DNA of 64,000 bases. Source: Pseudanabaena sp. UWO311. Its GTDB lineage: Bacteria > Cyanobacteriota > Cyanobacteriia > Pseudanabaenales > Pseudanabaenaceae. Shown here piece after piece: positions 1 to 64,000 of the stretch. The notes under the pieces are model-generated. The model saw nothing but the letters and a program-made list of their open reading frames with translations, was not told the origin of the DNA and did not search any database. The DNA lies in NCBI RefSeq assembly GCF_006937785.1, contig NZ_SJEE01000006.1, positions 1 to 64,000 on the forward strand. The letters are read 5' to 3'. A program made the translations under genes and the position numbers. Each line of letters starts with the position of its first letter. Within the stretch, counting starts at the first letter, position 1.

Positions 1-57
1 CAGTGAACCGTAAAATTTCAACATCTCCGTCTCAAGTTCTTCGCTGTAATAACCCAA
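1..57 (-). CDS. possible 5' end of a protein gene leaving the window
   Basis: Read on the minus strand there are 19 open codons from a TTG at 57, preceded about 8 bases upstream by an AAAAGGA ribosome-binding-like stretch. The peptide reads as a short acidic lead and then MLKFYGSL. This faintly recalls the start of some cyanobacterial transposases, but it is far too short to assign. It could equally be non-coding. The next 240 bases hold no other gene that I can support and probably contain the promoter of the Uma2 gene. Confidence 0.25.
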   Translation of the reverse strand, partial: MGYYSEELETEMLKFYGSL

Positions 58-297
58 AATTATTCCTTTTCTTTCTTTATCTGAGATTATCCTAATTTGC
101 ACAAGTTATTTGTTTTTCATTCCTTAGCCTTGTTCTTTGTCATAATGAAAGTAGACTAATCGAAGGCACAGGCGCGTATTGTAAACATCATTCGTCACAA
201 TGACATAAGGAACCGAAAAATTCAAAAAAGGCTTGCTGCAAAAAATGTTTGTGTAAATCGTTAAATAGTACCAAAACTAACCAAAGAGAGATTTCCC

Positions 298-894
298 ATG
301 AACGCAGTTAAAGAAAACTTTCCCCAACTTACCCCAGAAGAATACTTTGCTTGGGAAGAAAAGCAACTAGAAAAACACGAACTGATTAACGGTCAAGTTT
401 ACGCCATGAGTGGCGGTAGCGTTAATCACGGTCGTCTTGCCATCAGACTTACTGCCATGTTTGATCATCATTTAGAAAATACCAGTTGCATAGCAGGCAA
501 TTCTGACATCAAGATTAATATTGTTGCAACCAAAAACTATACTTACCCCGATGCCAGCGTCACCTGCGACGATCGCGACAAAAACACCCCAAATTATTTC
601 ACCTATCCTTGCCTCATCGTTGAAGTTCTCTCTCCTAGCACTGAAACCTACGATCGCAGTGGCAAATTTAGACTGTACCGCAAAAATCCAGTCTTACAGG
701 ATTATTTATTAGTTAGTTCCACCAGCATCGAAATGGATTTGTATCACAAAAACGAAGCAGGTGATTGGTTAATTATTAACTATCAAGCAGGCGACACCGT
801 GGAACTCAAAAGCATTAATTTAAACTTTCCCATTGAGCAAATCTATCGCAATCTCGATCTCACACCAGAGACTGAATCAACCAAATTATCCTAA
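298..894 (+). CDS. Uma2 family (DUF820) putative endonuclease
   Basis: This 198-residue protein has the Uma2/DUF820 layout. An N-terminal helix (EEYFAWEEKQ) is followed by HELINGQVYAMSGGS, then a PD-(D/E)XK-like core with YTYPDASVTCDD near residues 80-90 and LIVEVLSPSTETYDRSGKF near 105-125. The acidic residue after YTYPD and the E-V-L core match the predicted metal-binding nuclease centre of the family. Uma2 proteins are expanded in cyanobacteria and their physiological role is unknown. The length is normal and the ATG follows AGAGAGATTTCCC, a purine-rich ribosome-binding region. It stands alone; a repeat block follows. Confidence 0.85.
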   Translation: MNAVKENFPQLTPEEYFAWEEKQLEKHELINGQVYAMSGGSVNHGRLAIRLTAMFDHHLENTSCIAGNSDIKINIVATKNYTYPDASVTCDDRDKNTPNYFTYPCLIVEVLSPSTETYDRSGKFRLYRKNPVLQDYLLVSSTSIEMDLYHKNEAGDWLIINYQAGDTVELKSINLNFPIEQIYRNLDLTPETESTKLS

Positions 895-1030
895 ACCTCA
901 TTCCCAAATCGAAGATGAAAAATTGTAGCCATAAAAATTAAAAACTATCGCCTTGAGTAACTCCTTTACAGATAGCGATCGCCCCCTCAACACCCAAAAT
1001 CTCGATCACCACCTCAAAAAAAGCAACCAG

Positions 1031-1312
1031 AGATCGCCTAGAAATCATGACCCATAGTAAAGGCGATCACCTTAATGGAGATCGCCTTTATGAGATAGAT
1101 TGTTGGTGCGATCGCCTAAAAATCATAACTCACAGTAATAGCGATCGCCTAAAAATCACGACCCACAGTAATAGCGATCGCCTTTTGGAGATAGATTGTT
1201 GAAGCGATCGCCTAAAAATCACGACTCATGGGAATAGCGATCGCTTTTATGAGATATATTATTGAAGCGATCGCCTATAAATCATGACTCATAGTAACAG
1301 CGATCGCCGCTT
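1031..1312 (+). repeat. HIP1-bounded intergenic repeat block
   Basis: At least four tandem modules lie between GCGATCGC octamers or close variants. One spacer type reads like CTAAAAATCACGACTCACAG, the other like CTTTAGGAGATAGATTG. The gap 895-1464 contains no gene that I can support. The same spacer pair recurs at more than fifteen other intergenic places in this window, always in this orientation. Confidence 0.85.
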
Positions 1313-1338
1313 TCCCTAACTCACCACTACTAACCCAA

Positions 1339-1375
1339 ACTTAAGTACAGGATTTTATTAAACTTAGGGACAATT
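1339..1375 (+). promoter_or_regulatory. bipartite ACTTAAGTACAG-N16-GGGACAATT element
   Basis: ACTTAAGTACAG (1339-1350) is followed after exactly 16 bases by GGGACAATT (1367-1375), 89 bases before the start codon of the receiver-reductase fusion. The same arrangement occurs at 11032, 13574 and 27883. ACTTAAGT is itself a palindrome. Operator or promoter function is inferred from recurrence and position. Confidence 0.6.
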
Positions 1376-1464
1376 CAAGAAATAGCGATCACCTTATAAC
1401 AAAAAACTTAGCTAATTTGTAATATAAAATCTAGTTGAGACCCATCATTCCCCAAAGATGTCCC

Positions 1465-3117
1465 ATGCTCAAGCCTGTAATACTTACCGTTGATGATGAC
1501 CCCGCAGTATTGCAAGCGGTGGCTAGAGACCTACGACAACAATATGGCGATCGGTTTCGGATTGTACGAGCGGACTCTGGAACATCGGCACTTGACACCA
1601 CCCAGCAACTCAAACTTCGCAATGAAGCGATCGCTCTGTTTCTAGTGGATCAACGGATGCCACAAATGAGCGGCGTAGAATTTTTAGAACAGGCGAGTGA
1701 CATCTTTCCAGAAGCAAAACGGGTGCTGCTGACTGCCTATGCCGATACGAATGCCGCGATCGCCGCGATTAATACCGCTAGACTCGACTACTACCTATTA
1801 AAGCCTTGGGATCCGCCGCAGGAGAAGCTTTATCCAGCACTTGATGATCTGCTTAATGATTGGCAAGCGAACTTTAAACCCGAATTTCAAGGCGTAAAAG
1901 TAATTAGCGATCGCTGGTCTCCACAATCCCACAATATTCGCGATTTCCTTGCCCGCAACCAAATTCCCTATCGTTGGCTCGATATTGAAACTAATCCTGA
2001 AGCTCAGAAATTTTTACAATATGCTGGAGAGAAAGGTAATCCCTGTTTGCCTTTGGTAATTTTGCCTGATGGCACGAAATTAGTTAAACCTAGCATTACT
2101 GATATTGCGGGAAAAGTCGGACTACAGACAGAAGCTGAAAAACCATTTTACGACCTCGCAATTATTGGTGGTGGTCCCGCAGGACTAGCCGCCGCAGTTT
2201 ATGGAGCTTCTGAAGGATTACGCACCGTGATGATTGAGAAGGAAGCTCCTGGAGGACAGGCGGGAACCAGCTCGCGCATTGAGAACTATCTAGGATTTCC
2301 TGTGGGCTTGAGTGGTAGCGACCTCGCTCGACGCGGAGTCACCCAAGCCAAGCGTTTTGGAGTAGAAATTCTAACACCATTAGAAGCAACAGGCATCCGT
2401 ATTGAGAACAACTATCGCATCATTACATTATCTAATGGTTCGGAGATTAGTTGCCACGCTCTAATTTTAGCGATGGGTGTAGCTTGGCGCAGGTTAGACG
2501 TAAAGGGAATTGACAAATTTACAGGCGCAGGAGTCTACTATGGAGCAGCTCAAACTGAAGCAGCCGCTTGTCAGAATGAGGAAGTTTATATTGTTGGTGG
2601 AGCTAACTCCGCAGGTCAAGCGGCGATGTATTTCTCGAAATATGCCAGCAAGGTTCGCATGTTAGTGCGAGGCGAGTCGCTTACTAAGAGTATGTCCCAG
2701 TATTTGATCGACCAGATCGCGGGAACTCCTAATATTGAAGTTTTACCTTTCCACAGCGTTGTAGAAGTGAAAGGCAGCGACAAACTGGAAGAGATAGTGG
2801 TGAAGGATTCGCAAACAGGGGAGGTGAAAACTCTGGCGGCAAGTTCGCTATTTATTTTCATTGGTGCGACTCCCAGCACGGAATGGCTTGGCGATTTGAT
2901 TCAACAAGACGATCGCGGTTTTGTAAAGACGGGCTTAGATATCGAGAAAACTACGCCTTGGCAATTGCAGCGCGATCGCTTTTTGTTAGAGACAAATATT
3001 TCTGGCATCTTTGCTGTAGGCGATGTGCGTCATGGCTCAGTTAAGCGTGTTGCCTCAGGCGTAGGTGAAGGATCGATTTGCGTGCAATTTGTCCATCAGC
3101 ATCTTGCCAATGTTTAA
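1465..3117 (+). CDS. response-regulator receiver fused to thioredoxin-like and FAD/NAD(P) thioredoxin-reductase-like domains
   Basis: The protein has three parts. Residues 1-125 are a CheY-type receiver (VDDD near 9-12, predicted phospho-acceptor D62 in FLVDQRMP). About 140-215 is a thioredoxin/glutaredoxin-like fold with WSPQSH where a CxxC would sit. About 228-550 is a thioredoxin-reductase-like flavoprotein with an FAD motif (IIGGGPAGLAAA, from about 230), an NAD(P) motif (IVGGANSAGQAA) and the C-terminal GIFAVGDVRHG signature. The reductase CxxC is also absent: YYGAAQTEAAACQ stands in its place. It is therefore probably not a classical disulfide reductase. The ATG at 1465 is chosen over an upstream TTG at 1435 because the receiver fold begins right after it. 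The next gene is a histidine kinase, a likely signalling partner. Confidence 0.85.
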   Translation: MLKPVILTVDDDPAVLQAVARDLRQQYGDRFRIVRADSGTSALDTTQQLKLRNEAIALFLVDQRMPQMSGVEFLEQASDIFPEAKRVLLTAYADTNAAIAAINTARLDYYLLKPWDPPQEKLYPALDDLLNDWQANFKPEFQGVKVISDRWSPQSHNIRDFLARNQIPYRWLDIETNPEAQKFLQYAGEKGNPCLPLVILPDGTKLVKPSITDIAGKVGLQTEAEKPFYDLAIIGGGPAGLAAAVYGASEGLRTVMIEKEAPGGQAGTSSRIENYLGFPVGLSGSDLARRGVTQAKRFGVEILTPLEATGIRIENNYRIITLSNGSEISCHALILAMGVAWRRLDVKGIDKFTGAGVYYGAAQTEAAACQNEEVYIVGGANSAGQAAMYFSKYASKVRMLVRGESLTKSMSQYLIDQIAGTPNIEVLPFHSVVEVKGSDKLEEIVVKDSQTGEVKTLAASSLFIFIGATPSTEWLGDLIQQDDRGFVKTGLDIEKTTPWQLQRDRFLLETNISGIFAVGDVRHGSVKRVASGVGEGSICVQFVHQHLANV

Positions 3118-3121
3118 CCAT

Positions 3122-3158
3122 CAAAGGAAAAAGATTACTTCGCAATCTTTTTCCTTTG
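3122..3158 (+). terminator. strong intercistronic hairpin, terminator or attenuator
   Basis: A perfect 15-base inverted repeat (arms 3122-3136 and 3144-3158) surrounds the 7-base loop ACTTCGC. The right arm is T-rich (TCTTTTTCC) and is followed by TTTAT. It sits five bases after the fusion gene's stop codon and 21 bases before the kinase start. It could terminate most transcripts or stabilise the upstream mRNA. Confidence 0.7.
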
Positions 3159-3179
3159 TTTATAGTCTAGGAGATTGCC

Positions 3180-4598
3180 ATGCTCTGCGCTGATACTCTA
3201 TTACAACTAGAACTCTTTCAGACTTTGCCCATTGAAAGACTTAAGTGGATCTGCGATCGCGTCCAGCCGATGCACCTGAAGGCAGGAGATATCCTCTGTC
3301 GAGAGGGCGATCGCCCCGATGGATTTTACATTCAAGTGAATGGAATTACTAACATCAGCCGCATGAGCCAAGGTGTTGATATGCCCATCGGTCGGCATGA
3401 AGGATTATCCTTCTTTGGTGAAATTCAAGTCCTCTCTGACGATAATGTGCCTGTGACCTTAGAGGCTGTCAATGAAGTCCACCTCTATCGACTCTCTGGC
3501 GAAGATTTTATCGATGTTCTGCATTCCTGTCGCGAGTTCGAGAAGCTCATGTTTCGGATCGTCCAGAAGCGTTTGCGCGGTCTAGAATCTTTCATTCAAA
3601 CCCGTGAAAAAATGGCTGCTCTCGGCACACTCTCCGCAGGACTCGCCCACGAACTAAATAATCCTGCGGCGGCTCTAGTTAGAGCTTTAAAGGATTTAAA
3701 ACCTGCGATGCTGGAACTGCAACGCATGAATTTAGTTTACGGTCAGCGCCAAGTTGATGAGGCGCATACTGCGGAATGGCTAAAAATTCGAGATTCAGGT
3801 TTTGAGGCGATCGCCAATCCGTCAACTAATTCTCTAGAACTAAGCGATCGCGAAGATCGATTACTGGAATGGTTAGAAGATTATGGCGTACAAGAAGCTT
3901 GGAAATTGGTAGAACCTTTGGCGTTAGGTGGCGTTGAGCCAGAGATATTATCCTCAATGATGGATCGTTGGCGGAATGATTCTACCGAATTGAGAGATAT
4001 GGGACTGCGTTGGCTCGCTCTATCCTTTGACGTGATGGCGATGATTGGCAATGGGCTAAATGGTGCAGAGAGAATCTCGACATTAGTACAGTCGATGAAG
4101 TCCTATTCCTATATGGATCGGGGCGCACAGCAAAAAGTTGACATTCACGAAGGCATTGAAGACACGCTGCGATTATTTTCGTTCAAACTCAAGCATGGTA
4201 TTACGATTAAACGCGATTACGATCGGAATTTGCCGCAAATTTTGGCTTTTGGAAGTGAGCTAAATCAGGTATGGACGAATTTAATCGATAATGCGATTTA
4301 CGAACTAGAAAATACAGGCTCCTTTGACGGATCGCCTGCAACGATCACGATTCGCACTTGTCATAGAGACAAATGTTTAGTAGTAGAAATTATCGACAAT
4401 GGACATGGCATCGCTCCCGAAGTGAAAAACCGCATTCTGGAACCCTTCTTTACTACTAAACCTATGGGAAAAGGTTCGGGATTAGGCCTAGATGTGGTCA
4501 GACGCATTATCGAAAATCGACATCACGGCAGTCTTGCGATCGAGTCTGGTGCTGGTAAAACCTGCTTTATAGTTTTTTTGCCCATACAAGATGCCTAA
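3180..4598 (+). CDS. cyclic-nucleotide-binding sensor histidine kinase
   Basis: Residues 1 to about 125 form a CNB/Crp-like effector domain (LKAGDILCREGDRPDGFYIQ). A kinase follows: the phospho-acceptor helix MAALGTLSAGLAHELNNPAA places the histidine at about 157. A long helical insert comes next, then the ATPase with N box (VWTNLIDNAIYEL), G1 (DNGHGI), F box (FFTTK) and G2 (GKGSGLGL). There are no membrane segments, so it should act in the cytoplasm. GGAG-type ribosome-binding bases (CTAGGAG) lie before the ATG. It follows the receiver-reductase fusion by 62 bases on the same strand, separated by a strong hairpin, and probably phosphorylates that receiver. The ligand is unknown. Confidence 0.9.
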   Translation: MLCADTLLQLELFQTLPIERLKWICDRVQPMHLKAGDILCREGDRPDGFYIQVNGITNISRMSQGVDMPIGRHEGLSFFGEIQVLSDDNVPVTLEAVNEVHLYRLSGEDFIDVLHSCREFEKLMFRIVQKRLRGLESFIQTREKMAALGTLSAGLAHELNNPAAALVRALKDLKPAMLELQRMNLVYGQRQVDEAHTAEWLKIRDSGFEAIANPSTNSLELSDREDRLLEWLEDYGVQEAWKLVEPLALGGVEPEILSSMMDRWRNDSTELRDMGLRWLALSFDVMAMIGNGLNGAERISTLVQSMKSYSYMDRGAQQKVDIHEGIEDTLRLFSFKLKHGITIKRDYDRNLPQILAFGSELNQVWTNLIDNAIYELENTGSFDGSPATITIRTCHRDKCLVVEIIDNGHGIAPEVKNRILEPFFTTKPMGKGSGLGLDVVRRIIENRHHGSLAIESGAGKTCFIVFLPIQDA

Positions 4599-4610
4599 GC
4601 AAAGCTTGTT

Positions 4611-4856
4611 TTACTTCGAGGGGGATCTAGTCGCAAGAATATATTTAAGGAATGAATAGGTTTCAGATTTAGAAAGTCTAAACTGCTCTCCTGAATGGTC
4701 AATAATATATTCACCTACTACCTCCCCGCAGGCTGTACAGGTATAAGTTCCAACCACAAGTATGTCAATACTCAACTGCCGAATTTGTTCTTCTAACCAT
4801 TGATCTCTAAGCGCCAAAACATCTTCAAAATAGACTGAATTCATTACTGTCTCCAT
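4611..4856 (-). CDS. small hypothetical protein with a CxxC pair
   Basis: This 81-residue protein belongs to no family that I recognise. The N-terminal half is helical and charged (FEDVLALRDQWLEEQIRQLS). The middle reads VVGTYTCTACGEVVGEYI, with one CTAC pair that could bind metal or be redox active. The gene lies convergent to the CNB kinase and just downstream of the DUF1400 hydrolase on the same strand. A second ATG five codons in (MNSVYFED) is an alternative start. Coding status is supported by length and ordinary composition only. Confidence 0.55.
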   Translation of the reverse strand: METVMNSVYFEDVLALRDQWLEEQIRQLSIDILVVGTYTCTACGEVVGEYIIDHSGEQFRLSKSETYSFLKYILATRSPSK

Positions 4857-4887
4857 ATTGATGTGCTTGTAAAAATTGTAGTAGAAA

Positions 4888-6567
4888 CTACGGCTTAATA
4901 TCCAAGGCTTGCCTTAACTGCTCCTCCGAGAAAGAAGTCACTAGATTTAGTGGTAGAGGATCGCGGCTAATAGTTTTTACATAAGCAGATGTAAGATATT
5001 GCCGAAAATTAGGTTGACTAGAAAGATAGGTTTTGAAAAAAGCGACACTCAATATTTTGGCATAGGGATGAGCAAAACTAGGATCGATGCCAATTAAAGT
5101 AGACGGGACATTGAATATGCCCTTTTCACTTTTCTCTAAAAATGAGAAATGCGTTCCTTTGGGCACGATCGCTAAATACTTGTCTGGTATATTTAGCCAA
5201 GTAAATAGAAAGAACTGTTCAGGAACGGTTGGGGAAACCACATCATCCCCACTAGCAAAAATCATCACTGGCACATTAAGCGCTTTAGTACCTTCACGGC
5301 TAAACATTGTACTACCACCAATGGGATTTAAGGTAAGAATTGCCTTAACGCGCTGATCCTTTAGATTGTATTCTCGTGGTTCTAAGTTAATCGCACGGCA
5401 TTGAATTAACTTGGAGAGATTAAAAGAAGTGACATTTGGCTCAGGGACATTGCAAACAGACTTTAGGCTGTCGAAATTTAGACGAGCGCCGCCCAGTGAC
5501 AATACTGTATAACCTCCTAAAGAATGCCCAATTAATCCTACATTTTGGACATCAAGCCGATCCTTCATATTCGGCAAAGTTTTGTTCTGGCGTTCAAGAT
5601 CGTCTAATAAATATTTCACATCTAGAGGTCTAAAGTAAACGTCTCGCTGATCAGGAGTTTTCCCAAATCCTTTTAAGAACGCCCCAAAATCCTTACTGCC
5701 AGTTCCAGGATGTTCTAGCACTGCTACTGCATAGCCATAGGATGCTAAATGTTGGGCGAGATAAATGAATGTATCGCGGTTAGAAGCTAGTCCATGGGAA
5801 ATTACAATTACAGGTGCAGGTTTGCTAAGCTTCTGGGGAATATAGAGTGTCGCATCTATTGACATCCCTCGCTCTGGGTTTTGAAAAGAAAATTCCCTTA
5901 CTTGCCAAGTGAATTCGCCTTTGGCATCAAGCCGATTAGTTGGGATAGTCACTTTGGTTGCTAAGGCTTCATTCTCAGATTGTTGTTGGAGAGATGCGAT
6001 CGCTATTTCTTTTCGATACCAGAGTTGAGATAGTTCCCTATATGCCTCTAAGCCTAAAGGTAAATCCAACTCAATTGTGGGTGTGGGAAAGCGGCGCAGA
6101 ACATTAATTGCTGTCAACCCTTCAGGACTTGCGGCGGAAAGAATCATCGCAGAGCGTAAGGCAAGCAATCCATTTTGATAACCATCAGCTTGTAAAATCC
6201 TCCCCAAACGCTTCATAATTACAAGCCCAATTGGCGAATAGGTAAACTGAGCAAGGGTAACATGGCTAATATCATAGCGTGCGTTTAAAGCTTGCCGTAA
6301 CTCAGCCCGTTGGCTTGGCGGCAGATTATCGAGATAAAATGCTAAACGAGTAGTAATTTTTCCTGTTTTAGCAAAGGTCTCAAGATCAGAAATGAGAATA
6401 TTAAACTGTCCAAATGGAGGATACCAAAATGAGATAGACTCTGCACTCATTACTGGCTCTTTGCTTAAGAAAGATGAGCCTAAAGCGATCGCAACAGCTA
6501 ATGGAATTGCTAGAAATATGCGGTTGCCGATCATGAAGATATGTCGAATATATTGGCTGAAATTCAT
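4888..6567 (-). CDS. DUF1400-type alpha/beta hydrolase, probably exported
   Basis: This 559-residue protein has a hydrophobic N-terminal signal or anchor (FLAIPLAVAIALGSSFL). The cyanobacterial DUF1400 region spans roughly residues 40-170 (ISFWYPPFGQFNILISDLETFA). An alpha/beta-hydrolase domain follows: oxyanion-side motif VIVISHGLASNRD, nucleophile elbow GHSLGG with Ser349, and a probable catalytic His in KGTHFSFLE. The fold resembles platelet-activating-factor acetylhydrolase/dienelactone hydrolase types; the substrate is unknown. It lies downstream of the NarL-type regulator on the same strand, 51 bases apart, and may be co-transcribed with it. Confidence 0.88.
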   Translation of the reverse strand: MNFSQYIRHIFMIGNRIFLAIPLAVAIALGSSFLSKEPVMSAESISFWYPPFGQFNILISDLETFAKTGKITTRLAFYLDNLPPSQRAELRQALNARYDISHVTLAQFTYSPIGLVIMKRLGRILQADGYQNGLLALRSAMILSAASPEGLTAINVLRRFPTPTIELDLPLGLEAYRELSQLWYRKEIAIASLQQQSENEALATKVTIPTNRLDAKGEFTWQVREFSFQNPERGMSIDATLYIPQKLSKPAPVIVISHGLASNRDTFIYLAQHLASYGYAVAVLEHPGTGSKDFGAFLKGFGKTPDQRDVYFRPLDVKYLLDDLERQNKTLPNMKDRLDVQNVGLIGHSLGGYTVLSLGGARLNFDSLKSVCNVPEPNVTSFNLSKLIQCRAINLEPREYNLKDQRVKAILTLNPIGGSTMFSREGTKALNVPVMIFASGDDVVSPTVPEQFFLFTWLNIPDKYLAIVPKGTHFSFLEKSEKGIFNVPSTLIGIDPSFAHPYAKILSVAFFKTYLSSQPNFRQYLTSAYVKTISRDPLPLNLVTSFSEEQLRQALDIKP

Positions 6568-6618
6568 AGTGTTAGTTTTTTTGACAACGAGTTAAGGAAT
6601 AAGGAATTATGATCTGGA

Positions 6619-7245
6619 TTAAGAACTAACAATTCCGCGCTTGATCGCAACTAATGTTGCTTGAGTGCGATCGCTTACGCCTAGCTTACTTAAAACACCA
6701 TTTATGTGGTACTTAACCGTACTCTCAGAAATATATAATTCAGTGGCAATTTGTTGATTCGTTTTACCTTGGGCAACCAATTTTAAGACATCCAATTCTC
6801 GATTAGATAATTGAGGGCGATTGAGCCTTTCTGAGAGCTTTTCGCCAACTTCAGGAGGAATATATTTTTTGCCTTCATAAACAGTTTTGATCGCTCTAAT
6901 AATTTCATCGACTGGAGCGTTTTTAAATATATAGCCCTTGGCTCCTGCCTTTAAACCTTTATAGATATCTTCGTCGCCATCGTAAGTCGTGAGCACAATA
7001 ATTTTTGCCTCCGTAAATTCTTGATGAATAGCAGCGATCGCATCAGCTCCACTCATTTCAGGCATTCTTAAATCCATCAAGGTGACATCAGGACGATACT
7101 GGCGAAATAGGGCAACGGCTTCTACTCCGTTATTTGCCTCAGCTACGGTTTCCATATTAGGAGTGTAATCGATCATTAATACCAATCCACTCCTGACAAT
7201 TGGGTGGTCGTCCGCTACCATAATACGGATTGTTTGATCGGTCAT
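6619..7245 (-). CDS. NarL/FixJ family response regulator
   Basis: This is a 208-residue regulator. The receiver (residues 1-120) has the acidic pocket ADDHP and predicted phospho-acceptor D58 in VTLMDLRMPEM, with conserved Thr and Lys further on (VLTTYDG, AKGYIFKNAP). The C-terminal LuxR-type helix-turn-helix is LSNRELDVLKLVAQGKTNQQIA. Its start codon overlaps the stop codon of the five-GAF kinase by four bases (ATGA), so the two are translationally coupled and form a cognate pair. Targets are unknown; the promoter region shared with the neighbouring CDGSH/Dps genes makes those candidates. Confidence 0.95.
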   Translation of the reverse strand: MTDQTIRIMVADDHPIVRSGLVLMIDYTPNMETVAEANNGVEAVALFRQYRPDVTLMDLRMPEMSGADAIAAIHQEFTEAKIIVLTTYDGDEDIYKGLKAGAKGYIFKNAPVDEIIRAIKTVYEGKKYIPPEVGEKLSERLNRPQLSNRELDVLKLVAQGKTNQQIATELYISESTVKYHINGVLSKLGVSDRTQATLVAIKRGIVSS

Positions 7246-10200
7246 GATTTTTGTTCCTCTAATGGAATCTCTACTAAAATTTCTGTCCCTTTACCCAAAA
7301 TACTGTTAATCAATAATTGTCCTCCAATGCGATCGCTCCGTTCAGATATACTCAAAAGCCCAAATCCCCCATTATCTAAATTGGGCTGGAAGCCACAGCC
7401 ATTATCAGCAATTCTAAGTGAAACTTGGACATTCTGATAGGCGAGAACGATCGAAAGCTTTGTTGCCTTAGCGTGTTTTAAAGCATTAGTAATCGCTTCT
7501 TGAGCAAGTTTGAGGAGGTTGTACCCAATCATCGCCGAGACTTGATATTCACTTCCTAAAATCTGTAGGTCAACTTGAGTAGGACAATCGCGGGTTAACT
7601 TCTCGACTAATTGCGCAAGTTTTTCGGCTAAGTTGGCGTATTCTTGGGCTGTAGGATATATTTCCCAGACTGAGCGCCTTGCTTCGGCAAGTCCTGTTTG
7701 GGCGATGTCGTTGATGCGATCTAGGATTGATTCGATCGCAGAGGGATCTTGTTGTAGCATCCATCTGATTACGCCAGTTTGAATTGAAATACTTGTAAAT
7801 GACTGTGCTAAGGTATCGTGAATCTCGCCAGCTAAACGGTTTCGTTCGATATAGAGTGCAGCTTGCTTTGCTTCTTCGGCTCTTTTTAGAAGTTGGATTG
7901 CTAATGTTGCTTGGTGTGCCAGAGCTTGAGTTAACTCTAGTTCGTCCGGTTCTAACAAGCGCTTTCGATCGAAGCGAATAGTGAAGCTACCAATTATTTC
8001 TGACCCCAGCAAGAGAGGGATGCCTAGTAGAGTTTTTATGCCCAATCGTTGCATATGTCTCCGTATGGAAGTAGGTATGTCGGGGCATTCGTCCACCTGG
8101 TAAATCACAGGAACACGATCGCGAATGTGCTTTTTTAACACGAGGTCAGCAGACAAATCTCGACCGCGTATCCATTTCCCTGATAAGAGTGGGGCATTTT
8201 CAGGTATTGCAGGAACAATTTTGCCATCTAAATAGACAGTGTGGATCGCAAAGCTATCCGCGATCGAGTCATAAAACCAAAGTGCAGAGGAAGAGGAACC
8301 TAGCTGCTCTGATGTGACCTTCAGTACATGTCCCAAAGAGCGTTCTAGTTCTGGTTCCGTCGCCAAAACATCGAGAGTCTGTTTGAGAGTAGCATTGGCC
8401 CTAGCCAGCTGAGTCACACGCGCTTCCGCTGCCTGTTCTCGTTCGAGTGCTAGAGCTGCTTGCTTCGATTCTTCTGATAGGAGAATGAGCTGAAGTGCAA
8501 GCGTTGCTTGAGCTGCGAGAGATTTAATAAATTCAATCTCTAATGATGGAAGGTGAGATTTTTCTGTAAAGGCAAATCCTAGCATCCCAATCAGATCTTT
8601 ACCAGCAACCAAAGGAACGGCAGCAATTTCTTGATGCCCCATGCGAGCATGCCATTCAATCACTTCTGGAATGATGCTAATTGGTTCTAAAGCATTCAAA
8701 AACAAAATTTCTTTGTCAATTGAAAATGTGTCCAAAAGTAATGTAATGTTTTCAGCCTCACAGCCTATCTGAGGATATGGGTCGTGGGATTCTTTATTGA
8801 CATAGGGGATCCCACGCTCGACTGCGGCAACGATTTCAGCAGTTTTGGTACTGATGTCAAAGGTGAATAGCATCGCAAATGCTGCACTAATATTTTCGCT
8901 TAGTACAACCAGTAAGTCCTCTAGAAAATGTGAGACGTTTCTTTTACTGGCCAGTTGCTGTAAGCTTTTATTCAATGCTGAGTTGATTTTTTCTAATTGT
9001 GTCGCCCGTTCTTGAGCCGCTTTTTCTCGCACGTTGGCGATCGCAGTATCACGAGTTGTTTCAGCTAATCCTTCCATCTCTATAGCCAGCGATACCTGAC
9101 TTACGAGCGTCCGAATCATTTCGATCTGCTGCGGCGTTGGTGGAATCTCCGAAGCTAGATCGAAACCAATCCAGCCAGTTGTCTCTTCTCCTTTTCGCAA
9201 TGGAACGTATGCGATCGCGCGCGCACCTCTTGATTCGTGATAATGACGAACCTCAGCTATCAATACACTCGTATCGCTAGTTAGCCCCCAAATAAAGTTT
9301 TCGGACTGAATTCGTTCCCAAGGTATAGCCATTGAAGGACTATTCACCGACCAATCACTATCTAAATTGCTGCCAGCAATTATCTGCTCCACACCATCTA
9401 CAATATGCACTTTTACCCGTACAGTTTTACTTGGAGCCTGATAACTCATAAGTCCGATGCCATTGACTCCTAGTGGAGCCATCACCTCAGCGATAGTCCG
9501 TAAAATCTCGACGATAATGGCTTTCGGATCGGTTGCTGTACTCAGTCGTTCGGTACTGCGTTGCAATGTGAAATTCACCAGTTCTAAAACAGCAGCTCGT
9601 TCTTGTGTCACTCGTTTTTGTTCGCGAACGATCGCCACTTGTTTTGCTTCTTCCGCCAGACGGCTTGTCTGCAATGCCAAGGCTAGTTGTGCCGAAAGGG
9701 TTTCCGCTAGGGCAATTTCAGCCTCACTGTAGGGTAATCCTGCTCCTCGATAGATGACCAAAGCACCGTCAGCAGAATTACCAATGAAGCAAGGCACATT
9801 GAGTTCGGATTCCCAACCGCAAGCACGAGTAAAGTCGTCAAATTCTGGCACACAGGTGCCTGCCGCATGGTCGAGTTGTACAGCCCGAGTCCGATGTCTA
9901 TTTGACGTTCCCAAATATTCATCGGATACAGTAAATCCTTCCGCCAATCGAATGATCAGTTCGTATTTATCGGGGTCGAGCGCTAGAATTTCGGTTGGCT
10001 TAAGAACTTGCCCATCGATCAACCAATAGCGTAAATAGATTAGTTCGCCTGAAGAATCAAAGAAAGAACAACTGGTCGCTTGAAAGTTTTCTAATACGAT
10101 TTTTAACACCAGAGGAATAAATTCTTCAACACTTTCAATATTGCCTAAAGCATCGACCGTTTTCTGTAAGGCAGTATTTGCTCGCGCTAAGTGGACAGCC

Positions 10201-10892
10201 CGCTCTTGCGCTGCTTGTTCTCGTTCGCAAGCGATCGCCGCTTGTTTTGCCTCCTCTGCCAGATTGGTTAGTTGAATTGCCAATGCAGCTTGATGCCCTA
10301 GTGCTTGTAGTAATTCAATCTTTTGTTTGTCGATCGGTTCGTTATTAATAAAAGCCATTGCTAAATGACCAAATAGCTTACCTCCAGCAAGCAGCGGCAA
10401 AGCCAGTACCTGCTTGAGACCGCGATCGCGAAGATAAGCAATAGATCCTGCCCAAAATAGATGTGCCTCAGTTTCTATATCAAAAAAACGTGGTTTCTGT
10501 GTCTCTTCCAAAATTGTATGAAACCCTACTTCTGCCGTCAGCATTTCATAGGCAATCGGTGTTTCTTGGATAATTCCATCTTTTTCCACGACGACGGCAG
10601 TACGCAGTACATTTCTCTTTTCATCAAAAAGAATTAGATGTGCTGCATTAGCATTCAGTTGCGCCATTGCTTCCTGTGTAATATAGCCCAAAAACGATGA
10701 TAGATCGGGATTCTCAGCTAGACGTGCAGAAGTAAGTGCGAGTGCATCATTTGCCTTCACTAGTTCAGCTTCTACTAATTTCTCAAGTTCCGATCGCTCC
10801 TGAAATATTGCCAACTCAGTTCTTAGGGCAATGTTTTCTTGCTCTAGTTTGGCAATATGTTCTAGGAGGTTAGCAGTATCGGCGATCGCCAT
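7242..10892 (-). CDS. five-GAF NarL-type sensor histidine kinase
   Basis: This 1216-residue cytoplasmic kinase begins with a short coiled coil. Five GAF domains follow, at roughly 60-210, 252-415, 455-615, 655-815 and 855-1000. They are joined by near-identical helical linkers (EEAKQAAIACEREQAAQERA and variants). The C-terminal kinase is the HisKA_3 type with His1025 in GEIHDTLAQS, an N box (LAQEAITNALKHA), G1 (IADNGCGF) and GFGLLSISER. I see no Cys-His pair typical of a phytochrome GAF, so the domains more likely sense small ligands or redox state. The 5' end of this gene exists again as a remnant at 13287-13443. Confidence 0.92.
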   Translation of the reverse strand: MAIADTANLLEHIAKLEQENIALRTELAIFQERSELEKLVEAELVKANDALALTSARLAENPDLSSFLGYITQEAMAQLNANAAHLILFDEKRNVLRTAVVVEKDGIIQETPIAYEMLTAEVGFHTILEETQKPRFFDIETEAHLFWAGSIAYLRDRGLKQVLALPLLAGGKLFGHLAMAFINNEPIDKQKIELLQALGHQAALAIQLTNLAEEAKQAAIACEREQAAQERAVHLARANTALQKTVDALGNIESVEEFIPLVLKIVLENFQATSCSFFDSSGELIYLRYWLIDGQVLKPTEILALDPDKYELIIRLAEGFTVSDEYLGTSNRHRTRAVQLDHAAGTCVPEFDDFTRACGWESELNVPCFIGNSADGALVIYRGAGLPYSEAEIALAETLSAQLALALQTSRLAEEAKQVAIVREQKRVTQERAAVLELVNFTLQRSTERLSTATDPKAIIVEILRTIAEVMAPLGVNGIGLMSYQAPSKTVRVKVHIVDGVEQIIAGSNLDSDWSVNSPSMAIPWERIQSENFIWGLTSDTSVLIAEVRHYHESRGARAIAYVPLRKGEETTGWIGFDLASEIPPTPQQIEMIRTLVSQVSLAIEMEGLAETTRDTAIANVREKAAQERATQLEKINSALNKSLQQLASKRNVSHFLEDLLVVLSENISAAFAMLFTFDISTKTAEIVAAVERGIPYVNKESHDPYPQIGCEAENITLLLDTFSIDKEILFLNALEPISIIPEVIEWHARMGHQEIAAVPLVAGKDLIGMLGFAFTEKSHLPSLEIEFIKSLAAQATLALQLILLSEESKQAALALEREQAAEARVTQLARANATLKQTLDVLATEPELERSLGHVLKVTSEQLGSSSSALWFYDSIADSFAIHTVYLDGKIVPAIPENAPLLSGKWIRGRDLSADLVLKKHIRDRVPVIYQVDECPDIPTSIRRHMQRLGIKTLLGIPLLLGSEIIGSFTIRFDRKRLLEPDELELTQALAHQATLAIQLLKRAEEAKQAALYIERNRLAGEIHDTLAQSFTSISIQTGVIRWMLQQDPSAIESILDRINDIAQTGLAEARRSVWEIYPTAQEYANLAEKLAQLVEKLTRDCPTQVDLQILGSEYQVSAMIGYNLLKLAQEAITNALKHAKATKLSIVLAYQNVQVSLRIADNGCGFQPNLDNGGFGLLSISERSDRIGGQLLINSILGKGTEILVEIPLEEQKS

Positions 10893-11031
10893 CGTTAGTT
10901 ACCCAAGAATGCCCAAAATGACTTTGGCACAAAGATTTGTATTGATTGAAAGCTACTTTAAAATATCCTAATCTTAACTTTAAGCATTGTCCATCTTTGT
11001 TGACTTGTCATACAGCCTAAATAATCTCCAT

Positions 11032-11068
11032 ACTTAAGTACAGTTTAAGTTTAGCCATCTGGACAAAA
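11032..11068 (+). promoter_or_regulatory. bipartite ACTTAAGTACAG-N16-TGGACAAAA element
   Basis: ACTTAAGTACAG (11032-11043) and TGGACAAAA (11060-11068) are separated by exactly 16 bases. They lie 75 bases before the ATG of a truncated CDGSH gene and about 200 bases before the aldo/keto reductase. The surrounding intergenic DNA is homologous to 13444-13687. Confidence 0.6.
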
Positions 11069-11143
11069 AAATTAAGCCCTCCTGTTAGTGACTCTCTTTG
11101 AGCGTTCCATTATTATGACAAGCATTGTTTAGAAGAATATTCC

Positions 11144-11197
11144 ATGACAAAACTTACTCCATCAGAATCAAAATTTGTAGATAGCGTATTTCCATAG
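11144..11197 (+). pseudogene. truncated 5' remnant of a CDGSH gene
   Basis: AGAATATTCC-ATG at 11144 opens a 17-codon frame ending in TAG. Its peptide (TPSESKFVD) matches the start of the intact CDGSH protein at 13688 (TSSEPKIVD) at both protein and DNA level, and the bases before the ATG are almost the same in both. None of the cysteines remain. It is a scar of a tandem duplication of the control region and its first gene. Confidence 0.75.
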
Positions 11198-11267
11198 CCT
11201 GTTAGGTTTCCATCAATGAATCCAGCAGGCATTCTATGTCCGCTAACAATCAAATAGGGGTAAAACT

Positions 11268-12380
11268 ATGGCTCTTAATACTTACTACACACTTGGAAAA
11301 TCAGGTTTACGGGTCAGCCGCCTAGCTCTTGGCGCAATGACCTTTGGGACAGACTGGGGTTGGGGAGCCGATGAAGGTACAGCTCGTCAGCTATTCAATA
11401 CCTACACTGAGGCAGGTGGAAATTTTGTCGATACTGCCGATCTTTATACAAATGGAATTAGTGAAACTTGGTTAGGAAAATTTACTGCCGAGAGGAATCT
11501 TCGCGATCGCATAGTCATTGCCACTAAGTTTACTTACAATGCTGAAGCTGGAAATCCTAACGCTGGCGGTAACGGGCGCAAAAATATTCTAAGGGCTGTG
11601 GAAGGTTCTCTAAAAAGACTGGGAACAGATTACATAGATCTTTATATTCTCCATACTTGGGACAAAATCACCCCTGTTGAAGAAGTGATGCGAACCATGG
11701 ACGATCTCGTGCGATCGGGCAAAGTGCGTCATGTTGGTTTGAGTGATACCCCAGCTTGGTATGCTGCTCGCGCCCAGACTTTAGCAGAATGGCGTGGGTA
11801 TGAACCTCTATGCACAATGCAATTGGAATATTCTTTGGTGGAGAGAAATATCGAGCATGAGTTTGTGCCTCTAGATACGGAATTAGGCATGGGGATCATG
11901 GTGTGGAGTCCTCTTGCTAGTGGTTTATTAAGTGGCAAGTACAAGCCAAGTGAAAGCGGCTTTACAGGTGAAGGCAGATTAGAAACCACCAAAGGAATTG
12001 CTAATCCTGCATTTCAAAAGTTTAGCGATCGTAACTGGCGAGTTGTGTCTGAACTGGAACAAGTAGCCAAAGAACTCGATCGCAGCATGGCACAGGTAGC
12101 TTTAAACTGGACTGTCAATCGCCCAGGGATTGGTTCGGTAGTAATCGGAGCAACAAAACTTTCGCAAGTACAAGATAATCTTAAATCACTAGATTTTGAG
12201 ATTCCCCATTCATTAGCGAATCGATTGGAAACTGTTAGCCGTCCAGAAGTGAATTTCCCTTACAGTTTCTTTGACTCAGAAATTCAGGGCATGATTCATG
12301 GTGGAGTTACCGTAGGTAATAAACCCGATCGGTATGAGGATAAAGTCGTAATTCGGTCATCAGGAGCAGGAGTGACTTAA
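11268..12380 (+). CDS. aldo/keto reductase
   Basis: This 370-residue soluble NADPH-dependent oxidoreductase has the AKR (beta/alpha)8 barrel. Catalytic-type residues are visible: Asp and Tyr in FVDTADLYTNG, Lys in IVIATKFTY, His in LYILHTWDK. The cofactor end reads SVVIGATKLSQVQDN. It resembles YajO/Gpr-like aldehyde or methylglyoxal reductases, though the substrate cannot be inferred. The ATG follows ATAGGGGTAAAACT. It is the first intact gene after the bipartite element at 11032 and now occupies the position of the deleted CDGSH copy. The F420-type reductase follows. Confidence 0.92.
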   Translation: MALNTYYTLGKSGLRVSRLALGAMTFGTDWGWGADEGTARQLFNTYTEAGGNFVDTADLYTNGISETWLGKFTAERNLRDRIVIATKFTYNAEAGNPNAGGNGRKNILRAVEGSLKRLGTDYIDLYILHTWDKITPVEEVMRTMDDLVRSGKVRHVGLSDTPAWYAARAQTLAEWRGYEPLCTMQLEYSLVERNIEHEFVPLDTELGMGIMVWSPLASGLLSGKYKPSESGFTGEGRLETTKGIANPAFQKFSDRNWRVVSELEQVAKELDRSMAQVALNWTVNRPGIGSVVIGATKLSQVQDNLKSLDFEIPHSLANRLETVSRPEVNFPYSFFDSEIQGMIHGGVTVGNKPDRYEDKVVIRSSGAGVT

Positions 12381-12414
12381 GAAGAAAGAAGATCGCCTAC
12401 ATCAAGCCATGTAA

Positions 12415-12460
12415 CAGATAGATAATTGAAGCGATCGCGCTTAACTCAATTATCTATCTG
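12415..12460 (+). terminator. 15-base inverted repeat built from the HIP1 repeat, possible terminator
   Basis: Arms 12415-12429 (CAGATAGATAATTGA) and 12446-12460 are perfect reverse complements around a HIP1-containing 16-base loop. It lies 34 bases after the aldo/keto reductase stop codon. The left arm is the CAGATAGATAATTGA spacer found in the dispersed HIP1 repeats; here it has acquired a complementary partner. A clear T tract is lacking, so termination is uncertain. Confidence 0.5.
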
Positions 12461-12527
12461 CGGTAATTAGCCTTTAATGGATTATAGATTTCGATTAACC
12501 TAAAGATAAAAGAGGTAAGACTTGAGT

Positions 12528-13196
12528 ATGAAGATAGGATTTTTGGGTAGTGGTAATATGGCGCGAGTACTCGGAGGTGCTTGGTCATTAGCAGGGCATC
12601 AAATCACCTTCGGTTCGCGAGATGCAGCAAAGTCTCGTGAAGTAGCTAAGGGAATTGGAAATGGCGCATCTGGTGGAACAAATGATGAGGTTGCTGAATC
12701 TTGTGAGGTCATTGTCAGCTCTATACGCGCTGTGCCATCAAGTTTTCTAACATCAACCTCAGCCTTGACAGGCAAAGTTATCATAGATTTAAATAATCGA
12801 GATTTTCCTCGTGAGTACAAGCCTGAAGAATTTCTCAATTCTCTAGCTGAAGCAACTCAAAAAGATGTTCCCTCGGCAAAAATTGTGAAAGCATTGAATA
12901 ACCAAGCAATGGAAGTTTTTAACAGCGATGCGGTAGCTCTTAAAGAGGCAGGTATACAAGCTTTCATTGCTGGAGATGATGATCGAGCTAAACAGATTGT
13001 TACCGAGTTACTCAGCGATATTGGGCTTAAGGCTATCGATTTTGGTTTGTTGTCTAATGCATGGTTGTTAGAATTACAAGCGGATATTCTCAGGACTTAT
13101 ATGTTTGCAACTGGAAATTTCTTAGCAACCCCAGGTTTTATTGAGGCACCTCGTGCTGAACCAAGATTTGGAGAGCGTCGTAAAGGTACATACTAA
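12528..13196 (+). CDS. F420-dependent/NADP oxidoreductase-like protein
   Basis: This protein of about 222 residues has an N-terminal Rossmann motif (IGFLGSGNMARVLGGAWS) and the layout of the NADP oxidoreductase coenzyme-F420-dependent family: VIIDLNNRD, AKIVKALNN, IAGDDDRAKQIV. Such proteins reduce small cofactors or act as oxidative-stress NADPH enzymes in bacteria that lack F420. The start is ATG 12528; a TTG two codons upstream, closer to AGAGGTAAGA, is possible. The stop codon is directly followed by a truncated MFS fragment, so the original downstream partner has been lost. Confidence 0.85.
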   Translation: MKIGFLGSGNMARVLGGAWSLAGHQITFGSRDAAKSREVAKGIGNGASGGTNDEVAESCEVIVSSIRAVPSSFLTSTSALTGKVIIDLNNRDFPREYKPEEFLNSLAEATQKDVPSAKIVKALNNQAMEVFNSDAVALKEAGIQAFIAGDDDRAKQIVTELLSDIGLKAIDFGLLSNAWLLELQADILRTYMFATGNFLATPGFIEAPRAEPRFGERRKGTY

Positions 13197-13197
13197 A

Positions 13198-13286
13198 ATG
13201 CCTAACCATTCTAATGCAACGTACTCTCTTCTTACTCGTATAACTCTTCTGGTTACTAGCATGTTGACAATTATGGCAAGTGCCAC
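13198..13286 (+). pseudogene. 5' remnant of an MFS transporter gene
   Basis: From the ATG at 13198 the frame reads LLTRITLLVTSMLTIMASAT. This matches LPTRITLLVASMLTIMASAT of the intact transporter at 15210, with strong DNA identity. Homology stops near 13286 at a junction with the kinase-gene remnant, which runs the other way. Only the first transmembrane segment is left. Confidence 0.8.
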
Positions 13287-13443
13287 GGTACGTAGTACCT
13301 TTCTCTATTGGCATTCATTTGCGACATTGCTTCCTGCATAACATAGCCCAAAAACGATGATAGCTCGGAATTTTTAGGGCAATGTTTTCTTGCTCTAATT
13401 TGGCAATATGTTCTAGGAGGTTAGCAGTATCGGCGATCGCCAT
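13287..13443 (-). pseudogene. internally deleted 5' remnant of the five-GAF histidine kinase gene
   Basis: Reading leftward from CAT at 13441-13443, the DNA repeats the start of the kinase at 10892. It then jumps over about 110 bases, resumes across the block matching 10651-10712, skips about 28 bases more, and ends in sequence matching 10598-10622. No functional protein is possible. It marks where a second kinase copy once stood upstream of the CDGSH operon. Confidence 0.8.
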
Positions 13444-13573
13444 CGTTATAGTTACCCAAGAAAGCCCAAAGTTACTTCGACATTATAATTTGCACTAATT
13501 CAAAGCTAATTTAAATATATTATCTTCATTTTAAGTACTTTCCATCTTGTCATTGAACTTAAATATTTCCCAT

Positions 13574-13610
13574 ACTTAAGTACAGTTTATAGCTGACAAC
13601 TTGGCTAAAA
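13574..13610 (+). promoter_or_regulatory. bipartite ACTTAAGTACAG-N16-TGGCTAAAA element
   Basis: ACTTAAGTACAG (13574-13585), 16 bases, then TGGCTAAAA (13602-13610), 77 bases before the CDGSH start codon. It is the duplicated counterpart of the element at 11032. The intervening sequence has diverged considerably while the 12-base core and the spacing are unchanged. Confidence 0.6.
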
Positions 13611-13687
13611 AATTTAAACCCTTTAGTTGGTGACTCTTTATTAATGTTTTATTATCATCTTTTCTAAGTTATATATGAGAATATCCC

Positions 13688-13966
13688 ATGGCTGAATTTA
13701 CCTCATCAGAGCCAAAAATCGTCGATAAAAAGCCAGTAGTGATGAATCTAGAATCAGGTACTTACTACTGGTGCAGTTGTGGCTTATCTGAAAATCAGCC
13801 TTTTTGTAATGGAGCGCATAAAGGAACTAATTTCCGTCCCGTAGTTTTTGAAGTATCTGAGCCGAAGAAAATGGCTCTATGCCTCTGTAAATATACCGCT
13901 GGAGCGCCAAGCTGTGATGGTTCTCATTTGAAATTGACAGATAACGTAACAGCTAAGTCAGATTAA
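13688..13966 (+). CDS. double CDGSH-type iron-sulfur protein
   Basis: This 92-residue protein carries two CDGSH [2Fe-2S] motifs. The first is CSCGLSENQPFCNGAH (Asn replacing the usual Asp), the second CLCKYTAGAPSCDGSH. Both keep the three Cys and one His ligands expected for the cluster. Related mitoNEET-like proteins take part in iron-sulfur transfer or redox sensing. The gene heads a plus-strand series (Dps, isochorismatase-like hydrolase, MFS, flavodoxin, porin) behind the bipartite element. Dps starts six bases after its stop, so co-translation is likely. A truncated copy is found at 11144. Confidence 0.9.
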   Translation: MAEFTSSEPKIVDKKPVVMNLESGTYYWCSCGLSENQPFCNGAHKGTNFRPVVFEVSEPKKMALCLCKYTAGAPSCDGSHLKLTDNVTAKSD

Positions 13967-13972
13967 AATATT

Positions 13973-14467
13973 ATGTCTCTAACCAAACTCTATGCCAGTC
14001 GCATTGACCTTAAGAGTGAAAATCGTATTCAACTGATTGACCTACTCAATCTAGCCCTTGCTCTCACAATCGATCTTAAAAGTCAAGTTAAACAGGCGCA
14101 TTGGAATGTCAAAGGAATGAGTTTCTTGGAACTCCATCAATTGTTTGATGCTATCGCCGAGCAATTAGATGAGTATGTGGATATGATTGCGGAACGGGTA
14201 ACAGCTCTCGGTGGTGTGGCTCTGGGAACAGTGAGAATTGTCGCTCAAGCTTCCACATTATCAGAATATCCGCTAGAAGCTATATCTGGCAGAGATTGTG
14301 TAATAGCGATCGCCGATCGCTTGGCTCTCTATGGCAAAACTGTACGAGAAGCGATCGATCAAAGCACCGATCTCAAGGATGCTGGAACCGCCGATCTTTA
14401 TACCGAAATTTCTCGCACAATTGATAAATATCTCTGGCTTTTGGAATCTCATTTGATAGAAAATTAG
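13973..14467 (+). CDS. dps: Dps family DNA-protecting ferritin
   Basis: This 164-residue protein has the Dps four-helix pattern. The first-helix ferroxidase His lies in QVKQAHWNVKG, the Asp/Glu ligands in LFDAIAEQLDEYVDMIAERV, followed by ALGGVALGT. The C-terminal helix ends in DKYLWLLESHL. Dps dodecamers oxidise ferrous iron with hydrogen peroxide and shield DNA. Pairing with a CDGSH protein six bases upstream points to iron and peroxide stress. Length is normal. Confidence 0.93.
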   Translation: MSLTKLYASRIDLKSENRIQLIDLLNLALALTIDLKSQVKQAHWNVKGMSFLELHQLFDAIAEQLDEYVDMIAERVTALGGVALGTVRIVAQASTLSEYPLEAISGRDCVIAIADRLALYGKTVREAIDQSTDLKDAGTADLYTEISRTIDKYLWLLESHLIEN

Positions 14468-14600
14468 TTCCAATTTCTTCATCTGAGTTGTCATCAGAGT
14501 TGTTCTAAAAAAGTAGTGAATTGCCGCGCTGAGTAATTCGTCATTTCAAAATTATTACTTCTTCAACATTTCCTACAAGCATAATTCCATTCTAAATATC

Positions 14601-15194
14601 ATGAAAAATAAATTCACAGTTGACAATGCGGTAATGCTCTTGATCGACCACCAACAAGGAACGATTAAACTCGCTCGCAATCTGCCCTATGCAGAAATAG
14701 TCCAAAACACTCGTGCTCTAGCTCGTACCGCCGTAGAAACTGGAATGCCATTAATTTTGACTAGTAGTATGGAAACCAATTTTCAAGGTTTACTGCTAGA
14801 AGATATCCAAAAAATCGCGCCAGATGCCTACGAAAAGCGCATCAAGCGTCCGGGAGTTGTCGATGCATGGGAGTACGCAGACTTCAAAAATGCTGTAGAA
14901 GCAACTGGCAAGAAAAAACTCATCATGGCTGGGTTAACCAACGATGTTTGTATTGTCTATCCCGCAATTAGCGCCGTAGAGGATGGATACGAAGTACAGG
15001 TTGTGGTTGATGCTGGTGGCTCTCCAACGACAATAGCTGACGAAACTTGTCTGCGACGCATGGAAAAGCATGGAGTCACCCTAACTTCAACCAATCAAGT
15101 AATGGCGGAGTTGGCAGTCTCTTGGTCAGAAGATTTTGGACAGAAGATTCAAACAATCATGTATGAAGAAGTTCTTGCGAAATTGATCGAATAG
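14601..15194 (+). CDS. isochorismatase-family cysteine hydrolase (YcaC-like)
   Basis: This 197-residue protein has the catalytic triad pattern of cysteine hydrolases: Asp in LLIDHQQGTI, Lys in the KRIKRPGVVDAWE region, and nucleophilic Cys in MAGLTNDVCIVYPA. It most resembles YcaC-like hydrolases of unknown substrate, not true isochorismatases. It lies between Dps and the MFS transporter on the same strand, 15 bases before the transporter start, and so probably belongs to the same stress or efflux operon. Confidence 0.9.
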   Translation: MKNKFTVDNAVMLLIDHQQGTIKLARNLPYAEIVQNTRALARTAVETGMPLILTSSMETNFQGLLLEDIQKIAPDAYEKRIKRPGVVDAWEYADFKNAVEATGKKKLIMAGLTNDVCIVYPAISAVEDGYEVQVVVDAGGSPTTIADETCLRRMEKHGVTLTSTNQVMAELAVSWSEDFGQKIQTIMYEEVLAKLIE

Positions 15195-15209
15195 AATAAA
15201 TACACCTAA

Positions 15210-16403
15210 ATGAAAACAGCGATCGCTTCAAAAGTTAATTCTCTACCTACTCGCATAACCCTGCTGGTTGCTAGTATGTTGACGATTATGGCAAGCGCCA
15301 CGATCGCACCTTCTTTGCCTGCAATGTTAAAGCATTTTGAGTCAGTACCGAACTCCGCATATTGGGTAAGACTAGTACTAACTCTCCCCGCGCTATTTAT
15401 AGCTATCAGCGCTCCAATACTTGGAGTTTTAGTAGATCGGATCGGACGAAAACCACTATTATTTCTATCCCTAATTATCTATGGCTTAGCGGGTAGCTCT
15501 GGATTATGGCTAAACACCTTAGATACAATTATTGTTGGTCGAGCATTGTTAGGAGTTAGCGTCGCAGGGATTTCTATTTCTACAACGGCTTTAATTGCTG
15601 ACTACTACAGCGGAGCAGCTAGAGGAAAGTTTCTGGGTTTACAGGCAGCCTTTAGTTCTTTAGGCGGAGTGGTATTTGTCTCTTTGGGTGGTTGGTTAGC
15701 CGATATTGGATGGCGTAATCCTTTTCTGATCTACTTCGCAGCATTGTTGGTATTGCCTGCGGTCTTGTCTTTTCTATCAGAGCCACCGCGCCAAGATTCA
15801 ACCCAATCTTCTGATCATTCTAGTAATTCCGAAAAGTCTAGTCGCTTGCCATATCTCATTGTTGGTCTAACATTTGCAGCCGCAATGCTAGGTCAGATGG
15901 CTTTTTATACGATTCCAGTACAAATTCCCTTCTATCTTAAGAATTTATTCCAATCCTCTGCTTCTCAAAGTGGAATCGCGATCGCAATTTGCACTCTCGG
16001 TTCTGCCATATCATCTTTTCAATATCAACGAATTAAAGCTAAAACAACCTTTTTTAGTATCTACGGTATTGCTTTTAGCACTATGGCTCTGGGCTTCGGT
16101 TTGATTAGCCTAGGTAGTAGTTTTACAATCGTTGCTTTTGGCTTAGGAACCGTAGGTGTTGGACTGGGGTTGGTGATGCCAAATATGACCTTCTGTCTTA
16201 CTTCCGCTACTCCTGTGAATATGCGCGGCAAGATTTTAGGCGGTTTAACAACTTCTATGTTTTTAGGTCAGTTCGTATCACCTCTCGTGAGTCAGCCTTT
16301 GAGTCTCGCGATCGGCTTGAATGCAACCTATGGTGCTGCGGGAATTGCAATGGTGATATTAGCGATCGCCTTTATGTTTTTGCTGTGGAATTGGAAAGAC
16401 TAA
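15210..16403 (+). CDS. MFS transporter (drug-efflux-like, about 12 TM)
   Basis: This 397-residue membrane protein has a dozen hydrophobic segments. The MFS loop 2-3 signature is VDRIGRKPLL; the central loop near residue 200 is Ser-rich (STQSSDHSSNSEKSS). Composition resembles the Bcr/CflA and DHA1 efflux groups; the substrate is unknown. It closely follows the isochorismatase-like gene and precedes the flavodoxin by 39 bases. A 5' fragment of a second copy lies at 13198, evidence that this gene was part of the duplicated unit. Confidence 0.92.
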   Translation: MKTAIASKVNSLPTRITLLVASMLTIMASATIAPSLPAMLKHFESVPNSAYWVRLVLTLPALFIAISAPILGVLVDRIGRKPLLFLSLIIYGLAGSSGLWLNTLDTIIVGRALLGVSVAGISISTTALIADYYSGAARGKFLGLQAAFSSLGGVVFVSLGGWLADIGWRNPFLIYFAALLVLPAVLSFLSEPPRQDSTQSSDHSSNSEKSSRLPYLIVGLTFAAAMLGQMAFYTIPVQIPFYLKNLFQSSASQSGIAIAICTLGSAISSFQYQRIKAKTTFFSIYGIAFSTMALGFGLISLGSSFTIVAFGLGTVGVGLGLVMPNMTFCLTSATPVNMRGKILGGLTTSMFLGQFVSPLVSQPLSLAIGLNATYGAAGIAMVILAIAFMFLLWNWKD

Positions 16404-16442
16404 AAATTACCCTTATTACAAATTTATTGAGGAAATAAAGTT

Positions 16443-17018
16443 ATGTCATCTATCGCTATTGTTTATTTTTCTGGCACAGGACATACTCATTTGATGGCTG
16501 AGGCTTTTGCTGAAGGAGCGAATAAGATCGCAGATACTAAAGTTCAACTTTTTAGAATTACTGGTGAGGAAATTCATAACGGACGCTGGCGTAATGAAAA
16601 AGTTTTGGAATCCCTCAATCAATATGACGCGATCGTTTTCGGTTCGCCGACCTATATGGGAGGTGTGGCTGCACAGTTTAAGGCGTTTGTTGATGCTGCT
16701 AGTGGCATCTGGTTCCAACAGCTATGGAAAGACAAATTAGCAGGTGGCTTTACCCATTCAGGTTCTCCTAGTGGAGATAAGCAAGGAACTTTGCTCTATC
16801 TAGCAATTAATGCAGCCCAACATTCCATGATCTGGGTTGGCGCTGGTGAGATGAATCAGAATGGAGTGAATCGTCTAGGTTCTTATATGGGAGTGATGGG
16901 ACAGGCTGTCCCCGACTTATCTGGTACTAAAGCCGTAGAGCTTGATGCTGGCGATCGCTTATCGGCAGAATTATATGGCGAACGCATCGCTCAGATCTCT
17001 AAGAGATGGAAAAACTGA
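16443..17018 (+). CDS. flavodoxin/WrbA-like NAD(P)H:quinone oxidoreductase
   Basis: This 191-residue flavodoxin-fold protein has the FMN phosphate loop YFSGTGHTHLMAEAF at the N-terminus, followed by VFGSPTYMGGVAAQFKAF and GGFTHSGSPSGDKQ, typical of WrbA-type quinone reductases. It would catalyse two-electron reduction of quinones in the cytoplasm. GGAAATAAAG lies before the ATG. Its position in the CDGSH-Dps-MFS series supports a role in oxidative or electrophile stress. Confidence 0.9.
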   Translation: MSSIAIVYFSGTGHTHLMAEAFAEGANKIADTKVQLFRITGEEIHNGRWRNEKVLESLNQYDAIVFGSPTYMGGVAAQFKAFVDAASGIWFQQLWKDKLAGGFTHSGSPSGDKQGTLLYLAINAAQHSMIWVGAGEMNQNGVNRLGSYMGVMGQAVPDLSGTKAVELDAGDRLSAELYGERIAQISKRWKN

Positions 17019-17050
17019 TCAAGCTATCGTACTCAATCTCTTATTTAAAA

Positions 17051-18610
17051 ATGAAGCTCTCAAACCTTAAATTAAATCTCAACCCAAGGCTGCACTATTT
17101 CTTTCTAGCTTTGCTGATAGCTGGGAACTGGGCGATCGCAGATACGAGCAAAGCAGAAGATATTACCGTAAATCAACTATCCGATGTTAAAACTACGGAC
17201 TGGGCTTTTACTGCTTTGCAATCTCTTACGGATCGCTATGGCTGTATCCAGAGCTATCCCAATCGCACCTATCGCGGTAATGTCGCCTTGAGTCGTTTCG
17301 AGTTTGCCGCAGGGCTACAGTCTTGCATCAGTAAACTCGATGAGATGCTCAGAAGCGGACTAAGTGATAAGGTGAGTCAAGATGATCTGAGTACCTTAAA
17401 TCGATTACAAAGTGAATTCACATCAGAGTTAGGAATCATTTCCCAAAAGGTCAATAATCTAGAACAACGTACAGAACAATTAGAAGTCCAAAATTTTTCT
17501 CCGACAACTAAGCTCTCAGGGCAAGCAATTTTTGCAATATCAGCTGGGGGCTTTGGCGGCGATCGCATTCTTTCGCCAACTGGTGCAGTCATCACCCGTA
17601 ATCAACCCAACGTTACCTTTTTAAATCGCTTCTCTATCGATCTCAATACTAGTTTTGTTGGGAAGGATCTACTCAAGATCCGCTTGCTGGCTGGTAGTGC
17701 AGGTGCAAGTGATAGTACATCAGGATTTTTAGAACCAAACTTTGCTAGCGCGCTCGATTACTCCGTTCAAGGTCGTGACAATCAGGTTAGCTTAGCACGT
17801 CTTTATTATTCATTTAATATCGCTGAGGAAGTCCGTCTAACGGTTGCCCCTTTAATGGTGGCTAATGATTTTGTAGATAAAAATCGCTATGCTAATGTCA
17901 GTTTTAATGACTTCTCAACTCAGGCTTTTGTTAATAATTTTATTCTCTTACCTAGACCTTTGGGGGCAGGTATTGTTGCTGAATGGGCTCCTAAGCAACT
18001 TCCTATTCAATTACGTGCCTTATATGTAGCCAATAATGCTAATCGACCAACTGGCTCAGCGATCGTGAATACGTTGCGCTCCACTGAGTCGGCGGAGTTA
18101 CCAGTTTTAATTTTTCCAAATCGTGGCGGTGAACAGGGCTTATTTGGCGATCCCTATCAAGGTGTTGTGGAATTAGAATATTCTCCAGATAAAAAGTTTA
18201 CGCTGCGCTTGCAATATGCTGGAGGAAGGGTAATTGGCAGTAATTTTAATGCTTTTGGGGTGAATTTTGATTGGGGAATTAGCGATCGCTTAGGTATATT
18301 TGGACGCTATGGCTTCAGCAACTACAACAATACAGAGTTTGGGAATATTAGTCCTAATTATTGGATGGCTGGTTTTTCATTTAAGGATCTTTTTACGCAA
18401 GGTTCGATTACAGGGCTAGCGGTTGGTCAACCGCTCATCGTGAGAGAGATTGGGAATGCTTCGCAGACTAACTTTGAAGCTTTTTATAATATTCCGATCA
18501 ACAAATTTATCAGAATTACGCCTCTGGTTCAAGTGATTACCAATGCTGGCAACCGCAATGAGAACGGCACAATTTGGGTTGGAGCTTTACGCACGGTATT
18601 CTCTTTTTGA
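17051..18610 (+). CDS. SLH-domain OprB-type iron-uptake porin
   Basis: This outer-membrane protein of about 519 residues has a signal peptide ending near ADTSKAED. An SLH domain follows (DVKTTDWAFTALQSLTDRYG ... RYRGNVALSRFEFAAGL in outline), then a short coiled coil, and a C-terminal OprB-like barrel ending in the aromatic FSF typical of barrel insertion. Cyanobacterial homologues are annotated as iron-uptake porins. The ATG at 17051 is preferred over one at 17006 because the upstream start overlaps the flavodoxin gene and adds a polar stretch before the signal sequence. It closes the CDGSH-Dps stress series. Confidence 0.9.
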   Translation: MKLSNLKLNLNPRLHYFFLALLIAGNWAIADTSKAEDITVNQLSDVKTTDWAFTALQSLTDRYGCIQSYPNRTYRGNVALSRFEFAAGLQSCISKLDEMLRSGLSDKVSQDDLSTLNRLQSEFTSELGIISQKVNNLEQRTEQLEVQNFSPTTKLSGQAIFAISAGGFGGDRILSPTGAVITRNQPNVTFLNRFSIDLNTSFVGKDLLKIRLLAGSAGASDSTSGFLEPNFASALDYSVQGRDNQVSLARLYYSFNIAEEVRLTVAPLMVANDFVDKNRYANVSFNDFSTQAFVNNFILLPRPLGAGIVAEWAPKQLPIQLRALYVANNANRPTGSAIVNTLRSTESAELPVLIFPNRGGEQGLFGDPYQGVVELEYSPDKKFTLRLQYAGGRVIGSNFNAFGVNFDWGISDRLGIFGRYGFSNYNNTEFGNISPNYWMAGFSFKDLFTQGSITGLAVGQPLIVREIGNASQTNFEAFYNIPINKFIRITPLVQVITNAGNRNENGTIWVGALRTVFSF

Positions 18611-18715
18611 TTAGCAGTCTAAGAATAGATAGATTAGACGACTTAGCCATACTTAGAGTGAGAAGTAGTAATAGCGATCGCTTTTCCTAGCACTTCTATT
18701 CTTCAATTCTGAATT

Positions 18716-19045
18716 TTAATCATCATCTGGCTCGTCTAGAAGTCCTAATCTCAATAATTTTTTGGCAAGAGCATATACATCCTGTTTACTGCCATCTTTC
18801 CGAATTCCCAAAGCGACAATCATCACAGTGACTTGAGCTTGCTCGATCGCGTAAATGATGCGATATCTTTGTCCGACTGCCCGTACACTGTAATAACCAT
18901 CTAGTTCACCGAGTAATGGTTTGCCTTGCATTTCGGGAGATTCTTGGAGCTTATCGATGCGATCGCTAATCTTCTGACGGATACGGCGATCGCTGATTTC
19001 CTTTAATAATTTGAGAGCCGTAGGCTGAATGACGATGCGATACAT
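18716..19045 (-). CDS. RelE/ParE-type toxin
   Basis: This 109-residue protein has the RelE/ParE fold pattern (YRIVIQPTALKLLKEISDRR ... YYSVRAVGQRYRIIYAI ... VALGIRKD). Such toxins cleave mRNA on the ribosome or poison gyrase. Residues 90-109 extend beyond the usual end (LAKKLLRLGLLDEPDDD). The start overlaps the antitoxin stop by one base (TAATG), so synthesis is coupled. The upstream operator has the arrangement known for YefM, which favours a YoeB/RelE role over ParE. Confidence 0.9.
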   Translation of the reverse strand: MYRIVIQPTALKLLKEISDRRIRQKISDRIDKLQESPEMQGKPLLGELDGYYSVRAVGQRYRIIYAIEQAQVTVMIVALGIRKDGSKQDVYALAKKLLRLGLLDEPDDD

Positions 19046-19329
19046 TACAAATCCAATTCTCGTTTAGCTGATTCCCAATCTACTCCCTGTTCTGATTTCG
19101 CTTCGGTAATCCCTTGACGCAAGTTAGCCATGAGGTTCGCGTCACCAAGTATTTCTAAAGTTTCGAGTATTGCTTCGTAATGTTGCCATGTCATCACAGC
19201 TAGGACGGGCTTGCCTCTGCGGGTAATTGCAAGTGTGCCTCCTTGCTGGGTGAGCTTTTCAGGTAATGAGGTTAGCTCATGTCTTGCTTCAGTGATAGGA
19301 ATATTGGACAGCATTGTTTTAAAATTCAT
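19045..19329 (-). CDS. Phd/YefM family antitoxin
   Basis: This 94-residue antitoxin has the Phd/YefM N-terminal DNA-binding fold: NIPITEARHELTSLPEKL and LAITRRGKPVLAVMTWQHYEAIL. The C-terminal tail (SEQGVDWESAKRELDL) would wrap the toxin. A second Met six codons in (MLSNIP) is an alternative start. It precedes the RelE-type toxin with a one-base overlap. Directly upstream of its start codon lie two TGTACA palindromes 12 bases apart, the arrangement of a YefM operator, so autoregulation is likely. Confidence 0.9.
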   Translation of the reverse strand: MNFKTMLSNIPITEARHELTSLPEKLTQQGGTLAITRRGKPVLAVMTWQHYEAILETLEILGDANLMANLRQGITEAKSEQGVDWESAKRELDL

Positions 19330-19330
19330 C

Positions 19331-19354
19331 TGTACATCTAATTGTACATCTAAT
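19331..19354 (-). promoter_or_regulatory. paired TGTACA operator of the YefM-type antitoxin
   Basis: A perfect 12-base direct repeat TGTACATCTAAT occurs twice (19331-19342, 19343-19354), one base upstream of the antitoxin start codon on the minus strand. Each unit begins with the palindrome TGTACA. Two TGTACA cores spaced 12 bases centre to centre is the arrangement described for the E. coli yefM-yoeB operator. Confidence 0.75.
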
Positions 19355-19362
19355 TGCTAAAC

Positions 19363-19499
19363 TGCGATCGCCTAAAAATCAAGACTCACAATAATAGCGA
19401 TCGCCTTGATGAGATTGATTGTTGATGCGATCACCCTATAAATCACGGCTCACAGTAATAGCGATCGGCTTTAGGGGATGGATATTGGTGCGATCTCTT
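19363..19499 (+). repeat. HIP1-bounded intergenic repeat block
   Basis: Two alternating spacer pairs between HIP1 octamers or variants. It lies between divergent genes, the YefM antitoxin and HicB. The orientation is the same as in all other copies. Confidence 0.8.
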
Positions 19500-19574
19500 T
19501 TTGCTGTTGAAATAGAGAATTAGATGATCGGTTTATGGTGAAGATGATATTATTTCTCTAAAAAGCAAGAGTAA

Positions 19575-19790
19575 ATGATGACTAAAAGTAACACCTTTAC
19601 AGCCATTATCTACAAAGAAGATGATATGTACATTGCCGAATGTCCAGAGGTGGGTACAGTCGATCAAGGAGAAACAATTGAGCAGGCGATCGCGGGATTA
19701 AAAGAAGCGACTCGACTGTATTTGGAAGAATTTCCTCTGCCCAAAACATCACCTAGATTTGTGACCAGTATTGAGGTTAGCTATGCCTGA
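19575..19790 (+). CDS. HicB-family antitoxin
   Basis: This 71-residue protein has the HicB degenerate RNase-H-like fold: FTAIIYKEDDMYIAECPEVGTVDQGETIEQAIAGLKEAT in outline, followed by LYLEEFPLP. HicB proteins neutralise HicA and usually repress the operon, although no C-terminal DNA-binding domain is present in this short form. The ATG is doubled (19575 or 19578). The stop codon overlaps the HicA start by eight bases. Because the partner toxin is broken, this may be an orphan antitoxin. Confidence 0.85.
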   Translation: MMTKSNTFTAIIYKEDDMYIAECPEVGTVDQGETIEQAIAGLKEATRLYLEEFPLPKTSPRFVTSIEVSYA

Positions 19791-20010
19791 AATGCCACGA
19801 ATCTCAGCCAAAGAAGCAATTCGTGCGTTAGAGCGATTATGATTTGAGCAAGTTCGTCAAACTGGTAGTCATGTTGTCATGAAAAAAGAAACCCAAGAAG
19901 GCGAGATCGGTTGTGTCGTGCCTTTGCATCGAGAATTGAAGATAGCCACATTGAGTGGGGTACTTAAACAAGCACGAACTACAGTAGAAGATTTTATCGA
20001 TAATTTGTAG
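19783..20010 (+). pseudogene. HicA-family toxin interrupted by an in-frame TGA
   Basis: From the ATG at 19783 the frame reads PRISAKEAIRALERL, then TGA at 19840-19842, then FEQVRQTGSHVVMKKE through to TAG at 20010. Without the stop this is a complete 75-codon HicA with the double-stranded-RNA-binding-like GSHVV motif and its catalytic His. The stop falls exactly where HicA proteins have a conserved Gly (LGF), so a single GGA to TGA change explains it. An alternative is a sequencing error. Confidence 0.85.
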
Positions 20011-20011
20011 T

Positions 20012-20144
20012 GCGATCGCCTAGAAATAATGGCTCACGGTAATAGTGATCGCCTTTGGGAAATGGATAGTTGATGTGATCGTCTAGAAGTCAAGACTCAT
20101 AATAATAGCGATCGCCTTCAGGAGATTGATTGTTGAAGCGATCT
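20012..20144 (+). repeat. HIP1-bounded intergenic repeat block
   Basis: Two spacer pairs with the usual motifs (CTAGAAATAATGGCTCACG and CTTTGGGAAATGGATAGTTG), directly after the hicA frame. The rest of the gap to 20349 holds no gene that I can support. Confidence 0.75.
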
Positions 20145-20349
20145 CACTTGACTTAGTATCACAGATGCGATAGCTTGCCTTTGGTAAAGTAATTAAACTG
20201 TATGTGAGATTCACAATGCACTCTAACAATGAGATTACTCTCGACAATAAAACTATAGCAAAGCTCGCCATAGCAATCGCTTAGTTAAGGTTGTCTTTCT
20301 CAGTGGAGTATTTAATTTGAAGTAAGAGATATATGCGTCGTTAAAAATT

Positions 20350-21042
20350 ATGACAACACGATTTGAAATGGCTGGAGCCTTAGTTGAAAAAGTCAAAAGA
20401 CAACGTAATGAAATTGGTGATCACGGTGATCCATATGAAGATGCTTTGCTCACAGGAGTTGTCAGTGTAGAACTAAAAATTATTGTTAAAGAAATCTTTG
20501 ATCATTTGCGTTCAGCTCTCGACTATTGTGCCAGAGAGATTTGTGATCAATGTAGCAGTGTTAACCCGCCCAAGGTAGTCTATTTCCCTATTGTTTCCAA
20601 AGATTTTCGACAAAGTGACTTTAAGTCTCGTGTCGGCAAACTGATGCCTGGAGTTCTCGATTCAAAACCTGATCTTTTGGCAGTGCTTGAATCCTTTCAG
20701 CCGTTCACTTCAGTTGATAATAACTGGATATCTGATTTTGCATCATTATGCAACGAGAATAAACATGAACAACTAAGCGTCACTCAATGTACATCGGGCT
20801 ATGGGGTGGCAAGTAAGGCAGATGATGGAATTTTTAGAGTTTCACAATTTAAACGTGATAGAGTAACTCCTTTCACAAGAAGCCCATTAATGCTTTTACA
20901 AAACTTTCCATTAGATGGTTCAGGTGAATATACTTTTACCTACGTAAGTTTTACTGTTATAGATGAAGAGATTCTATGGTTCCTTGATCGGTCGATTTCA
21001 GGTATTGAGCATATTATTAATGAACTCAAAAGTAAATTGTGA
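20350..21042 (+). CDS. hypothetical protein
   Basis: This 230-residue soluble protein is of no family that I can name with confidence. The N-terminal third is helical (EMAGALVEKVKRQRNEIGD, then IFDHLRSALDYCAREI), faintly recalling HEPN-like helical proteins. The middle has FASLCNENKHEQLS and the C-terminus is again helical (SGIEHIINELKSKL). No signal sequence or membrane segment is seen. It stands alone among repeats, next to toxin-antitoxin loci; that location is compatible with a mobile accessory role but proves nothing. Confidence 0.65.
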   Translation: MTTRFEMAGALVEKVKRQRNEIGDHGDPYEDALLTGVVSVELKIIVKEIFDHLRSALDYCAREICDQCSSVNPPKVVYFPIVSKDFRQSDFKSRVGKLMPGVLDSKPDLLAVLESFQPFTSVDNNWISDFASLCNENKHEQLSVTQCTSGYGVASKADDGIFRVSQFKRDRVTPFTRSPLMLLQNFPLDGSGEYTFTYVSFTVIDEEILWFLDRSISGIEHIINELKSKL

Positions 21043-21102
21043 TAAAGCAGCTATGCTTGTAGTGAATACCACAGCATAACAATTCGGGTACAGAAATTAT
21101 TA

Positions 21103-21172
21103 AGAGATCGCCTAATAATCACGACTCACGGTACTGCCGATCGCCTTTAGGAGATAGATGGTTGATGCGATC
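21103..21172 (+). repeat. HIP1-bounded repeat unit
   Basis: A single spacer pair (CCTAATAATCACGACTCACG, then CTTTAGGAGATAGATGG) with diverged HIP1 borders, between two hypothetical genes. Confidence 0.7.
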
Positions 21173-21239
21173 GATATTGAATTAGCGTAAAATCTTCTAT
21201 GAGTTATCTTTGTTAACGAAATTAAAACTCAGTTGTGTT

Positions 21240-21557
21240 ATGGATTCTACTCAGTCAGATATAAGCGAGTTCGATATGCCATTGGCAACTGTCACTATGG
21301 AGAATCATGTGCGAGGAATGATGTCAGATGGACTCTCTCCTGATGAATATGCCGCTCGGTGGGCGCATACAATTTACTGCTTTTCGGAAGATGGTTATAG
21401 ATATCGTGATGTTGTTCTTCAATCGTGGATTCATGCGCTCGGTGCAATTCTTTTTCAGAAAAATGGTGCGCCTAACTTAAACGAGCTCCGAGCAAAATTT
21501 CTTGCTGCCGAAGAAATTCAAAAGATTCAAGAAGAGCAAAAATATGAAGGTTTTTGA
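21240..21557 (+). CDS. hypothetical protein
   Basis: This 105-residue acidic protein is not recognised. It reads SDGLSPDEYAARWAHTIYCF and DVVLQSWIHALGAILFQKNG, with a helical C-terminus (LAAEEIQKIQEEQKYEGF). The ATG at 21240 is preferred; a TTG at 21210 would add ten residues. There are no membrane segments. It is flanked by HIP1 repeats on both sides. Confidence 0.55.
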   Translation: MDSTQSDISEFDMPLATVTMENHVRGMMSDGLSPDEYAARWAHTIYCFSEDGYRYRDVVLQSWIHALGAILFQKNGAPNLNELRAKFLAAEEIQKIQEEQKYEGF

Positions 21558-21612
21558 AACAGTATGAAGTTCTCTTAAAGAGTCTTTGCTAAACGACAAA
21601 TTTCCGAGTCAA

Positions 21613-21667
21613 TAGCGATCGCCTTTAGAAGATGGATCGCCTAAAAATCACGACTCACAGTAATAGC
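21613..21667 (+). repeat. HIP1-bounded repeat unit between convergent genes
   Basis: One pair of the usual spacers in inverted order (CTTTAGAAGATGGATCGC, then CTAAAAATCACGACTCACAG), in the same strand orientation as elsewhere, eight bases before the end of the glycosidase. Confidence 0.7.
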
Positions 21668-21675
21668 TTCTATCA

Positions 21676-24324
21676 CTACTGATATTCGCCGCATTGCAAG
21701 ATTAATTTGGCAACTAATCCCGTCCAACCTGTTTGATGGCTAGCACCAATCCCAGCACCATTATCTCCATGAAAATACTCATGAAAAAGAATCAAATCAT
21801 GCCAGTGGGGATCGTTTTGGAAGCTTTTGATGTTGCCATATACGGGACGATCGCCTGAAGCCTCTTCTAAGAAAATTCCTGTTAAACGCTTTGATAGCTC
21901 ACTTGCCACCTGCCAAAGATTCATTTCCTGACCCGAACCAGTGGGAAACTCAACTTTAAAATCATCACCTAAATAATAGTGAAACTTTTGCAAGGATTCG
22001 ATAATTAGATAATTAATTGGGAACCAAATGGGACCTCGCCAGTTGGAGTTACCACCAAATAGACTGATATTGGATTCCGCAGGTTGATAATCCACAGAAT
22101 ACTCATGCCCATTTACTTTCAAGATATAGGGATGGTCTTTGTGATATCTAGAAATAGAGCGAATGCCATAGGGACTTAAAAACTCACTCTCATGGAGCAT
22201 TTTCGCTAAGATTTTTCTGAGCTTGTCTTTATAAGTGATCGCTAATAATCTCCTTGCACCCATACCCTTAGTTTCCATACAGGCAACATTTTCCTTGAGA
22301 TTAGGGCGATTGTGAATAAACCAATCCATGCGCCGCTTAAAGTTGGGTAATTTTTCTAGGATATCTGGCTCTAAAGTGGCGATCGCAAAAAGGGGAATTA
22401 ATCCCACTACAGAACGAACTTTGAGCGAGAAATGACGACCATCGGGCAGATTGAGCGCATCATAGTAAAAGCCATCTTCCTCATTCCAGAGATCCACATT
22501 AGTGCTGCCAATCCCATTCATGGCATCGGCAATATAAAGGAAATGCTCGAAGAACTTGCTCGCAATATCTTCGTAGGTAGAGTTGGTTTTGGCGAGTTCG
22601 AGGGCGATCGCTAACATATTCAAGCAATACATACCCATCCAGCTAGTGCCATCCGCTTGATTGATAAAGCCACCAGTGGGTAACTCTTTGCTGCGATCGA
22701 ATACGCCGATATTATCCAGCCCTAAAAATCCACCTTGAAAGACATTCTTCCCTTCAGCGTCTTTGCGATTTACCCACCAAGTAAAATTGAGGAGCAACTT
22801 CTGAAATACGCGCTCTAGAAATTGCTGGTCGCCATAGCCGTACATCTTCCGTTCAATTTGATATACCCGCAAGGTTGCCCAAGCATGAACGGGCGGATTG
22901 ACATCACTAAACGACCATTCGTAGGCAGGAAGTTGACCGTTGGGATGCATAAACCATTCTCGCGTCAGCCTATCTAACTGGAGCTTAGCAAAGGCAGGAT
23001 CGATCACTGCAAGGGGAATGGCATGAAAAGCTAAATCCCAAGCCGCAAACCAAGGATATTCCCACTTATCAGGCATTGAGATAATCTCATCACTAAATAG
23101 ATGCTTCCATTCGTGATTGCGAATATTTGGGCGCGGTGACGGATATCTAGGATCGCCATCTACCCATTCCTCGACAATGTAATAATAAAACTGCTTGCTC
23201 CATAACATCCCTGCAAAGGCTTGTCTCTGAACGTTTCTCTCGTCCTCAGAAATCTCAAAAGGAGTAATGCGATGGTAAAATTCATCTGCTTCCTGCTGCC
23301 GCTTTTGGAAAATTTGCGCGAAATCATTGCCAAAGGGCTGGGGTTGCTGAGAGTTGGTTAAACGGAGATGAATGACTTTAGTTTCGTAGGCACCAATTTC
23401 TAGATAGTAATGCACCGCCGCTTTTGTTCCAACTTGTTCGGTATTAATCGCATCATGGCGATCGCTAACTAAATAATTATTAATCCCATCTTTGACATAG
23501 GGAGAAGCATTTTTGACTTTAAATAATCGCTCGTAATTAGTTTCGTTTTCTGTAAACAGAATTGATGGAATATTTTGCTCAGAAGCATTACAGTAAAGCC
23601 AATAATTACCTAAAGTAGAATGTTGTGCGTCAACGATCCGCATATTTCCATCAGCGTTGATTTCTTTAAGCTGAGGTTTATCGCTAGCATCCCCCCAAGC
23701 CCAAGTATTGCGAAACCAAAGGGTCGGTAATAGGTGCAAACGTTGAGATTGACCTCCTCGATTGGTAACTTTAATTTGAATTAAAATATCCGTCGGCGAT
23801 GCCTTGGCATATTCAACCGATACATCAAAATAGCGATCGCCATCGAATATCCCCGTATCCATTAGTTCATATTCTGGCTGATTGCGATCGCGATTACGAT
23901 TTTCTCTAATTAAATCAGCATAAGGGAAAGCTTGATGAGGATATTTATACAGCGCCTTCATGTAGGAATGGGTGGGCGTGTTATCGAGATAGAAATAGTA
24001 TTCCTTAACATCCTCGCCATGATTGCCTTCTTGACCAGTCAAGCCAAACAGCCTCTCTTTGATAATGGAATCTTCACCATTCCAGAGCGTGATCGCAAAG
24101 CATAACCTTTGATGATTATCCGATATGCCCAAAATTCCATCTTCACCCCATCGATAGGCACGCGATCGCGCATGGTCATGGGGAAAATAATTCCAAGCTT
24201 CACCATCTTTGCTATAGTCTTCGCGCACCGTTCCCCATTGGCGATCGCTCAAATACGATCCCCACTTGCGCCAATGGGCTTGGCGCTCGCGATCGGCGGC
24301 TAGTCTTAACTCTTCTTCAGTCAT
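21676..24324 (-). CDS. GH63/MGH1-like glucosidase
   Basis: This protein of about 882 residues resembles cyanobacterial proteins annotated as glucosidase of the mannosyl-oligosaccharide-glucosidase-like (MGH1/GH63) superfamily, an (alpha/alpha)6 barrel. Supporting stretches are [73 protein letters not shown] and [12 protein letters not shown]. The acidic residues in WAAWD-like and ADGTSWM contexts are candidates for catalysis. The ATG at 24324 ([15 protein letters not shown]) is preferred because an upstream start would run into the SDR gene. It is the last gene of a GMC-SDR-glucosidase series. Confidence 0.85.
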
Positions 24325-24350
24325 GATTTTTAGCTTCTTAATAATTTCAA

Positions 24351-24373
24351 TAGGCGGCGCGAAGCGCAGCCTA
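24351..24373 (-). terminator. GC-rich hairpin between the SDR and the glucosidase
   Basis: TAGGC-G-GCGC-GAA-GCGC-A-GCCTA forms a near-perfect stem-loop just after the SDR stop codon and 26 bases before the glucosidase start. No long T tract follows, so it may be a processing or attenuation site. A small dispersed repeat is another possibility. Confidence 0.5.
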
Positions 24374-24376
24374 TAC

Positions 24377-25159
24377 TTACTGTTCGTGATAATTCCAGAG
24401 CAGTCCACCATCTACAACAAAGGTAGAACCCGTCACATAATCAGAATCCGCCGAAGCTAAAAATGCAACCATGCCAGCCACATCTTCAGACTTGCCCAGC
24501 CTTCCCATGGGGATATTCTGTAATAAGGCTCCCAATTTCTCAGGATCGTTTAGGAGTTTAGTATTGATCGGCGTTTCGATCGCCCCAGGGGCAACATTAT
24601 TAATGGTGATGCCGTAGGGAGCTAGCTCTACGCCAAGGTTACGAGTCATCATTCTCAATCCACCTTTACTAGCGCAGTAGGATGTAAAGTGCGGGAATGG
24701 TAACTCCTCATGGACAGAACTAATATTAATCACTTTCCCGCCGCGCTGAGTAGCCATCAGATGCTTGACAAAGGCTTGGGTCGCAAAGAAAACACCCTTG
24801 AGATTGACATTCAAAACTGCATCATAATCTGCTTCCGTTGCCTCCCAAAAATCAGCATGTCTCTCAATGCCAGCATTATTAACCAAAATATCCAATTGAC
24901 CAAAATAGTCGATACTTTCGGCAATCATGCGCTGCACTTCAGGGACAGTGCCAGTATCAGCTTTAATCGTAATACCATCAATAGGATGACATGTGCCACC
25001 TGCTTCTTTTACCTTGGCGAGGGTTTCTTCCGCACCTTCAGGATGGGACCGATAATTAATCACCACATTTGCGCCTTCCTTGGCTAAACGAATCGCGATC
25101 GCCTGTCCAATTCCTTGACTACTGCCCGTAACTAACGCAACTTTACCTTTTAATCTCAT
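24377..25159 (-). CDS. SDR family oxidoreductase (glucose 1-dehydrogenase-like)
   Basis: This 260-residue classical SDR has a cofactor motif ([17 protein letters not shown]), NNAG ([13 protein letters not shown]), catalytic Ser in [14 protein letters not shown] with the Tyr-Lys pair, and the end [15 protein letters not shown]. It is closest in style to bacterial glucose 1-dehydrogenases. It sits between a GMC oxidoreductase (29 bases upstream) and a glucosidase, so a sugar oxidation pathway is plausible: the glucosidase would release glucose and the two dehydrogenases oxidise it. Confidence 0.9.
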
Positions 25160-25188
25160 TGTTTTTCTCCAAAATAATTAAAAATTAG

Positions 25189-26748
25189 CTACAAAATACT
25201 TTTCAAATGATCCGCCACGCGAATGGCGTTAGCGATAATCGTGAGCGTGGGATTAACTGCCGCACTCGAAGGGAAAAAGCTAGCATCCACAACATAGAGA
25301 TTCTCGACATCGTGGGTGCGACAGTTGCGATCCAGAACCGAAGTTTGGGGATCGTCACCAAAGCGACAGGTTCCACATTGATGTCCGACTGCTTGCAAAG
25401 GAATATTATTGCGAGGATAAATGCCAAAGGGAATAATCTGCTCGTCGCGATCGATATTTTTGAGAACTTCAGTCCATCGCTTAGTTAGGCGATCGCTTGC
25501 CTCTTGATTATTAGGTACATAGTCCAGATACAACTTTTCACCAACTACGCGCACGCGATTATTGGGATCGGGTAAATCCTCCGTTTGCAGCCACCAGCCC
25601 GTAGTATGCTCAGCAATTAGCTCCAGTTCAAAATTTGGAACTAGCTTCACTAAGGGAGCCAAAAGTGGCGGCGCTTCAGCAGGGATCATGTCCTTAAGCA
25701 CGTTACCTGTATTCTGCACTAACCCCATCGGATAGGGAAACTCAGCATCACCCCAATAAAAATCACTAACTGCGATCGTCTTCTGATACTTAGCAGGATT
25801 TGGCTTCAGCCCGATCGCCACCATCGCCACGCAGAGATGCTTCATAAAATTGCGCCCAACTTGGTCAGAGCTATTTCCCAAACCCTGCGGATGCTGATCA
25901 TTAGCCGATCGCAACAATAAAGCCGCCGAATTCACAGCACCACAGGCAACTATGATAATATTTCCTGAGAAAGTCTGCACTTCACCAGCAATCTCTACTT
26001 CGACAGCATTAACCTGTTTGCCAGACTCGTTAGTCAGTAGTTTAAGAACGTTCGCATTAGTCAACAAAGTTACATTGCTAAATGAACGAATTGGTTGAAT
26101 CCCATTTATCTCTGAATCTCCTTTTGCTTGTACCAAACAAGGAAACCCATCGCAGGTATTACAGCGAATACAAGTACTTAAAGAGCGATCGACTTCATTT
26201 AGCTTTAGTCCCAAAGGCAAATTAAAGGGATGTAATCCCTGCTTCTGAATCCCATCACTAATTTCCTGCATTCGTGGCTCATGACTAACCGCAGGATAGG
26301 GAAACTCGGCGCTTCTAGTTGGCTCCGTAGGATCTTGTCCAGACTGACCGTGAACTGTATAAAGTTCTTCGGCTTTGGTGTAGTAAGGTTCAAATTCGTC
26401 GTATTTGACCACCCATGCTGGCGAGATGCCATCTTTGTGACTGACTTCTTCAAAGTCGCGATCGCGCATCCTCAGTAGAGCCGCACCATAAACCTTAGTA
26501 TTGCCGCCGACCCAATAACCAGTGGAAGGACGAAAAGCTTTATTGTCTTTGTCAAACCACATTTCATCGGTGTGATAGCGCTCCCTCAGATAGACATCCG
26601 CAGCACTCCAGTTTTCTTTTTCCCGAGGTAGAAATCCACCACGTTCTAAAATTAAAATCTTTTTACCCGTTGAAGCTAGCTCATACGCCAGAGTTCCACC
26701 GCCTGCTCCAGTGCCAATAATAATAATGTCGTAATTTTCAACAGACAT
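25189..26748 (-). CDS. GMC family FAD oxidoreductase
   Basis: This 519-residue flavoprotein has the N-terminal dinucleotide motif IIGTGAGGGTLAYELA, a GMC-like GYWVGGNTKVYGAALLRM segment, and the C-terminal signature with the catalytic His (GHQCGTCRFGDDP) and NPTLTIIANAIRVADHL. An unusual cysteine cluster, CIRCNTCDGFPC, lies near residue 190. Such enzymes oxidise alcohols or sugars; the electron acceptor here may not be oxygen. It heads the minus-strand series GMC, SDR, glucosidase. Confidence 0.9.
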   Translation of the reverse strand: MSVENYDIIIIGTGAGGGTLAYELASTGKKILILERGGFLPREKENWSAADVYLRERYHTDEMWFDKDNKAFRPSTGYWVGGNTKVYGAALLRMRDRDFEEVSHKDGISPAWVVKYDEFEPYYTKAEELYTVHGQSGQDPTEPTRSAEFPYPAVSHEPRMQEISDGIQKQGLHPFNLPLGLKLNEVDRSLSTCIRCNTCDGFPCLVQAKGDSEINGIQPIRSFSNVTLLTNANVLKLLTNESGKQVNAVEVEIAGEVQTFSGNIIIVACGAVNSAALLLRSANDQHPQGLGNSSDQVGRNFMKHLCVAMVAIGLKPNPAKYQKTIAVSDFYWGDAEFPYPMGLVQNTGNVLKDMIPAEAPPLLAPLVKLVPNFELELIAEHTTGWWLQTEDLPDPNNRVRVVGEKLYLDYVPNNQEASDRLTKRWTEVLKNIDRDEQIIPFGIYPRNNIPLQAVGHQCGTCRFGDDPQTSVLDRNCRTHDVENLYVVDASFFPSSAAVNPTLTIIANAIRVADHLKSIL

Positions 26749-26920
26749 AGGATTCTCCTCGTGCTATTTAGGTTTAGATCGACATCAACTATCTCGAAAA
26801 ATCAATGTTTCTCAATCCTACTAATAATTAATACATACCCAAAATGATAGATTATTAGCATTTGATTAAAAAACGATTAGGGTAATCCTCAGTTTCATCC
26901 CTTTAGTTTTTCACTCCTAT

Positions 26921-27733
26921 TTAATTCCTCAGTTTAGATTTTTGGTTGAGAAATTGGTCTTGGTATTGGCAATGAATACAGCGTTGGTGATTGCGGTGCT
27001 GTAATTTGGCACAGAATACTTTGTGTATGGTAAATGTTTGCACATAAAATTCTGATGCTAAAAGCATTCCTAAAGTTGGGGCAAAAATATAAATCCAAAT
27101 ATCTGTCCAGATTCCTGATGGTATAGCAGAAGCAAGAGTTCGTGCTGGATTCATGCCAAATCCTGAAATTGGCGACTCAAAGATCACGTAAAGCATGACC
27201 AGAAAGCCTGCAAATATGCCTGTATAGGGGGCTAACCTTTGATTATTGCTAGTTACTAAAACCATCGTCATCATTACAAAGGCGATCGCCATTTCCGCAA
27301 AAAAAGCGATCGTTGTTGCTGTATTGGGAACTGTAACGATATAGGCGATCGGTGGATAGGTAAACATCCGTCCCAGCACTAATGCTGCGATTAAGACACC
27401 AATCAGCGCTCCCACAGTTTGGAAGATGATATAGAACAGAGCATCAAGGGGATTAACTTTACCTAATCGCGTAAAGGTAAATGTTACGGCAGGATTGATA
27501 TGTGCGCCCGATTGTTTGCCCCAAGGTGAGTAAATAATCGCGATCGCCGTTAAACCCATCGCAATCCCAATGAGAACTCTCTGCAAAAAAGGATCGGGAA
27601 TAGACTTACTGATCAAAGAATCAGGATGAGCAATGATCGTACTGAAAAGTCCAGCCGAAACCATAAAACTTCCTAATCCCCATGCCTCGATCAGATATTC
27701 AGGCAAATGGTTACGAAATAGCTTGTAATTCAT
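26921..27733 (-). CDS. MIP family aquaporin/glycerol channel
   Basis: This 270-residue membrane protein has six hydrophobic segments and both NPA boxes: HINPAVTF (first) and GMNPARTLAS (second). The first loop contains PWGKQSGAHINP. It would conduct water or small uncharged solutes such as glycerol or hydrogen peroxide. An atypical polar tail after the last helix carries CAKLQHRNHQRCIHC, with three Cys and several His. The gene is divergent from the NAD(P)-binding gene at 28041, whose promoter contains the bipartite element. Confidence 0.92.
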   Translation of the reverse strand: MNYKLFRNHLPEYLIEAWGLGSFMVSAGLFSTIIAHPDSLISKSIPDPFLQRVLIGIAMGLTAIAIIYSPWGKQSGAHINPAVTFTFTRLGKVNPLDALFYIIFQTVGALIGVLIAALVLGRMFTYPPIAYIVTVPNTATTIAFFAEMAIAFVMMTMVLVTSNNQRLAPYTGIFAGFLVMLYVIFESPISGFGMNPARTLASAIPSGIWTDIWIYIFAPTLGMLLASEFYVQTFTIHKVFCAKLQHRNHQRCIHCQYQDQFLNQKSKLRN

Positions 27734-27882
27734 CTTGTTAACCTATTACCTCAGTTAGCAGATAGAAATCAACTTAACCTCATTAGTATAGAAATTTTGT
27801 TGTATAGGATAACTAAATTGATTTACTACAATATTACAAGCATAGCTCAATTATTCAGTCTAAATAGTTAATATAAACCCGA

Positions 27883-27919
27883 ACTTAAGTACAGCTCTTT
27901 ATTAATCTCTGGGGCAATT
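27883..27919 (+). promoter_or_regulatory. bipartite ACTTAAGTACAG-N16-GGGGCAATT element
   Basis: ACTTAAGTACAG (27883-27894), 16 bases, GGGGCAATT (27911-27919), 121 bases before the start of the NAD(P)-binding gene. Surrounding bases do not resemble those of the 11032 and 13574 copies, so this is an independent occurrence. The remaining part of the 307-base gap shows no other clear signal. Confidence 0.6.
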
Positions 27920-28040
27920 TCAGTTTCATCCAAAATGATATAGTAATCGTAATCTACAGTAAATAATGCTAAATCGAGGATAGAGAAGCTAGATCTTAAA
28001 AGATATAACCATCAAAATCATCTTCAAAAAAATATAAACT

Positions 28041-28661
28041 ATGAAAATTTTACTTTTTGGTGCTACTGGAAGAGTAGGAAAATCAATAGTCTCTAAATCA
28101 CTAAAAAATGGGCATCAAGTTATAGCATTTATCCGTAACAAAAGTAAATTGACTATCCAAGACCAGAATCTATCTATTCAAGAAGGGGATATTTACGATC
28201 GTGATGTAGTAGAGAAATTAGAGCGCATTGATTTTGATATCATCATAAATGTCATTGGAGCCGATCCACTAAAGCCTTCCACGATATTTAGCGATGCAAC
28301 AAAATTAATATTATCTTTCTTATCAGGCAAATCCAATAAGCGATATATAGCTATTACTGGTATTGCCCAAATGGATAAAACTCTATTTGGCAAAATTACT
28401 ATCGAAATATTAAAGTTAACACCAGTAAAAAATGCAATAGCCGATCATCAAAATGCTTACAACCAAGTCTCTCAGTCAAATATTAATTGGACATTAATTG
28501 GTTGCCCATACATTAAAGATGGAGCCGAAAAAAGTGTTTTCCTGAGAAGTTATCAATTTAATGGAGGATTTAAAACGATTCATCCTGACGATGTAGCAAG
28601 TGCGATCGTGCAGGAAATTGACAAGGAGAATTTTTATAAAATTGTAGGTATATGGTACTAA
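28041..28661 (+). CDS. NAD(P)H-binding atypical SDR (YwnB/BVR-B-like)
   Basis: This 206-residue protein has an N-terminal glycine motif (LLFGATGRVGKSIVSKSL) and the outline of NAD(P)H-binding proteins related to biliverdin reductase B/NmrA: IQEGDIYDRDVVEKL, IAITGIAQM, WTLIGCPYIKDG. The classical YxxxK is not evident. The function is probably NADPH-linked reduction or sensing. It is the first gene of a likely operon with DUF1275 and quinone oxidoreductase. Confidence 0.85.
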   Translation: MKILLFGATGRVGKSIVSKSLKNGHQVIAFIRNKSKLTIQDQNLSIQEGDIYDRDVVEKLERIDFDIIINVIGADPLKPSTIFSDATKLILSFLSGKSNKRYIAITGIAQMDKTLFGKITIEILKLTPVKNAIADHQNAYNQVSQSNINWTLIGCPYIKDGAEKSVFLRSYQFNGGFKTIHPDDVASAIVQEIDKENFYKIVGIWY

Positions 28662-28741
28662 ACAAATAGAAGTATAAAGTTAAATACAAATCAAATATGA
28701 AGATATGTTTATATTAGGTTTCACGCTTCTTATAAGGCGAA

Positions 28742-29455
28742 ATGAAAATAGAAAAAGCTTCTGATATTCTTATCACTACTATTGTATTGAGTTGGGTGGC
28801 TGGGTATATCGATACGGCTGGGTTTCTTGGCTTAAATGGATTGTTTACTTCCCATGTAACGGGTAACTTAGTGGTCGCAGGCGCTCAACTTGCTGGAGCG
28901 AGTGGTGAGGAGATTTGGGTAAGACTTGCTGTAGTTCCTGTTTTCATTGCGGCGATCGTCTTGACTACGACGCTATCTCGAATTCGCCATCCAAAACTAT
29001 CAAGTTTTCTATGGTTGCAAGTAGTTTCCTTAATTTGTTTCGCTTGGGTTGGTGCAGTCGCAATCCCCGATCGCAATGCCGCGATCGCTCCCTTAACTAT
29101 GTTTGCAGTTGGATCGATTGGTGTGTTTGCCATGGGAATTCAAAATGCCTTAATGCGCGTATCTTTAGGGAGTCTCGCACCTACTACAGTAATGACTGGT
29201 AATTTGACGCAATTTACTATCGACATAGCGCGATCGTTGATAATTCGCGACTATCAAAAGCTGGGAGATCCTGAATTGCAAAAAAGAGAAATGCAGGAAT
29301 TACGCCAACGACAAATCAAGTTTGGCGTTACTTTAATCGGATTCATTCTAGGCGCTGCCTTCGGTGCTTTTTTTATGAAGTTGATTAATTTCTGGGCGAT
29401 TCTCTTGCCTGCGATCGCGATCGCATTCCTTGCAATAGATTCTCAAAGAGAATAG
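28742..29455 (+). CDS. DUF1275 (YoaK) family membrane protein
   Basis: This 237-residue protein with about six hydrophobic segments matches DUF1275: WVAGYIDTAGFLGLNGLFTSHVTGN in outline, and PTTVMTGNLTQFTIDIAR in the second half, the two internally related halves of the family. Some relatives affect stress tolerance, but transport function is unproven. It lies in a same-strand series, 80 bases after the NAD(P)-binding gene and 37 bases before the quinone oxidoreductase. Confidence 0.9.
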   Translation: MKIEKASDILITTIVLSWVAGYIDTAGFLGLNGLFTSHVTGNLVVAGAQLAGASGEEIWVRLAVVPVFIAAIVLTTTLSRIRHPKLSSFLWLQVVSLICFAWVGAVAIPDRNAAIAPLTMFAVGSIGVFAMGIQNALMRVSLGSLAPTTVMTGNLTQFTIDIARSLIIRDYQKLGDPELQKREMQELRQRQIKFGVTLIGFILGAAFGAFFMKLINFWAILLPAIAIAFLAIDSQRE

Positions 29456-29492
29456 CTTTCAAACAGAACAGTAAAAATAGGTAACTAATATA

Positions 29493-30428
29493 ATGAAATC
29501 AATTCGACTCCACAGCTACGGCGATCCTGAAGTCTTAATGTATGAAGAATCTCCAAAGCCACAGCCACAAGAGAATGAAGTATTAATTCGGGTTTATGCG
29601 GCTGCTATTAACCCTGTTGATTGGAAAATACGGCAAGGATATCTACAATCTAAATTTCCTTTTCCCCTACCCCTGATTTTGGGATACGACCTATCTGGAG
29701 TAGTTGAAGCAATCGGTAATCAGGTCAGCAATCTAGCAGTGGGCGATCAAGTCTTTGCGATGCTGCCTTTAGAACAACTTGGAGCCTATGCGGAGTACGT
29801 TGTTGCAAATGCCGAATTGGTTTCTCCCAAGCCAAAGTCCATAGACTTTGGTACAGCGGCGGCGATACCAAGCATTGCTCTAACTGCATGGCAAGCCCTC
29901 TTCGATCTCGCAAATTTACAATCAGGTCAAACCATCTTGATTCATGGAGCCTCCGGTGGCGTTGGTCGATATGCGGTGCAGTTGGCTAAGTGGAAAGGTG
30001 CGATCGCTATTGGCACTTCTTCCTCCGAGAACCTAGCCTCTATCCAGCAATTGGGTGTGGATCTAGCCATTGATTATAAAAACGAACGGTTTGAGGAAAA
30101 GGTTGCCAATGTCGATGTGGTCTTCGACACCATTGGCGGAGAAACCCGACAGAGATCGTGGCAAGTTTTGAAATCAGGCGGAATTTTGATTTCAACAGAA
30201 GGAGCTGCGGAGCCAATTGTACCGCCATCAGCAGATTTGCGAGGTATTGCTATTTTTACAACCCCAAGCGATACATCTCAATTGATCCAGATTGGTAATT
30301 TGATCGATCTCGGAATAATTAAACCATCCCCTGTAGAAAGATTTTTACTTCAAGATGCTGCTGAGACTCATAATGCCATCCAGCACAATCACAAGCATGG
30401 AAAGATTATTCTAAGTACTCTTAGCTAA
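29493..30428 (+). CDS. zinc-free MDR/quinone oxidoreductase
   Basis: This 311-residue medium-chain dehydrogenase/reductase has the N-terminal GroES-like part (AAINPVDWKIRQGYL, LGYDLSGVVEAIG) and a nucleotide-binding motif (ILIHGASGGVGRYAVQLAKW). Structural and catalytic zinc ligands are missing, as in quinone oxidoreductases. It likely uses NADPH to reduce quinones or alpha,beta-unsaturated carbonyls. It is the last gene of the operon that begins at 28041 and is followed by a terminator-like hairpin. Confidence 0.92.
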   Translation: MKSIRLHSYGDPEVLMYEESPKPQPQENEVLIRVYAAAINPVDWKIRQGYLQSKFPFPLPLILGYDLSGVVEAIGNQVSNLAVGDQVFAMLPLEQLGAYAEYVVANAELVSPKPKSIDFGTAAAIPSIALTAWQALFDLANLQSGQTILIHGASGGVGRYAVQLAKWKGAIAIGTSSSENLASIQQLGVDLAIDYKNERFEEKVANVDVVFDTIGGETRQRSWQVLKSGGILISTEGAAEPIVPPSADLRGIAIFTTPSDTSQLIQIGNLIDLGIIKPSPVERFLLQDAAETHNAIQHNHKHGKIILSTLS

Positions 30429-30443
30429 TTGAAAATAAGTTTT

Positions 30444-30480
30444 GAGGGTGCGCTCATATAGGGAGCATCCTCATGTTTTT
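30444..30480 (+). terminator. factor-independent terminator after the quinone oxidoreductase
   Basis: GAGGGTGCGCTC (30444-30455) can pair imperfectly with GGAGCATCCTC (30462-30472), followed by ATGTTTTTA. It begins 15 bases after the stop codon. The ATG inside the T tract (30473) is therefore unlikely to be a translation start. Confidence 0.6.
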
Positions 30481-30502
30481 ATCCTATGAAAAACTTCACT
30501 AT

Positions 30503-31975
30503 ATGAGTAACTATCGTTATCCTTCACTTTACCAAATCAATACTCGTGTTTGGCTTAGTCAAATATCTACCCAAATCGGTCGTCCTGCAACCCTAGATGA
30601 TATTCCCGATCTAGAACTAGATAAACTGGCTGACTTAGGATTTGATTGGGTCTATTTCATGAGTGTTTGGCAAATAGGAGAAGTCGGTCGCAAAGTTTCG
30701 CGCTCCAATCCCATCTGGTTGGCGGAATATCAAGCAACTTTTCCAGATTTGCAAGAAGAAGATATCTGTGGTTCTGGCTTTGCGATTAGTGACTATACCT
30801 TGAATAGAAGTTTAGGAGAGCCAGAGTCTTTAACTCGACTGCGCGATCGCCTACATCAAAGGGGACTGAAATTGATGCTGGATTTCGTACCAAACCATAC
30901 AGCGATCGATCATCCTTGGGTATCTGCACATCCTGATTACTATGTCTCTGGGACAGAAGCACAACATGCCAAACAGCCGCAAAATTACTTCAAGTTAGAT
31001 TTGCCCAAGGGTTTAACTATTTTCGCCTATGGTCGCGACCCATATTTTGATGGCTGGGTTGATACGTTACAACTGAATTATGGTAATCCTAATTTACAGA
31101 TCGCGCTCATAAACGAGTTATTAAAAATTTCTCAATGGTGTGACGGTTTGCGCTGTGACATGGCAATGCTGGTTTTACCAGAAATTTTTCAAAGAACATG
31201 GGGAATTGAGATAGAACCATTCTGGGAAAGAGCTATTGGTAAAATCAAAGCAAACTATCCAGATTTTACATTCATGGCAGAGGTTTATTGGGATTTAGAA
31301 TGGAAGTTACAACAGCGCGGATTTGACTACACCTACGATAAACGTCTGTACGATCGCCTACACGCACAACATCCGCGATCGGTAAGAGAACATTTTTGGG
31401 CAGATCTGGATTATCAGAAAAAATCTACCCGCTTTTTAGAAAACCACGACGAGCCTCGTGCTGCGGCAACTTTTCCTACAGATATTCATCAAGCAGCAGC
31501 AATCGTCACTTTTTTCTGTTCTGGACTGCGTTTTTTCCATCAAGGTCAATTACAGGGTTGGAAGACAAAGATTTCCGTTCACCTCTGTCGCTTTCCAGAA
31601 CAGGCAAGCGATCGCAGTTTGCAGGAGTTTTATCTAAATTTGCTTAAAGTCCTGAACCAAAACCTATTTCGTCAGGATAATTGGCAATTGTTGCAATGCA
31701 AACCTGCTTGGGATGACAATTGGACTTGGGATAGTTTCATAGCCTTTGCTTGGCAATCGCAGGATGGAAAACGCGCGATCGTCGTAGTTAACTATGCCCC
31801 CCATCAAAGCCAATGCTATCTTGCCTTACCTTGGGCAGATCTGAGCAATCAAAACTACCAGCTTAAAGACTTAATGGGAACAGCAACGTACAAACACTCT
31901 GGAGAATCTCTCCTCGATTCTGGACTCTACTTAGACCTGCCAGCATGGAGGTACCATATATTTGAATTACTCTAA
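30503..31975 (+). CDS. GH13 alpha-amylase family protein
   Basis: This protein of about 490 residues has GH13 conserved regions in order: LMLDFVPNHTA (region I), CDGLRCDMAM with the nucleophile Asp (II), FMAEVYWD with the acid/base Glu (III), and FLENHDEPR (IV). The N-terminus (YPSLYQINTRVWLSQIS) and the short C-terminal sheet suggest an alpha-amylase or glucan-releasing enzyme without a signal peptide, thus cytoplasmic. The start at 30503 is preferred over 30473, which lies in the preceding terminator. The MscS gene follows within 25 bases. Confidence 0.9.
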   Translation: MSNYRYPSLYQINTRVWLSQISTQIGRPATLDDIPDLELDKLADLGFDWVYFMSVWQIGEVGRKVSRSNPIWLAEYQATFPDLQEEDICGSGFAISDYTLNRSLGEPESLTRLRDRLHQRGLKLMLDFVPNHTAIDHPWVSAHPDYYVSGTEAQHAKQPQNYFKLDLPKGLTIFAYGRDPYFDGWVDTLQLNYGNPNLQIALINELLKISQWCDGLRCDMAMLVLPEIFQRTWGIEIEPFWERAIGKIKANYPDFTFMAEVYWDLEWKLQQRGFDYTYDKRLYDRLHAQHPRSVREHFWADLDYQKKSTRFLENHDEPRAAATFPTDIHQAAAIVTFFCSGLRFFHQGQLQGWKTKISVHLCRFPEQASDRSLQEFYLNLLKVLNQNLFRQDNWQLLQCKPAWDDNWTWDSFIAFAWQSQDGKRAIVVVNYAPHQSQCYLALPWADLSNQNYQLKDLMGTATYKHSGESLLDSGLYLDLPAWRYHIFELL

Positions 31976-31999
31976 ATTTTGAGTACTGACAAAAACGCA

Positions 32000-33496
32000 A
32001 TGAATTCCAATCTCCAGCAGCTTTTTACGCTTACAGGTCAGTTTCTTCAAGCGCCGATCTTCAAGATTGGTGATGAATCAATATCTATACTTTGGTTGTT
32101 TAAGCTATTGCTGTCATTCCTGACAGTAATGATGCTCTCAATAATTTGCAAACGCTTACTCAAAAATCGTTTGTTGCCAAGACTAGGTGCAAGCCAAGGT
32201 CAAAGAGAAGCGATCGCTACGCTTGTGACCTATGGGATTGGGGCATTAGGCTTTGTGATCGTCTTGCAAGTAAATGGGTTGAATATTGCACCTTTAGTTG
32301 TGACTTTGGGCGGCTTAGGGATCGGGGTTGGTTTTGGGTTTCAGGAAATCACGAAAAACTTGATTAGCGGATTGACGCTATTGATTGAGGGTAAGTTACA
32401 AGTAGGAGACTATGTTGAATTTGATAATCTCTCAGGACACATTAAGGAAATTGCGTTGCGTTCAACGGTCATACGGACTTTTGACGGTGGTGATGTCGTA
32501 GTTCCTAATAGCAACTTAACTAGCAATCGAGTTCTCAATTGGAGCTACAAAAGTCTCACGGGTAAGCTACATTTACCCGTAAAAGTTGCCTACAATAGCG
32601 ATCCGATTCTAGTCACCGAAACTTTATTAAATTCCGCCTACATGGAATCAACTGTGCTCCAAGAGCCACCACCAAGGGTGATATTCAAAGGTTTTGGTGA
32701 AAGCGCCTTAGAGTTTGAATTGTGGGTATGGATCGCCCAAATTGACGAGGGTGTGTTAGTGAGAAGTTCTCTAAATTTCATTGTCGAACACAATCTACGT
32801 CAAGTGGGAATCAAAATACCTTTCCCACAGCGAGATCTATGGCTAAAAAATATTGACGAACTCAAGCAGATATTACCGCAATTGCCAGATCCCCAAATCT
32901 CAAGCAATGGGAACTCTTCAAACAATCCCGTTAATTCAAATCCACAGCAATCTCTTGCTAAAAGTTTACGTCAATCTATTTCGATTCGAGATTCTCTTCG
33001 ACAATTACCTCATTTCAATGTTTGTTCGGATATTCATCTCCGCGAACTAATCGAAACTGGCTATCGTAAGTTTTTCGCAGAGTCAGAAGTAGTATTTAAC
33101 GAAAATGCTATGGGTACTCACTTCTATTTGGTGCTATCTGGATCGATTGAAACTGTAGTAACTAGACTCGATCGGCATGTCAAAATTTACAAATCAGGAG
33201 ATATCCTTGGCGAGGTAGCAATCATGCTGAATTTGCCCTATACAAGTACTGCTCAAACGCTAGAGGATACTAGCGTATTTGTGATCAACAAGCATAGTTT
33301 CGATCGCTTGCTGCGGTTGCATCCAGATTTAGCGGAAACTTTCACTCAGGAACTAACCAAGGAAAAGAAAATCTATCAAGATATCCGCCAGCAATTACAA
33401 GACCTTGGTCTTTTGGGTATGAGTGAACATAGTAATCACTTTGCTGACTGGGTAAAATCAAGGTTAAAGGGAATTTTTCTGTCGAATAGCTCGTGA
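32000..33496 (+). CDS. MscS-type mechanosensitive channel with C-terminal cNMP-binding domain
   Basis: This protein of about 498 residues has two or three membrane helices near the N-terminus. The MscS pore and beta domain follow: GLGIGVGFGFQEITKNLISGL, LQVGDYVEF and VVVPNSNLTSNRVLNW. A Ser/Asn-rich linker and a CNB domain complete it (FFAESEVVFNENAMGTHFYLV, GDILGEVAIML). It is likely an osmotic release channel gated or tuned by cyclic nucleotides, located in the plasma membrane. ATG 32000 is used; a TTG at 31979, four bases after the amylase stop, is an alternative. Confidence 0.9.
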   Translation: MNSNLQQLFTLTGQFLQAPIFKIGDESISILWLFKLLLSFLTVMMLSIICKRLLKNRLLPRLGASQGQREAIATLVTYGIGALGFVIVLQVNGLNIAPLVVTLGGLGIGVGFGFQEITKNLISGLTLLIEGKLQVGDYVEFDNLSGHIKEIALRSTVIRTFDGGDVVVPNSNLTSNRVLNWSYKSLTGKLHLPVKVAYNSDPILVTETLLNSAYMESTVLQEPPPRVIFKGFGESALEFELWVWIAQIDEGVLVRSSLNFIVEHNLRQVGIKIPFPQRDLWLKNIDELKQILPQLPDPQISSNGNSSNNPVNSNPQQSLAKSLRQSISIRDSLRQLPHFNVCSDIHLRELIETGYRKFFAESEVVFNENAMGTHFYLVLSGSIETVVTRLDRHVKIYKSGDILGEVAIMLNLPYTSTAQTLEDTSVFVINKHSFDRLLRLHPDLAETFTQELTKEKKIYQDIRQQLQDLGLLGMSEHSNHFADWVKSRLKGIFLSNSS

Positions 33497-33529
33497 AATC
33501 AGTTTGGCGATCGCAATATCGCAAACCCT

Positions 33530-34367
33530 TTAGCAGACAGATAATTGAGGTGATCGCCTAGAATAAAACCAAAAAGCAGAAGTTGAAAGACTATGTTGAA
33601 ACCCTGAATGAAGTTGCTTCACCTTGCTTTCATCTAGATCTTGATAAGCTGCTCCCATTGCTACGATAAGTGGTAAGGAATGCTCAATGCTTGGATGAGC
33701 GAGAGAATAAGACTCATGGAACTGAAAGTTCAGAATAGCAGATGTTCTCTCCTGAATGTTTTTTGTAGTTAACATATCAGTAACCCAACTATCAAATTTT
33801 CGACTCCACTCCTTGACAATATTTGGATTTTCTCCACTTAAAAAACTTTTTCGGAACTCTGCCTGATTATGAGTCACACCTCCACTACAAATAATCAGTA
33901 CGCCTTCATCTCGCAAGGATTGTAGAGTTAGTCCCAATTTAAAGTGAAGTTGCAGATCGTAGTCTTGTTGCAGTGAAACTTGTAAAATTGGAATATGAGG
34001 CTCTGGAAACATCAGTGAGAGTGGAACCCACGCTCCATGATCTAAACCGCGATCGCGATCGATCTCACTTTCAAACCCATCATGAATTAGGCTGTCAACA
34101 ATTTTGTCAGCAAGCTCAGGAGACCCTTTAGCAGGATATCGATCCGCGTAAAGCGTCTGCACGGGATGGTCATGAATTGTGGTGGGAGATTGAGTTGCTG
34201 TCACTGAGAATGTCGGCGCGATGAAATGGGCTGATATACAAACAATCGCACGAGGCTGGATGTTTTGCAGCATTACACCTATTTCTTGCAAACGTTGATG
34301 GGTACGGACTCGTAGTGTAGACCGAAGCTCCATGCCCAACAAAAATAACGGGTGTTTTCGATTCCAT
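33530..34367 (-). pseudogene. DODA-type (LigB) extradiol dioxygenase with a frameshift near its N-terminus
   Basis: The natural start is the ATG at 34365-34367, reading ESKTPVIFVGHGAS, the usual N-terminus of 4,5-DOPA dioxygenase-like proteins with the first metal-binding His. This frame stays readable to about SPYP. The rest of the protein continues in another frame (LQEIGVMLQNIQPRAIVCIS, SAHF, DHGAWVPL, GGVTHNQ) to 33530. A one-base or two-base indel near 34285-34295 separates the GHG His from the rest. It is 69 bases downstream of an SDR on the same strand. An assembly error is the alternative. Confidence 0.75.
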
Positions 34368-34436
34368 AAGACTGACCAAATTAATTTCTGTTGAGCACGA
34401 TTGTTTATAACGACTCTAGCTTCTAGGAAGGGGACG

Positions 34437-35171
34437 TTACAAAATTCCACCGTTAGCTTGGATATTTTGTCCTGTTACCCAATGAGCATCATCGCTAACC
34501 AAGAAAGCCACGACATTTGCCACATCATCAGGTTCTCCCAATCGTCCGAGGGGTGTTTGCTGAATCAGTTGATTTATTGCTTCTTGGGGCATAATCAGCC
34601 CGTCAGTATCTGTGACACCTGGGGAAACCACATTCACCGTTATCTGGCGATGTCCAATTTCCTTGGATAGGGCAAAGGCGAAACGTTCGCCTGCTGCTTT
34701 ACTCGCCGCATAAATGCCACCAGCAGGTATAGGCATCATCGTACCGCCAGTAGAGAATTGCACGATCCGCCCGCCATCTTTGACGCGCTTGGCAGCCTCT
34801 TGCAAAACGTACATTGCACCTCTTGCATTGACCGAAAATACTTTCTCAAAATCTTCGTCGGTTAGTTCGCTATGAGGCTTAAATACCGATACCCCTGCCA
34901 CATTTACCACAATATCGATCGCCCCGAATTTCTGCTCGGTTTCGTCAAATAAACGCAAAACGTCGGCTTTGTCCGCCACACTACCCTGAATCGCGATCGC
35001 CCGTCCGCCGTTCGATACAATCTCTTGCACCACAGCTTCAGCTTTGTCTGGGGAGGAAACATAGTTCACCACTACTGCCGCGCCATCTTGACTTAGCCGT
35101 TTAGCAACAGCCCGTCCAATACCGCGAGATGAAGCAGTTACGATTGCCACTTTTCCAGTTAATGTTGCCAT
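34437..35171 (-). CDS. SDR family oxidoreductase
   Basis: This 244-residue classical SDR has VTASSRGIGRAVAKRL, NVAG in place of NNAG, catalytic Ser in VQFSTGGTM, YAASK with Tyr and Lys, and VTGQNIQANGGIL at the end. It is divergent from a LysR regulator, with a 33-base perfect palindrome between them. The (frameshifted) DODA-type dioxygenase lies downstream on the same strand. The triplet resembles aromatic-compound detoxification modules, although the substrate is not deducible. Confidence 0.9.
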   Translation of the reverse strand: MATLTGKVAIVTASSRGIGRAVAKRLSQDGAAVVVNYVSSPDKAEAVVQEIVSNGGRAIAIQGSVADKADVLRLFDETEQKFGAIDIVVNVAGVSVFKPHSELTDEDFEKVFSVNARGAMYVLQEAAKRVKDGGRIVQFSTGGTMMPIPAGGIYAASKAAGERFAFALSKEIGHRQITVNVVSPGVTDTDGLIMPQEAINQLIQQTPLGRLGEPDDVANVVAFLVSDDAHWVTGQNIQANGGIL

Positions 35172-35236
35172 AGTCTTAATCCTCAGTAATTTTTAATATT
35201 CATCTACTTTAGATTGTTGTTCCCAAAAGATTAAGA

Positions 35237-35269
35237 TGCTTTTATGGAACAGACTGTTCCATAAAAGCA
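35237..35269. promoter_or_regulatory. 33-base perfect palindrome in a LysR/SDR divergent promoter
   Basis: Two 16-base arms are exact reverse complements around A35253; the centre reads TGGAACAGACTGTTCCA. It lies between the SDR start (35171) and the LysR start (35307). Position and symmetry fit a LysR operator, although a hairpin or cruciform function is possible. Confidence 0.7.
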
Positions 35270-35306
35270 ACAATTCTAATGATTGTCCTCGTCAGCTAAA
35301 AGTGTT

Positions 35307-36203
35307 ATGGAAAATCTTAATGACATCATGATTTTTACAAAGATTGTGGAGCAGGGAAGTTTAACGGCTGCTGCGGAGAAACTTGCACTCCCGAAATCTT
35401 CAGTTAGCAGGGCTTTATCGCGTTTGGAAGAACGGCTCGGTACCCGACTTTTACAACGTTCCACTCGTCGTATCCATCTGACAGAAATTGGTCGCCGCTA
35501 TTATGACCATTGTTGTCGGATCGTTCAGGAATTAGAAGTTGCTAATAGTATGGTGGGAAATTATCAGTCTCAGCCATCAGGACTATTAAGGATTACGGCT
35601 CCCTATATTTTGGGACAAGCTTTTTTAGGGGCAATCGTGATCGATTTCTTAAACTCCTATCCCAATGTACAATGCAAAATTGAGCTATCAAATCGTCGTA
35701 TAGATCTAATAGAAGAGGGATTCGACTTAGGAATTAGGGTAGGGAAGTTACCCGACAGTTCATTGATTATGAAACATTTGGGACAAGCTACTGCTGCATT
35801 ATTTGCAAGTCCAATTTATCTTGAAAAGCATGGTAATCCTCAAATTCCTGACGATCTTCGCAATCACATTCTGCTAGAAGACTCTAATACTCCAAAAAAA
35901 AGCTGGAGCCTCAGTCAAGGCTTGTTACAGACTGAAATTCCTGTTTCGCCTCGATTATTTTGTAATGATATGGCAATTTTATTAGAGGCAGCGATCGCTC
36001 ACCAAGGGATAGGAGTTTTACCTATGTTTGCGACGATCGATGCAGTAAAGAATCTTCAACTAAAGCGAGTCTTGCAAGATTGGTATATTAAGAAAGTTGA
36101 GATTAACGCGCTTTATCCATCTTATAAAGACCTATCACCAGCCGTTAGCGCTTTTATCGATTTAGCAAGACAATCCTTAAAGAAGGTCTTGATCGATGCG
36201 TAA
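35307..36203 (+). CDS. LysR family transcriptional regulator
   Basis: This 298-residue protein has the LysR helix-turn-helix at the N-terminus (FTKIVEQGSLTAAAEKLALP, SSVSRALSRLEERLGTRLL) and a substrate-binding-like C-terminal domain (LLRITAPYILGQAFL, HQGIGVLPMF). The ATG at 35307 is preferred over a TTG 24 bases upstream because the domain starts immediately. It is divergent from the SDR/dioxygenase genes and probably controls them through the palindrome at 35237. Confidence 0.92.
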   Translation: MENLNDIMIFTKIVEQGSLTAAAEKLALPKSSVSRALSRLEERLGTRLLQRSTRRIHLTEIGRRYYDHCCRIVQELEVANSMVGNYQSQPSGLLRITAPYILGQAFLGAIVIDFLNSYPNVQCKIELSNRRIDLIEEGFDLGIRVGKLPDSSLIMKHLGQATAALFASPIYLEKHGNPQIPDDLRNHILLEDSNTPKKSWSLSQGLLQTEIPVSPRLFCNDMAILLEAAIAHQGIGVLPMFATIDAVKNLQLKRVLQDWYIKKVEINALYPSYKDLSPAVSAFIDLARQSLKKVLIDA

Positions 36204-36240
36204 ATAATGTTGTTAAGTGATTGCTAAATTTTTGCGGGGA

Positions 36241-36288
36241 GAGGCGATCGCATTTAGGAAATTGATTGTTGAAGCGATCGTACTTGAA
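36241..36288 (+). repeat. HIP1-bounded repeat unit
   Basis: A single spacer (AGGAAATTGATTGTTGAA) between two HIP1-type boxes downstream of the LysR gene. Confidence 0.6.
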
Positions 36289-36404
36289 TTAATATAAAAT
36301 GCGAATTTACCTTTGATAAAGTAATTTAACTGCATCAACAAAGTCGTTCAGACTTTTGAAGTTGTATACCGTCCGATGAAAGACTACTCTCTGGAGAAAA
36401 GCTG

Positions 36405-36827
36405 ATGAGCGACACTGATAAAAACAAGCAGATCATCCAAAACTTTGTTCGGTTGGTTTGGAACGGTCGAGATCTCTCGGTATTGAAAGATTTCTGGACA
36501 GAAGATTGTGTAAACCATGCGATGGCAGGAACAGACAATCGCGGTCTAAACGCGCTTCGGATCTATCATGATTCATTCTTTGATGATTTTTTCTCCGCTT
36601 TCCCCGACATTCAGATTGAGATCGTGCAGCAGGTTGCGGAAGGCGATCGAATTGCTACATACATCACCAGCCAAGGCACACACCGTGGTGATTTCTATGG
36701 TATTCCGCCAACGGGCAAGCACATCTCGACATCAGTGATCCGAATTGATCGGATTCAAGACGGAAAGATTGCAGAACATTGGTCTGTTTCCGATGCAGCA
36801 AGCCTGATGCAGCAAATTAAATCTTGA
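36405..36827 (+). CDS. SnoaL-like ester cyclase family protein
   Basis: This 140-residue protein has the SnoaL-like polyketide-cyclase/ester-cyclase pattern: IIQNFVRLVWNGRDLSVLKDF, then AFPDIQIEIVQQVAEGDRIA, TSQGTHRGDFYGIPPTGK and KIAEHWSVSD. These small alpha+beta barrels bind hydrophobic ligands; most bacterial members lack a known substrate. A GGAG box (CTGGAGAAAAGCTG) precedes the ATG. The gene stands alone between repeats. Confidence 0.9.
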   Translation: MSDTDKNKQIIQNFVRLVWNGRDLSVLKDFWTEDCVNHAMAGTDNRGLNALRIYHDSFFDDFFSAFPDIQIEIVQQVAEGDRIATYITSQGTHRGDFYGIPPTGKHISTSVIRIDRIQDGKIAEHWSVSDAASLMQQIKS

Positions 36828-36915
36828 ACGACCAACATATTAAAACGTTCTATCTAATCTCACCTCTAAAATAAAAATCAATAAATTATTTGAGATTTAT
36901 TATATTTTGGAATAG

Positions 36916-36996
36916 AGATCGCCATCAGCAAACCTTTAACAGATAGATAATTCAGTCGATCTCCTAGAAATCACGAATCACAGTAATAGCAATCGC
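36916..36996 (+). repeat. HIP1-bounded repeat unit
   Basis: A diverged copy containing AACAGATAGATAATTCAG and CTAGAAATCACGAATCACAG spacers, upstream of the AraC gene. Confidence 0.65.
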
Positions 36997-37039
36997 AAAG
37001 TATGAGAAATTGATAGGTGAGCGCATTGTCTATAAGGCT

Positions 37040-37876
37040 ATGAAAACGAAGGAAAACAAAACGAGATTTTTGTCTTTAGCAAAACTTGACAACCTTGAGA
37101 TGTTCGTGACTGAAAATATTGTCACCTCGTCTTCTCGTCATACCCACGAAACCTTAACCCTTGGCGTTATCGAACAAGGAACGGCATTACTTCATCACAA
37201 AGGGACATCTTATCCGATCTCGTCAGGTTCTATTATCGCAATCAATCCCGATGATGTTCACGCCTGTTATCCAGAAAATTTATTGAGTGGATATAGTCAA
37301 AGAATTATGTATCCTAGTATCGCAATGGTTGAACGAGCTACCTTCGAGATCGCAGGAAAGGCGCAACAACTCCCACTTTTTCGGGAACCCATAATTCATG
37401 GGACGAAAATCCTACAACAGATTCAAAAACTATTTAGTGTCATGGAAACAGCATCAACAGCTCTAGAGCAAGAAACTCATTTGATGCAGACACTTATTTA
37501 TTTGATCGGTACGCAGGCTTCATGTAGCCAGATTCGATCGCTTGATGATGAGCCTAAAATCGTATCTCAGATTCGCGATTATTTAGAGGCAAATTATAGT
37601 GAGAATCCTACACTTACTCAGCTTGCAGCCCTGACCTATATTAGTCCTTTTCATTTAAGCCGTATCTTTTCGCAGTCAGTAGGCTTACCTCCACATCTAT
37701 ATTTAATCCAAGTTCGAGTGCTCCAAGCCAAAAAACTGCTCTCTCAAGGATTAGCGATCGCGCAAGTTGCTCAAGAAGTTGGATTTTCCCATCAAAGCCA
37801 TCTAAATCGTCATTTCAAAAAAATCGTAGGAGTTACACCTAAGCAATATCAAAATAGCAAGAACGTGCAAGATTAG
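37040..37876 (+). CDS. AraC family transcriptional regulator
   Basis: This protein of about 278 residues has an N-terminal cupin-like ligand domain (SSSRHTHETLTLGVIEQGTA, SGSIIAINPDDVHAC) and a C-terminal AraC double helix-turn-helix (YSENPTLTQLAALTYISPFHL, VGFSHQSHLNRHFKKIVGVT). The ATG at 37040 is chosen over a TTG at 37010. The cupin sensor with RHTHE resembles regulators that respond to small molecules or metals. It is followed at 60 bases by a methyltransferase on the same strand, a possible target. Confidence 0.92.
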   Translation: MKTKENKTRFLSLAKLDNLEMFVTENIVTSSSRHTHETLTLGVIEQGTALLHHKGTSYPISSGSIIAINPDDVHACYPENLLSGYSQRIMYPSIAMVERATFEIAGKAQQLPLFREPIIHGTKILQQIQKLFSVMETASTALEQETHLMQTLIYLIGTQASCSQIRSLDDEPKIVSQIRDYLEANYSENPTLTQLAALTYISPFHLSRIFSQSVGLPPHLYLIQVRVLQAKKLLSQGLAIAQVAQEVGFSHQSHLNRHFKKIVGVTPKQYQNSKNVQD

Positions 37877-37935
37877 TCGGGATTAGTCAAATAGAGTGGA
37901 GATTACTTAATTCTGGCGCTCATATTTAACTAATC

Positions 37936-38703
37936 ATGACTACTCATCAAGAATCTATCATCGATCAATTCACTCTTCAGGCTATTCCATTTACTCTATT
38001 ATATGCTCACTCTAATCAAGAATCTTTAGACTTGCTCGTCGAAATGGCAGATGTATCAGATCGAGACACAGTTCTAGATGTTGCTTGCGGGAGTGGAATT
38101 GTTGCTTGCGCTTTTGCGAAGGTTGCCGATCGCGTTACAGGAATTGACATTACACCAGCAATGCTAGAACAGGCTTCAGTTCTTGCCGAGCAAAAAGGCT
38201 TGAAAAATTTATCTTGGCAACAAGGGTATATTGAGAAATTACCATTTCCTGACGAAAGTTTTTCGATTGTGATGAGCCGTTATGCCTTTCATCATTTTTT
38301 GCAGCCAGATGTTGTGATGTCAGAGATGATGCGCGTGTGTCGTCGAGGTGGTCGGGTACTTATTGCTGATGTGGCTTTACCACAAGAAAAGGTAGAGGCT
38401 TACGATCGCCTTGAAAAGCTCCGCGATCCTTCTCATACCCATGCTTTGACTTTAGAAGAATTTTCTCAATTGTTTGCAAACACTAATCTCCAAAATGTAA
38501 GTTGGAAATTCTATAAGGTCGAATTAGAGTTGGAGCAACAACTAGCTGCTTCTTTCCCAAATTTAGGTGACAAAGAGCGAATTCGCCAAATATTTCGAGA
38601 AGACATTGGCATTGACAATCTTGGTATCGGAGCGCATTACCAAGGTAATGCAATCCACTACGCAGTTCCGATTGCAGCGATCGTTGGAGAAAAGATATTG
38701 TAA
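37936..38703 (+). CDS. class I SAM-dependent methyltransferase (UbiE-like)
   Basis: This 255-residue protein has the SAM motif I VLDVACGSGIVACAF, the acidic end of strand 2 (VTGIDITPAMLEQAS) and motif IV-like SIVMSRYAFHHFLQP. It resembles UbiE/COQ5 and arsenite or small-molecule methyltransferases, but lacks the cysteine pattern of ArsM. The substrate is unknown. It is probably cotranscribed with or controlled by the adjacent AraC regulator. Confidence 0.9.
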   Translation: MTTHQESIIDQFTLQAIPFTLLYAHSNQESLDLLVEMADVSDRDTVLDVACGSGIVACAFAKVADRVTGIDITPAMLEQASVLAEQKGLKNLSWQQGYIEKLPFPDESFSIVMSRYAFHHFLQPDVVMSEMMRVCRRGGRVLIADVALPQEKVEAYDRLEKLRDPSHTHALTLEEFSQLFANTNLQNVSWKFYKVELELEQQLAASFPNLGDKERIRQIFREDIGIDNLGIGAHYQGNAIHYAVPIAAIVGEKIL

Positions 38704-38712
38704 TAAAGTAGA

Positions 38713-38817
38713 AGTGATCGCCTAGAAATTATGACTCATAGTAATAGCGATCGCCTTTACAGATAGATGATTGAGGCGATCGCATAGAAATCACGCCTTA
38801 CAGTAATAGCGATCGCA
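38713..38817 (+). repeat. HIP1-bounded intergenic repeat block
   Basis: Two modules (CTAGAAATTATGACTCATAG and CTTTACAGATAGATGATTG, then a third partial) between convergent genes, with the usual orientation. Confidence 0.8.
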
Positions 38818-38891
38818 ATACATTACTCCCCTAAGATGGCAATCATTTAGAGTTTGTCTGTTGGAGTTTAACTTTTTGTTAGACAGAGAAT

Positions 38892-39764
38892 TTAGATGAA
38901 AAGTTGAGCAATGCCTGTAATATTCTCACTGCCATGACCTTGAGCGATTGCATTTCGGTAAATATCCATAACAGCAGTGACTGTAGGGATTGTTGCCTCT
39001 AAATTTTGAGCCGTTTGAGTAGCGTAACGAAAATCTTTCTCGACTAGAGCGATTGGAAATAGCGGGGCATGATTTTCGGATACCATCAAACTTCCTGCTC
39101 CTTTGGCTGCCAAACTCATAACGGGCAAATCCCATAAGCATTCCATTGCTCTTTCTGGACTAATACCATCTTTGGATAACATTCCTAATAGTTCCGCCAA
39201 AGCTGCAACCTGAATACCAAAGAGCGCATTGACCGCTAGCTTCATCGCCATACCTTGTCCAACGTCTCCAATATGATGAATGCTTGCCACTCCCGCAGCA
39301 TTTAAAATCGGTTGCACCTGCGTTAAGGTTTCTACCTGCCCACCAACTAGCGAAATGAGCTTTCCTGACTCTGCTTGAGGGCAAGAACCTACCACAGGCG
39401 CGTCGAGAAAACTCGCTCCGTTCTGAGTAATTGCTGGATTTAATTCTCGCACCCAATCTACAGTCAATGTGCTCATTTCGATCGCAATTTTATCTGAGTT
39501 TAATCCCAAGATTGCGCCTGTCTCAGCGGAAAGCCAAACCTGACGCGAAACCTCATTATCCGTTACCATGCTAATCACCACATCACTTTGCTCGGCAGCA
39601 GCACGGGGACTTGTCGCCAAAGTTGCACCTTGCTCGATTAAAGGTTGCGCTTTTTCAATAGTGCGATTATGCACTACCACCGAATAGCCTGCTTTAAGAA
39701 GATTTAGAGCGATCCGCGAACCCATCGCACCAAGACCTATTACTGCAACTGTTTTCTTGTTCAT
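38892..39764 (-). CDS. 3-hydroxyisobutyrate dehydrogenase family NAD(P)-dependent oxidoreductase
   Basis: This 290-residue beta-hydroxyacid dehydrogenase has VAVIGLGAMGSRIALNLL at the N-terminus, the substrate-site motif FLDAPVVGSCPQAESG, and the catalytic Lys in GQGMAMKLAVNALFG. It would oxidise a beta-hydroxyacid, or reduce an imine or semialdehyde, with NAD(P). It is the last of three minus-strand genes (SDR, DUF1330, this) divergent from a LysR regulator. Confidence 0.92.
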   Translation of the reverse strand: MNKKTVAVIGLGAMGSRIALNLLKAGYSVVVHNRTIEKAQPLIEQGATLATSPRAAAEQSDVVISMVTDNEVSRQVWLSAETGAILGLNSDKIAIEMSTLTVDWVRELNPAITQNGASFLDAPVVGSCPQAESGKLISLVGGQVETLTQVQPILNAAGVASIHHIGDVGQGMAMKLAVNALFGIQVAALAELLGMLSKDGISPERAMECLWDLPVMSLAAKGAGSLMVSENHAPLFPIALVEKDFRYATQTAQNLEATIPTVTAVMDIYRNAIAQGHGSENITGIAQLFI

Positions 39765-39831
39765 TGTTTTAGATATCTCTTGAATGATTTGAATAATTCA
39801 TTAGGTGCAAGATTTATTCCTGCACCGTTTA

Positions 39832-40131
39832 TTACAGTAATGAATTTGACGAAAAGGTTGTGAGAAACTTAAACGCCTTTTCTCGGTAAGGCTCCATTGC
39901 GGTGTAGGCATCACTCAAAAGAAACTGCTTCATAGCTGCCTCGCTTGGGAATTCCATCACTGCGACGAGATCGAAGCGATCGCCACCCACTAATGTTGCA
40001 ATACCACTATAACGCTGGACTTTAGCACCAGCTTGTTCTAGCAGGGGAAGAACCCCATCAACATATCGTTGTAAGGCTTCTGCACCATCTTCGGCAAAAT
40101 TTGCGATCGTAATCATTGTGTTAGTCATCAA
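39832..40131 (-). CDS. DUF1330 family protein
   Basis: This 99-residue protein has a ferredoxin-like DUF1330 pattern: FAEDGAEALQRYVDGVLPLL and VAVMEFPSEAAMKQFLLSD, ending in a short Ser-rich tail. Members are small dimeric alpha/beta barrels of unknown function, often near dehydrogenases or monooxygenases. It lies 16 bases after the SDR stop, clearly in the same operon. The Met at codon 2 or 6 is also possible. Confidence 0.85.
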   Translation of the reverse strand: MMTNTMITIANFAEDGAEALQRYVDGVLPLLEQAGAKVQRYSGIATLVGGDRFDLVAVMEFPSEAAMKQFLLSDAYTAMEPYREKAFKFLTTFSSNSLL

Positions 40132-40147
40132 ATTTAGCTCCTAGCAA

Positions 40148-40873
40148 TTACATTCCAGCAAATTGTTTCTCGACCGCTTTATGGTCTTGTCGCCAAGCTG
40201 CATAAAGCTGAGTAGACATCGGATCGGGAAAGATATCTTCTAGATCGGTTTCAATTCCATGTAGCACCGCCTTTGCAATATCCGCAGGACTTGTTTTTGC
40301 CATATCAACACCAGCTAGCATATCCGTATCCACCGCACCAGGGAAAACTCCATAAACTGCGATGTTTTTGTCAGAAACGCTAGCGCGAAGAGATTGAGTC
40401 ATCGACCAAGCCGCAGCTTTCGAGGCATTGTAAGTAGCTAATCCTGGCATACTGGCTAAAGCAACAAGCGTTAGGATATTCACGATTGCACCACCACCAT
40501 TTTTTTCGATCGCAGGCACAAACGCACGAGCCATATTCAGCGCTCCGTAGAAGTTGACATCAAATTGTTCATGGATCTTTTCTACTGGAACCTCCAGAAT
40601 ATTACCAAACGACAAAACCCCAGCATTATTGATAAGTAGATTGACATCGGGAGCTTGCTCAGATAAACGGCTCACCAAATCATGATTGGTAACATCGACT
40701 TGCAATGGAATGACTCGCGCTGAATCGAGCGCCGTTACCGCTTCTAAGCTATTGCGATCGCGGGCAGTGGCGTAGACTTTCTGCACACCTGCGCCTAGTA
40801 AGGCTCGAACAAGTGCAAGACCAATTCCGCGATTTGCGCCAGTAACCAATACCGTTGCGTTTTGAAGTTTCAT
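40148..40873 (-). CDS. SDR family oxidoreductase
   Basis: This 241-residue SDR has VTGANRGIGLALVRALLGAG, NNAG (LLINNAGVLSFG), a YNASK catalytic pair after IVNILTLVALA (Leu-Thr region where Ser is usual), and VFPGAVDTDML. The position of the catalytic Ser is uncertain: Thr/Ser alternatives lie nearby. It is the first gene of the minus-strand series SDR, DUF1330, HIBADH-like, divergent from the LysR gene at 41084. Confidence 0.88.
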   Translation of the reverse strand: MKLQNATVLVTGANRGIGLALVRALLGAGVQKVYATARDRNSLEAVTALDSARVIPLQVDVTNHDLVSRLSEQAPDVNLLINNAGVLSFGNILEVPVEKIHEQFDVNFYGALNMARAFVPAIEKNGGGAIVNILTLVALASMPGLATYNASKAAAWSMTQSLRASVSDKNIAVYGVFPGAVDTDMLAGVDMAKTSPADIAKAVLHGIETDLEDIFPDPMSTQLYAAWRQDHKAVEKQFAGM

Positions 40874-40972
40874 AGCCTGCGTTCCTGTGAATTAACTTTT
40901 GAGATGGACTCACGATATCCCATGCTAAATCAACAATAAATACAAAATCACGAACTTCTCTCGTGCAATATT

Positions 40973-40998
40973 TGCATGAATGGTTTATAATTCATGCA
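40973..40998. promoter_or_regulatory. LysR-type inverted repeat TGCATGAAT-N8-ATTCATGCA
   Basis: Perfect 9-base arms (40973-40981 and 40990-40998) separated by eight bases, lying between the divergent SDR operon and the LysR gene. The right part includes TATAAT. This fits a regulator-binding site over a promoter. Confidence 0.65.
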
Positions 40999-41083
40999 TA
41001 ATAAATCTCCAAATCTACGAGATCGCCACAATTAATGCTTAAAATTCAGGAAGCTATTGAGCAAACCTTGATATTCATCAACT

Positions 41084-41980
41084 ATGGAATTATCTGTCCT
41101 GCAAATCTTTGTGGATGTCGTCAAACAAGGCAGCTTTGCTGCTGTTGCGCGGGAGCGAAATGTCGATCCTTCATCCGTGTCACGGGCGATCGCAGGTTTA
41201 GAGGAAGAACTAGGTATCCGTTTGTTCCAGCGTACAACTAGGCAATTGTCTCCCACAGAGGCGGGAATGTCGTATTTTCAGCGAATTGAACCATTGGTCG
41301 AGGAAATGCAGCAGGCGATCGATGTGGCTTCCGATATGTCTGGACAACCGAAAGGAATATTGCGAATTACGGCATCGGTTTCTTTTGGACTTAAGTGCAT
41401 TGTTCCGTTATTGCCTGACTTCAGATTGCTGTATCCCGATCTTACTGTCGAACTACTCCTAGCCGATGCCATTGTCGATCTATTTACAGAACGCATCGAT
41501 CTTGCTATTAGACTGGGATTATTAGCAGACTCGACATTGATCGTCCAACGACTGATGCAAACTCATTACTTTGTATGTGCTAGTCCAGAGTATCTCCAAC
41601 AAAAAGGACACCCAAAGATCCCTAGCGATATTGAGAAGCATGATTGTTTGTTGTTTCCACTAACAGGTTTTCGCTCAAAATGGAGATTTAGGAATATAGA
41701 TAGAGAAGAAAGTGAAGTTTTTGTTCAAGGGAAAACAATTATCTCAAACGCGATCGCCCTTCAGCAATGTGCGATCGCGGGAATGGGATTAGCCTTACTA
41801 CCCAACTGGTTGATTGGAGATGATATACGAGATGGGAGACTTGTCAATGTGTTTCCAAGTTATGATGTGACAGCAAGAGATTTCAGTAGTGCGGCTTGGC
41901 TGGTCTATCCTTCCCGTGCTTATGTTCCGCTCAAGGTTCGGGTCTTTATTGATTTTCTCAAACAGCGTATATCTGGCTAA
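41084..41980 (+). CDS. LysR family transcriptional regulator
   Basis: This 298-residue regulator has the N-terminal helix-turn-helix (FVDVVKQGSFAAVARERNVD, SSVSRAIAGLEEELGIRLF) and an effector domain (ILRITASVSFGLKCI, AIAGMGLALLPNWL). The helix-turn-helix is of the CrgA/DhcR-like group. It is divergent from SDR-DUF1330-HIBADH and likely controls them through the inverted repeat at 40973. It is paralogous in style to the LysR at 35307. Confidence 0.92.
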   Translation: MELSVLQIFVDVVKQGSFAAVARERNVDPSSVSRAIAGLEEELGIRLFQRTTRQLSPTEAGMSYFQRIEPLVEEMQQAIDVASDMSGQPKGILRITASVSFGLKCIVPLLPDFRLLYPDLTVELLLADAIVDLFTERIDLAIRLGLLADSTLIVQRLMQTHYFVCASPEYLQQKGHPKIPSDIEKHDCLLFPLTGFRSKWRFRNIDREESEVFVQGKTIISNAIALQQCAIAGMGLALLPNWLIGDDIRDGRLVNVFPSYDVTARDFSSAAWLVYPSRAYVPLKVRVFIDFLKQRISG

Positions 41981-42056
41981 GTGTGCTGGGAGCGGACGAT
42001 AAAGCTATCGTCGATTCCTTGTAGGATGAGTCCCGCCGCAAAGAATGAGAATCGAT

Positions 42057-42192
42057 AAGCGATCGCCTAGAAATCATGACTCATAGTATAGCGATCGCCT
42101 TTGGGAGATTGATTGTTGGAGCGATCACCTAAAAATCACGACTCACAGTAATAGCGATCGCCTCTAGAGGATAGATTGTTGAGGCGATCGCT
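42057..42192 (+). repeat. HIP1-bounded intergenic repeat block
   Basis: Two full alternating spacer pairs bounded by HIP1 boxes between the LysR gene and the DUF4160 gene. Confidence 0.85.
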
Positions 42193-42203
42193 GAAAAAAG
42201 TTC

Positions 42204-42524
42204 TTGATTCATCAGATTTTTGGTAGCTTGCAGGTGTCAATTTCGGCTAAAATAGACTATAAACAAAAGAGGCTATATGCCGAAGTCACAAGATTTTACG
42301 GGATAACTATCAAAGTCTTTTTTGGAGATCATCCACCTCCACATTTTCATGCAATTTACGGCGATTTTAATGCTTTGATTGGTATCGCATCGCTAGAAAT
42401 CATTGAAGGAGATTTACCCAGTCGGGCTGAAAAGCTAGTAATGGAATGGGCTACGCTATATCAAAGCGAACTCCTCAATATGTGGAACACTCAAGATTTT
42501 CGTAAGCTACCTCCCTTAAAATAA
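42204..42524 (+). CDS. DUF4160 protein, start region probably frameshifted
   Basis: The core EVTRFYGITIKVFFGDHPPPHFHAIYG in outline is that of DUF4160, whose members usually start MPxVxRFYGI. Here an ATG at 42277 with an AGAGG box four bases before it reads ATG-CC-GAAGTC, one base short of the expected frame, so the natural start seems lost. A TTG at 42204 or GTG at 42234 could still start the open frame. DUF4160 genes often pair with DUF2442, as here, in a toxin-antitoxin-like arrangement that is not proven. Confidence 0.6.
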   Translation: MIHQIFGSLQVSISAKIDYKQKRLYAEVTRFYGITIKVFFGDHPPPHFHAIYGDFNALIGIASLEIIEGDLPSRAEKLVMEWATLYQSELLNMWNTQDFRKLPPLK

Positions 42525-42538
42525 CTGAGATATTTATC

Positions 42539-42826
42539 ATGAAGCCTCCTAAAATTATTTCTGCTCAAGTCATTGGCGATCGCATATTGTTGGTTGAGTT
42601 TAGCCAAAATGAATTTAAGAAGTATGATATCTCTCAGTTGTTAAATAAAGAGATGTTTGCTCCATTACGGAATCCTAGCTTTTTTAAAAATTTTAAGATT
42701 GAGTCGGGTGGTTATGGGTTGGTTTGGAATGAAGATATTGATATTAGCGAATATGAACTTTGGAAGAATGGAGTGAGCCTTAAAGATGGCGAAAGTCAGC
42801 AATCTTTAGCTATGACAATATTTTAA
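42539..42826 (+). CDS. DUF2442 protein
   Basis: This 95-residue protein matches DUF2442: ISAQVIGDRILLVEF, KYDISQLLN, PLRNPSFFKNFKIESGGYG, and a C-terminal DISEYELWKNGV. The DUF4160-DUF2442 gene pair is widespread and sometimes considered toxin-antitoxin-like. It is 14 bases after DUF4160. The gene is intact. Confidence 0.88.
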   Translation: MKPPKIISAQVIGDRILLVEFSQNEFKKYDISQLLNKEMFAPLRNPSFFKNFKIESGGYGLVWNEDIDISEYELWKNGVSLKDGESQQSLAMTIF

Positions 42827-42827
42827 G

Positions 42828-43032
42828 GCGATCGCTTTCAGCAAACCTTTAAAAAATATATCGTTGAAGCGATCGCCTAGAAATTACGACTCATAGTAAT
42901 AGCGATCGCCTTTATGAGATAGATTGTTGGTGCGGTCACATAGAAATCATGACTCACGATAATAGCGATCGCCTTCAGCCACTGCTTTATCAGATAGAGA
43001 ATTGAGGCGATCGTCTAAAAAATCACGACTTA
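42828..43032 (+). repeat. HIP1-bounded intergenic repeat block
   Basis: About three spacer pairs with HIP1 borders, several with point differences (for example GCGGTCACATAGAAATCATG). Confidence 0.85.
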
Positions 43033-43042
43033 GAGTATTAAC

Positions 43043-43142
43043 GATTGCCATTTTCCCCTTCACCTCACAAAAAGCGTTCACAGTAATCCACAATTGAGTT
43101 ATCATTTCCCCTAGTTGGGTTGCGTTTCTTAACTCAACCTAC
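43043..43142 (+). repeat. dispersed 100-base repeat, copy 1
   Basis: Homologous to 57099-57198, sharing CATTTTCCC, CACCTCACAAAAAGC and the inverted repeat TTGGGTT (43115-43121) / AACTCAA (43131-43137). The stem is imperfect here and perfect in copy 2. It forms part of the 420-base gap before the acetyltransferase. Confidence 0.75.
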
Positions 43143-43245
43143 AAAATAGTGATCGCACTAGCTTTAGAATAGGACAGTAGTTTTGCTGGTAAGCTTTGCG
43201 ATTAGCCTTATCAGGTTAGAACTATCCAGATGACGAGATAAATCT

Positions 43246-43674
43246 ATGGAGCAATTGAGAATTGACGTAGCTATAGAGCCACAATCTGATGAAATTGAAT
43301 TTGTGATGCAACAGATTATCAATTTCAACAGAAATCGTGTAGGGGAAGGCAACTATAAGCACCTAGCAATCTTTTTGAGAGATGTAGATGGGCATATAGT
43401 TGGCGGATTGGTTGGAGAAACCTATTGGCAGTGGTTATATGTTGATGTGTTGTGGGTACAGGATTCTTTTCGTGGGGAAGGTTATGGTGATGCTCTTCTA
43501 GCCACTGCGGAACAAGAAGCTGTGAAGCGAGAGCGAGGTTGCAAATATGCCTATTTAGAAACGTTCAGTTTTCAAGCTCTAGATTTTTATCAAAAGCGTG
43601 GATATGTTATTTTTGGCGAACTAACAGACTTTCCTCAAGGCTATAATCGTTTCTTTTTGAAGAAGGATCTATAG
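43246..43674 (+). CDS. GNAT family N-acetyltransferase
   Basis: This 142-residue protein has the GNAT core: IVGGLVGETYWQWLYVDVLWV (beta 4), FRGEGYGDALLATAEQEA (the acetyl-CoA loop RGxGxG-like), AYLETFSFQALDFYQKRGYV. The acceptor substrate is unknown. It stands alone between repeats and a convergent LuxR regulator. Confidence 0.9.
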   Translation: MEQLRIDVAIEPQSDEIEFVMQQIINFNRNRVGEGNYKHLAIFLRDVDGHIVGGLVGETYWQWLYVDVLWVQDSFRGEGYGDALLATAEQEAVKRERGCKYAYLETFSFQALDFYQKRGYVIFGELTDFPQGYNRFFLKKDL

Positions 43675-43683
43675 AGAACACTG

Positions 43684-43803
43684 GGATCACCGCATAGATC
43701 GCCCACACCAAACCTTTTAGCAGATAGATAACGATCTCCTAGAAATCACGACTCATAGTAATAGCGATCGCCTTGAGGAGATTGATTTTTGATGAGATCG
43801 CCT
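43684..43803 (+). repeat. HIP1-bounded intergenic repeat block
   Basis: Contains the third spacer type (TTTTAGCAGATAGATAACG) and then CTAGAAATCACGACTCATAG and CTTGAGGAGATTG, between convergent genes. Confidence 0.75.
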
Positions 43804-43824
43804 AATTAGTTAAGAAATTAAGAT

Positions 43825-44514
43825 CTAAATCTTCAAGATCGCAACCATCTCGGCTCTTGCGGAGACATCTAATTTCCGAAACATTCGTTTTAGAGCCTGT
43901 TTTACTCCTTCCCTTGATATTCCGATGCGATCGCCGATTTCGCGATTGTTAAAACCTTTTGCGACCAGTTCTGCGACCTCCCGTTCGCGCATCGTGAGGC
44001 AATTCAACTTTTCAGAATTAGAGTTTCGTAATTCTGCCATTCTTACCGAAAGATGCAAGGAGAGAGTGCTGATATGCAGCAAATCTTTGTCGGCAAAGGG
44101 TGGCAAGTCTTGCTCGCGCAAAAAATAGATGCCGCCCACAAGGTTTCCATTGCCAACGAGAACCGATGCCATACCATTCTCGATTCCTTCGGGACGAAAA
44201 ACTTTTCGGTAAATATCTGATTGCTGCCAACTTTCTTGGGTTTGGATGGATAAGTTATGGATAGGAGTCTTTTCTTGTATAGCAGTCAGACTAATCCGAT
44301 CGCCCTGACGACCGAGTTGATGATAGTGATCGCAGAAAGATTGCGATAATCCTCGGAAATCCGCAGAAATGATTTCCGAATTTGCATCGAGGCGATCGAA
44401 TCCCCAAGCCTTTGCCATGAAAAATTTCCCCGCATCCTCGATAAAGCGATCGCGCAGTTCTACTTCGCTTCGAGCCGTGGCAATTTGCCATAAAAAATTT
44501 TGCCAATCCGACAT
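43825..44514 (-). CDS. LuxR family transcriptional regulator
   Basis: This regulator of about 229 residues has a GAF-like N-terminal half (WGFDRLDANSEIISADFRGL, VLVGNGNLVGGIYFLREQDL) and a LuxR helix-turn-helix at the end (LTMREREVAELVAKGFNNREIG ... EGVKQALKRMFRKLDVSAR in outline). It is clearly paralogous to the regulator at 56152. The ATG at 44514 is preferred over a start at 44625 that would overlap the divergent MAPEG gene. Probably it controls the MAPEG gene 83 bases away. Confidence 0.9.
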   Translation of the reverse strand: MSDWQNFLWQIATARSEVELRDRFIEDAGKFFMAKAWGFDRLDANSEIISADFRGLSQSFCDHYHQLGRQGDRISLTAIQEKTPIHNLSIQTQESWQQSDIYRKVFRPEGIENGMASVLVGNGNLVGGIYFLREQDLPPFADKDLLHISTLSLHLSVRMAELRNSNSEKLNCLTMREREVAELVAKGFNNREIGDRIGISREGVKQALKRMFRKLDVSARAEMVAILKI

Positions 44515-44597
44515 TTTGTACTCAGATGGGGACTTCCCTAAAAAACTTTTGAAGCATATTGTAAATCTAAATATTGGCAATTTAGATCGATCTTGCG

Positions 44598-44987
44598 ATG
44601 AACTCGGATTTAACATCATTAACAATCCTCGCCCTATGGGGGATCGCCCTCAATCACACCCCTGCGATTGCCCGTGTCCTTCGTTCCAACGTAGCATGGG
44701 GGATGGGAAATCGCGAAACCTCGCCCGATGTACCTGCATGGGTAGAAAGAGCCGATCGCGCACAAAGAAATCATCACGATAACCTCGCGGCGATCGCCAT
44801 TGTCATCCTCAGCGCTCAAGTTATGGGAAAGACAGATGCGATAACTGGGATTGCGGCAATAGTCATCGTAACCAGTCGAATTCTCCATAGCTTGACCTAT
44901 ATCTTCGGGATTGTCGGCTTAAGATCGTTGGCTTATTTTGTTGCGTTGGGAGCTTTGCTAGTTATAGTTTGGCGATCGTTCATCTAG
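44598..44987 (+). CDS. MAPEG family membrane protein
   Basis: This 129-residue protein has four hydrophobic segments and MAPEG features: RVLRSNVAWGMGNRE, VERADRAQRNHHDNLAAIAI, SRILHSLTYIFG. MAPEG proteins include glutathione-linked membrane enzymes; bacterial small members are mostly uncharacterised. It is divergent from the LuxR regulator at 43825 and is followed by DUF4336 after 23 bases. Confidence 0.9.
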   Translation: MNSDLTSLTILALWGIALNHTPAIARVLRSNVAWGMGNRETSPDVPAWVERADRAQRNHHDNLAAIAIVILSAQVMGKTDAITGIAAIVIVTSRILHSLTYIFGIVGLRSLAYFVALGALLVIVWRSFI

Positions 44988-45010
44988 AATATCTATAGTT
45001 TAAAAGCATC

Positions 45011-45727
45011 ATGATCAGAGAATTAGATCGCGATATATGGGTTGCGGAACAGCCATTACGATATTTTGGGCTGAATGTTGGCACGAGAATGACGATTATT
45101 CGCCTTTCTCAAGGAGATTTAGCCGTTATTTCACCGATTCGACCAACTCCAGAAATGGTCGCTCAGATTGGTAAACTCGGAGAAGTTGGGCATATCATCG
45201 CTCCCAATCTGTATCACTATTTATTCGCCGAAGATTTCAAAAAATTATATCCAAAAGCAATATTCTGGGCGACATCGGGATTGAATCTTAAAAAGCCCAA
45301 CTTTTCAATCGATCGTACAATCGGGATTGATGATGATGTTTTATGGGATGGGCTAGAACCTATGTTTTTTGATGGGTTTAAAACGCTGGATTTACGCGGG
45401 TTTGTCCCACTGAATGAATGGGTGTTCTTTCATACTGCAACCCGTACTTTAATCTTGACTGATGCCGCTTTTAACTTTGATGAGAGCTTTCCAGCCCTGA
45501 CACAATTTGCCGCTAGATTGATTGGTGGCTACAAAAATTTGAGTCCATCCCTTTTAGAGCGAGTTGCAACGACTGAAAAAGAGCGAGTAAGGCGATCGGT
45601 TGTGAAAATTTTAAACTGGGATTTCGAGCGAGTAATTATGGCTCACGGTAGTATCGTAGAGGAGAAGGCAAAACAAAAGTTCAAGCTTGGATACGAAGAT
45701 TTTTTAGGGGAGCCTATCCTTTTATAA
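45011..45727 (+). CDS. DUF4336 protein
   Basis: This 238-residue protein matches DUF4336, which looks like a degenerate metallo-beta-lactamase fold: MTIIRLSQGDLAVISPIRPT, HIIAPNLYHYLFAEDFKKLYP, WVFFHTATRTLILTDAAFNF, RVIMAHGSIVEE. The single HG near the end is a possible metal-site remnant. Biochemical role unknown. It sits downstream of MAPEG on the same strand and probably shares its LuxR control. Confidence 0.88.
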   Translation: MIRELDRDIWVAEQPLRYFGLNVGTRMTIIRLSQGDLAVISPIRPTPEMVAQIGKLGEVGHIIAPNLYHYLFAEDFKKLYPKAIFWATSGLNLKKPNFSIDRTIGIDDDVLWDGLEPMFFDGFKTLDLRGFVPLNEWVFFHTATRTLILTDAAFNFDESFPALTQFAARLIGGYKNLSPSLLERVATTEKERVRRSVVKILNWDFERVIMAHGSIVEEKAKQKFKLGYEDFLGEPILL

Positions 45728-45742
45728 TTTTTCTGTAAGACT

Positions 45743-45792
45743 AGCGATCGCCTCCAGCAAACCCTTTAGCAGATAGATAATTGAGGCGATCG
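45743..45792 (+). repeat. HIP1-bounded repeat unit
   Basis: The third spacer type (CCTTTAGCAGATAGATAATTG) between HIP1 boxes in the convergent gap before the LysR gene. Confidence 0.7.
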
Positions 45793-45795
45793 CAC

Positions 45796-46662
45796 CTAAT
45801 CCACCTCCCAATTATGACTTGCCGCATAATGACAAAAACGCTCCACAATTTCCGAACTTTGCTGCTGTCGCCACTTGATGCCAATCGTTCGTTGAAAATC
45901 TAAATCAACAATTGGAATATAGACAATACCAGTTAGACCGCGCCATTTTGGCATAACGCTAATTCCCAGCCCCGCCTTTATCCAAGAGATCACCCATTCT
46001 TCTCGACTAGCGCGATAGATTACCTTAGGATGAATATTCTTCGCTTCCAGAATATCGCACTCCCTTTCGGCAAATTCGCAATTGATGCGATCAATAAATG
46101 GTTGTCCGTCTAATTCCATCAGGCGTACAGAAGTTCGTTGGGCAAAGGGATGATTAAGCGGTACTGCTAACTGCAAGGATTGACTAAAAAGCGCGAACGA
46201 GGATTGCGGTTCTTCGCGATCGCCCAAAACCGTTAGCGCCACATCAACTTCTCCTTCTTCTAACCAATCCCGCAATTTTTCTTGCGTCCCATCCCGCAAT
46301 TCAATGGTTACGCTAGGGCAATCCTGCTGAAACCTGCTAACCAATTCCGCTAACTCCGCAACCCGTATGGTTGTGAGCGCACCGAGCCTTAAAATTGGCT
46401 GTTCGTGAAATCCCTTCAGTTCGTGTAGCGCCGCTTGATACTGCGCCATGATGATTGTCGCTTTCTCCAAGAAAGAACGCCCTGCTTGCGTTAAAACCGT
46501 GCGTCGCCCACCGCGCTCAAATAGGGAAACCCCTAATTCCTGCTCCAATTTCTTAATGCCCGTTGACAGAGAAGGCTGGGATAAATATAGACGCTCGGCT
46601 GCTCGCGAAAAATTTCCAGTCTCGGCGATCGTCAAAAAGTAACGTACCTGATATAAATCCAT
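45796..46662 (-). CDS. LysR family transcriptional regulator
   Basis: This 288-residue regulator has the OxyR/CbbR-like N-terminus (YFLTIAETGNFSRAAERLYL, PSLSTGIKKLEQELGVSLF). The C-terminal domain contains two Cys (INCEFAERECDI), one of which could be a redox Cys, but the OxyR-specific spacing is not shown here. It is divergent from the peroxiredoxin gene at 46815, a pairing seen for peroxide-responsive LysR regulators. Confidence 0.9.
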   Translation of the reverse strand: MDLYQVRYFLTIAETGNFSRAAERLYLSQPSLSTGIKKLEQELGVSLFERGGRRTVLTQAGRSFLEKATIIMAQYQAALHELKGFHEQPILRLGALTTIRVAELAELVSRFQQDCPSVTIELRDGTQEKLRDWLEEGEVDVALTVLGDREEPQSSFALFSQSLQLAVPLNHPFAQRTSVRLMELDGQPFIDRINCEFAERECDILEAKNIHPKVIYRASREEWVISWIKAGLGISVMPKWRGLTGIVYIPIVDLDFQRTIGIKWRQQQSSEIVERFCHYAASHNWEVD

Positions 46663-46699
46663 CTATTGATATCCTTTATAGCTTCTATCGTTAATATAG
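46663..46699. promoter_or_regulatory. two CTAT/ATAG inverted repeats in the LysR/peroxiredoxin promoter
   Basis: CTAT-N11-ATAG (46663-46681) and CTAT-N7-ATAG (46685-46699) lie between the LysR start codon and the peroxiredoxin. Repeated ATAG/CTAT half-sites are typical of OxyR-like operators. This is a candidate only. Confidence 0.5.
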
Positions 46700-46814
46700 T
46701 CTTGCTAAATAGTTTAACATCCCGCAGTATGAATACATCGACTAGGGCAAATGAGAAATCCACCAAACCCAAGTCTTTAAAAACAGTTATTCAAATGCAA
46801 TTGGAGATTGGCTC

Positions 46815-47360
46815 ATGACTACACAAATTGAAAGAACAACCTCGCCCAAACTAATCATGGGGCATCCTGCGCCTAGTCTGGAGGTGAAAACCCTCGATGG
46901 CAATGTTTGGAACTTAGCAAAACAGCCTACTGACAAATACATTGCGCTCGTGTTTTATCGTGGTCTTCATTGCCCTTTCTGTCAAGAATACGTTGCCAAT
47001 GTAGACAAACAACTGGCTGAATTCAACCGAATTGGCGTAAATGTGATTGCCATCAGCGGCGATACATTAGAACGGGCGCAGGAATTCAAAGCCGTCAGTA
47101 AGATCGAGAATTTGGCGATCGGCTATGGTTTAACCCCAGATGATATGCACCGATGGGGTCTCTATATCAGTAAGGAACACTTTGAGAGCGAACCAGCGAT
47201 CTTCAGCGAGCCTGCCACTTTCATCATCAAGCCCGATGGTCGTCTTTACTATGCCAATATTGGCACTCATCCTTTTGCTCGTCCCGATTTGAGTATTCTC
47301 TTACGAGGATTGGACTACATCGTTCACCATGACTATCCTTTTCGTGGAACCGAGTGGTAA
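46815..47360 (+). CDS. AhpC/TSA-like peroxiredoxin
   Basis: This 181-residue thioredoxin-fold protein has the peroxiredoxin motif FYRGLHCPFCQEYV with the peroxidatic Cys, and SGDTLERAQEF and FIIKPDGRLYYANIGTHPF. It is a one- or two-Cys-type peroxidase with a CPFC pair. The gene is divergent from a LysR regulator and likely peroxide-inducible. Confidence 0.9.
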   Translation: MTTQIERTTSPKLIMGHPAPSLEVKTLDGNVWNLAKQPTDKYIALVFYRGLHCPFCQEYVANVDKQLAEFNRIGVNVIAISGDTLERAQEFKAVSKIENLAIGYGLTPDDMHRWGLYISKEHFESEPAIFSEPATFIIKPDGRLYYANIGTHPFARPDLSILLRGLDYIVHHDYPFRGTEW

Positions 47361-47417
47361 TCGATCAATATGGAAGCGGGAAACCCATTTCTCGCAATGC
47401 TTTTGCAACCCTAACTC

Positions 47418-47561
47418 ATGGCAAAAGCAACTATAGGAGCTAGGCGAAAAGACGAAATAATCATACTTGGATGGAGTATTGCGAGCATCTGCTTTTTTAT
47501 TACAATTCATCTCGTAATCAATCAATTCAATCAATTCAATCAATTCAAAGACTTAAATTGA
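47418..47561 (+). CDS. possible small membrane protein with NQF repeats
   Basis: An open frame of 47 codons starts at ATG 47418. It is basic at the N-terminus (TIGARRKDE), followed by one hydrophobic segment (IIILGWSIASICFFITIHLV), and ends in three NQF repeats encoded by a perfect 9-base tandem (47520-47546). There is no clear ribosome-binding site. It might be a small membrane protein or only a repeat artefact in the 258-base gap. Confidence 0.35.
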   Translation: MAKATIGARRKDEIIILGWSIASICFFITIHLVINQFNQFNQFKDLN

Positions 47562-47619
47562 TATTATTCCTGCCAAGATTTTTTTTGCAAGTTCAAATTA
47601 CAAAATATTAGGATTTATT

Positions 47620-48252
47620 ATGAAATCATCAAAACCGACTTCTCAATTCATTAAGACATTCACTCGTCGAGGCTTTGTAGTTGGTGGCACGATCGCTAGC
47701 GTTTCAACCGCACTCCTCGTTTCTGCACTTCCCAGTCATGCGGAATCGGGAGATTTAGCAATTCTCAATGCCGCCATTGACCTAGAGAATCAAGGGATTT
47801 GGGCATACGGAGTTGCAGGCGGAAAACTAAGTCAAACGGCTGTTGGAAAGACAGTTTTAGCCTTGGGACTGCGCAACCGTGCCGATCACATTAAACATCG
47901 CGATGCTCTGTTAGCTCTGGTAAAGCAACTGGGAGGCACGCCTGTCGCTGCGAAGGAAAGCTACGATCTATCCAGCTACATCCAAGCTGGGGAAGGAAAT
48001 CTGGATAGCGATGTCAACATTGCCAAGCTGGCTCTTGCTTTGGAAGTGGATGCCGCTCTCGCTTATATCGGTGCCTTTAGCAAGTTCAAAAGCTCCGCTC
48101 TGATTGCAGCAGCAGGTACGATCGCCCCAGTAGAGGCATCCCATGCTACAGCGATTCGTGCAGCCTTCATTGCGCTTGGCACAAAAATTGAATACATCCC
48201 CGCTTCCTTTGTGAGTGCCGATACTCGCGATGCTTGGATTCTAAAAGTATAA
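47620..48252 (+). CDS. TAT-exported ferritin-like domain protein
   Basis: This 210-residue protein has a twin-arginine signal (FTRRGFVVGG followed by a hydrophobic stretch and SHAES). A ferritin-like four-helix region follows: AILNAAIDLENQGIWAYGVAGG, NRADHIKHRDALLALVKQLGG, ALALEVDAALAYIGAF, VEASHATAIRAAF. The Glu and His spacing suggests a di-metal site. It would act in the periplasm, perhaps in iron handling or peroxide defence. A cupredoxin follows within 11 bases of its stop. Confidence 0.88.
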   Translation: MKSSKPTSQFIKTFTRRGFVVGGTIASVSTALLVSALPSHAESGDLAILNAAIDLENQGIWAYGVAGGKLSQTAVGKTVLALGLRNRADHIKHRDALLALVKQLGGTPVAAKESYDLSSYIQAGEGNLDSDVNIAKLALALEVDAALAYIGAFSKFKSSALIAAAGTIAPVEASHATAIRAAFIALGTKIEYIPASFVSADTRDAWILKV

Positions 48253-48263
48253 AAGGAGTTAAT

Positions 48264-48632
48264 ATGACTACCTCATTTCTATCCTTAAGATTTACTCGTA
48301 GACTCCAGTCCTTTGGGTTGTTTATTGTGGTGATCGCGCTTGTCATCTTCATCGGGGCGATCTGTTCGTATAGTGCTAACTCAATTACAGTAACGATCGA
48401 AGGCTTTCAGTTTACGCCCGCCGAGATCGAGATCAAGCAAGGCACCATCGTTACATTTATCAATAAGGATGATGCACCTCACACGGTCGATCCAGATTCT
48501 GGAGAAGGTTTTGTGGGGACAGGACGACTGAAGTCAGGAGAAAGCAAAGCGATCGCGTTTAATACTCTGGGCATTCAATCCTATCATTGCGCTATTCATC
48601 CCAGCATGATGGGCAAGGCGATCGTTAAGTAG
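48264..48632 (+). CDS. membrane-anchored cupredoxin (plastocyanin-like)
   Basis: This 122-residue protein has an N-terminal hydrophobic anchor (FGLFIVVIALVIFIGAIC) and a cupredoxin domain with type 1 copper ligands: His in DAPHTVDPD, Cys and His in YHCAIHPSMMG, and Met in the same loop. It probably transfers electrons or copper in the periplasm. AAAGGAGT sits before the ATG. Adjacent to the TAT ferritin-like protein, with which it may work in metal-dependent redox defence. Confidence 0.92.
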   Translation: MTTSFLSLRFTRRLQSFGLFIVVIALVIFIGAICSYSANSITVTIEGFQFTPAEIEIKQGTIVTFINKDDAPHTVDPDSGEGFVGTGRLKSGESKAIAFNTLGIQSYHCAIHPSMMGKAIVK

Positions 48633-48723
48633 ATGGCGATGTTCCCCGATGATTTTCTCCATTAAGGTGATTTTCCTCGAATGATTTAAACTAACTAATT
48701 TTCATTGACTGATTTTTGTTGTA

Positions 48724-48736
48724 CCCGAATTTCGGG
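48724..48736 (+). promoter_or_regulatory. CCCGAA-T-TTCGGG hairpin overlapping a ribosome-binding site
   Basis: A perfect 6-base stem. Its right arm shares GGG with the strong GGGAGGA Shine-Dalgarno site (48734-48740) of the next gene, so folding could reduce translation. Confidence 0.45.
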
Positions 48737-48746
48737 AGGATTTGAT

Positions 48747-49121
48747 ATGGATACCATTCGTTTTATCAGCGGTTCTTTACACGGAATTTTAGACTATGCT
48801 GCTGCCATTGTTCTAATTTCAGTCCCATTGGCACTTAACTTCCAAACAACATCACCACTGGCTTTATGGCTATCAGTTGCGGCTGGAGTTCTACTAGTCA
48901 CCTACAGTCTTATCACCGATTATGGACTGAGTCTTGTGAAGTGGATTCCTTTTAACATTCATTTAATCCTAGATGCAGTTGCTGGGGTTGCTTTTCTCGT
49001 CGCACCATTTTTGTTTGGGTTTGAAGGATTGATTCGTTGGTTTTACTTTGCTAACGGTGCGATCGTGCTGCTTCTGGTCCTCGTCACCGATCCTCGTATT
49101 TCAAGAGTGGGAAATCGTTAA
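48747..49121 (+). CDS. SPW-like four-helix membrane protein
   Basis: This 124-residue protein has four hydrophobic segments (IRFISGSLHGILDYAAAIVLI, LWLSVAAGVLLVTYSLI, VKWIPFNIHLILDAVAGVAFL, WFYFANGAIVLLLVLV) with internal two-fold similarity (SGSLHGILDYAA and PFNIHLILDAVA). It resembles the SPW-repeat or similar small bacterial families; function unknown. The start at 48747 follows a strong GGGAGGA site. Confidence 0.75.
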   Translation: MDTIRFISGSLHGILDYAAAIVLISVPLALNFQTTSPLALWLSVAAGVLLVTYSLITDYGLSLVKWIPFNIHLILDAVAGVAFLVAPFLFGFEGLIRWFYFANGAIVLLLVLVTDPRISRVGNR

Positions 49122-49217
49122 ACTTCAAGATCTAATTACAAGAATAGGTGGTGGCATATACAACAGGGTAACCACATCTTATTTTTAAAACGCTTGCTGA
49201 AAAAAGGTTTAACTTGT

Positions 49218-49272
49218 TTTTGGATTTTGAAGCCAGAAAACCAAAGCCTTTCTCAGCAGGGCTTTTTTGACT
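49218..49272 (-). repeat. dispersed repeat-like element with AAAGCC...GGCTTT hairpin
   Basis: On the minus strand the sequence reads like a translated repeat KKALLRKALVFWLQNPKT, which I recall as a recurrent cyanobacterial interspersed sequence. It contains AAAGCC and GGCTTT arms and a T run. No transposase is visible. It lies in a 290-base gap between the SPW-like and DUF2721 genes; nothing else is supported there. Confidence 0.4.
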
Positions 49273-49412
49273 AAATGTGTTTGCTCTCTTAGGACTATCA
49301 AGTGAAGTAAACGCTATGAGCTTTTCGGTTGACATTGGCTCAATTAAATGGAATTTGTTCCATCCACGCTAAAATCTTAGCCAAATATTAATCTCGATTG
49401 AAAGTTCAAACC

Positions 49413-49991
49413 ATGCCAAGCGAAGCAGTTGTTAAAACTATAGGACTGATTATTGCCCCTGTTGTAATGATTACAGCTTGTAGCATTATGCAGAATGGAT
49501 TAATTGCTCACTATAACTCCCTAGAGGAACGTATACGCCAGGTGAATCACTGGATTATCAGTTTATTAGAAACAGATTTGAGCCAAAATAGCATTAAAAC
49601 TGAACTTCCTGAGAATTTAGATTCTCAACTAGCGCTCAAAGCCGATCGCTTACATCATTTAGAGCACCATCTCTTACCACATTTATTCCATCGTCATCAC
49701 ATACTGCATGACGTTTTGGGATTGGTTTATCTTGCTATTCTGACACAAATATTGGATATGCTTGTGATTGCAATTGCAGTTACAACAGATGTTGGCTGGT
49801 TATCTCAACTTGTATTGGTGGTTTTCCTAATTGGGATTGGGATTTTGTTTACAGGAATTGTGCTTGTTTCCTACGAATTACGTACATCCCATGAATCGAT
49901 TCAGCTTGAAACCCATCATAATTGCCAGCAATGCAAGCAAAAGTCCTACAAGAGCAAGCGATCGCCTAGAACTCCTAATTTACAGCACTAG
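49413..49991 (+). CDS. DUF2721 family membrane protein
   Basis: This 192-residue protein has one N-terminal segment (IGLIIAPVVMITACSIMQNGL) and two more after the middle (LVYLAILTQILDMLVIAIAV; LVLVVFLIGIGILFTGIVLV). The stretch ACSIMQNGLIAHYNSLEERIR and HHLLPHLFHRHHILHD (His rich) fits DUF2721. A Cys pair (HNCQQCKQK) lies near the C-terminus. Function unknown. Confidence 0.75.
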   Translation: MPSEAVVKTIGLIIAPVVMITACSIMQNGLIAHYNSLEERIRQVNHWIISLLETDLSQNSIKTELPENLDSQLALKADRLHHLEHHLLPHLFHRHHILHDVLGLVYLAILTQILDMLVIAIAVTTDVGWLSQLVLVVFLIGIGILFTGIVLVSYELRTSHESIQLETHHNCQQCKQKSYKSKRSPRTPNLQH

Positions 49992-50139
49992 CGATCGCAT
50001 ACCGTAAACCTTTAGAAGATAGATTGTTGAGGCGATCGCCTAAAAATCACGAATCACAGTTATAGCGATCGCCTCCAGCAAACCCTTTAACAGATAGGCG
50101 ATCGCCTAGAGATCGCGACTCATAGTAATAGCGATCGCC
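49960..50139 (+). repeat. HIP1-bounded intergenic repeat block
   Basis: Two to three spacer pairs, including the CCTTTAACAGATAGGCG variant. The block starts within the end of the DUF2721 gene, whose last codons come from repeat sequence. Confidence 0.8.
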
Positions 50140-50275
50140 ACCAACTCTAGTGATATTGATTATTTTAGAACTGATTGTATAGCAACAACTTAATATTATA
50201 AAACTTGACACAGTTGCAATGTAGCAGATAATCAGATGAAGATCGCCAATTCAAGGATGAAAGAGTATTAATATA

Positions 50276-50860
50276 ATGCATGACATAGAAAACATTAAGA
50301 TCCCCAAAATTGTTCAAGATATTTTAATAAAGACTGAAAAAATTGGATTTCAGATGGTGTCAGAACCTCTAGTTGGGGCGTTACTAAGAACTTTAGCAGT
50401 GAGTAAACCATCTGGTCGATTTCTAGAACTTGGTACTGGAACGGGAGTCTCAACAGCATGGATTTTGAGTGGAATGGATTTGCAATCAACGCTATTGACA
50501 GTTGACAATGATGCTGCGCTTGTTGCTATTGCCCAAGAGCATCTTGGCAAGGACTCAAGAGTAGAATTTCAGGTGGAAGATGGCGACGCTCTTATAGAGA
50601 AGTTAAGTAACAGTAAACAACTCTTTGACATGATATTTGCAGATACATGGGCTGGGAAATACACTCATTTCGAGGAAGCACTGCAATGCTTAAAGTCTGG
50701 AGGGCTGTATATTATTGACGACATGCTGCCTCAAAGTAACTGGCCAGAGGGTCATGAGTTAAAGGTAAGTGCACTGATTACAGAGTTAGAGAAACGTAGT
50801 GATTTGAGTGTAATTAAAATAAGTTGGGCTAGTGGAGTTATTATCGCGGCGAAGAAATAG
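50276..50860 (+). CDS. class I SAM-dependent O-methyltransferase-like protein
   Basis: This 194-residue protein has SAM motif I (FLELGTGTGVSTAWILSGM), the acidic loop (LLTVDNDAALVAIAQ), and metal-site-like Asp residues in FDMIFADTWAGKY and YIIDDMLPQ. It resembles cation-dependent O-methyltransferases. The substrate is unknown. It stands alone between repeats. Confidence 0.85.
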   Translation: MHDIENIKIPKIVQDILIKTEKIGFQMVSEPLVGALLRTLAVSKPSGRFLELGTGTGVSTAWILSGMDLQSTLLTVDNDAALVAIAQEHLGKDSRVEFQVEDGDALIEKLSNSKQLFDMIFADTWAGKYTHFEEALQCLKSGGLYIIDDMLPQSNWPEGHELKVSALITELEKRSDLSVIKISWASGVIIAAKK

Positions 50861-50878
50861 CACCTTTAAAAGCATAAA

Positions 50879-50950
50879 ATGCGATCGCCTAGAAATCACG
50901 ACTTGTAGTAATAGCGATCTCATTTATGAAGATAAATTATTGAGACGATC
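50879..50950 (+). repeat. HIP1-bounded repeat unit
   Basis: One full spacer pair (CTAGAAATCACGACTTGTAG, then TTTATGAAGATAAATTATTG). Confidence 0.75.
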
Positions 50951-51049
50951 AAAATAATTCTCAATAACATAGAGTTAGAATAGCAGTTTGCAATAATTTG
51001 TGAAGATTGGTACTAGATAATTGTTGTTTTGAGAACATTATTACCACAA

Positions 51050-51640
51050 ATGATTATTTGGTTAAATGGAGCCTTTGGTGTTGGCAAAACTCAGACTGCC
51101 TTTGAGTTACATAGTCGCATTCCTAATAGTTTTGTGTTTGACCCCGAACAAATAGGTTTTTTTCTTGACAAAATCGTTCCGCTAGATGTTCGAGTAGGAG
51201 ATTTTCAAAACCACCCTATCTGGCGCGAATTTACCTGTCAAGGGCTGCGATATGTTGCTGAGAATTTTGAAGGGACTATTATCGTTCCAATGACAATAGT
51301 CGAGCCTATCTATTACGATCAAACTGTTCGAGCATTGAAAAGTTATGGGTTGCAGGTGTATCATTTTACTTTGCTTGCATCTCGCGATACGATTCTTCGT
51401 AGGTTGAGACGAAGGGGTGATGGAAGTAATTCTTGGAATGCACGTCAACTAGATCGATGCTTAGAATGTTTATCAGATGAGAAGTTTGCTTTTCATCTCA
51501 ACACAGAGGGGAAAGGAGTTGAGGTTGTTGCTGAAGAAATTGCTTATTACGCAGGGCTTAATATAAATCCTCCAACTTGGCATCCAATTTTTCGCCCTTT
51601 AAAGCGGATGATCGTTCAAATACGTCATATTCGATTTTAG
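51050..51640 (+). CDS. TmrB-like P-loop NTPase
   Basis: This protein of about 196 residues begins with MIIWLNGAFGVGKTQTA, a Walker A in the form typical of TmrB-like tunicamycin-resistance proteins. It continues with FVFDPEQIGFFLDKIVP, DFQNHPIWREFTCQGLRYVAENF and IVPMTIVEPIYYDQ. The LLASRDTILRRLRRRGDG segment is like the lid of shikimate or gluconate kinases. It may modify a small molecule by phosphorylation; resistance function is inferred from family only. Confidence 0.88.
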   Translation: MIIWLNGAFGVGKTQTAFELHSRIPNSFVFDPEQIGFFLDKIVPLDVRVGDFQNHPIWREFTCQGLRYVAENFEGTIIVPMTIVEPIYYDQTVRALKSYGLQVYHFTLLASRDTILRRLRRRGDGSNSWNARQLDRCLECLSDEKFAFHLNTEGKGVEVVAEEIAYYAGLNINPPTWHPIFRPLKRMIVQIRHIRF

Positions 51641-51651
51641 AAAGAGGAATA

Positions 51652-51728
51652 TAGCGATCGCCTTTAGAAGATAGATTGTTGAGGCGATCACATAGAAATC
51701 ATGACTCACATTATTAGCGATCGCAAAT
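51652..51728 (+). repeat. HIP1-bounded repeat unit
   Basis: One spacer pair in reversed order (CTTTAGAAGATAGATTGTTG, then CATAGAAATCATGACTCACA) between convergent genes. Confidence 0.75.
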
Positions 51729-51782
51729 AAGCGGCATGACCTCCAAGCCTTGAGGAATGTCATGTAGTCAATACTGAGCCAC

Positions 51783-52271
51783 CTAAATGTGAAGTATTTC
51801 ACGATAGGCAAACGTGATTTCCAATTCGATAGTAATGTGCTTGGGTAAATGTGTCTGTGCGTAAGCCGTGCGAGAGTGTAGACCTCGATCGCCAAGCACA
51901 TGGTTAAAAACACGGGAAGCACCATCAAGCACTTCTGGTTGATCGAAAAAATCTGGAGCTGAGCAAACATGCCCAGCAACATGTAACAATCCGATCAAAC
52001 GATCAAAACCGTCAAGCGCTTGATGAATCCGCGAAAGAGCATTTAGTGCAGCTTTTTGTGCTGCTTCCTGTCCTTGCGTAAGTGTTAGAACGCTTCCAAC
52101 TTGACCGCTAAACTTGCCATCGTAACCTGAAGTTTGAGCAGAAAGGAAACCAATTCCAGCATGCAGTCTAAATGGTGCGTAGTCACCAGCAGGGGACGGT
52201 GGGTTCTGAGGTAGTTCCAGACCTAGCTCAGCTAATCGAGCAATAACGTCATTCGTAAAGTTTCTATTCAT
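51783..52271 (-). CDS. RidA/YjgF family protein
   Basis: This 162-residue protein has the RidA fold of the YoaB-like subgroup: LGLELPQNPPSPAGDYAPF, AQTSGYDGKFSGQVG, AALNALSRIHQALDGFDRLIGL, VLGDRGLHSRTAYAQTHLP and a terminal VEITFAY-like strand. The catalytic Arg of enamine deaminases is best matched by the SRTAYAQ position. It clears reactive enamine/imine or another small electrophile. It lies 69 bases downstream of an SDR on the same strand. Confidence 0.92.
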   Translation of the reverse strand: MNRNFTNDVIARLAELGLELPQNPPSPAGDYAPFRLHAGIGFLSAQTSGYDGKFSGQVGSVLTLTQGQEAAQKAALNALSRIHQALDGFDRLIGLLHVAGHVCSAPDFFDQPEVLDGASRVFNHVLGDRGLHSRTAYAQTHLPKHITIELEITFAYREILHI

Positions 52272-52340
52272 AATGGTTTTTGCTTGTTATGTTCTTGGGA
52301 TCTATATGTATTTATTTTGTCATGCTCGTCCAGTGATGGT

Positions 52341-53087
52341 CTAAAGTTGACTGATACCTCCATCGACGGCAATTTCAGCACCCAAAATGTAGCTAGAATC
52401 TGATGTACTCAGGAACAAAACTGCTTTTGCAATTTCTTCAGAAGTGCCAAATCGTTTCATTGGAATTTGCGCGATGAATTTCTGTGCGTTTGCTTCAACA
52501 GTCTCCTGAGACAGTCCAGTTTTACTGTGAAAAGGAGTGGCAATTGCACCAGGACTGATTGCATTCACTCGGATTCCACGATCAATTAGCTCCGCAGAAA
52601 ATGTTCTGGCTAGAGATCTCACAGCAGCTTTGCTGGCTGATACAACGCTGGTATTTGGAAGGCCAAGACTACCGATGAAAGAGGTATTGAGAACGATAGC
52701 AGCACAATCGTTGAGATGAGCAAGAGATTTTTGAACAGTAAAGTATAGTCCTTTTAGATTGATTGAAAACACTTCGTCATAAATGGCTTCGGTCGTAGCT
52801 TCCAATGATGTAAATCTTCCCATCCCAGCATTTGCGAATAGAACATCAATCTTGCCAAATTTTTCTGTGATCGCTTTGTAAAGGTTGTCAATCTGCTCTA
52901 AATCCTCTACATCAGCTTGATGTGCTAAGACATCTCCTCCGATTTCTATCGCTGCTGTATCTAAAGAAGTGCGATCGCGTCCAGTAATAATCACTCGTGC
53001 GCCTTCTTGACTGAATAATTTGGCAGTCGCCAATCCAATTCCACTACTACCGCCAGTTACTAAAGCTACCTTGTTCGCTAATTTCAT
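52341..53087 (-). CDS. SDR family oxidoreductase
   Basis: This 248-residue classical SDR has VTGGSSGIGLATAKLF, NAG (FANAGMGRF), Ser in LNTSFIGS, SASK as the catalytic Lys position (the usual Tyr replaced by Ser), and AEIAVDGGISQL. The missing Tyr at YxxxK is odd and could lower or alter activity; the paralogue at 63020 keeps YAATK. It is divergent from the HxlR regulator. Confidence 0.88.
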   Translation of the reverse strand: MKLANKVALVTGGSSGIGLATAKLFSQEGARVIITGRDRTSLDTAAIEIGGDVLAHQADVEDLEQIDNLYKAITEKFGKIDVLFANAGMGRFTSLEATTEAIYDEVFSINLKGLYFTVQKSLAHLNDCAAIVLNTSFIGSLGLPNTSVVSASKAAVRSLARTFSAELIDRGIRVNAISPGAIATPFHSKTGLSQETVEANAQKFIAQIPMKRFGTSEEIAKAVLFLSTSDSSYILGAEIAVDGGISQL

Positions 53088-53210
53088 TATTTTTGTCTCC
53101 TAAGTGAGTGATTTAATCAAAACATAGGAGACTATCTAATAGGAAGTATTTACCTAAAAGTGCTATACTCACCAAATAGTGAAAATAGTCGTAGATAAGG
53201 ATTCTATGCA

Positions 53211-53627
53211 GTGGAGACATTATCCGTTCAACAGGCAAAAGCCTCACTTGCCAAGAAAAAAGTGTTCAGTTCAGCTTGCTCTGTGCCACAAGTCCTCGAT
53301 CGGATTGGCAGTAAATGGGCAATTCTGATCATCTACGCTCTCTCTCAAGGGACAAAGCGATATAGTCAAATTCAACAGCTTATTGAAGGAGTATCACCCA
53401 AGATGCTGATTCAGAATTTGCGAAAATTGGAGGGTTGTGGATTGGTAAAACGGGTTGTCTATCCAGTGGTTCCACCTCAGGTAGAATATTCTCTTACCCC
53501 ACTAGGTGAAACCCTAGTCGAACCTCTGGCAATTCTTTATACATGGTCAGAAGCACATGTCCATGAGTTGGGTGAGAATCCGTTAGAAAATAATAAAATA
53601 ATCGAGAATACCTATGCTTTGAAATAG
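53211..53627 (+). CDS. HxlR family transcriptional regulator (DUF24)
   Basis: This 138-residue winged helix protein has the HxlR pattern: SSACSVPQVLDRIGSKWAIL, LSQGTKRYSQIQQLIEGVSP, MLIQNLRKLEGCGLVKRVVY, VEYSLTPLGETL. The N-terminal Cys just before the first helix is at the position of the redox-sensing Cys of YodB/CatR-like DUF24 repressors. It starts with GTG 53211. The divergent SDR/RidA genes and the downstream azoreductase are likely targets, as YodB controls azoR1 in Bacillus. Confidence 0.9.
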   Translation: METLSVQQAKASLAKKKVFSSACSVPQVLDRIGSKWAILIIYALSQGTKRYSQIQQLIEGVSPKMLIQNLRKLEGCGLVKRVVYPVVPPQVEYSLTPLGETLVEPLAILYTWSEAHVHELGENPLENNKIIENTYALK

Positions 53628-53676
53628 GCGATCACCTACAACAAGCCCTTTAAGAGATAGATAATTGAGGCGATCT
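53625..53676 (+). repeat. diverged HIP1-type repeat unit
   Basis: The third spacer type (CCTTTAAGAGATAGATAATTG in outline) between GCGATC boxes, after the HxlR gene. Confidence 0.6.
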
Positions 53677-53768
53677 TATTTGATTAAATTCTTGTTTTCA
53701 AAAAGCAGTTGTCACAAATAAAGGTGGCTCCTCGTCTTATGAATAGACGTTGTAAACAACAAACACCT

Positions 53769-54392
53769 ATGAAATTACTTGAGATTCAATCGAGCGTTCG
53801 CAAAGAAAATTCTGTCTCTAGGACGCTGAGCAATGAATTTATCCAAGCTTGGCAAACCGATCGCCCTAATATTCAGCACAAACTGCGCGATGTCGGGATA
53901 AATCCGCCCGAACATCCAACAGGACTTTGGGCAAAAGCAAACAATATGCCCCCAGAGGAGCGATCGCCAGAAATGATGGCAGCTTTAGCTGAATCAGAGG
54001 CATTGATTGAGGAATTACTTTGGGCAGATTATTTGTTGATGGGCGTACCAATGTATAACTTGAGTGTGCCATCTTCTCTGAAAGCATATTTAGACAATGT
54101 TATCCGAATCAATCGAACCTTTACTTTCGATCCTGTCACCTACACTTTTCAAGGGCTAGCAAGAGGTAAAAAAGCTCTCATTATTACCCCAAGTGCGGCA
54201 AATTTTGTTGTGGGAACTCCCCTTGGTAAAATGAATTTTTGCGATACTTATTTACTCTCAGTGCTTGGGTTTATCGGCATTGATGAGGTGTCGGTTGTGC
54301 CAGTTCCCGATCAATTCATGCCAGACGAAATTCGTCAGCAAGAGATCGCAACTGCGAAAGCTAAACTTATGGATCTAGCAAGAGATTGGTAG
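53769..54392 (+). CDS. azoR: FMN-dependent NADH-azoreductase
   Basis: This 207-residue flavodoxin-like reductase reads KLLEIQSSVRKENSVSRTLS at the FMN end, MGVPMYNLSVPSSLKAYLDN at the middle and the RIN RTFTF dimer region. It reduces azo compounds or quinones by two-electron transfer. The ATG at 53769 is favoured over upstream codons at 53709. The next gene, an ECF sigma factor, starts only three bases after its stop. Likely induced by electrophiles through the HxlR regulator. Confidence 0.9.
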   Translation: MKLLEIQSSVRKENSVSRTLSNEFIQAWQTDRPNIQHKLRDVGINPPEHPTGLWAKANNMPPEERSPEMMAALAESEALIEELLWADYLLMGVPMYNLSVPSSLKAYLDNVIRINRTFTFDPVTYTFQGLARGKKALIITPSAANFVVGTPLGKMNFCDTYLLSVLGFIGIDEVSVVPVPDQFMPDEIRQQEIATAKAKLMDLARDW

Positions 54393-54395
54393 TAA

Positions 54396-55271
54396 ATGGA
54401 TCGTCTAGAAATTTTTACTCGATATCGCTCCTTGTTATTTGCGATCGCCTATCGAATGCTTGGCAGTGCGACAGATGCTGAAGATATGATGCAAGAAGCA
54501 TGGATACGCTGGCAACTGACTCAATCAATCGTGCAATCTCCAAAAGCATTTCTATCGAGTCTCGTTACTCGTCTGTGTATCGATCGGTTGCGCTCCGCTC
54601 GCGTGCAACGAGAGAAGTATGTTGGTGTTTGGTTGCCAGAACCTTTGATCGCTGAATCTAGCAAAGATTTTGAAGACAATGCCGAATTGTCGGAGTCCCT
54701 ATCATTTGCATTTTTAATGCTACTTGAATGCTTGTCGCCAACCGAACGAGCTATCTTTTTGTTGCGCGAGGTTTTTGATTATGACTACGCAGATATTGCT
54801 AAAACAGTTGGAAAGAACATTCCGAATTGTCGCCAAATTGTTCGTCGCGCTCGTCAACATCTGATCCTTCGCAGACCTAGTTGTAATCTATCTCTACAAC
54901 AAAAAGAAGAAATTATTCAACAGTTTTTAAACAGTTGGAATCAAGGAGATGTACATAGTCTTATTTCTCTAATGGCAGATGATGCTATATTCTGGTCAGA
55001 TGGAGGAGGTCAGGCGAACTCTGCGCGAAAACCTTTACAGGGTTGTGACAAAATAGCGCGTTTTCTTGTAGCAATTAGACGCAGTAAGATCCTACCTAAA
55101 ATCATTCCTAAAATTGTTCAAATTAACGATTGCCTTGGAATTCTAAATTCTTTTGAGGGAAAGCCTCAAAGCACCTTTAGTTTTGAATTTTCGCGCGATC
55201 GTATCCAGTCAATTTTTGCAGTTGTCAATCCTGATAAACTAAAAAACAAATCAAATAGCTATCTCCCTTAG
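54396..55271 (+). CDS. SigJ-like ECF sigma factor with C-terminal SnoaL-like domain
   Basis: This 291-residue sigma factor has sigma region 2 (YRSLLFAIAYRMLGSATDAEDMMQEAWI in outline), region 4 (LSPTERAIFLLREVFDYDYADIAKTVG), and a SnoaL-like tail from about residue 170 (IIQQFLNSWNQGDVHSLISLM). The C-terminal domain is typical of the SigJ (ECF41/42-like) group, where it controls activity. It is coupled to azoR and may complete an electrophile stress circuit. Confidence 0.92.
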   Translation: MDRLEIFTRYRSLLFAIAYRMLGSATDAEDMMQEAWIRWQLTQSIVQSPKAFLSSLVTRLCIDRLRSARVQREKYVGVWLPEPLIAESSKDFEDNAELSESLSFAFLMLLECLSPTERAIFLLREVFDYDYADIAKTVGKNIPNCRQIVRRARQHLILRRPSCNLSLQQKEEIIQQFLNSWNQGDVHSLISLMADDAIFWSDGGGQANSARKPLQGCDKIARFLVAIRRSKILPKIIPKIVQINDCLGILNSFEGKPQSTFSFEFSRDRIQSIFAVVNPDKLKNKSNSYLP

Positions 55272-55344
55272 CAAATCTTTAGCAGATAAATAATTGAGGC
55301 GATCGCCTAAAAACCACGACTCACAGTAATAGTGATCGCTTTTA
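55263..55344 (+). repeat. HIP1-bounded repeat unit
   Basis: Contains TTAGCAGATAAATAATTG and CTAAAAACCACGACTCACAG spacers, right after the sigma gene. Confidence 0.75.
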
Positions 55345-55363
55345 TGAAGAAGCAATATTAGCA

Positions 55364-56059
55364 TCACCCTTTCAGGTTTAGTTGAGCCATGGTATCTCGT
55401 GTTTGAGTCAAGAAGGCATCGATAAGAGGTTTGCCAAACTGCATTAATGGTCGCACGATTTCCTTCGCTGCTGTTTCTGGCGTACCTGCATTAAAAGGTG
55501 GGTCAGGTGAGTACTCCATCATCAATTGCGTCATCTTAGCTACCTCTTCTCCGCACAACAAGCCCAGCAGCGTTAAGCCAAAATCAATTCCTGATGTAAC
55601 GCCAGCTCCTGTAATGCGATCTCGGTCAATCACAACTCGCTGAGGAATAACTTCAACGCCCAACATTGCCAGTTGATCTCGAAAAGCCCAATGGCAGGTT
55701 GCTTTGTAGCCTTGCAGTAGACCAGCCGCTGCCAAAACCATTGAACCTGTGCATACACTCGTCACGTATTGAGCAGATTTGGACTGCTGTTGCAGAAAGT
55801 CCAAAATTTCAGCGTCTTTCATGACTTCGATTTGTCCCATACCACCACCTGGAACGCAAATGACATCCAAAGGTGGACAATTTGCAAGCGTTACGGTTGG
55901 AGTAAGGATCAAACCTTCGTTGCTGACAATAGGAGTCAGGGTTTTCCAGATCAAATGCACTTGGGTATTATGTGGAAAGGCTAGAACTTGATAAGCTCCC
56001 ATCACGTCAAGCTGAATTACATCTGGATAAACAAGAAAGCCAATTTGTAGGTGAGACAT
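55364..56059 (-). CDS. DJ-1/PfpI family protein (isonitrile hydratase-like)
   Basis: This protein of about 231 residues has the DJ-1/ThiJ fold: IGFLVYPDVIQLDVMGAYQVL, DVICVPGGGMGQ and the nucleophile elbow VTSVCTGSMVLAAAGLL with the reactive Cys. A C-terminal TLLGLLCGEEVAKMTQLMMEY segment fits the InhA-like isonitrile hydratase group. The start at 56059 (SHLQIGFLV) is favoured over 56122. It is divergent from a LuxR regulator. Confidence 0.9.
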   Translation of the reverse strand: MSHLQIGFLVYPDVIQLDVMGAYQVLAFPHNTQVHLIWKTLTPIVSNEGLILTPTVTLANCPPLDVICVPGGGMGQIEVMKDAEILDFLQQQSKSAQYVTSVCTGSMVLAAAGLLQGYKATCHWAFRDQLAMLGVEVIPQRVVIDRDRITGAGVTSGIDFGLTLLGLLCGEEVAKMTQLMMEYSPDPPFNAGTPETAAKEIVRPLMQFGKPLIDAFLTQTRDTMAQLNLKG

Positions 56060-56151
56060 AGCCCTAAGTTGTTTGAAACATCTAGTTGTAGAATGATTGT
56101 AGGGAAGGACAGTTAATACCAATAGTCCTCAAGTGGGTACTCTTTTAGCCT

Positions 56152-56859
56152 ATGCTTCGTTCTCTTTATCCGTTGTTTCAAGCGATCGCTACTGCTCCGA
56201 CCGAACAAGAGTTACGGCTCAGGTTTATGGACAGCATTAGTGACTATTTTGAAGTGCAACGCTGGGGAATTTATCTATTGAACCCAGATAATGGGTTTGA
56301 TAGTGTTGATACAAATGGTGTCTCAGACACATTTATCGAGCAGTATCAAAAGTTTGGTAAATCTATCGATCCAGTGTTGCGGTATGTTGTGCAATATCAT
56401 GCGCCAGCTCACGAAGAGTTGGTTTTACCTGATGGAACATGGAAGCAGAGTGAACTGTACCAAAGGTGCTGTTCTACCTACGATCACGAACATATTATGA
56501 CTGGTCCAATTGTGGGACAAGGACAGCTAATCGGGACAGTTAATTTTGCACGTATTGGTCATGTGCCTGCATTTAATCAGTTAGATTTGGCTAGTTTAGG
56601 GGCAGTTTGCACCCATTTTTCCGCACGTCTTGCCGAACTGCGAAAACAATCATTTGTTCCCAATCCGATGATTGATCGCCTCACATCTAGGGAAATTCAA
56701 ATTGCTAATCTTGCTGCTAAAGGGCTGACCAATGCCGAAATTGGCGCGGAGTTATGGATTACTCAAAATTCTGTTAAACAAGCCCTAAAGCGTATGTTTC
56801 GGAAGCTAGAGGTTTCTGCACGGACAGAAATGGTGGCGAAATTGCGCGATACACTTTAA
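56152..56859 (+). CDS. LuxR family transcriptional regulator
   Basis: This 235-residue regulator has a GAF-like sensor (RWGIYLLNPDNGFDSVDTNG, PIVGQGQLIGTVNFARIG) and a LuxR helix-turn-helix (LTSREIQIANLAAKGLTNAEIG ... VKQALKRMFRKLEVSARTE in outline). It is strongly similar to the regulator at 43825 over its full length. It probably controls the DJ-1/PfpI gene 92 bases away in the divergent direction. Confidence 0.9.
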   Translation: MLRSLYPLFQAIATAPTEQELRLRFMDSISDYFEVQRWGIYLLNPDNGFDSVDTNGVSDTFIEQYQKFGKSIDPVLRYVVQYHAPAHEELVLPDGTWKQSELYQRCCSTYDHEHIMTGPIVGQGQLIGTVNFARIGHVPAFNQLDLASLGAVCTHFSARLAELRKQSFVPNPMIDRLTSREIQIANLAAKGLTNAEIGAELWITQNSVKQALKRMFRKLEVSARTEMVAKLRDTL

Positions 56860-56903
56860 CTTTAAAAGAATGCTGCTGTGTGGTTGAGTTCGGAGAAGCT
56901 ATA

Positions 56904-57082
56904 GGCGATCGCAAAGAAAAATATCGTTGAAGCGATCGCCTATAACTCACGACTCACAGTAATAGCGATCGCCTTTAGGAGATAGATTGTTGATGCGATC
57001 GCCTAAAAATCACGGCTCACGGTAATAGCGATCGCAATACCGCAAACCCTTTAATAGATAGATAATTGGGGCGATCGCCTTG
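56904..57082 (+). repeat. HIP1-bounded intergenic repeat block
   Basis: Three modules with all three spacer types in the gap between the LuxR and methyltransferase genes; no gene is visible in this 372-base gap. Confidence 0.85.
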
Positions 57083-57098
57083 AAATCAAGAATGATAG

Positions 57099-57198
57099 CG
57101 ATCACCATTTTCCCTTTACCTCACAAAAAGCAATCACAGTAACCCACAATGGATTATGATTTCGACTAATTGGGTTGCGCTTCTTAACCCAACCTACA
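57099..57198 (+). repeat. dispersed 100-base repeat, copy 2
   Basis: Homologous to 43043-43142. It carries the perfect inverted repeat TTGGGTT (57170-57176) and AACCCAA (57186-57192) with a 9-base loop. Copy 1 has one mismatch in the stem. Confidence 0.75.
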
Positions 57199-57231
57199 GC
57201 GCTCATACTGAGAATTCGGAGGAAAAGCGCA

Positions 57232-58068
57232 GTGAATAACCAACTGGAACTGGACGACTATAAACAGCAGGTTGCAGATTTGTACAGCCGTCGGAGTGCC
57301 AACTATGACAACGGTGACTGGCATCCTCGTATTGCTCATCGCTTAGTTGAATATGCACATCTTCGTCTGGGTCAACACGTCTTGGATATTGCTACTGGAA
57401 CTGGGATGCTTGCGATCGAAGCGGCTCAAATTGTCGGCATTGAAGGTCGGGTCATTGGGATCGACATTTCAACGGGCATGATCGAGCAGGCTAAACGAAA
57501 AGCCGAAATTCTCGGTTTGGATAACGTTGAGTTTCAGCTTGCAGATGCCGAAGCCCTGAATTTTCTGGAAAACTCCTTTGACTGTATCTTCTGCTCATCT
57601 GCCTTGATTTGGATGTCTGACCTTTCGGGTGCACTACAACATTGGTATAAACTTCTTAAACCTGGAGGATTACTTGGTTTCCATGCCTTTGCAGATACTG
57701 CGTTTGTCGGTGGGGTTGTGACACAAAGGGTACTTGAGAAGTATGGCGTTTCATTGTTATTCAGCAAACCAACCGGAACCGTTGAGAAGTGTCATAATTT
57801 GTTGAAGCAAGCGGGTTTTGTGGAAATTGACATTAAGACAGAACAAGATGGCGGCTACATCAGTTTAGAGAGTGCCAAAGGGATGTGGGCAGGAAACGGT
57901 TCAGCCCCTGTGCCTGGACAGCATCCTAATCCCTTGTTGCAACTCTCATCTGAGCAACTCACTCAGGCTAGAGTTGAATTTGATGCTGAACTAGAAACTC
58001 TCCAGACAGAGCAAGGAATTTGGAATGATATTACCATTTTTTATACGTTCGGGCGAAAGGCGGCATAA
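57232..58068 (+). CDS. class I SAM-dependent methyltransferase (UbiE/MenG-like)
   Basis: This protein of about 278 residues has SAM motif I VLDIATGTGMLAIEAAQI, the acidic strand (VIGIDISTGMIEQAKRKA), and NVEFQLADAEALNF with IFCSSALIWM. It resembles UbiE/ArsM-like enzymes without the Cys of ArsM. The GTG at 57232 follows GGAGGAAAAGCGCA, a strong ribosome-binding site, so it is preferred over an upstream in-frame ATG within the repeat. Confidence 0.88.
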   Translation: MNNQLELDDYKQQVADLYSRRSANYDNGDWHPRIAHRLVEYAHLRLGQHVLDIATGTGMLAIEAAQIVGIEGRVIGIDISTGMIEQAKRKAEILGLDNVEFQLADAEALNFLENSFDCIFCSSALIWMSDLSGALQHWYKLLKPGGLLGFHAFADTAFVGGVVTQRVLEKYGVSLLFSKPTGTVEKCHNLLKQAGFVEIDIKTEQDGGYISLESAKGMWAGNGSAPVPGQHPNPLLQLSSEQLTQARVEFDAELETLQTEQGIWNDITIFYTFGRKAA

Positions 58069-58259
58069 CAATTTGCTTGCACACTGACCGTATCAAGGTT
58101 ATCGGTGGGAAGCAAAAGTTATCTGTTTCTATCTGGAATTAAGCAAGTAAAATGGTTGGCTTCGTTGATTAGTTCCGAAAAATTATTGGCGATCGCAAAG
58201 ATTAATAATCAATAAGCGATCGCCTCCATCAAGCCTAACGGGTTAAATTAATTCTCTCT

Positions 58260-58766
58260 TTAAATCAAGCCCAAATAGTCCTTTTTACCAATTTCTACAC
58301 CGTTATGGCGCAGAATATTGTAGGCAGTGGTGACATGAAAAAAGAACACAGGTAGGACTGATTTTTGCAAATATTCAATCCCAAGTAACGTGATGGAATT
58401 CCCTTGAAAATTGTAAGTCACCGACTTGTCTTCCGAGCCATCTACCTGTTCGGGCGCGATCGTCTCTAGATAGGCGATCGCGCGGCGAATGCGGTTTTGT
58501 AATTGCTCGAAGGTTGTCTCATTGTCTTCAAAACTTGGAGGCTTAACACCTGCCAATCTCGACACTCCAATCCGCGAAATATCGGTCGCAATCTGAACTT
58601 GCTGGACGAGAGTATACATATCGGGAAACAAGCGATCGCCGACCAGCACTGAAGGAGCGATCTTTTTGGAAGTAGCATAGGCAGCACCCTTATCCAAAAT
58701 GCGATCGAGGTTATTGAGAGAGCGAATAAATACGGGAACCGAAGCTTGATACATGGACATTTTCAT
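58260..58766 (-). CDS. DUF1993 protein
   Basis: This 168-residue protein matches DUF1993: MYQASVPVFIRSLNNLDRIL, LVGDRLFPDMYTLVQQVQIAT, a long helical middle, and VLPVFFFHVTTAYNILRHNGV. Members look like four-helix DinB-type proteins without known activity. It is the last gene of a four-gene minus-strand run together with the PNPOx-like, SDR and tautomerase genes; the gap to the PNPOx-like gene is 36 bases. Confidence 0.88.
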   Translation of the reverse strand: MKMSMYQASVPVFIRSLNNLDRILDKGAAYATSKKIAPSVLVGDRLFPDMYTLVQQVQIATDISRIGVSRLAGVKPPSFEDNETTFEQLQNRIRRAIAYLETIAPEQVDGSEDKSVTYNFQGNSITLLGIEYLQKSVLPVFFFHVTTAYNILRHNGVEIGKKDYLGLI

Positions 58767-58802
58767 GATTTTTCTCCTAAGATTAATAATTGAATGGATT
58801 GA

Positions 58803-59726
58803 TTAAGCAGACCAAATACCAGTGGCTTTTAGATGCGGGGAAAACTCTGGAGCATCCCAGCGTAAGCGTAAGGAACCAGAAACTCGCCGCACATTTTGGA
58901 CATAGAATCGAACTAGCCTTTGTGCACCTGTAAACGATCGCACTTCTTCACCTTCCCAAATTACTTCTGATGTCACGGCAACATAGAGTAAATCGCCCGA
59001 ACCAAAATCGATAAATAACAGCCCTGCTTTGGGATAGTTTTGGAGATTGCCCAAGGTATTAAAGAAGTTATTGCCACTGAAATCAGGCATGGTAAGCCGA
59101 TCGCCATCAATCGCCACAAATCCCACGTTGCCGCCTCGATGGGAAACATCCACACTTTCAATGTTTCCGTCTTCATCAAGATTGGCACTGGCAATGAAGA
59201 AAGTATCAGCATTCCAAATCAAAGCGCGATCGCTTTCCTTCAGATGTTGGGATTGACGCACGATCGGCAACTGAGCATCAGTAATGAAATGATGATCTCG
59301 CTTTTGGATGAACTTATTGCAGTTACCAAAGCTTTGAATTACATCAACCGAGAATCCAGAGCGATCGCAATTAGAAATAATGCCATTTACCCGATTGCGA
59401 CGGCGCGTAGGTAGCTCGATCCCCAATATACCAATAGGCTTTTGGGGCTCTAGAGTAAAAGGAGTACCAAAAAGACAATTAGAATCAATCCGCAGGGATT
59501 TGGGATCGGGGGAAGAGATAAAGCCTGGATCTCCCTCTAAAATAGAAGCCCAAGGTTGACCTAATTCATCCACTCCACCAATTAGCAAAAAAGGTAACTG
59601 AGGAAAGAATTCCCGATGTTGTTCGGGCATAAAATCGCGAATGAATCGACTATCTACTTCAGCTTTTGCTAAAACTCCTGCCCGTTCCTGTACGGCTAGT
59701 TCGCCACGATGAAAAGGGTTACTCAT
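58803..59726 (-). CDS. pyridoxamine 5'-phosphate oxidase-like flavoprotein
   Basis: This 307-residue protein combines a split-barrel PNPOx-like flavin-binding fold (LPFLLIGGVDELGQPWASILEG, SNCLFGTPFTLEPQKPIGILG, FVAIDGDRLTMPDFSGNNFFN, AGLLFIDFGSGDLLYV) in two parts, as in larger uncharacterised PNPOx family members. It probably binds FMN or F420-like flavins; true PNP oxidase activity is unlikely. It follows the SDR by 14 bases in the same operon. Confidence 0.85.
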   Translation of the reverse strand: MSNPFHRGELAVQERAGVLAKAEVDSRFIRDFMPEQHREFFPQLPFLLIGGVDELGQPWASILEGDPGFISSPDPKSLRIDSNCLFGTPFTLEPQKPIGILGIELPTRRRNRVNGIISNCDRSGFSVDVIQSFGNCNKFIQKRDHHFITDAQLPIVRQSQHLKESDRALIWNADTFFIASANLDEDGNIESVDVSHRGGNVGFVAIDGDRLTMPDFSGNNFFNTLGNLQNYPKAGLLFIDFGSGDLLYVAVTSEVIWEGEEVRSFTGAQRLVRFYVQNVRRVSGSLRLRWDAPEFSPHLKATGIWSA

Positions 59727-59740
59727 GGATTCTGTCTCCT

Positions 59741-60484
59741 TTACTGATCGATAGTACGCACCAAGATCTCATTGACATTAACATGGGGCTTTTGTGTGAC
59801 TGCATAGACAATTGCGTCGGCGATATCATCGCTTTGCAAAGCTGTAATAGTTTGCAGTCGCTTTTGCTCTCGCTCCTTAATCTCTTTTGTCGTAATGTGG
59901 GTCGTCAATTCCGTATCTACAACCCCAGGTTCGACGATCGTAACGCGAATCTTATCCCGCGAAACTTCTTGACGGAGGGCATCGGAGAAACCATTCACGC
60001 CAAACTTGGTGGCATTGTAAACCGCACAATTGGTGAAGGAGAAACGCCCAGCGACGGAAGAAATGTTGACGATATGGCCGCCGCCCTGCGTTTTCATCAC
60101 GGGCAGTACGGCATGGGTGGCGTACATCAATCCCAGAAGATTGACATCAACCATCTGCCTCCATTCCTTAGTATCCGCTCCATCTACAGCAGATAGCAGC
60201 ATTACCCCAGCATTGTTAACGAGAATATCAATTCTCCCCAATTCTGACTGGATTGTTTCGATCGCTTTGTTAACCTGTTTTTCTTCAGCCACATCAAGGG
60301 CGATCGCCAATGTGTTGCCGCCATTATCGCGAATGCGTCGAGCGAGATCTTCTAAGCGATCGAGACGACGGGCAGCAATCGCTACAGTTGCTCCTTCAGC
60401 CGCCAGTGCTAAAGCGGTTGCTTCACCAATTCCTGAAGATGCCCCCGTGACTAGAGCAACTTTTCCTTCTAACTTTTTGGTCAT
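59741..60484 (-). CDS. SDR family NAD(P)-dependent oxidoreductase (YdfG-like)
   Basis: This 247-residue SDR has VTGASSGIGEATALALA, NNAG (LVNNAGVMLL), Ser in VNISSVAGR, YNATK with Tyr and Lys, and the end VNEILVRTIDQ typical of YdfG/serine-dehydrogenase-type members. It lies between the tautomerase and the PNPOx-like gene in the same transcription unit. Confidence 0.92.
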   Translation of the reverse strand: MTKKLEGKVALVTGASSGIGEATALALAAEGATVAIAARRLDRLEDLARRIRDNGGNTLAIALDVAEEKQVNKAIETIQSELGRIDILVNNAGVMLLSAVDGADTKEWRQMVDVNLLGLMYATHAVLPVMKTQGGGHIVNISSVAGRFSFTNCAVYNATKFGVNGFSDALRQEVSRDKIRVTIVEPGVVDTELTTHITTKEIKEREQKRLQTITALQSDDIADAIVYAVTQKPHVNVNEILVRTIDQ

Positions 60485-60558
60485 AATTTTCTGTTTGATT
60501 GATAAGAAAGCGATCGAAGAGGGATATCAGCCTCCCTCATTCCAAGCAAAATCCGAAT

Positions 60559-61101
60559 TTACTTACCACGTCCTGGCGCACCAGCAGGATAGTTATGGGT
60601 ATCGAACAGATGCTTTTGAGCAACTAGTAAAGGCTTGAAGTAGTCAATACGTTCGGGAGAACCCTGAGTGACAGCATGAATATCATTGATGCCTACGGTT
60701 TGACCGCTCACCCCCCAGTTGCCTTCGGTAATTTCATGAATCAGAACCCAGTCACCCGCACGATTTGGGAAAGTGCCATCAACTTCCAGAACGCGAGCAA
60801 CGATGTCGTTAATGTCTTTGTGTAATTGAGTTTTGGCGGTTTGGTCGGCTGCTCCGAAAGGATAGACAACATCAAAAATAAAGTATCCACCCTGAGGCGC
60901 AGTCTCTTGAATCTTTCCGCCCACATACCAAGAGGTTTTCGGATCGATTTCTTGGAAGATGACATAAGCCAGCGATCGCGCTGTGGGATTATCATTACCG
61001 ATTTCCGCGACCAAAATGGCATGGGTGAGATCTTCTGCTAGTTGAGCCTTTTGAGTATCAGTGAAGGCATTGGCTTGGTGGGTAACACGAAGTAAAGGCA
61101 T
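60559..61101 (-). CDS. tautomerase family protein
   Basis: This 180-residue protein has MPLLRVTHQANAFTDTQKAQ at the N-terminus. The mature N-terminal proline after Met removal is the catalytic residue of the 4-oxalocrotonate tautomerase superfamily. The rest includes AYVIFQEIDPKTSWYVGG and DVYPFGAADQTAKTQLHKDI. Length exceeds the common 60-residue or 120-residue forms, with an extended C-terminal part (WVLIHEITEGNWGVSG). First gene of the four-gene minus-strand run; divergent from the RHH-TetR regulator. Confidence 0.85.
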   Translation of the reverse strand: MPLLRVTHQANAFTDTQKAQLAEDLTHAILVAEIGNDNPTARSLAYVIFQEIDPKTSWYVGGKIQETAPQGGYFIFDVVYPFGAADQTAKTQLHKDINDIVARVLEVDGTFPNRAGDWVLIHEITEGNWGVSGQTVGINDIHAVTQGSPERIDYFKPLLVAQKHLFDTHNYPAGAPGRGK

Positions 61102-61133
61102 GGGTTTGTCTCCAGTTAATTTTGTTGATTTTC

Positions 61134-61161
61134 ATTACGATCGCTTTGTATCGATCGTAAT
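61134..61161. promoter_or_regulatory. inverted repeat ATTACGATCG-N8-CGATCGTAAT
   Basis: Perfect 10-base arms (61134-61143, 61152-61161) with an 8-base spacer lie 33 bases upstream of the tautomerase start. Further CGAT half-sites follow at about 14-base spacing (61166, 61180). A likely operator of the divergent regulator at 61338. Confidence 0.65.
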
Positions 61162-61337
61162 ATAACGATACTAATCTAACGATTTCAATCTTGTCAACGA
61201 AGCAAATGTAAAGAAATTTTAAGCAGGAGATCTCATTAAGTCTAAGTTTATTGCTATACTTGGCATTGAATCTATTAGTTGCATCGATCGCGCAGCTTAA
61301 AAATGACCTAAAAGTAATCACATAGTATCTTATAGTT

Positions 61338-62312
61338 ATGAGTAAACCTACATCATCAGTCAGTACCGCCATCAGCATCCGTATCGACAACGAGCTTCTG
61401 CAAGCGGTCGTAGATTACGCCCAAGATCGCGGTTTAATCAATGAGTCAGGGCGCATGGACAAACGAGGACAGGCAAATCTAAGCGCGGCGATATCGGATT
61501 TGATTAGACATGGATTGGAGCGATCGCCTATAGTGGCATCTCAAGAGTCCCCCCAAGGACTATCAGACAGTGTCATCAATCTCAGGCAATGGGAATCAAG
61601 ACTTAAAGCGTTAGAAACAGCGATGCTCGATCGCGTTTGCGAGGCGATCGCCCAACAGTTACGTGGAATATCATCTATTGAACGAGAGTCAGTCGCTCCT
61701 AATCCAGTTCCGAGCGAACCTGTCCTTGCTGAAATCGACCATACCAAAAACACCAAAGAAAGAATCCTCGAAGCCGCTGCCCGTGGTTTTCGGACTAAAG
61801 GTTATAGCGGTATTGGCATCGATGCCCTAGCCAAAGAAGCGGGTGTGACATCGGGGGCATTTTACGGGTATTTTCGGTCTAAAGAAGATGCGTTCCTAGA
61901 GACTGTAATAACTGGAATAGCCGAGTTCCGAGCGGGTATTGGCAAGTACCGTAGCAATAATGGCGATCGCTGGACTACGGCGCTAATTGATTACTACTTT
62001 GGCAGACCGCATCGAGAGAATCTGACCAAAGGTTGTGCCTTACCTATCTTTTCGCCTGAAGTAATTCGTTCTGAGGGCAGAGTGCGTTTTGCCTATCAAA
62101 TGGAACTGGTAAAACTGAATGAAGCGATCGCGGCGGGTTTGACTATTGGTGATGAGAGAGAAAATCAGAATCGAGCTTGGGTGTTGATGGCTTTAATGAT
62201 TGGAGGTGTTACTTTGGCTAGAGCAGTGCGGGATGATAGTTTATCCGATCGGATTGCTTTTGCTGTGCATGAAGGTGCATTGGCGATCGCAATACTTCAC
62301 GAAGAAACTTGA
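61338..62312 (+). CDS. TetR-family regulator with an N-terminal ribbon-helix-helix-like domain
   Basis: The N-terminal 65 residues (STAISIRIDNELLQAVVDYA, ANLSAAISDLIRHGLERS) look like a ribbon-helix-helix DNA-binding domain. A linker with a coiled segment follows (RLKALETAMLDRVCEAIAQQ), then a TetR domain from about residue 140 (KERILEAAARGFRTKGYSGI, LAKEAGVTSGAFYGYFRSKE). Two DNA-binding modules in one polypeptide are unusual. Divergent from the tautomerase-SDR operon; its 3' end overlaps the TetR gene's 3' end by 16 bases. Confidence 0.85.
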   Translation: MSKPTSSVSTAISIRIDNELLQAVVDYAQDRGLINESGRMDKRGQANLSAAISDLIRHGLERSPIVASQESPQGLSDSVINLRQWESRLKALETAMLDRVCEAIAQQLRGISSIERESVAPNPVPSEPVLAEIDHTKNTKERILEAAARGFRTKGYSGIGIDALAKEAGVTSGAFYGYFRSKEDAFLETVITGIAEFRAGIGKYRSNNGDRWTTALIDYYFGRPHRENLTKGCALPIFSPEVIRSEGRVRFAYQMELVKLNEAIAAGLTIGDERENQNRAWVLMALMIGGVTLARAVRDDSLSDRIAFAVHEGALAIAILHEET

Positions 62313-62905
62313 GAATTCTTTTTTAGAAGCCTCAATGCCAAGGCTGATACTTGTCGTATAGCAACCAGATTAGCTCCCGTTCGTGCCATCATTCCCATTC
62401 CCATCATTGTCGCTGTAAAAAATTGAGCCATAGCTTGAACGTCTTCATCTGCTGCCAACTGTCCTTCTATCTGAGCCAACCGCAATCGTTGATAAAGCGC
62501 TGCTGTGGTTTCAGCATGACATTGATTTAAGCGACGCGAGATCGCCTCATAACGGTTCCTTCCACATTCCAAAGTGCAATTGGCAATCAAGCAGCCAGCG
62601 GGATGATGAGGATCGGTTAGCAACTTTTCTACAGATGCAAAAAAAGCGGCGATCGCTTCACCGATATCTTTATATTCCGATAACTTACCAACACCATCCT
62701 TTGCATAACATTCAATATATCGATCTAAGACCTTAAAAAACAGACTTTCCTTATCCCCAAACGTTCCATATAAACTGGGTCGATTGATATTCATCGCCGC
62801 AGTTAGCTCGGAAAGTGAAGCTCCTTCATAGCCATCGCGCCAAAATACCAGCATGGCACTATCCAAAGCCCGATCCAAATCAAATTCCCTAGGGCGACCC
62901 TTCAT
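62297..62905 (-). CDS. TetR family transcriptional regulator
   Basis: This protein of about 202 residues has the TetR N-terminus (PREFDLDRALDSAMLVFWRD, GASLSELTAAMNINRPSLYGTF in outline) and a C-terminal ligand domain with a Cys pair (GCLIANCTLECGR). The ATG at 62905 (KGRPREFD) is chosen. The divergent SDR gene at 63020 is a likely target, with TACYGAYYGGTA-type boxes in the promoter. Confidence 0.92.
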   Translation of the reverse strand: MKGRPREFDLDRALDSAMLVFWRDGYEGASLSELTAAMNINRPSLYGTFGDKESLFFKVLDRYIECYAKDGVGKLSEYKDIGEAIAAFFASVEKLLTDPHHPAGCLIANCTLECGRNRYEAISRRLNQCHAETTAALYQRLRLAQIEGQLAADEDVQAMAQFFTATMMGMGMMARTGANLVAIRQVSALALRLLKKNSQVSS

Positions 62906-62911
62906 GTTTTG

Positions 62912-62999
62912 TACTGACCGGAATATAAATAAAATATAATCCATTTTGAGCCATTGACAATTTATTTGCAAGCGTTTAATGTATTTGTACCGATTGGTA
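62912..62999. promoter_or_regulatory. two TACYGAYYGG-type boxes in the TetR/SDR promoter
   Basis: TACTGACCGGAA (62912-62923) and TACCGATTGGTA (62988-62999). The second is a palindrome with TACC/GGTA arms, and both are preceded by TTG. One box lies by the TetR start codon and the other near the SDR start, a standard arrangement for TetR control of both genes. Confidence 0.6.
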
Positions 63000-63019
63000 A
63001 ATAAATCCAAAGCAAGCTC

Positions 63020-63769
63020 ATGACAAGATTATCTGGTAAAACCGCATTAATCACTGGTGGCACTTCCGGTATTGGTTTAGCAACTGCCGAACTATTTGTG
63101 AAAGAAGGTGCCGAGGTAATAATCACAGGACAAAATCAAGAACGTTTAAATCAGGCAGTCTCTGCAATTGGTCATAGAGTTACAGGACTTCTAGTAAATC
63201 AAACTGATACAAATGATGCGAAATCCATTGCCAATCAGGTGAAAGCGCGATTTGAAGCATTAGATATTCTATTTTTGAATGCAGGTGTAACCATGCCCGC
63301 TGCAACCAACGATGAAAGAGAAGAACGCTTTGACGAGCAAATGACGATCAATCTTAAAGCACCGTTTTTTATCATGCAAAACCTCGCCCCCCTCATGCGT
63401 TCGGGAAGTTCAGTAATTGCTAATACAAGCTGCTTGGATCAAATGGGAATACCTGGGATGGCGGTTTATGCTGCCACTAAAGCAGGTTTGCGATCGCTGG
63501 TGCGGACATGGGCTGCCGAATTTGTGGGACACAAAATTAGGGTAAATGCGATCGCGCCCGGACCAATTAACACGCCAATTTATGGAAAACTAGGATTCAC
63601 CGCCGAAGCACTTCAGGAAATGGCGACAGATATTCAATCTAAGGTGCCCATGGGACGTTTTGGCAATCCCGAAGAAATCGCTAAAGCTGTGTTATTTCTA
63701 GCTAGCGATGAATCTTCTTATATGCTGGGCGAAGAAATTGTTGTTGATGGTGGATGGGCGGCACTATGA
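63020..63769 (+). CDS. SDR family oxidoreductase
   Basis: This 249-residue classical SDR has ITGGTSGIGLATAELF, NAG (FLNAGVTMP), Ser/Thr in IANTSCLDQ, YAATK with the catalytic Tyr and Lys, and LGEEIVVDGGWAAL. It is closely related to the SDR at 52341. The next SDR starts within its stop codon (ATGA overlap), so the two are translationally coupled. Confidence 0.92.
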   Translation: MTRLSGKTALITGGTSGIGLATAELFVKEGAEVIITGQNQERLNQAVSAIGHRVTGLLVNQTDTNDAKSIANQVKARFEALDILFLNAGVTMPAATNDEREERFDEQMTINLKAPFFIMQNLAPLMRSGSSVIANTSCLDQMGIPGMAVYAATKAGLRSLVRTWAAEFVGHKIRVNAIAPGPINTPIYGKLGFTAEALQEMATDIQSKVPMGRFGNPEEIAKAVLFLASDESSYMLGEEIVVDGGWAAL

Positions 63770-64000
63770 ATCCGATCGTCGCAATTTTGGGCGTAGGCTC
63801 TGGTTTGGGTAAAGCATTAGCTAGAAGATTTGCTCGCGGTGGTTGTACTGTTGCACTTATGTCAAGATCTTTAGAGAATCTCCAAGTCATCCAAGCCTCT
63901 CTTGCCGAGGAAGGTTATAGAATCTTCAGTTTTGAAGCGGATGCCAGAGATAGCAATTCCGTAAGCGACGGATTTTCCCAAGTAAAAGAGCAATTGGGCG
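63766..64000 (+). CDS. SDR family protein, incomplete at the window edge
   Basis: From the ATG at 63766 the frame is open to the end (78 codons): VAILGVGSGLGKALARRFA at the cofactor site and LMSRSLENLQVIQASLAEEG after it, followed by FEADARDSN. It is an SDR of the glucose/ribitol dehydrogenase-like group with GVGSGLG in place of TGxxxGIG. The rest lies beyond the window. Confidence 0.85.
   Translation, partial: MNPIVAILGVGSGLGKALARRFARGGCTVALMSRSLENLQVIQASLAEEGYRIFSFEADARDSNSVSDGFSQVKEQLG

Follow-up and report, generated by a model that had tools for sequence, protein, structure and literature searches.

Remnants of a probable tandem duplication and an apparent exchange of cargo genes at a two-component locus of Pseudanabaena sp. 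UWO311

Genes and features of the locus

The window considered here is a stretch of 64,000 nucleotides of the Pseudanabaena sp. UWO311 genome. It harbours a two-component system facing a stress-type group of genes that is conserved in relatives: CDGSH, Dps, an isochorismatase-type hydrolase, an MFS transporter, a quinone-reductase-like flavoprotein and a porin. Part of this locus is present twice, and the parts are as follows (coordinates are those of the window; other genomes are cited as G followed by a number, records as L).

6619-7245, minus strand: RR, NarL/LuxR-type response regulator (Pfam Response_reg and GerE; 99.5% amino acid identity to G016)
7242-10892, minus strand: HK, multi-GAF HisKA_3 sensor histidine kinase (Pfam); the duplicated unit has its left edge in the 5' end of this gene (about 10600)
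10893-11143: P1, divergent promoter region (alignment with P2 and relatives)
11031-11040: palindrome TACTTAAGTA, copy 1, in P1; proposed operator of RR
11144-11197, plus strand: what copy 1 retains of CDGSH (17 codons and a stop)
11249-12396, plus strand: aldo/keto reductase block, apparently captured (ORF 11268-12380; Pfam Aldo_ket_red; DNA 91% identical to G009 and 90% to G008, there as far as 12384)
12391-12470: dispersed palindromic repeat between the two apparently captured genes (13 other places in the genome, E <= 0.006)
12483-13205, plus strand: F420-reductase-like block, apparently captured (ORF 12522-13196; DNA 87% identical to G194, 88% to G116)
13223-13287, plus strand: MFS', right edge of copy 1 (86% identical to 15240-15302, 89% to the G016 MFS gene)
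13288-13443, minus strand: HK', left edge of copy 2 (two internal gaps, broken frame)
13444-13687: P2, promoter region (alignment)
13573-13582: palindrome TACTTAAGTA, copy 2, in P2
13688-13966, plus strand: CDGSH iron-sulfur protein, intact (Pfam zf-CDGSH)
13973-14467, plus strand: Dps (NCBIfam NF006975, 202 bits for a cut-off of 114)
14601-15194, plus strand: Iso, isochorismatase-family hydrolase (Pfam; 99% amino acid identity to G008)
15210-16403, plus strand: MFS transporter, intact (Pfam MFS_1; 97.5% amino acid identity to G016)
16443-18610, plus strand: WrbA-like (flavodoxin-fold, quinone-reductase-like) protein and OprB porin (Pfam, NCBIfam; OprB starts at 17006)

With its GAF-HisKA_3 kinase, a regulator made of a receiver and a GerE domain (Pfam), a divergent target operon and a conserved palindromic site, the locus resembles NarL/LuxR-type two-component systems. 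It departs from the known ones in that the NCBIfam models listed all miss their cut-offs, be it for RR (25 models listed of 104) or for HK (0 of 8 reach it). The WrbA-like gene also scores under its NCBIfam cut-off. A literature search returned no description of this regulator, of its targets or signal, of the palindrome or of the locus.

Two copies of a control region and one copy in relatives

The region lying to the left of the CDGSH gene, which comprises the 5' end of HK, the divergent promoter and the 5' end of CDGSH, recurs at 13288-13730. An earlier note on this DNA had proposed a repeat of 10598-11197 at 13287-13740, and alignment bears it out. Compared with the whole 5.2-Mb genome, the segment 10560-11270 has, besides itself, only two matches, 13371-13727 (75% over 364 query nucleotides, E 5.2e-64) and 13307-13372 (88%, E 1.7e-16); this whole-genome search found no third copy of the P1 region. 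A repeat search resolves the similarity into 10820-10897/13371-13448 (97% over 78 nucleotides), 10647-10717/13307-13377 (86%), 10896-10962/13449-13515 (79%) and 11004-11116/13546-13658 (72%). Both searches place the copies in direct orientation. Homology starts at about 10600/13288 by alignment, and at 13304-13307 by local searches.

The content of each copy is also as the same note had read it. Copy 2 retains promoter and CDGSH gene next to an internally deleted piece of the kinase 5' end: HK' is 156 nucleotides long, about 137 of the 293 nucleotides of 10600-10892 being missing, in two gaps. Copy 1 retains the kinase together with the 17 codons of CDGSH, MTKLTPSESKFVDSVFP followed by a stop, of which about 14 align. 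The third fragment is indeed the 5' part of an MFS gene (13225-13287/15240-15302, 86% over 63 nucleotides), with its first codons gone and the remainder of the gene gone too, and it abuts copy 2. A conserved mini-protein encoded by HK' is ruled out: the HK frame is left after codon 24, and the open reading frame has 42 codons.

The junction between the copies is informative. MFS homology stops at 13287, which corresponds to 15302 in codon 31, and HK homology starts at about 13288, around codon 98, with 0 to 2 nucleotides shared; the right end of a unit (MFS 5') is thus joined to its left end (HK 5'), while HK is intact to the left of the junction and MFS intact to its right. A tandem duplication running from HK 5' to MFS 5' predicts precisely a cut MFS 5' end joined to a cut HK 5' end, and the junction in the window fits. 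The order HK <P1> CDGSH'...MFS' joined to HK' <P2> CDGSH-Dps-Iso-MFS is, as far as sequence can tell, what a single tandem duplication joined without homology would leave. Tandem duplication of a unit with kinase, CDGSH and MFS, as first suggested, is supported, provided that the unit is narrowed to the span from kinase 5' end to MFS 5' end. The deletions then assumed in each copy hold for the two internal pieces lost from HK'; the simplest reading of the truncations of HK' and MFS' is that they mark the edges of the unit.

The RR-HK loci of G005, G008, G010, G016, G019, G024 and G027 were compared, to which G009, G013 and the second contigs of G010 and G008 were added. The syntenic region is present once in G016, G005 and G019, in the order RR-HK <> CDGSH-...-MFS-...-WrbA-OprB, and G010 has the same order split over two contigs; WrbA-like gene and OprB follow downstream in the window as in these four genomes. 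The locus is partial in G027, with RR-HK <> CDGSH-Dps (truncated)-Iso, and in G008, with RR-HK <> Dps-Iso-MFS (the MFS gene internally deleted, at a contig end), where no CDGSH gene was found at the RR-HK locus. In G024 only RR and a short HK are present, and HK is absent from the corresponding place in G009; there, around 8083-8334 of L095, no RR or HK appears, only a 41-nucleotide RR match between hydrolase and MFS genes. Summarized over relatives, the order is RR-HK <promoter> CDGSH-(Dps)-(Iso)-MFS-WrbA-OprB. Among the named records that the CDGSH protein matches, four (L034, L035, L036, L039), all Pseudanabaena, carry two or more further cluster genes as well. HK finds some match at E <= 0.001 in 74 of 97 genomes, own included, most of the matches listed covering the kinase end only. 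None of the 38 genomes of the order that were searched has the double structure or an intermediate in the form of a plain duplication.

Between CDGSH and MFS, G016 still has traces of Dps (codons 111-153, E 7e-21) and, more weakly, of Iso (codons 168-195, E 4e-4), which makes Dps-Iso an old cargo. The order CDGSH-Dps-Iso-MFS is thus probably ancient, and copy 2 of the window has it whole. Two further observations concern relatives. The N-terminal sensor region of HK seems to have been swapped among lineages: its DNA is matched by G008 (87%) and G027 (84%), but the loci of G016, G005, G019 and G010 do not match it at DNA level, while RR is 99.5% identical to G016. In G008 the Iso-MFS 5' end exists in two differing versions, each on its own contig (L075 1-300 and L098 6600-7140), with different internal MFS deletions; a second, independent duplication is possible there, as are mixed strains in a fragmented assembly.

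Origins of the inserted genes and of the second copy

What now separates the two copies is a mosaic. Its blocks correspond to G009 DNA (11249-12396, 91%), to G194 DNA (12483-13205, 87%, the homology extending beyond the stop codon of the F420-reductase-like gene; 12494-13198 is 88% identical to G116) and to MFS genes (13223-13287). The boundaries are clean at 11249, 12396, 12483, 13205 and 13223, against different genomes, and the stretches 11198-11248, 12397-12482 and 13206-13222 fall outside the matched blocks.

By family, both inserted genes encode nucleotide-dependent reductases. At E <= 1e-60 the aldo/keto reductase is found in 7 of 26 genomes of the genus, counting its own. Its identity is 79-94% in G009, G008 and G013 alone, and 52-53% in the other three. 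In G009, G008 and G013 it sits in a different gene context (read, in G008, up to 66 bases past the gene, where a 4.3-kb contig ends); an AraC-type regulator lies near it in G009 and G008, and none is among the G013 open reading frames listed. The F420-like gene is restricted to 1 of 26 genomes of the genus at E <= 1e-30 (its own). In the class it reaches 25 of 388 genomes at E <= 1e-40, own included; nine of these others, all from other families, have it at 76-88% identity. Its product scores 50.5 bits against the NADPH-dependent F420 reductase model npdG (TIGR01915), under the cut-off of 149.8, so that the label must be limited to 'F420-reductase-like'.

Comparison with relatives indicates that the cargo of copy 1 was swapped for these two unrelated genes, of separate origins, and not merely deleted as had been supposed. 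The aldo/keto reductase is known from other contexts in the genus, and the F420-reductase-like gene would have been acquired from another lineage. Between the two, a fold of -25.4 kcal/mol (z -5.0) is computed for the segment 12405-12475, with the hairpin at 12415-12460. Lying behind this strong hairpin repeat, the F420-like gene may be expressed less, or separately. Further copies of the dispersed palindromic repeat lie at 36916-36961, 45746-45799, 53630-53675 and 57030-57089. Where synteny with the G008 locus MscS-[AraC-type regulator]-aldo/keto reductase ends, there is a further, weak copy (33533-33557, E 1.7), and the repeats may for this reason have aided movement of the reductase.

How the second copy arose has to be weighed against the divergence of the two promoters. 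In the intergenic region P1 and P2 share 175/240 positions (73%), P1 and G027 211/251 (84%), P2 and G027 178/240, with 42 changes specific to P2, 18 to P1 and 15 to G027. In HK fragment b, by contrast, P1 and P2 share 71/73 positions, and each shares 68/73 with G027. The closest relative of P1 is thus P2 by the HK fragments and G027 by the intergenic region. The site patterns of the two parts differ (Fisher p 0.008, with sites taken as independent), and P2-only changes amount to 1/73 versus 20/124 (p 0.0006). Since intergenic P1 is nearer to G027 than to P2, a plain duplication within the lineage followed by even drift is not proven. Relaxed constraint on the useless HK side of P2 combined with gene conversion of the HK fragment could possibly account for the contrast, and so could import of a diverged copy. 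The HK' block 13371-13448, frame-broken, is still 97% identical to the functional HK, beside a region at 77%, and gene conversion is possible there.

Import would mean merodiploidy: the divergent locus of another strain came in by transformation or conjugation and, through partly illegitimate recombination, ended up next to the resident copy, P1 and P2 differing from the start. The intergenic identities speak for it, as does the resemblance of P1 and the HK N-terminal part to G027 and G008, when the flanking genes resemble G016 (amino acid identity 99.5% for RR, 97.5% for MFS, 95.8% for WrbA). Such events have been reported or proposed in other bacteria, merodiploidy by transformation being described in PMC3784515, and gene displacement in PMC5361080. 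Against it, the HK fragments place P1 nearest to P2 (97% and 89%) and not to G027 (93% and 87%), and relaxed constraint on the dead HK side can explain the long P2 branch on that side (20 P2-only changes, 6 P1-only, 1 G027-only). We give this import a minor yet appreciable chance, and favour tandem duplication within the lineage with replacement of cargo, which we hold to be the probable course of events.

A history that does away with duplication altogether would see copy 2 as the end of a composite insertion, with aldo/keto reductase, F420-like gene, MFS' and HK' brought as a block. Several unrelated blocks do stand side by side, two of them separated by a dispersed repeat, but MFS' and HK' follow each other in exactly the order and orientation of a tandem duplication junction, flanked by an intact HK to the left and an intact MFS to the right, and the captured genes stem from different genomic contexts; such an insertion is most improbable. 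As for an assembly artefact or chance similarity, both are refuted by copies that are 72-97% identical, with E 5e-64, on one continuous contig: copies that are not identical do not come from a duplicated read path.

The favoured history, tandem duplication in the lineage, would thus begin with an ancestral locus RR-HK <promoter> CDGSH-Dps-Iso-MFS-WrbA-OprB. One duplication of about 2.1 kb, from around codon 98 of HK to around codon 31 of MFS, with at most 2 nucleotides of junction homology, would account for the structure observed. Later, the cargo of copy 1 (CDGSH past codon 14 or so, Dps, Iso and the start of MFS') would have been exchanged for two genes of separate origin. This type of event is already published. 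In the case presented in PMC11111574, promoter capture by spontaneous tandem duplication activates horizontally acquired genes: as here, an illegitimate tandem duplication makes a second copy of a promoter, and a foreign gene comes to stand behind a resident promoter. There, however, it is the duplication that creates the fusion, under selection, whereas here the captured genes appear to replace the cargo of one copy, selection not being observed. The account of Vibrio T6SS clusters in PMC5361080 describes displacement of effector genes that leaves remnants, proposed to proceed via homology-facilitated illegitimate recombination. It has in common with our locus a conserved anchor, insertion of new cargo and persistence of old genes as fragments; the genes differ, and the anchor is here a two-component promoter with its target operon. 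What the present locus adds is its clear anatomy, together with a regulator of which the literature searched gave no description.

A palindrome kept in both promoters

The palindrome TACTTAAGTA occupies corresponding places in P1 and P2, 103 and 105 nucleotides upstream of the CDGSH start. The window has 2 sites for 0.04 expected, a number reached by 1 of 100 shuffles. Its extended form TACTTAAGTACNGNTT is found exactly only at P1 and P2 in the 5.2-Mb genome, with two more sites at one mismatch. A first pattern with extra outer bases gave no match with one mismatch allowed, since each of the two sites in the window has two mismatches to it.

Among genomes of the order, TACTTAAGTACNG has 22 matches in 11 of 38, which make 18 distinct sites, four being read on both strands. 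An overall excess is not supported, as the reversed-pattern control gives 18 matches; totals being nearly equal, they prove nothing, and placement is the informative part. Eight of the 18 sites adjoin HK in this very promoter (G000 twice, G005, G008, G010, G016, G019, G027), so that the palindrome accompanies HK in 7 of the 8 genomes with an RR-HK locus examined, own included; it is absent from the stretch read in G024, despite RR and the short HK. Five more adjoin related genes, namely a DUF1400 hydrolase (in G005 with an SDR gene, in G010 and in G008), an HlyD-type gene (G008), and, in G013, a GAF-domain gene with an RR-like start after it. The remaining 5/18 are elsewhere. In G008 (L153 1501-3013) a second copy of the palindrome stands just behind RR, ahead of the HlyD-type gene. 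From its placement, the palindrome is probably the operator of the neighbouring NarL-type regulator. Pairs of sigma-70-like boxes also lie at corresponding places in P1 and P2; their total in the scan, 10, does not exceed that of shuffles (8.2, sd 2.9), nor does that of the terminator scan, both scans being used only for shared positions.

Since both copies retain promoter and palindrome, the two regulated gene groups side by side foreseen by the earlier note are plausible. One HK-RR signal would switch both, CDGSH-Dps-Iso-MFS from P2 and the new reductase, or reductases, from P1. Judged from families, a response to oxidative or electrophile stress is suggested by the combination of Fe-S protein, Dps, quinone-reductase-like protein, efflux and reductases. 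A bolder reading would make the locus a recurrent site of duplication and capture, where a two-component stress switch repeatedly copies or moves its promoter and gains enzyme genes in this family. The captures would then be the two reductases here, the HlyD-type gene and second Iso-MFS end in G008, and the hydrolase and SDR genes in G005 and G010. We regard this reading as rather unlikely; were it true, the regulon would grow by copying its control region, not by evolving sites from scratch.

For Pseudanabaena-type cyanobacteria, the locus yields a candidate operator for a GAF-kinase/NarL system standing beside CDGSH, Dps, efflux and reductase genes. It may also be a natural and legible case of a regulon gaining targets, its control region having been doubled, the genes of one copy exchanged, and a rare palindrome kept in both.
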